NCBI GenBank assembly: GCA_028711765.1
Contig: JAQTRP010000006.1
Location: 1-33,633 of the forward strand
Direction: 5' to 3'
Source: Candidatus Omnitrophota bacterium
Lineage (GTDB): Bacteria > Omnitrophota > Omnitrophia > Omnitrophales > JAQTRP01
Length of the DNA: 33,633 nucleotides
A program made the position numbers and the translations under genes. Below, piece by piece: positions 1 through 33,633 of the stretch (positions are counted from its first letter, which is position 1; every line of letters begins with the position of its first letter). The notes beneath the pieces are model-generated. The model worked only from the letters and a program-made list of their open reading frames with translations, did not search any database and had not been told where the DNA came from.

Positions 1-176
1 ATACCGCGCCTTATGACGCTTTGGTTAATGTTCTTGACGGCGAGGCCGAGATCCTGATTTCGGGAAAGCCCCATCGCATGAAAGCAGGCGATGCGATCAT
101 AATGCCGGCAGGCAAACCTCACGCATTAAGGGCGGTGAGTAAGTTTAAAATGATGCTCGTAATGATAAAAGCGTAA
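1..176 (+). CDS. Cupin-domain protein, 3' end only
   Basis: The first complete codon is at position 3 and the frame stops at TAA 174-176, leaving 57 residues of the C-terminal part. The visible sequence has the second half of a cupin barrel: GEAEILISGKPHRMKAGD followed by PAGKPHALRA, matching the small single-domain cupin pattern G-D-x-x-x-x-P-x-x-x-x-H. Such proteins bind a metal or a small ligand in a beta-barrel, and the substrate cannot be told from this fragment. The start and any other domain lie outside the window. The downstream neighbour is separated by an AT-rich repeat spacer, so co-transcription with the phosphoesterase is uncertain. Confidence 0.75.
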   Translation, partial: TAPYDALVNVLDGEAEILISGKPHRMKAGDAIIMPAGKPHALRAVSKFKMMLVMIKA

Positions 177-305
177 AGTGCAAAGCGTAAAGCGCAAAAT
201 CACAACTTAAAATTTAAAATTTTTAAGGTGCTTTTGTAATACATAAAGCTTTGAATTTTGAACTGTGGTTTTAAGTTTTTCGTTTTAAGCTTTACGATAG
301 ACGCT
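177..305. repeat. AT-rich intergenic word repeat (spacer copy 1)
   Basis: This spacer opens with purine-rich words (aaagtgcaaagcgtaaagcgc) and closes with their approximate complements (gtttttcgttttaagcttta), around a centre of aaatttaaaattttt. It is an imperfect inverted repeat of the same family as the spacers after 1022, 5867 and 7895. The ATG at 258, which would extend the next gene, falls inside it. Confidence 0.6.
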
Positions 306-1022
306 ATGCGTATCGCAATTTTCTCCGATGTCCACGGCAACTTAGAAGCACTCGATGAGTTTGCCGGCTGGCTCGATAAGCACAAAATAGACCGTTCTTT
401 TATGTTGGGGGATGTCATAGGTTACGGCGCCGATCCCCTCGCTTGCCACGAAAAGGCTAAGGCCCTCGCAAATGTTTCGATTAAGGGAAATCACGAGGCC
501 GCTCTCTATTCCGACGAGGTGCTTAATGAATTTACCGACTGGGCGCGCGAGGCACTTGTCTGGACTCGCGATAAAGTCCCCCCTGAAGTCAAAGACGCAT
601 TGAGCGGGCTTCAGCTGGTTTATATCGAAGACAAATTTACCTTTGTCCACGGTAGCCTCGCGAGGCCCGAAGCGTTCGATTACATAATGGGTATTCACGA
701 TGCCTGGCCGACGTTTCGCCATCTTAGTACTCCAATTTGTTTTATCGGGCACACGCACGTGCCGTATATTTCCATGGAGTCGGAGCAGAGAGGGGCGTAC
801 ATTTCAGCCGGCCGTTATCCCCTGAAGCGGAACGAGCGGTATATAATAAACGTTGGGAGCGTGGGGCAGCCGCGCGACCGTGATCCGAGGCTCGCTTTCG
901 CAACTTTTGACACGGAAAGCTATGAGCTCGAACTTGTGCGGCTTGTCTATGACAACAAAAAATCCGCCGAGAAGATAATAAAAGCAGGTCTGCCGCACTA
1001 CTTAGCAGAGCGGCTTTTATAG
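306..1022 (+). CDS. Calcineurin-like metallophosphoesterase (YfcE/MJ0936-like)
   Basis: A 238-residue predicted cytoplasmic phosphodiesterase or phosphatase with a two-metal centre. The metal-binding motifs of the family are all present in order: SDVHGN at the N-terminus (Asp and His ligands), GDVIGYG, GNHEA with the catalytic Asn-His pair, then HGS and GHTH near the end of the core, followed by NVGSVGQPRD, typical of the YfcE/MJ0936 subgroup. I chose ATG 306 because the protein then begins MRIAIFSDVHGN, as is normal for the family. The longer reading from ATG 258 adds 16 residues encoded by the intergenic repeat. No clear Shine-Dalgarno sequence is visible. The physiological substrate is unknown; the neighbourhood (DNA ligase) gives no firm hint. 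Confidence 0.88.
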   Translation: MRIAIFSDVHGNLEALDEFAGWLDKHKIDRSFMLGDVIGYGADPLACHEKAKALANVSIKGNHEAALYSDEVLNEFTDWAREALVWTRDKVPPEVKDALSGLQLVYIEDKFTFVHGSLARPEAFDYIMGIHDAWPTFRHLSTPICFIGHTHVPYISMESEQRGAYISAGRYPLKRNERYIINVGSVGQPRDRDPRLAFATFDTESYELELVRLVYDNKKSAEKIIKAGLPHYLAERLL

Positions 1023-4095
<3,073 letters not shown>

Positions 4096-4106
4096 GCCCG
4101 GGGCAT

Positions 4107-4742
4107 ATGCACATCGATTGCGCGAATCCTTCCTTCAAAATAGAGCAATTTACCGGCGGGGCATGGGGAGAAAACTCTTATATACTCTATCATCCGCAGA
4201 GCCATCATGCCGTTTTGATCGATCCCGGATGGGGCGCCGGGAAATTAAAACGGTTCCTCTCCTCGCACAGCCTCAAGCTTGATTTTATCTTAAATACGCA
4301 CGGCCATCTCGATCACATCGGAGAAAACCACTCGTTTAGCGCTCCCATTTATGTCCACAAGGACGACGCCCGCTTTCTTAGCGACCCGCTTTTCAATCTC
4401 TCCGGCTTTACACTTTGGCCGTACCGCTCTCCCGAACCGGCGCGGCTTCTTGACGATGGCGATAAAATACCGTTTCATGGCGAGACACTGAAGATAATCC
4501 ATACGCCGGGGCATACGCCGGGCAGTATCGTCGCCGGGATTTCCGATATCCTGTTTACGGGTGACACGCTGTTTTGTTCGAGCATCGGAAGGACGGATTT
4601 TCCTTACGGCGATAGCGGTAAGATTATTCAGTCGATCCGCACCAAGCTCCTTGTGCTTGAGGATGATATAAAAATCCTTCCCGGGCATGGGCCCCTCTCG
4701 ACCATAGGCGCCGAGCGCCGTCATAATCCCTTCCTGAATTAA
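4107..4742 (+). CDS. Metallo-beta-lactamase-fold hydrolase (glyoxalase II / YcbL-like)
   Basis: 211 residues from ATG 4107; a GTG at 4089 would add six residues and overlap the lipoprotein gene by seven bases. A cytoplasmic metal-dependent hydrolase, probably of thioesters or related esters. The metal ligands of the fold are all visible: THGHLDH (the HxHxDH motif), HTPGHTPGS, GDTLF with the bridging aspartate, and a final GHG. The N-terminal GENSYIL and LIDPGWG match the glyoxalase II-like subgroup in which the protein starts directly with the beta-lactamase core. It lacks the long C-terminal substrate-binding domain of true glyoxalase II, so the YcbL-like short type is more likely. It follows ligA and the lipoprotein with no gap. 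Confidence 0.88.
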   Translation: MHIDCANPSFKIEQFTGGAWGENSYILYHPQSHHAVLIDPGWGAGKLKRFLSSHSLKLDFILNTHGHLDHIGENHSFSAPIYVHKDDARFLSDPLFNLSGFTLWPYRSPEPARLLDDGDKIPFHGETLKIIHTPGHTPGSIVAGISDILFTGDTLFCSSIGRTDFPYGDSGKIIQSIRTKLLVLEDDIKILPGHGPLSTIGAERRHNPFLN

Positions 4743-4743
4743 C

Positions 4744-4905
4744 AGAGAATGTACCAGGAGCCGGTTTCATAAGTCAAGGTTGCCTTTACGTACCTGGTAC
4801 CGGTCCAATTAATCCGGTACCAGGTACGTAAAGGTGCGCTCACAGGTACTTATGAAACCAGTTCCAGGTACCGGTCTCACGGGTCCGGTACCTGGTACAT
4901 TCTCT
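4744..4905. repeat. Large GGTACC-rich inverted repeat (about 160 bp hairpin)
   Basis: Three nested pairs of perfect complementary arms are visible: agagaatgtaccagg (4744-4758) with 4891-4905; ggtttcataagt (4763-4774) with 4848-4859; and a 21-base arm at 4783-4803 with 4814-4834 around the loop tccaattaat. The right half also holds about 31 unpaired bases (4860-4890) rich in GGTACC. No ORF fits. It could act as a terminator for the ligA-lipoprotein-hydrolase unit, or be a non-autonomous mobile or REP-like element. Confidence 0.85.
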
Positions 4906-4960
4906 AGTACCCGGTACATGATGTTATCAAGCTTCAGCCCTTATCTGCCGAAAATGGAAA

Positions 4961-4969
4961 GAGGGGAAG
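4961..4969 (+). promoter_or_regulatory. Ribosome binding site of the recombinase gene
   Basis: gaggggaag lies about eight bases before ATG 4977 and fixes the start of the tyrosine recombinase. It is one of the few strong Shine-Dalgarno sequences in this window. Confidence 0.6.
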
Positions 4970-4976
4970 TGTCTCT

Positions 4977-5867
4977 ATGGTCAAAGATTATATCGAGTCG
5001 TTTATAAACTATCTTTCTGTTGAGAAGGGGCTTGCCCAGAACAGCCTCATCGCCTACAAGCAGGACCTAAATTCTTACGCAGATTTCCTTAAGGGCCTCG
5101 GCGTGGACGATGTCGCAAAGATAAACCGCAGCCATATCATGGCCTTTCTTGTTCGCGAGAAGGGAAAGAATAAGGCTGCGACCTCGATTTCCCGCGGGCT
5201 TGTGGCCATTAAGCTTTTTCACCGTTTCCTCACGAGAGAGCGCATCCTCAAGGAGGATGTCACGAGCGTCCTCGATTCTCCCCGTACCTGGCGTAAGCTG
5301 CCGGCGTTCCTCACGATTAAGGAAATAGACACGATGCTTGAGGTGCCGAATACGAGGAAAAGAGACGGCATCCGCAACCGCGCGATCCTGGAGCTTTTTT
5401 ACGCGACCGGCATGCGGGTATCGGAGCTTTCCACTCTGCGGCTTGAGGACCTCAATCTTGAGAGCGGTTTTCTGAAGTGCACGGGCAAGGGCTCGAAGGA
5501 GCGCGTCATCCCTTTGGGGAGAAAGGCGAAAGATGCCGTATCGGGCTATCTCGACCGCGTCCGTTCCAAGATCGCCGCCGCGGGCAAGGTCCCTTTTTTA
5601 TTCTTGGGTGCGGGATGTCACAGGCTCAGCCGGCAGACGCTTTGGAAACTGATTAAGCAGTGCGCCAAAGAGGCCGGCATAAAGAAGCGGATTACCCCTC
5701 ACACATTGCGCCATTCATTCGCGACACATTTGCTTGAGCGCGGCGCCGACCTCAGGGTTGTGCAGGAACTTTTGGGGCACGCCGATATCTCGACCACCCA
5801 GATTTATACCCACATCTCGCGCGACCGGTTAAAAAGCGTCCACGCCCAGTTCCATCCCAGAGCGTAA
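4977..5867 (+). CDS. xerD: Tyrosine recombinase XerC/XerD type
   Basis: 296 residues, the typical XerD length. It resolves chromosome dimers at dif by strand exchange, normally with a partner recombinase and FtsK. The N-terminal SAM-like core-binding domain is seen in FINYLSVEKGLAQNSLIAYK. The C-terminal catalytic domain holds the complete active site: Arg147 in GMRVSEL, Lys171 in TGKGSKERV, His242 and Arg245 in HTLRHSF, His268 in LLGHADIST, and the nucleophile Tyr277 in QIYTHIS. The choice of xerD over xerC rests on overall resemblance and is not certain; many phyla carry a single Xer. It is separated from upstream genes by the large inverted repeat. No integron or phage features surround it, so a housekeeping role is favoured. 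Confidence 0.9.
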   Translation: MVKDYIESFINYLSVEKGLAQNSLIAYKQDLNSYADFLKGLGVDDVAKINRSHIMAFLVREKGKNKAATSISRGLVAIKLFHRFLTRERILKEDVTSVLDSPRTWRKLPAFLTIKEIDTMLEVPNTRKRDGIRNRAILELFYATGMRVSELSTLRLEDLNLESGFLKCTGKGSKERVIPLGRKAKDAVSGYLDRVRSKIAAAGKVPFLFLGAGCHRLSRQTLWKLIKQCAKEAGIKKRITPHTLRHSFATHLLERGADLRVVQELLGHADISTTQIYTHISRDRLKSVHAQFHPRA

Positions 5868-6031
5868 AGCTTAAAGCGCAAAGCGCAAAACCATAGCGTA
5901 AAACTCAAAAGTTAATCGTCCTAATTTTGAATTTTGAATTGTGGCTTTGCATTTCTCGCTTTGCGTTTTTCGTTTCGTAGCAAGTTTCATTGGAAATACC
6001 CAATGGCTACATGTATAATACCGCTTTGAAC
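5868..6031. repeat. AT-rich intergenic word repeat (spacer copy 3)
   Basis: gcttaaagcgcaaagcgcaaaa on the left, attttgaattttgaattgtgg in the centre and ctttgcatttctcgctttgcg on the right form an imperfect inverted repeat of the same family as the other spacers. It could fold into a long hairpin and end transcription of the recombinase gene. Confidence 0.55.
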
Positions 6032-6036
6032 AAGGA
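6032..6036 (+). promoter_or_regulatory. Ribosome binding site of tsaB
   Basis: aagga sits nine bases before ATG 6046, supporting that start. Confidence 0.5.
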
Positions 6037-6045
6037 CTTATACTA

Positions 6046-6744
6046 ATGAACGTTGTAGCCATAGATACGTCGGGCCCTTCGCTTACGGTTGCCGCCTCAG
6101 GGGGCAACGACTGGTATGTGGAATCAAATTGCGTAGGCATCCTCAGACACTCCGAGCATTTGCTTTCCTTGATTAATCAGGTACTGAAACCCCTGCGTTT
6201 AAGGCCGGAGGATATCGACTGTTGGGCGGTGGGAAAGGGCCCCGGATCTTTTACTGGCCTCCGGTTAGGCTGGGTGACGATGAAGGCTTTACATTCCGCT
6301 ATCGGGGCAAGGTGCGCCGGGTTTTCAAGCCTTGATTTGATCGCGAGGAATTATCCTTTTAGCGACGGTCGCTTCGCGGTAATTATCGATGCAAAACGCG
6401 ATATGGTTTATACTCGGTTTTACGAGGCGAAGCGCGGAAACATTCGTCCCTTATCGAAAGAAACGGTTCTTACGCCGGATGCCTTATTGCGGAGGCTTAA
6501 GAAGGGAATGGTTGTTTTTGGCGACGGCTGTAAGCCGTATGGTGATTTTATCAGCCAAAGGCTCGGCAATAAAGTCCGGCTGCTCGGCCCGTCTACTTGG
6601 CTCGCCGAGGCGCATTTTATGTTAGAATATGCCCGGGCCTCGGCGATTAAAAAACAATTTTTAAAACATACCGAACTCCTGCCCAAATATCTACGGCTTT
6701 CGGGCGCGGAGGAAAAATGCAGGGAAGCAAAGTCGAAAAGATAA
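6046..6744 (+). CDS. tsaB: tRNA threonylcarbamoyladenosine biosynthesis protein TsaB
   Basis: 232 residues, normal for TsaB. It is a cytoplasmic ASKHA-fold protein that dimerises with TsaD and, with TsaE, transfers threonylcarbamoyl to A37 of ANN-decoding tRNAs (t6A). The start VVAIDTSGPSLTVA is the ATPase-fold phosphate-1-like strand, HSEHLLSLINQVL is the conserved helix, and GKGPGSFTGLRLG is the family signature. The inactive homologue lacks the metal-binding histidines of TsaD, as expected. Its 3' end overlaps the alanine racemase gene by 28 bases, so both are probably translated from one mRNA. TsaD and TsaE are not in the window. Confidence 0.93.
   Translation: MNVVAIDTSGPSLTVAASGGNDWYVESNCVGILRHSEHLLSLINQVLKPLRLRPEDIDCWAVGKGPGSFTGLRLGWVTMKALHSAIGARCAGFSSLDLIARNYPFSDGRFAVIIDAKRDMVYTRFYEAKRGNIRPLSKETVLTPDALLRRLKKGMVVFGDGCKPYGDFISQRLGNKVRLLGPSTWLAEAHFMLEYARASAIKKQFLKHTELLPKYLRLSGAEEKCREAKSKR
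6708..6713 (+). promoter_or_regulatory. Ribosome binding site of alr inside tsaB
   Basis: ggagga lies three bases before ATG 6717, inside the tsaB coding region. It is a strong sequence at a slightly short distance and supports the overlapping start. Confidence 0.5.
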
Positions 6745-7895
6745 GCCCCGCCTTTAAGCGGGAGACCGCGTCCGTAAGGCGCACGATTAAACCGAGCCTG
6801 TGGATCGAGATCGACCTTAAGGCCCTCCGCTCGAATCTCAAAAATATCCGCAGCGTTATCGGCTCGGTCGACGTTTTGGCCGTGGTCAAGGCTAACGCCT
6901 ACGGGCACGGGATGGTTTCTATAGCGAAGGCGCTTGAGAATGACGTGCGCTATTTCGGCGTTGCCACGCTCGAAGAAGCGCTGAGGCTGCGCGAGGCGGG
7001 CGTGCGTAAATCAATACTCATCTTCGGTTACGTTTATCCCCATCAGGTTCATCTCGCGCTTGAGAACGATATTACTATGTCCGTCTCGGAGTTTGCCCAC
7101 GCCGCTTTTATCCATGAGGAGGCGCACCGTCTCGGCGTCAAGGCGCGGATTCACGTGGACGTGGATACGGGGATGGGCCGTTTAGGCATTCCATACCGCG
7201 ACGCGAAGGAAGAGATACTCAGGATAGCGAACATTCCGACGCTGAATATCGAAGGAATCTACACCCATTTCCCGATAGCCGAGGAGACGGCCGATCTCTT
7301 TACGGACGAGCAGCTTAAGCTGTTCGCGGGCCTTATTTCGGAGCTCGAAAAGGAAGGCCTAATTATTCCGGTGCGCCATGCCGCCAACAGCGCGGGCCTT
7401 GTTAACTATGAGCGCGCGAGGCTTACGATGGTCCGGCCGGGTATTATTTTGTACGGTCTTTATCCGGATCCGCGGCTTAAGAAAAAAATCAAGCTGCGCT
7501 CGATTCTTTCACTCAAAGCGCGGGTTGTGCTTCTTAAGGAGCTTAAGGCCGGATCAAGCGTGAGCTATGGGAGAGAATATATCGCGCCGCGTGATACGGT
7601 AATCGGAGTGCTTCCCATAGGCTACGGCCACGGATATCCGTTTTCCGTATCCGGCAAGGCGCAGGTTCTTTTTAACGGTAAGCGCTATCCTGTGGCGGGA
7701 CGCGTGTCGATGGACTATACGATGGTGGATTTCGGCATGTCGTCTAACGTCCACGCGGGCGATACGGTAACAGTCCTGGGGCGCGACGGCGATGCCGAAA
7801 TCAGCGTTTCGGAAGTCGCGGAATGGGCAGAAACCATACCGTATGAAATTGTAACGCGTTTGAGCGCGGCGATACCGAGGAACTACATCAAATAG
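6717..7895 (+). CDS. alr: Alanine racemase
   Basis: 392 residues, slightly longer than the usual 370 because of an N-terminal extension of about 25 residues before WIEIDLKALRSN. A PLP-dependent cytoplasmic enzyme making D-alanine for peptidoglycan. The PLP lysine is K58 in VVKANAYGHG; RIHVDVDTGMGRLG, RHAANSAG and MVRPGIILYGLYP are conserved barrel motifs; the second catalytic base is the Tyr in SSVSYGRE (about residue 284); the C-terminal domain ends with GRVSMDYTMVD. The extension could be avoided only by a downstream start, but the ribosome binding site at 6708 favours 6717. The overlap with tsaB indicates coupling. Its presence implies a peptidoglycan wall. Confidence 0.95.
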   Translation: MQGSKVEKISPAFKRETASVRRTIKPSLWIEIDLKALRSNLKNIRSVIGSVDVLAVVKANAYGHGMVSIAKALENDVRYFGVATLEEALRLREAGVRKSILIFGYVYPHQVHLALENDITMSVSEFAHAAFIHEEAHRLGVKARIHVDVDTGMGRLGIPYRDAKEEILRIANIPTLNIEGIYTHFPIAEETADLFTDEQLKLFAGLISELEKEGLIIPVRHAANSAGLVNYERARLTMVRPGIILYGLYPDPRLKKKIKLRSILSLKARVVLLKELKAGSSVSYGREYIAPRDTVIGVLPIGYGHGYPFSVSGKAQVLFNGKRYPVAGRVSMDYTMVDFGMSSNVHAGDTVTVLGRDGDAEISVSEVAEWAETIPYEIVTRLSAAIPRNYIK

Positions 7896-8003
7896 TAAAA
7901 TCAAAATGTATAGTGAAAAATACAAAACTACAGTTAAAAATTCAAAATTTTGAGTTTTGCGTTGTGATTTTGCATTTTTAGCTTTACGCTTTGCATTTAC
8001 AAT
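7896..8003. repeat. AT-rich intergenic word repeat (spacer copy 4)
   Basis: An imperfect inverted repeat with aaaattcaaaattttgagtttt at its centre and gctttacgctttgcatttac at the right end, of the same family as the earlier spacers. No ribosome binding site is visible before birA. Confidence 0.5.
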
Positions 8004-8552
8004 ATGAAATATCAAATCTACCGCTACAAACAGCTTGTTTCCACAAACGACCTTGTCCTCGATATGGCAAGGAAAGGCGTGCGCGAGGGCATAGTCGTTT
8101 GGACGGATTACCAGACCCACGGCAGGGGGCGCTTCCAGAGGCGCTGGGTCTCTCCGCGCGGTAAGGACATCCTTTTCTCCGTACTTTTGCGCCCGCCGCT
8201 TGCCCCGCACAAGGCCGCCTTGCTTACAAGGGTCGCGGCCCACGCCGTTTCCGATATCCTTAAGAAGCGTTGGCATATTTCCAACCATATCAAACTGCCG
8301 AATGACGTGAGAGTGGGGAAGAAAAAGATATGCGGCATACTGCTCGAGACTTCTTTTAAGCGCGGCGAGCTCGATTATGCGATTCTCGGCGTGGGGTTAA
8401 ATGTGAACAGCTGCAAAAAAGAGCTTGTTCGCGGGGCAACTTCTATCTCCGAGGAATGCGGCAAGACAGTAAGTAGAAAATGGTTATTCAAGGTTTTGCT
8501 TAAAGAGTTAGCGGTTAGATATAAGAAAGCCGTAAAGGATTTCGCTTCTTAG
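8004..8552 (+). CDS. birA: Biotin--[acetyl-CoA-carboxylase] ligase, short form
   Basis: 182 residues. It activates biotin as biotinyl-AMP and attaches it to the lysine of biotin carboxyl carrier proteins. Seen in order: STNDLVLDMA, the biotinyl-AMP loop GRGRFQRRW (family GRGRxGRxW), LPNDVRVGKKKICGILLE with the ATP/biotin-contacting lysine, and ILGVGLNVN. There is no N-terminal helix-turn-helix, so it is not a BirA-type repressor. The protein stops soon after the catalytic core, without the usual C-terminal SH3-like domain of about 50 residues, and no frame-shifted remnant is obvious before coaX. It could be a natural minimal form or a truncation. The stop lies one base before the coaX start. 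Confidence 0.88.
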   Translation: MKYQIYRYKQLVSTNDLVLDMARKGVREGIVVWTDYQTHGRGRFQRRWVSPRGKDILFSVLLRPPLAPHKAALLTRVAAHAVSDILKKRWHISNHIKLPNDVRVGKKKICGILLETSFKRGELDYAILGVGLNVNSCKKELVRGATSISEECGKTVSRKWLFKVLLKELAVRYKKAVKDFAS

Positions 8553-8553
8553 C

Positions 8554-9324
8554 ATGAAAAATATACGTAAATTCCTCATAGCAATAGACATAGGTAATAC
8601 CACAGCGCATATTGGGGTGTTCAAGAGTAAACGTCTATTGAGAGAATATAGGGTGGATAAGCACGATATCCCAAGAATTAGCAGGTTTCTAAGCAAGGGT
8701 GGAGCAAAGGATAAGAGCATTGATATTATATTATGCTCTGTTGTCCCAGAAATAAGCCGTAAATTGAGCAAGATATGTAGCAGAATCAGAGCCATTAATA
8801 GGGTGTATGAGGTAGGAACGGATATTAGGGTAAAGCTACATCATAAATATAGTAATATCAATAAGTTAGGTGCCGATAGATTGGTAAATATTACAGGCGG
8901 AATGGCATTTTATGGTTGCCCGTTCTTGGTGATCTCAGTGGGAACGGGTATAACAATGGACTATGTTTCCAGAAAAGGGGTGTTCGAAGGGGGATTGATA
9001 ATTCCCGGACCTAGAATAGCCCTAGACGCACTAAGTAACCGGACGGCGCTTTTACCTAAGATCGGATCCATACGGAAGAAGTCTTTTCTCGGCAGGAATA
9101 CAGAGGATTGTATGGTTTCTGGGATTGTAGAGGGTTATTCGGCTATGATAAATGAGCTTATTCGGGTATTTAGAAGGAAATATTCCGGCAAGCTGAAAGT
9201 TATAGGAACAGGAGGTATGCTATCTCATTTAAGAACAAAGACTTACGAAATAGATTTCTATGACCCCACACTCCTACTGCGGGCTTTAAGTTTTATCTAT
9301 AGAACCGCGGTCCAGCCCTCCTAA
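8554..9324 (+). CDS. coaX: Type III pantothenate kinase CoaX
   Basis: 256 residues, the family norm. It phosphorylates pantothenate in the first step of coenzyme A synthesis. Motifs: AIDIGNTTAHIGVF (phosphate loop of the ASKHA fold), LGADRLVNITGG (the pantothenate-binding GADR), SVGTGITMDYV, and GGLIIPGPRIALDAL. In the third motif the first position, usually Asp (DxGTAxTxD), is Ser. The gene starts one base after birA and the two probably share an mRNA, though the nearest aagga is about 14 bases upstream. Its base composition is visibly more A+T-rich than ligA, xerD, alr or birA, with many ATA and AGA codons, which may reflect transfer or relaxed codon use. Confidence 0.93.
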   Translation: MKNIRKFLIAIDIGNTTAHIGVFKSKRLLREYRVDKHDIPRISRFLSKGGAKDKSIDIILCSVVPEISRKLSKICSRIRAINRVYEVGTDIRVKLHHKYSNINKLGADRLVNITGGMAFYGCPFLVISVGTGITMDYVSRKGVFEGGLIIPGPRIALDALSNRTALLPKIGSIRKKSFLGRNTEDCMVSGIVEGYSAMINELIRVFRRKYSGKLKVIGTGGMLSHLRTKTYEIDFYDPTLLLRALSFIYRTAVQPS

Positions 9325-9410
9325 AGTAACACTTTAACCATAATCTGAGATACTGCAACCTACATATCCGTAGGACTATAGGGTATTATTGTGCTTACTT
9401 ATTAAACTAT

Positions 9411-9439
9411 TTGTAAAATCTATTACTATATGGTATATT
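9411..9439 (+). promoter_or_regulatory. Possible sigma-70-type promoter for the giant gene
   Basis: ttgtaa (9411-9416), a 17-base spacer and tatatt (9434-9439) match the -35/-10 pattern at 4 of 6 and 5 of 6 positions. Transcription from it would give a leader of about 250 nt. The region is A+T-rich, so chance matches are likely. Confidence 0.35.
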
Positions 9440-9501
9440 TAATATCAATGCAGGTCCTTGCTTCTAAGTTTCCAAATGGCGATAAATACGGCGGTAAAGT
9501 T

Positions 9502-9562
9502 TACCCTCCTTCGCAGAAAGCCCCGTCAAGAACTGTGGCGGGGATAAATACGAAGGAGGGTA
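9502..9562. repeat. CCCTCC...GGAGGG inverted repeat in the leader
   Basis: taccctccttcg (9502-9513) is perfectly complementary to 9551-9562, with an inner ccccg/cgggg pair (9521-9525, 9539-9543). The same ccctcc/ggaggg repeat family occurs inside the giant coding region at 12928-12968, 13956-13984, 22531-22577, 24225-24253 and 32253-32299. Confidence 0.75.
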
Positions 9563-9695
9563 CTGCTGCGAAGCTCAAAGCAAAAGCTTTTGAGCGAAGC
9601 AGAGTAGTTGCTTCGGAGCGGTTCCGCCCCACGAAATGTAAATTAAGGAACCACGCAACTGTGAAGTTGCTGGGCTTCACCCAAAATCCAAAACA

Positions 9696-9770
9696 GTGGA
9701 AAAAACATTTCTTAAAGTTATATCTATCATTGTCGTTGTTACGTTCACGGCGACGAATATCGCATGGGGG
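9696..9770 (+). other. Signal peptide of the giant protein
   Basis: About 25 residues: a short n-region with Lys3 and Lys7, a hydrophobic core ISIIVVVTFTA, and a c-region ending in Ala-Trp-Gly before Gln, which meets the -3/-1 rule for signal peptidase I. It predicts Sec export of at least the N-terminal part. Confidence 0.75.
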
Positions 9771-12700
9771 CAGCCCGACTTTGCCCATTCCGCCTCCAGC
9801 GTTCCTCACCAAATTGCTTGTCAAAATGCTCTGGATATTCCTAAAGAGTTAGGCATTGTTGATCAAGACAACCACTATTCCCTATCTACTAACGACTATT
9901 CACTGGTTCCAGACGTCATCTACATCCAGAGTGCTCACACGCATTTTGAAGCGCAGTCAAAGATTGCCGAGATCATTAAAAGAGTTGCAGCCGGCACAGG
10001 GGCTAAGACAATCGCCGTCGAAGGCGCCTCGGGTTCGATAGATCTCAAACTTTTCCGGTCATTTCCCGACGAAGAGACCAAAAAGAAAGTTCTCGGCTAT
10101 TACTTGAAGAAAGGCGAGCTCACCGGCGCCGAATACGCGGCGGTCTTTGGTAAAGAGACGAGCCTTGTCGGAGTCGAAGATAAAACTCTTTTTGATGAAA
10201 ACTACAAGGCGTTTCGGGAGGCCTCGGAGGCCGAACGCCAAGCCCTGAATAAAATTAAGGAGACAAGGCGCGCCCTTAACGAGCGAAGGAAGGACCTGTA
10301 TCCTCCCAAGCTCCTCACGCTCGCCCAGAGAGAAGAGGAATTCGTTGAGGGCGCCTGCTCCTTATCCGAGTTTTTGCCGTTTCTTTTTAGTTTCTACGAG
10401 AGAAACCGCCAAGTCCTTACGGCACCGGATAAGTTCGAGACCCTCAAGCGTTTCAATGAGACTATCGGCCTCTTGGGCTCGATAGATTCAAAAGAAATAG
10501 AGCGTGATGCGAAACGCCTTTATGAGCTCATCCTCGAGCGGGATCCTTCCTTAAAAAATACATCCGTCAGTTTTATGCTCGGCGGCTCGTGGAAGAAGAG
10601 GAATGTTTTCGTTAAGTCACTTGTGGAACAGGCCCGCGCACTCGGTATCGACTCCTCAAAGTTTAAGGCCATGTCAGGTTATGCGGACTATGTGCGGGAG
10701 GCTGAGTCAATCGACGGCATAAGACTGCTCGATCAAGTGAGATTGTGGATTAAGGCGATGAAAGAATGCCTTTTCCGGTCCGATGCCGAACGCTCGCTCG
10801 ATCAAGGCTATTCTTGGCTTGCGAAGCTTTCCTCGGTCGCCAAGCTTGAAGCCCTTCGTGAAGACGCCATCTTGTGCTTGGAAAATGAGAATAAGCTCAA
10901 GGAAATTTTGTCTATCGATGGCGCCAGATTTGAACAAATCTTTCGTCCGGCGCTGCGTTTTTACGAGCTCGCCCTTAAGCGTGACGAAGCTCTCTACGCG
11001 AATTTATCAAAACTTGCTCGCGGGAAGAAACCCGTTATTTTCGTCACCGGCGGATTCCACGTAGGCGGTATTACCGAACGGCTCAGGCAGGATAAAATCC
11101 GCTACGCCGTTATCACACCGATGCTCGAGGGTTCTCAGAAATTCGATCCCTATAGGGAGCTTCTAAACGGTAAGCAATCGGAGTTCACACAGTTCCTGAG
11201 GTCGTGCGTTAAAGAAGAGAATATACGGACGGATGAGGGAATTCTTCGCGAGGTTTATCGCCTCATTCAAGCGGAGGAAGAAGGGGCTAAGATCCGCCTT
11301 GACGGACGCGAAGTTTATTTCAGGCTCCGAATGAGCCCACAGGTCTTCACAAACGACCCCGATACAATCAGCGAACTCGAACTGTTTGACGTTAAGACAT
11401 CAGAAAAACCTTTCGGGAAAGCGAGAGAGGCCTTCGGGAAGCCGGCCTCGCGCGAGGAGCTAATCCGCGAAGCGGTCCGGAATAACGATTTCAAGGCCTT
11501 CAAGAAAGTTGTTTCCGAATCAACCGAAGAGGACAAGAAGACGCCGTTCCGTTATCTTAATTTTGATTCTTTCACCAATTCTATCCTCAAAGATTATTTT
11601 AAGATTCTAACAAGCGTGAAGAATGAAGCCGCCCTCCGTGAGTCTATCGATGCGCTTTTCCGCAAGGCGGAAGTGCAGGGCATAACCGAAATATTGGAAA
11701 CCGCTGTTCGTAGGGGCAAGGCATGCCTTGCCCCTACGTCTTCGGATGAGGCCACCTCGACCCTCGAGCGCCCCCTCGGCATGGCCGATTCTTATGGCCG
11801 ATTCCTTAATGTTTTTTCTCTTTCGAGACTATCAAAGGAACCCTTGCTCGCTTGCCAAGGATTGGCTCGAAGTTTAGGCGTTACTTTGGAGCTTGCCCGC
11901 CGTGAAATCGTATCGCGCGAAGAACCTCAGCCTCAACCTTCTCTGCCTCAGCCTGCGCAACAGCCTAAGGTTGAAGAACAGGTTGTGCCTAACTTTGTTG
12001 GCGCTAAAGCAACTTTTGAGATGCATTTAGAGGTTAGTAAAGAATCTGCCGAGGCCCACGAAAGTTTCCGAAAGACCAACAACGGCTACTCATTCGGAGG
12101 ATGGGAACTTGTTGTGCCGTCAAGCTCGGAATCTTTAACGAACATGGAGCTTAAGACAATAGCGGAGGCAGGTCTCACCGGCCCTGAGTGGAGGAAGTTG
12201 GTAAGCCTTGCGGTCAGGAACTTTTTTTACCAGATTTCGGGCGCTGATTCTAGACTCGGCGCGTGGTTTAAATTGGATGAGACAAGCCTCGTTATTTCCG
12301 GTTTTAATCCCGATAGCCTGAGAATCACCGGTAAAAAAGTAGTGATGCCCGCTGAGCGCTCCTATATTCGGCTCGGGAAGGAAGACAAATTAATGCTCGA
12401 TAGCTTGCAACAGGCGGCGGGCGATGTCGAAAGGCAGATTAAGATCTTCCTCGAGTATCTTTCGGAGAAAAACGAGGCGCTTAAGGAAGATGGCGCGAAA
12501 GAAAGAATCATACAGAGCGTTTTGGCTAATCTGCCACAGCTTAGGGCCGTTGCGCTTCCCGAAGGAGTAACCCCGGAAAGCGTTGTCCGTGACGTTGTTG
12601 CGCAGCTTGAGCTCTCGGGCGTAAAGGTCCCCTCAAAGATTAAATCGCTCGTTGAAGGTATGTTTGTTCTAAGCGAATGGGCGAAGCAGGCCGATTTCAA

Positions 12701-15700
12701 AACCAAACCGTTAGAAGAAGCCTTTGGGTATGACGATAGATGCGAGGAGCAGTACTCTGCCGTAAAGTCCGCAAAACCTAAAGTGACTCACCGCGAAAAA
12801 GTTTTAAAGCTCTCCGCTATTTTGTCCCACGCTCTTCCGTTTGTGTTCCGCTCGGCGAAGAGTGAAATTTTATTTGGTTCTCTGCGTTTTGCCGCAGCTC
12901 TGGCACTCGAGCAAACCGGCGCGCCTGCCCTCCGAAGCCAAACGCAGAAGCAGCTTGGCGAAGGAGGGTCGCTGGGGGAATCTAAGACAGTTCGCACAGA
13001 TATTTCGAAGAAAGCCGCAGAGATTAGAGAGTTGATTAAGGGTAATCCGGTTACGGTAACAATCGACGGGCCGGCAGGCGTCGGAAAAACAACATTGGCA
13101 TCCAACCTTGCCAGGTGCTTACGCGTTAGTTTCCTCCCTTACGGCAAGATATTCCGCCTTGCGTCGTTGCTTTCCTATAAAGAAGTTTCGCCGGAGGAAG
13201 ACGGAACTTTTACGAAGGACAATTTGGGCAAATTGGTTCGCATCGTAAGCGGTATCGAACCGGATAAATTTGACATCGAAAGACACGGTAGAGAATATCG
13301 TTATTTTTATGACGGCAAAGATATTACCAAACTTCTTGAGGGAGACGAAGTAGCTAATTTTACACCTCTTCTTGCGCGGCTGCCCGAGGTGCGTCCTATA
13401 TTGGTCAGATGTGCGCAGGGCGTCATAGCTGAAATAAAGCGCGACGGAAAAAGTATAGTACTCGAAGGCCGTGTAACCGGCGCAGAACTTGCGCCAGAGG
13501 CGAAAATTAAAATCTTCCTTAACGCGAATGTTCAAGAAAGAGCGTCAAGGCGGGCAGGGCAGCTTGTAGGTATGCTCGGCGAAGAAGAAGCATATCGTTC
13601 CGTAACAGGACGCAATCTGCCGCCTAAAACGTCCAGAGATAAGATTTTCGCCGAGCTTACCGGCATAATCGAAAAGGATATTGTTGAGCGTGATAAGAAG
13701 GATACCAAAAGAGAGCTCATGCCGCTTGAGCCGGCAGCCGGCGCCGTAATAGTTGATAATTCAGGATTTAGCGAAGAAGACACTTTAAAAAGTATCTTAA
13801 ATGTAATATTTGACAGGGTTCATAGTTACGGGGCAGGTGCGTCACTGGGGTTAGAATCCGTATATCGTATATCGTCCATCGTATATCGTGAAAAACAAAG
13901 TGCGACAGTCTCAGGGTTTGTCGGTATTGCTTTTAAACTTACAACTTACAACTTACCCTCCTTCACTCTTCGAGCTACGGAGGGCAGGCAGCTTACAACT
14001 GCCTCCGGCGCGTCGCTGGGGGAGGAACAGGATGTGGATAGACTCGCAGAGAACCTGAAAGCTCAAATTGTGCAAGACGATACTAAGAAGAGGTGCGTTC
14101 TGGAATTAGGCGATATAGCCATAGATGAAAATACTTCTCTACCCGTAGCAAGGCGTGCGATGGATAAGCTGGCAGATGTCCTGAACAGTTGTGGGTCAGA
14201 TGTTGTCAAAAGTGCATGCGTGGGGGTCTTGAACGATATAGCCTTAACCGCCTCTCAACCTGCGGCAAAGTGCGCAGTAGGTAAATTGGGAGATGCCATA
14301 AAATATGGAAGTCTATCATATGAAGTTAAAAGGCAATGTCTTCAGGCGTTAAGTAATGTAGTTCGGCATGCCACTCAATATACAGCAGAACATGCGCTAA
14401 ACAGCTTAACAGATGTCTTAAATTATAAAGATTTATCGATCGATGTTAAAAGAGATTGCGCCAAGGAGATAGTAAATGTAGCCGAAAGTCACACTCATGT
14501 TATAACGCAATATGCGGTGGATAGGTTAGGGGACGCGTTAAATAACGGGAGCCTGACCGGCGACGTTAAAGAGGAATGCGTTTGGGTGTTAAAACGTATC
14601 GCTCAATATGCCCGTGGAGACATAGCGCATTATGCCGTGAATAAGTTGGCAGATGCCGTAAACTACAAAGGCTTATCGGATGCAGTGAGAACCATGTGCA
14701 TCTTGACGGTATCAGATAGCCATTATCATTGTATGACAGAATATGCGGTGGATAGATTAGCGGATGCCTTAAATAATGGAGATTTATCGGATGACGTTAA
14801 AGACCTTTGCATAGACATGCTGGGAAATACGGCTAGAGAAGCCCATGGGTCCGTAATGGAACGTGCAGTGAATAAATTAGCGGGTGCTTTGGACCGTAAG
14901 GACTTATCGCTTAGGGTAAGGGCCAGATGTGCAGGGGTATTGGGTGATGCAGGCCAACGTTACAGTACCCACCCGTGTATGTCAAGCCAAGTATTGCGTA
15001 AGCTGGCGTATGTTTCGAGCTGTAGACATTTTCCGGATGATGTTAGACGCAGATGTGGTTTGGCATTAATGGTATTAAGGAGTACGTTTCGAGGAGTTCC
15101 TGAAGTTACTAAGACGTCCATAATTATATCCTTGATCAGAGATTCCATCGTAGCGAATAGCAATAATGTGCTGGAAACTATAGATAAAGAGATAGCGGAG
15201 ATAAAAAAATCCGAATGTATAAGTACGCTCGCATGGAAAGAAAAGCTTGAAAAACTTAATCGCAGAAAAAAGCGTCTAAGCGACCCCATATCTGAAGAGG
15301 ATAACAATAGGCTCACCGATATCTTCTCAAACCTCGAGATAAATGATCTTACATTAGGCACAAGGCAGTATATAAAGATGCGCCTCATAGCAATGTATCT
15401 TAGCGGGGAGGATATAGCTCAAATCCCCTTATCTCTCAATAAGGATATAGAAGAAGCGAAAAGCATAGAGAAAAAAGCAGAAGGTCTTTCTACGACAGGC
15501 GCAGAAATAGGGTTTCCGGTAGAACTTACAGCTTATGAGAAAGAAGCCGAAGCCATAGAAGTACAATGTAACATTGAGGGTGGCTCGTACAATGAGAAAA
15601 TCACGAATAAAGAGTTGCTAATGAGAGCCAAGGCAGGGAGACTTGCCATTATATTTAACTACTTTATGGACATAGAACGCTCAAAAGACTTTGGCGTTAG

Positions 15701-18700
15701 GCCTTGCGATATAGAAGAAGATTCGGACCAGATGGACTTACGCATACTCCCTTCAAACTATGAGATAACCCGGAAGGTACTGGATATTTATATAAGAGAT
15801 TTTAATCTGTTTACTCCCGACGAGCTTATATCATCCAGCTATGCCACAACAGTATCGGGGCTCCTTTATGACAAAAGGGGTGTTTTAATCGCTGTCGCCA
15901 GCTTTTATTTAGACAAGATAGACGAAGAATTAGAAGACGTATTCCTTGCCGATGCGCCAATTTCTCAGGCAGACGGCTTGGGCCATCCGGGCCTTATGCC
16001 CTACAGGGCAATCCCCGCTAAGGCACGAACAAGCCAGACCGTAGGAGAAAACGGTGAAGTCTCTTCAGGCCACGCCCAAATGACCTTTAATTACCATATG
16101 CTTAGCTTGGGATTCGAAATATTGGATGGAGAGGGCAAACCCTCAAAAAAGGTGTTGTTGCAGTATCCGGGGGATTACGGAAGAATAAGCCATATCGTAT
16201 CCATAGCCCTCGATAAAGAAAAATTCGACAACCTTATCTTAAAACCGGTCCTGTCGTTCTACAGAGATAAGCTTGACCTTAATGAAAAAGAAATAACGGA
16301 TATCTTCCCAGGTAGCAACCCCGCTGAAGATGAAGCGTTGCGTAAAGGGTCTACTTGGTTTTATAACACAAGTGTTGAGTTCTACGCTGTCGAAATAGCT
16401 CAGTCAATTGCATCCCTAGCCAACCTGCTTAGAATAGGCTTCCTCACAAGGCCCCTTAAGCCATCCGAAACTTTAAATGCGGATGACATTACTAATCTTG
16501 GGAGATACGGTCTTGAAGATTTGAAGGGGAGGATACTTAGAAGTCAAGACAAGATATATTCCCTTTTTAAAGCGCATCAGGATTTGTGGGACGGTATCGC
16601 AAAAACGGAAGTGCAATCAAAAGGCCAGAGTCTTGGCACGGCTCTTTATCCATCAATAGAAGTCACAAGGAGAAAAAGACAGCAGCCCGCAATACAACCA
16701 AGGAAGATACCTAGACCGGCACCCGAACCTGCGACTCCGGTGCCGGCACCCACCGAACCTGCAAAGGAACCCGTGCGGAAAGAGAGGACAGTGCCCGCGG
16801 GCGCATCACTGGGCGTTATTGGTGAGCGCCTGCCTGCTGGCAAGGCAGGGGTTAGCGAGTTAGCCGGTGAGCCGGTTGGGTCTTTGGCACACGGCACACG
16901 GCGCACGACTCACGACGCAAATACCGGCTCGTCGTTGGGGGAGGATTTGGGTCTTGAGATTTTAGGAGTCGGCGAATTTATCAAATCTGACTTTAAGGGT
17001 CCCATTGTTCTTGGAGGCACCGGATTCATAGGTTCGCATTTAGTTGAGTCATTGGCTGAGGACGGCCGCCGCGTAGCCGTAGTTTTTCGGTCGAGAACAT
17101 CTCCCTATTTCAGAAATCTTGCCGAGGTGTATGACAATCTGCGCAAAAAAGGGAAAGAGAAAAACTTGGTTTTAGTAGAGGCAGGAAATTGCGTAGACCC
17201 GATGGATTGGCCTCTGGATCGGGAAAATGAAGGAAGTGCCGCAAGGACTGTCGAGCAGCTTAAAGGGATTCTCTCTAAGGCTACGGTAGTTTTCCATCTT
17301 GCAGCTGCGTCGCGCACGAGACCGGAGGGGGGCGAAAGGTATCTCGAATTTGCATCAAGACTTTCTTTGACGAACGTTTTCTTTACAAAGGTTATTACCA
17401 GCCTCGTAAGAGAGGTCGGTAAATCGCTTGTTTATGCCTCGAGCGCTCATATATTTGCTTTGAGGCAGTTTTTCGGGAAATCGCTCGTAGAGCCTGTTAT
17501 CGAAATTGGGCTGGATGATATGCCGCTCCATGACAAGCTGAAGGATTTGATGAAGATGACCGACCGCGCTTATGATATTTATGCCGGGCAGTTCACTAAG
17601 AAGACCGGTTTGTCACCTCTTGAATTAGCCGTGGATTTTTCGACGAGCGGCTTTTTATCGGTTCCGCAGAATATCAGCGCGGGTTTTTATTCATTTTCTA
17701 AGGTTTTGCCGGAAAGAAGTATTCTTGAGGATCTTGCCGGAGGCAAAGGTTTTGTTGTGAGGTTTACAAATGTTTACGGTCCGCGTTCACAAAATGATGT
17801 TATCCACACATTTCTTTCAAAACTTATGGCAGGGCCTGACGAGAGTGAGCTCATCATGCGTTCAGAAGACTCGCGCAATTTCATTGCCGTTCATGATGCA
17901 GTCGGCATCCTTAGGCGTCTTTCTGAAAAGATCGAGAGCGGCAAGCTCCGCCAGAATGAGCTAATTCATGCCGCGTCAGGCGAAGAACCTTATACGATGA
18001 GGAGGCTGCTTGAGACTGTCGCAGGAGTCTTAGGAAAAGACCTCTCTGCTTATCCCGTTGAGGCGGTTTCAGGTCCTAACGCGTTAGTCGCTCCGCGGTT
18101 CAATATTGGAAAACTTCAGAAGTTGTTGGGTTATACTCCTCAGTCGCTAGAAGAAGGCATCCATCGTCTAAATGGCACCGGGGGCTCATCATTGGGGATA
18201 GACTGGGATTTGGTGATGCTGATTGCAATACCCCTTGCAACCGGATTGGGTACAGTGGCGGCGTCGGTGATTTTAAGAAGAAATAAGCTTGCCGGTTTTA
18301 CGATATCGGAGTTGATTGGCCTGATGGAGACGGCTGAAAAGCCCCATCAGGTTATAAAAGAACTAAGAAACCGCAAAGCCGAAGGCAGCGTAATCGAAGA
18401 GGCATGGACAAAAGCCTTGAGGAATGAAAAGTTAGCGGCCGGAACTTTCTTAAGAGATTTATTTGCTAAGCGGCAATTTGTTCACGTGCTGGCAATCCGG
18501 GAGCTAGCCAAACTCGGTACCGAATCCGCGACCGACAGCATAATCGATTTGGCGAAATCAGAGGTGGAATCTTCGTTGGAAAAAAGGGGATATCTAACAG
18601 GATTAAGTTTTACAACGGTTGAGGAATGCCTCAGTGCCCTAGGTATTAAACTTCCGCCGTCAAGCAAAAAGACGGCAGGCGCAAGGCTTGTAGAGGCCGT

Positions 18701-21700
18701 TCAAAAGCTCGAGAGAAGGAAAGCGGAAGAAGTTGTCAGCCGTCAGCCATCGGGCGTCAGCGGAAAGTCTTTAGGGCAGGGTGCGCTTAGCGCCGGGAAA
18801 TTGCGTAATGCCCTGATTGAGATAGCCGAGAACGGGAAGCTTCCGGCGGGTGAACTAAACTGTGACGATCTTATCGAATATTTTGATAAACACAGGCCGG
18901 ATCTGCTCGAAGGCGCAAGGACAAGAGAAGAAAAGGCAGCGCTTTTATATCTGGCTGTTTCGCAAGCGCAGATAATAGATGCCGCTAAGTGTAAGACGTT
19001 TGATGATTTAATCAATGATTCACGTAATGTCGTTGGGGGTATAAGTTTTGATGCAGTATTTAAGACGCAGGAACAGTCAGAGGGTGTAATTTTACCGCCA
19101 AATAGCTATACGGCTTTTGCTGTGGCCCAATATTTCGGCGATATGTATGAACAAATTAATTCGTTGGACGAGTCGGCATATAATAGGGACACGCTGAAGA
19201 AATTTCTTGAACTTGTCATCCATCCCGAGCAGAGAAAGTTTGTGGGACAATGGGAAAGGGATTATGCTGGTAAGCTGTCTGCTATGTCGGCGCAAGAATT
19301 ACAAAGGGAATGGGTAAAGGTTCATGGATCGAGAGGTAGATCAGTGTTTCCGCTTTATATTTCTTCAACGTATCTTTTTGTAAACGATACGATGCAATAT
19401 GTTCATCCATACCATCTTTATTTTAGGGAAAGTTTAAAACTTTTGGTTAAGCCCAAATCCGCGTCCGTCATAGAAGAAGAGATGAAGCCAGATCTCGTTT
19501 GTCACCTCGCCGCAATGGACATTTATCTAGAGTGGGCTTCGCGCCACTGGGCCCCCCGGCCGCTTGATAAGACCATAAAATCTATCCCCGCCAAGATAGA
19601 ACCCAGCCTTGAGTATATTAAAAATGCGATAGGACCTCTTCATTGGGATTTTAAAAAGAGGCGTGGAGGAGCAGCCGCGCCGGAGGTGCCTTTTAGAAAA
19701 AGGCCCATTGGCAAGATCCTTGCTAAACTTTCGGATGACGAAGCGAATAAAATACTTGCCGGTGCATCATTAGGGAAAGACGAAGCTAAGCCAAAAGAAC
19801 CGACCTCGAAAGCAGAAACGCTCCGCCGGAGTTTTGAAAAGAGGCGCGATGACGTGGTAATGGCAATTGCCATTATGTTTCACGGTGGGCCTCTATGTGT
19901 AAGTGAAATTATTTCCATAATTCGGTTTAACTACCATGCGTTACGCACACTTCCTGAGTTGCCCGGCCATGGATTCTCAAGAGAGAAATATATGGAGTTA
20001 AAGAGCTCTATGGCTAATTTAGGAGGTTGGTATCTAACGCTCTTTGATAAAGCGAAAGACATCAGCCGCAAAAAAGGAATCGATCCGGGCGCGGAAAAGG
20101 AACTTGCCGAACTCGAAATGCAATACGTGCAATATTTGAGACATATGGATGAGACATTGACATCCGTTATTAATATAGTCGAGACGCTTAAATCGCAACC
20201 AGCCGAAGGATTTGCGGCTCTCGAGAGACGTATCGAGCATATTTTAAGGAATTCTAAACGGATGGTTATGAATTGCCGTGCGATGTTGCAATTCATGACC
20301 AACGGTTCGTTTGAGGATATTCTATTGAGGCGATGGTTGATAGGATGCAAATGGGAGACGAAACCGAATCGGGTTCTCAGTAATATTAATACTTCTGCCG
20401 CAGAGTATGTAAAGTTGGCAGATGGTAAAGATTTTAAAGTTAAAATTCTTCCGGACTTAATGCACATAGCGCTCGAGAGGATAATCTCCAATGGATTTCA
20501 TGCTATGAAGGAATGGCCAGTGCCCGAACCCCATGATAAAATTTCTGTCACTGCCGAACCACAGGACGGTTCGAATACGCGGATTACAGTCTCATCGCCG
20601 GGTCGTATAGAGGAAGGTAAATTAGGCCGGTTGTTCAATCTTGATTACGAAAGACCTATTTTTAACCACGGGATAGGACTGCCGTTTACCGCAAGGGCTA
20701 TTCAAAAGATGGGGGGTACTATAGAAGCGCGAAACGTTACAGAGGACGGCTATCCGCGGGTTGAATTTGTGATAAGGTTAAGACAGTCTGCCGAGGCTAC
20801 GGCGGACGGGCACAACAAAAAAGCGGATGGCGCGTCGCTGGGAACGGACGGAGAGACCTTGCGGCGGCTCGATGAAGCTATCGGAAAAGTAGCGCTGGCC
20901 CGCAAGGAAATCGTGGAGTCCGGAAAGTTTGATTATGAGTCGGTGATTGCCAAAGCCATTTCGTATGGTTTGTTTACCCCGGCTTATCTTGCTGCCGGCA
21001 GCATTGATGAGGTGCTTGAAGCCCGGCATGGAGCCACGCGTTTGATAGAAAATTTTAGCTACTTAAGGACGTCCGGCAAGAAACCAGATCCATATTTTGA
21101 AAGCGGCAAGGAGATTATGGATGCACTGTTTAGCGGGATTTTCGCAAATATGGGTTTTGGAGTGTTCGATAGCGCAATCCACAGGGCGTTCGGCGATGCG
21201 GGCCTTCTTAAATCCGAGCACGGGCTTCACTCTAAGGAGTTTTTCGGGAAGGGGCCGTTGCACATTGCAGCACTACGGGTATTGTTTACGGCGCTTTTAC
21301 TTTTTCTTGAGAAAGACAGGAACAAAGTTGGAAAAGTATATATCGAGACTGGTTCCATAATTCATCCTTTCCGCAAATTATATTCCGAACCCCATGGTTA
21401 TTATCTTTTGATCAGCGCGATTTTGCGCAGCTTGGTTTCATTTGTTATTTTGGGCGGCGTAGGAAGAGATAAAATACACAAGGCATTCAATGAGATTGCA
21501 GAAACCAGAGATTTTAGGTACGGGCGCGGTATGTCTGCGGCTTTGCTGCACGGTTTACTCTTGCATGCCGTCCTTTTAAGGGCAGGGAATGTTGCGATAG
21601 GCGTTGATACCGTACGCATAGTTTATCGTAAGGTTATTCCCATTATTCCCGACGTCAAGCCTATGCCCGGGGCCGATAAATATGAGGCGCGGGTTGCGAA

Positions 21701-24700
21701 CGCGATATCACGCGGTTTGGCCGTATTGGCTGCGTTTCAGGAAGCCGGATTGATAGAACATCCTATCCTCGGCCGCTCGCTCGGCGAAGATGAATTTTTA
21801 GAAAAAATTGAAGAGATGCTATGTCGGCAACGTGTGATTTCTTATCCTGTTATGGATTCTTTAGAACCTTTGGCAAAAACTCACGAGCAAGACCGCCAAG
21901 ACCGCTCGGATTATAAAAATCTGAGAGACGTTTTCGGGTCTCTAAGAGACAGATATTGTGAATTAGTCGAATCGTTTGAACAGGGGCACAAGACTATTTT
22001 TTGGCTATGTGTCTACGGTGTATTAGTCTTGGAACCTTTGTTGTGTGGGTTTGCACGGTGCTCAGGAAACAAGGATTGGTTTTTACTTAGCGTGGTTTAT
22101 TACTTAATTGTTTTAGCCCTGGGGTTGCAATGGTGGCGCCGCCTGCCCTATGAAAGAAAGCAGTTATTATCTAAGTGCAAAGCAATAACACTGCTCGCTG
22201 CCGCTGCGTGGAAACTCCTTGAAGGTGAAAGCTGTCTTTCGGCGACTTATTATTATCCTGTCAAGCGTATTTACGATAATGCCTCCGATGAAACTATGGA
22301 ATGGGATGCTTCGAGAGTAATCTTGGATGTTCTTAAACATCGTACCGACCGCGGCCGCTCGCTGGGGGTGAAGATAGTGACCAGCGACTCGTCGTCCGTC
22401 GTCCGTGAAGAAAAAGCAACCCCAAGCATACCCGAGATACGGGTCACGGGTCACCTGCCTCGCCGGCCCGCTTCGACGAAGCGACAGCGAGGCGAGCAGG
22501 CAGGCGAGGCAGGGACTTCCGGCTCGCCTGCCCTCCGAAGCAAGCTTCACAGGGTTGCCCCAGAATGCGAAGGAGGGTCGCTAGGGGAGGGTTTCCGGCC
22601 GCAAAAGCCCCCCGAGGCACGAGGCACGGATCACGAGACACGGACTACATTGGAGTTTCTTGCAATCTGCGAGGAGTTGCGGACAGTAGAGATTTTTGCG
22701 GCGGTACAAAGATTCTTGCTTAGCAGGCCGGTAGGAAAACTTACATGGCAAGATATTGCGCGTAGTAAGTGGTGTCAGAATTTGTCTCCCACGCCGCGGT
22801 TCGACGAGGTCATAGAGGCGTTGCGTGATATATTTTTGCAGCATCCGGGGAAATACGAATTGGAAAGGGGCTTCGAGCAGTTAGCGCGCGGCGAGGAATT
22901 TGTATTAACGGGTAAGATACCCGAGGTGACTGAATTAACCGCTGATTTCGCTGGTAAAGGAACATTGCCCGACTCTGAGACTTTATTACCCGGAGCCGTG
23001 GTTTCCAAGTTGGCAGATATAGAAGAGCGTCTTCAAGAAGCGTCGAGGTATCGCAAAGGCAGCACGGATCGAAAAGCGAAATGGGAATCCGCGCGAACTA
23101 TTCTTATAGAGTTAATAAAACACGTTCCCTCTAGAGTGAGGATTAAAACTGAGTTAAGGAATGCGCTTCGTAAGGTTGCCGGGGTAGTAGGTGTGTACGA
23201 TTCAACGGAGACCTTAGAGCGTCACATTCAACAATTAAAGGAAACCAGCGGTAAAGAGGCGAGGGGAACGGTAATTTACCTTTGCCGCGAGAAGATACTG
23301 AAAAATAAAGACGTCAGAGATGAAACAGGCAAAATAAGCAACGATAAGGTATTGGATCTTCTGGCGCAATTAATAAATAAACAAAGGGGAAGCATTGCCG
23401 AAGATGAAGTCATAAAATTTGTGACCGGTTGTATCGAACGGGCGAGAAGTAAGATTGCGCCTGCGGCAAGATTTCAGGCAACGCAAGATACAAAGCATGG
23501 CGCGAGTTTGGGCGTTATCGGTGAGCCGGTGAGCCGGTTAGTCGGTGAGTCAGTTGTGCCTATTGAAGAGAAGAAAGGTATTCTTTCGCCGCTTAATCTT
23601 GGCCGTGGGGAGGTAGTGATTCTTTTAGGTAAGGAGGCGGTAGGTTATGAAAAATCTGCCGAGAGCTTTGGCGCGGCACAGGTTTTTAAGGCCCAAGATG
23701 TAAACGAGCTGCCGGAAGATGTGTTCGTGCACAGGTTCTTTGTTACGTTTAATAAGGATGAGTTTTTTGATCTCGGCAGACTCGAAAGCGTAATGAGGCC
23801 GCTCATCAAGTTCATCCAGCGCGTTGATTCCGTTACTAAGCGGAGCGGGCATGTGTATTTACTTGTGGACGGGATAGATTTTGAGAATGATCACCGGACG
23901 AGACGCGATTTTATCACACACGTTGAAAGATTAGCCAATGAGTATGACGTCGAGGTGACCGTAGCGCGTCCTGCGCACGAGAAGAAAGGTATTCTGCTTG
24001 AGTTTACCGATAGGGAACTCAAGCTAAAGCCGCAGCTTAAGACAGCTCCCAGAAAAAAATTGGCAACCGCCACAATGACCGCAACCGCATCGTCCCTTGG
24101 CATCGGCGCGTCACTGGGGCTAGAGTCCGTACATCGTACATCGTATATCGTACATCGTGAAAAACAAAGTGCGACAGTCTCGGGGTTTGTCGGTATTGTT
24201 TTTAAACTTACAACTTACAACTTACCCTCCTTCACTCTTCGAGCTACGGAGGGCAGGCAGCTTACAGCTGCCTCCGGCGCGTCGCTGGGCGATAGGCTCA
24301 AGCCCGTAAGGAATGATCTTTCGAAAGAGGAACTGCGGAATCGGGCGTTTGCGAAAAAGGCGTACGAACTTTCGCTCGAGATCCCGAGAGTTTATAAAGC
24401 GCGTAAACTGGTTGAGCCGAATAAGAGCAGGGCAGAATTCACGGAGCTTAACGGGGAGATCTGGGTTTTAAACGCAAGGCTTCTCCAGCTTTTTGATCAA
24501 ATTCCGCTTACAAAGGCCATGAGGGCGCGGATTCTAAACCGCCCGCCGCCGAGCGATAAACTCAATCAAAGAATTACCTCCCTCACCAAGCAGATAGAAA
24601 AAGCCAATTTAGAGAAAAATGATACAAAGCTTACGGAGCTTAATGAAAAAGTCAGAGTAGAACTTGAGAAACTAATTGCCCTCCAGCTGAGGCGCGTCCA

Positions 24701-27700
24701 CCTTTTCCTTCTAGGTAACAATTATCCGATCGCAAGACAGCTCCTCCTCAACGTCAATAATCTGTTTAGACGTCGCGCTCTTGAACTACAGTGGCAGAGA
24801 GTAAGAGAAGCTAAACAAGGCACAACAAGAACCCTTAACGTAGAAGGCATTGTCGCGGATGTGCTTAATGCCTTGTCTCTTACCGGTTTTGATATTACGC
24901 GCCACAAAGACGGGCGCGTAACAGTTAGGCAGCAGCGCTGGGCCAAATTTATAGTCGACGGTATCGAAGTTAGCGCAAAAAAGTGGCGCGACGTAGTTTA
25001 TGGCTCTACTGAAGAGGCTATTCGCGGCCAGATTCATACGCTCGAGAGCTATTTCGGCAAGGAGGATAAGGACGGCGAGATAGATAAAATCGAGTACCAC
25101 TTGGGGTATTTGAACGATGCGGCGTTGCGGCTTTCGAAGAGGACACGGCTCCCTGAAAAGGATAGGAAGATTATTCTCAGGGAATTGGCCAATGTTATGG
25201 AATGGGCGTCGCGCGGCGTCGACACGAAGACAAAGGTTGCGGAGTTGCTCAAGACTGTGCTTGGCTATAAAAACGGGCAAGCGAACGCAATTCCCGGTAC
25301 CATCGAAAATAAAGATTACTTATCCGCACATAAGGCGGTAGTCGATTGTATTAAGCAGCTTGAGGAAGTGAGGCTGCCCGAGATTGAGCGCATTGCCGCT
25401 AAAGTAAAGGAACGCCTCGCAAGTTTGATGAACGAGCTTGTGGGTGCGAGCGATAGAGACGTGATCGGTCTTGCCGGGCGCGCCCTTAGTCAACTCGCAT
25501 CCAAAGAATTGAGGGGCAAAGAAAAGACAAGAGCGGTTTCCCATACCCTCTACATTTTAAAGAATACTCACTTTAAGAAGGAACAGACCACCCCAGGCCA
25601 TAAAAGGGCGGCAGAGAACCTTGAAATCGCTCTCGGAAGAATAGGCGATATCGGTAATATCCTTGGCGGCAAAGCCCTCAAAGATAAATCCGACGAGGAT
25701 AGAAACGAGGCGATCCAAAAACATGCCAAATATGTCCGGAAGCAGCTTCAGCTTCTCGTCGCGAATATCAAGAATAAATATTTGAGCGATGAAGAATTCG
25801 GAAGGAAATTCGAGAATGGAGAAATTGATATTACCCAGACTACAATTTTGCCGGTGCCGGCCAACGTGAGTCTCGTAGACGCAACTTCCGGAAAGTCTGT
25901 CAACGGGGACGGGGCAAGCCTCGGCGAAGGGCCAGGGCCGCGCCGTGGTTTTTCAAGGGAGGGCGAGATGTTCGCGGCAATTGAACATGAAGCGGAACTC
26001 ATGAATAGGCATCCCGATTTACTCGGAGGCGTTAAGCCTCTTACGGTTAAATTTGCCAAGGAATGTTGCGAAAGGTTGTTTTCTGAGCTCCATCGTAGGT
26101 ACGCGCTTGGAGACGGAAGGCTTTATTACGAAATTCTCTGCGCCTGGAAGCTGTTGCAAAAAGTAAGGCGGGATGGAAATCCGTCTCTTTGCGTTGTTTA
26201 TCCTTCTGCCGAAGAGCATGTAGAGAAAACGGAGGCAGGCAATAAGGCGTTGGAAAATGAAAGCAAGCCATCGCATACCGAAATAATTGTGTTAACACCT
26301 TCAGAATTCGAAGAGGATTTTAATCCAAAACAACATTTTGAGACGCAAGGTCTTTTGCTGGAAGCGAGCGAAAAAGACTATGAGTTGGGAAGGTTTGACT
26401 ATAAAGATGGCGAAGACGGCATGGAGTGTTTTATTGGTTTTCATGAGTTGAAACGCCAAGGCGGGAAAGCCTTAACTCCAACGCGGATCGACAGCATCAA
26501 GAAACATACTTTTCATCCTGCGGGCGCAGAGGCAAACGCCTGGCCGGAGCCTAACGTAGAACCCACAGACATTATAGGTCCTTATCTTGAGGCGTTGGGT
26601 CGTTGCAGAGTTAGGGAATGGCTGGAAGGTTATTCCTGCGAATCGTGGATTGAAAAGGAAGAATACTATAAAGTAATACGCTGGATGAAGGAGCTCAAGC
26701 TTATGGTGCTCGGCGATAATGAGATAAGGAGCGCCGTGCTTAAAGGTGTTACCGGTTTCTCGGACAACACCAAACTTAGGGATTGGGCGCTCGCGAATTT
26801 TGACCTAGATGACGCCGCATCTAAAAGCTTTGCCGCCTTCTGGTCTAATATTAAGGACGAAGTATTCCGACAAAGGTTGTGGAGAGAAATAGTATCGGAA
26901 GATGACTGCATGCCGGAAGGCGGTGCGCCCGTCAAGAGGGGCCTTTGCGATTTTTATAAATTGGACTTTCCTTTTGAAAAACTTAGGAAAGACGGCGAAC
27001 ACGAGGGACACAAGGCCGGGGAAGTGGTTAAGATCAGGGAGTGGGTTACGGATGAGGCAAAGCTGAGAACATTGTTGTCTGACGGTAAACTGCCCCGAGA
27101 CGTGCGTGAACACGTTATGAGGCATACGATCTATGAGTTTGGCGTAGAGGACGGCGGCAAGTCCGCTTTCAGGCTTGATTCCGTAGCGGATATTTCCGAT
27201 GAGGTCGCTACGGTTCTGATCGATACACTTATTAAAATGGCGGTAAAGGGGTATTCTACAAGCTTCAGCGCAACTTTTAGGCCAAGACTCACCGGCGTGG
27301 TTAAACGTTTGGCCGAAGGAAATCATTACGGCAAGGTGCTTGAGCGTATCGCCTGTTTCTTAAGGTCTGCCGCGCCTCAGGATAACAACGATTATTTGCA
27401 GACCCGGCTTGCCGTAGTGTTTGACATTATGGAAGGTCTGAGAGCAGGACACCCGAATGCTTACAGGGAATTGGCATTTTACGGCGCAGTGGAACGCTTC
27501 GCGATTAACTTTGATGATATTGCGCGCGGTGCTGTATGCACACAGGTCAGAAATGGTGTTGCCGTATTGCAAAAAGAACTTTTCAGGATGGTACGTGCGG
27601 TACAGCTTGATCTTGCTCTTTCAAGAACGACAGAAAATTTAAGAAGGTCTATGGCGGATTTGCCGCAGGATTCGACAAACGTAAGTTTTACCGCCATCGA

Positions 27701-30700
27701 CGCAAATAAAAAAGCGGCCGTTGTTGATGTGTTTGAATTGAAATTAGGCAAAGATATAACGAAATACGGCCTGAGAGTAGGATCTGCGCAGGTTGGGGAC
27801 GCGGAGGTTATGTTTAAGAGCGGCAATGAAATCTGTTTCGATATTTTTATAAATCCCGAATTCCGGAATTTAAATGTTGAACCGTCTTTTGTAGAGTGGC
27901 TGCTGAGAAAACACAAGGAAATAACATGCGTCCGGAGTTTACATCCGGTCGACGCTAAAACCAAAATCTTATTCCTGGATTTAGAGCGAAAACGTATTTT
28001 TGAGAACGTGACCGACACTCACGTTGTTTCCGAAACCGGCGCCGAGCCGCAGGTTTTTCTCCTTGCTGCCGTCGCGCCGCGCGGAGATAACAAATCGAAC
28101 GTAAAACCGCAATCCGGCCGGAGCCTTGGCGAGACGGTTGGAGGCGCGATTAGACGGGTCAAAGATGGATTAAGAAAAAACCTGCAGTCGTTGCTGAGGC
28201 CATTTGAGGAGAAACGGAGAAACAGGTATATTGTGAAACTTGGCCGCGAGAGAGGGGGTAAAGAACTGGCGCTTTGCGTTGTTCCGGAGGAGTTGCAGGC
28301 AAGATTAAGGCGTCGTGATATACGATATGCCGTCGACGGACACGAGCTTCTTCTTCGAGCGGGCAGGTGTAAGAAGGATCTGTGGATTTCTTACGAACAA
28401 CCGGGGGCAAGGAGAAACGGGAGCGAAGAGATATTTCTTAACGTGGGAGGTTCCTTCGATGAAGTGGATTCAGATTACTCCCTTATTAGTTTTTCAGTAC
28501 AAGGAAGGACAATAGTTGTCAGCTTGCACCAAGATGGCGCGGTGACAATCGTTGACACTGTCAGATATTATTCGGAAAAAGGCTATGACCTTTCGCGGCT
28601 TCGCGGCAGGCTCGATACACCGTGGCTCAATGAATTTTACGATGAACTCGAGCGCGTTTCGGGCCGAAGCCTCGGGGAGGCTCCGCATAATCTTGCTGTT
28701 GAAGGTGCGGTTTTTATTTCGGATATAAGGAACGATATCAAGGGCGTTGCAGAAAGAATTGCGAAGGAAGTTTCCCGCGACTCAGGCGCTGTTGTGACTA
28801 TAGATACGACGCTCCACGGAAGCATGGTTTATCTTGCGGGGCGTGACGGCTGGATACCGAAGGCGGTTTTTGAAAAGGCAATCTATCTTAAGGATATTGA
28901 TTTCTTTGCGAATATTGCAGCCGGTGGCCCTAGCGAGGCGGCGGCATATGCGAAGGAGATTGCCCGCGAGGGGCTCAAGGAGGCGATCAAACCCTTGCAG
29001 CGTAAATACGGTAAAGCCATAGATTATTTTTTTGACAGTGACGTAGCGGAAGCACTTCTCGACAACTTACTGTTTTCAAGCCGTAAGGAGGACAATTTCA
29101 AGGCTACACAGTGCCTCGAGTCAAATATCAAGAAATATTTCAGGCTCTCATTTCTTATCGGAGATGATGATGTTTTCGAGGAATACGAATCAATCAGAAT
29201 GGAGTTTATGGCCGCCTGCCAGCTTCCCACGTTTGAGCAGGATAAAGAAATGCGCCGGCTTTCCGATCTTGCTGTCTCGCGGCTTCGCAAGCTTAAAGAG
29301 ATGGCCGATAAAATGCCGAGAGAGGAATTGCTCGAACGGGTTCGCGGACGTCTTTTGGGCCGAAGCCTTGGTCTTGACAGCTTAACACCCGAGCAAAAGA
29401 GAGCTGCGCGCGAAGCCATTGATGACGCCATTAGTAAATTGCGCCAAGTTAAGGGTAATCTTCAATACAGGCGATTGTTGTGGGGAGTCAGGGAGTTATT
29501 ATTGGTAAAAGGTGAGTATAAAGGTGCGGCAGAAAAGATCAGGCAACTTTTGCCGAGGCACGACCCCGATTTTCAAGACTCACCCTACAATATTATCGTG
29601 GGACGTTTAGGGGAAGTGCAGAGTATTTTAGTTTCTCTGATAATTCCGGGCGGAACCGACGCTCATAAGATAATCAACAATCTTGGTTTGCTTTGCAAGG
29701 ATCTTGTTAGAGTTGCAGGAACGTTATCTCGCCCTGAAGATAAATGGGCCGTAAGCGAAGCGGAGCAATCGGTCAAGGGTGGTCTTTATGCTTTGCTTGG
29801 GTTGGAAAGAGCCGGAGCGTTAAAATGTCTAGAGAAAGCGCTGGACAAGATACGCAACGTGCCGTGCGAGCAACGCGGGAGTTTAGAGTCGATAATATCG
29901 ATGATTAACGGCAGCTCGCTGGGGGTCGTTGGTGAGCCGGTTAGCCGGTTAGCGGGTAAGCCGGTTATACCGACCGGTCAACTGGCACACTGGCTAACTG
30001 GCACACTGGCTGACCAAACAGGCGCGTCGCTGGGCGAGATAAGTCCAAAGTCCAAAGTCTATAGTCTAAAGTTACCGGCAATGCTTAGGAAGATTGCGAC
30101 AGGGGCTTTCTTTGTGGGATTGGGAGCAGCGTTTACTAAGCAGACGTATATGATTTTGCATGAGACAACCCATAGGATTCCTTATTGGATTTTCGGCATT
30201 AGTCACGAACTTCAGCTTAAGGCGTGTAATTTGCTGAATCGTCTGCTTATCGATTGGGGATTGGCCGTAAGAATTCCGGATGTAAGCAAAGAGCTTGCCC
30301 AAGAAGCCGAGCGAAAGCTGAATGCGGGGAGTTTTGCTTCGCTTAAAGAGTTTTCTGAAGCAAATAGAATCGTTAGTGATTATTATACCTTTGCAAGGAT
30401 CAAGGTTACGGAACCGGGATTCCCGAGAACACAATTTGAAAGAGTAGTGTCTATCCTCGACGGTTATATGCCGTATATTTTCGCTGTGGTGCTCTTTGTT
30501 TTATGTCTTCAGATTACGTTTCGTTGCTGCGAGAAAATAAGAGATACTTCTAAAGTGAGCCTCGGCCGGCTTTATGTTTTGTGTTTCCTTATTCCGGTTA
30601 TGATTCATTGGATGTACTATTTCTGCCTTAATGCTTTTTTTGTCGATGTCGGCTGGAAGGAAGTTTTGAAGAATAGCTGGTGGATTACAAAATTACCTAT

Positions 30701-33633: not shown

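Follow-up and report, generated by a model that had tools for sequence, protein, structure and literature searches.

The window, by which we mean the whole stretch of DNA that was analysed (33,633 nucleotides), is an entire contig (G000:C71) of a Candidatus Omnitrophota genome of 1.9 Mb in 145 contigs, estimated to be 91.6% complete. A tyrosine recombinase of the phage integrase family (4977-5867) is found among ligA, alr and coaX-type genes, upstream of a giant open reading frame that runs on to the contig end. This frame opens with a signal-peptide-like segment and a head domain, beyond which a short motif, GxSLG, recurs at what appear to be the seams between modules. The features of the giant ORF are as follows:

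9642-33632, plus strand: giant ORF, stop-to-stop; 7,997 codons seen, open at the contig end
9696, plus strand: GTG, likely start codon of the giant
9696-9776, plus strand: signal-peptide-like N-terminus MEKTFLKVISIIVVVTFTATNIAWG (from sequence and alignment), common to the C31 giant
9810-11342, plus strand: TIKI/Ere-like head domain (alignments, AlphaFold2 model, PF04187 in relatives, weak fold matches)
9936, 10020, 10176 and 11058, plus strand: head residues His99, Glu127, Glu179 and His473, conserved in alignments
12963-12977, plus strand: seam motif GGSLG
13056-13808, plus strand: cytidylate kinase module (two Pfam pieces, between seams)
13836-13850, plus strand: seam motif GASLG
13836-14021, plus strand: 57-aa linker cassette, seam-bounded (genome-wide intergenic repeats)
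14007-14021, plus strand: seam motif GASLG
16623-16637, plus strand: seam motif GQSLG
16800-16814, plus strand: seam motif GASLG
16926-16940, plus strand: seam motif GSSLG
17004-17807, plus strand: NAD-dependent epimerase/dehydratase module (Pfam)
18183-18197, plus strand: seam motif GSSLG
18762-18776, plus strand: seam motif GKSLG
19761-19775, plus strand: seam motif GASLG
20463-20777, plus strand: HATPase_c (GHKL) domain (Pfam)
20829-20843, plus strand: seam motif GASLG
21771-21785, plus strand: seam motif GRSLG
22353-22367, plus strand: seam motif GRSLG
22572-22586, plus strand: seam motif GGSLG
23499-23513, plus strand: seam motif GASLG
24087-24101, plus strand: near-copy ASSLG, probably the 28th copy of the initial annotation
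24105-24119, plus strand: seam motif GASLG
24105-24289, plus strand: second copy of the 57-aa linker cassette, 94% identical
24276-24290, plus strand: seam motif GASLG
25911-25925, plus strand: seam motif GASLG
28116-28130, plus strand: seam motif GRSLG
28662-28676, plus strand: seam motif GRSLG
29358-29372, plus strand: seam motif GRSLG
29910-29924, plus strand: seam motif GSSLG
30021-30035, plus strand: seam motif GASLG
30912-30926, plus strand: seam motif GASLG
30984-30998, plus strand: seam motif GRSLG
32217-32231, plus strand: seam motif GASLG
32340-32354, plus strand: seam motif GHSLG
33168-33182, plus strand: seam motif GASLG

Two other modules, a membrane-helix-rich HETTH module (30036-30911) and a module with HNHP and a JAB-like look (32355-33167), gave no Pfam match even at E 1.

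Strict GxSLG was found 27 times in the frame of the giant ORF and not once in the other five frames of the window; as the contig stops inside the gene, this count is a lower bound. The initial annotation had reported 28 copies between 12963 and 33182. The range was correct, the start positions of the first and last copies being 12963 and 33168, as were 27 of the copies, and the 28th must be the ASSLG at 24087. Its spacing of 18 to 2,205 bases has to be revised, since strict copies lie 72 to 2,616 bases apart from start to start; the 18-base minimum arose because ASSLG sits 18 bases ahead of the GASLG at 24105. A tandem repeat protein, already discounted in that annotation, was rejected on the irregular period (72-2,616 bases).

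The same genome carries two more giant ORFs, on C31 (10,472 codons, 33 GxSLG) and C47 (2,678 codons, 9 GxSLG), and all three are truncated by contig ends. Together they hold 69 copies, partly non-independent as they come from one genome, against 0.8 expected from composition, an 84-fold excess in the comparison that had been set beforehand as the refuting test. Across 47,300 aa of non-giant ORFs from the same genome, the stretches from which background rates were taken, 3 copies were found against 1.5 expected. These results confirm that the motif is real and far above chance. It is also strict: swapping any one of the four fixed residues, even conservatively (T for S, or I or V for L), brought the count in the three giants down to about background, with 0-3 occurrences of each single-residue variant (GxTLG, GxSIG, GxSVG, AxSLG and others). 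At the free position, 65 of the 69 copies have A, S, R or K, and S or T before the motif and E or R after it are commoner than expected. The invariant serine is encoded by TCN in 51 copies and by AGY in 18, and almost every codon is used for the leucine and glycine; this mixture of serine codon families indicates a constraint on the protein, not on the DNA.

Pfam searches identified cytidylate kinase, epimerase and HATPase domains in the window giant; HEAT, radical SAM, GT2, two HATPases, UDPGP, response regulator, malic enzyme, HTH and DnaJ in the C31 giant; and HATPase, response regulator and acetyltransferase in the C47 giant. Pfam envelopes cover 10.1% of residues, and all 69 motifs fell outside them (probability of this by chance, 6.5e-4). 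Most inter-motif segments had no Pfam match, and segments were often one domain long, as for GNAT (144 aa), REC (146 aa), malic enzyme (464 aa), cytidylate kinase (286 aa) and a glycosyltransferase. A response-regulator domain begins 6 or 10 aa past a motif, and a homologous glycosyltransferase block 4 aa past one. Cross-genome homology blocks likewise respected the motifs, except that two head-domain matches extended a few residues beyond the first motif of C31. The 15 residues on either side of the motif are disorder-prone (z 7.1) and hydrophobic-poor (z -7.7); an AlphaFold2 model of one seam, run without an alignment, had a pLDDT of 41.5, too low to place the motif. The placement proposed initially, at seams between modules and inside no domain, is supported by the envelopes, the one-domain segments and the disorder-prone flanks, and the view that this is not a known linker family was likewise supported. 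A C-terminal sorting signal of the LPXTG or PEP-CTERM type was rejected, since motifs occur throughout the chain and the last usually lies 65-400 aa before the stop.

Motif pairs also enclose short cassettes of 24-60 aa, composed of short repeats that are found elsewhere in the genome between genes. As these are intergenic-type repeats, the linkers evidently take up DNA of this type without loss of the motif. Dispersed repeats at C118, C4, C90, C22, C73, C132 and C113 of the same genome (L193-L201) recur in frame inside the linkers of the giants, and several of them lie clearly in intergenic gaps, in both orientations.

The cytidylate kinase of the window giant (13056-13808) keeps its P-loop and LID residues and has GRV where a separate copy (L202) has the catalytic signature GRD, so that the giant's enzyme may be inactive or changed, and the release of active enzymes is not assured. 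The idea that it is the cell's sole copy, which would demand its release, was rejected, as another is encoded on C13. The only malic enzyme found in the genome (91.6% complete) is a module of the C31 giant (L001, residues 8976-9361).

All 47 searched genomes of the order contain the head domain, in as many as 43 matches per genome, and of 285 genomes sampled across the phylum 140 contain it; nearly all named records recovered with it were Candidatus Omnitrophota. Some copies are proteins on their own, about 520-545 aa long, and others begin long ORFs. A few complete head-domain proteins (L032, L061 and L179) have a seam-type motif just 10-14 residues before the stop. In an alignment of 51 heads, H99, E127 and H473 were invariant and E179 was conserved in at least 90% (window numbering), so that the 2His/2Glu catalytic set of TIKI/Ere-like hydrolases is present. 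This is the catalytic set of the TIKI superfamily, whose members include BcR135 and the site-specific endopeptidase RRSP (PMC6254334), and the 28-residue spacing of H99 and E127 equals that of H85/E113 in BcR135 and H3902/E3930 in RRSP (PMC6254334). An AlphaFold2 model of the head (pLDDT 86) returned EreC, BcR135 and HopBA1 among the top PDB matches in Foldseek, at weak E values of 0.5-1.2. PF04187 was detected in 7 of the 51 head relatives, with a best E of only 1.2e-3, and was absent from the window's own copy. The likeness to the TIKI/Ere/ChaN superfamily is confined to the head and consists of the 2His/2Glu set, the His-Glu spacing and the weak fold matches, whereas a large helical insertion sets the head apart and its sequence is too distant for a search against the PDB to have given any match. 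Judged from its sequence, the head thus resembles TIKI/Ere hydrolases, a superfamily that includes site-specific endopeptidases, and peptide-bond cleavage by it is putative.

Seam motifs were nearly absent within the head domain and were enriched 30-270 aa past it, at 5.5 against 0.6 per 1000 aa for the RSE-type motif and 1.8 against 0.8 for the SLG type. Across the order the motif differed by lineage, three families having [GA]xSLG, four R[SA]E[LVAMI]R and one AGFG. Families f7 and f8 use [AG]xSLG (G044, 31 copies in 29,113 aa; G046, 13 copies in 12,376 aa), and families f2-f5 use R[SA]ExR, of which 97 copies were found in the giants of 15 genomes, the residue at x being L, V, A, M or I with few exceptions and the serine position being alanine in 29. 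One of these 15 genomes has no R[SA]ExR and several have one to three copies, near the head. In family f6, represented by one genome, AGFG was found 8 times against 0.4 expected. The motifs are mutually exclusive, those of other lineages being at background in each lineage. Those of the sister lineages also have mixed codons and flanks that are disorder-prone or hydrophobic-poor, more weakly in some. The R[SA]ExR genomes group as a single clade of an RpoB tree (support 95/93); opposite them are the SLG families and f6, along with families f9 and f10, in which no seam motif was found. An unbiased pattern scan of the stretch after the head ranked AxSLG and RSExR highest, each in its own lineage, and gave no seam motif in other lineages, and 20 giants from outside the order, mostly from outside the class, yielded no convincing seam motif. 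Searching Omnitrophota more widely, as had been proposed, was thus the right test, but the expectation of finding GxSLG failed outside the window's lineage, as other families use R[SA]ExR or AGFG. What is new here is that giants of one kind, with a common head domain, are present in all 47 genomes of the order but carry a seam motif that is lineage-specific. One frame of 35,113 codons (G037:C37, L079-L083) holds 24,000 unknown residues (X); with so many unknown bases its length is unreliable and it was not used. A giant from outside the order (L097, G214) has eight copies of a unit containing FxHNP, possibly repeated JAB-like domains.

A pentapeptide kept strictly while the linkers around it drift, and placed where unrelated enzymes join in a chain that a putative hydrolase heads, is most simply accounted for as a processing recognition site. 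The giant would be a polyprotein-like chain with a signal-peptide-like N-terminus, a TIKI/Ere-like hydrolase head and then dozens of unrelated modules, strung together on linkers that change fast and tend to disorder. GxSLG would be a short linear motif in these linkers, recognised by one enzyme acting in trans or in cis, most likely an endopeptidase that would cut at GxSLG and release the modules. We infer that the recogniser is a protease, and more speculatively that it is the TIKI-like head itself. Enzymes with a specificity of their own in each lineage would put a different motif at the same place, and the lineage-wise swap is what such specificities would lead one to expect. GxSLG may well serve in this way as the recognition site, and probably the putative cleavage site, of a polyprotein-like giant, a reading that we hold tentatively. 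Several observations weigh against it. Apart from the TIKI-like head, whose fold and profile support is weak, no peptidase domain could be recognised in the window giant, and the 20 giants from outside the order gave no such motif. Some modules may be degenerate, as in the loss of GRD from the cytidylate kinase, and the scarcity of Pfam matches between motifs also counts against the reading. Dozens of sites switching at once would be hard for a protease; a way round this would be an ancestor with only one to three sites near the head, each lineage then multiplying its own, and one to three sites beside the head are still seen in many giants of the RSE clade. A wider proposal, held with less confidence, is that of a cellular polyprotein system in which many genes have been fused into giants and a dedicated enzyme, which may be the TIKI-like head, cuts these at a code particular to each lineage, code and enzyme having changed together at the split between the SLG side and the RSExR clade.

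The main rival to cleavage is uncut docking or anchoring, in which a binding protein would grip each GxSLG and hold the chain, along the envelope for instance. Binding suits the strictness, the disordered flanks and the lineage-specific motifs as well as cleavage does, and some modules have membrane-helix-like stretches; however, the motif pairs flank intergenic-repeat cassettes where no anchor is needed, and motifs adjoin the N-termini of modules. We consider docking rather unlikely. The initial annotation had offered a protease site and a docking peptide as options; of these, the protease site is favoured as the more probable.

Its third option, a scar of DNA-level recombination or fusion in which modules were joined at a 15-bp sequence that has no function in the protein, is improbable. 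Three linker cassettes (188, 180 and 125 bp) are duplicated at 93-98% identity, with ends that coincide with a motif in all but one case, the codons CTG, TCG and GGC/GGG are over-represented, and the linkers contain dispersed intergenic repeats, all of which would suit a scar. Most copies, however, share no DNA flanks, both serine codon families and several codons at each motif position are in use, and single-residue variants are absent although scars would decay. The replacement of the motif by unrelated ones in sister families is a further argument against a scar. A mobile DNA repeat within ORFs (RPE-like) was rejected on the mixed TCN/AGY codons and unrelated flanks of most copies, although the linker cassettes do hold repeats.

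Slightly less probable again is that the motif is an acceptor for covalent modification in the linkers, for instance on its serine. That residue is invariant and a serine or threonine is preferred at -1 in the host genome, but the equivalent AGFG has no serine and R[SA]ExR accepts alanine in its place (29 of 97). A neutral flexible linker, or a by-product of composition, would fit the Gly/Ser content and disordered surroundings, and is very improbable, being refuted by four positions that tolerate no substitution while the nearby linker drifts, and by the 84-fold excess. The string G-x-S-x-G also recalls the nucleophile elbow of serine hydrolases and acyltransferases (GHSLGE resembles FabD), a reading that is extremely unlikely, as Pfam scans of the three giants gave no hydrolase or acyltransferase domain and none of the 69 motifs lies within any Pfam domain, the surroundings are low in hydrophobicity, and RSExR or AGFG replaces GxSLG in sister lineages.

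Viral polyproteins carry a recurrent short motif at their domain junctions, and different viruses have different motifs, each cut by the virus's own protease. The giants share with them a recurrent strict motif between independent domains; they differ in being encoded by cellular bacterial genes, in exceeding 10,000 residues and in occurring several to a genome, and their protease is putative. The multifunctional autoprocessing RTX (MARTX) toxins, which include the TIKI-family endopeptidase RRSP among their modules (PMC6254334), are likewise very large single chains of independent modules with site-specific release by an internal protease, known in MARTX and conjectural here, but the modules of the Omnitrophota giants are not toxin domains, and neither the cysteine protease domain nor the RTX repeats of MARTX gave a Pfam match in the three giants. 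Giant ORFs of more than 20 kb are typical of the phylum (Seymour et al. 2023, PMC10066038), V. archaeovorus encoding a protein of 39,678 aa, and those described there resemble ours in size and in having few annotated domains. That study stresses adhesins, whereas the modules here are largely cytosolic-type enzymes and regulators with a strict lineage-specific motif, and a word search of it found no seam motif described. A literature search, which did not extend to bioRxiv preprints (where an earlier report of the motif is possible), found no report of bacterial polyproteins. Precedents thus exist separately for giant ORFs in the phylum, for the TIKI/Ere fold and for polyprotein processing; the novelty lies in the seam code and the polyprotein-like architecture taken together.

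Few features of the Omnitrophota are as odd as their giant ORFs, and the seam code provides a handle on how they work. With it, module boundaries can be drawn without recourse to homology, the precise ends to look for by proteomics can be predicted, and the existence of long cellular polyproteins in bacteria can be put to a test. The exchange of a whole motif between sister families would be a natural experiment in the co-evolution of a recogniser with dozens of its sites.
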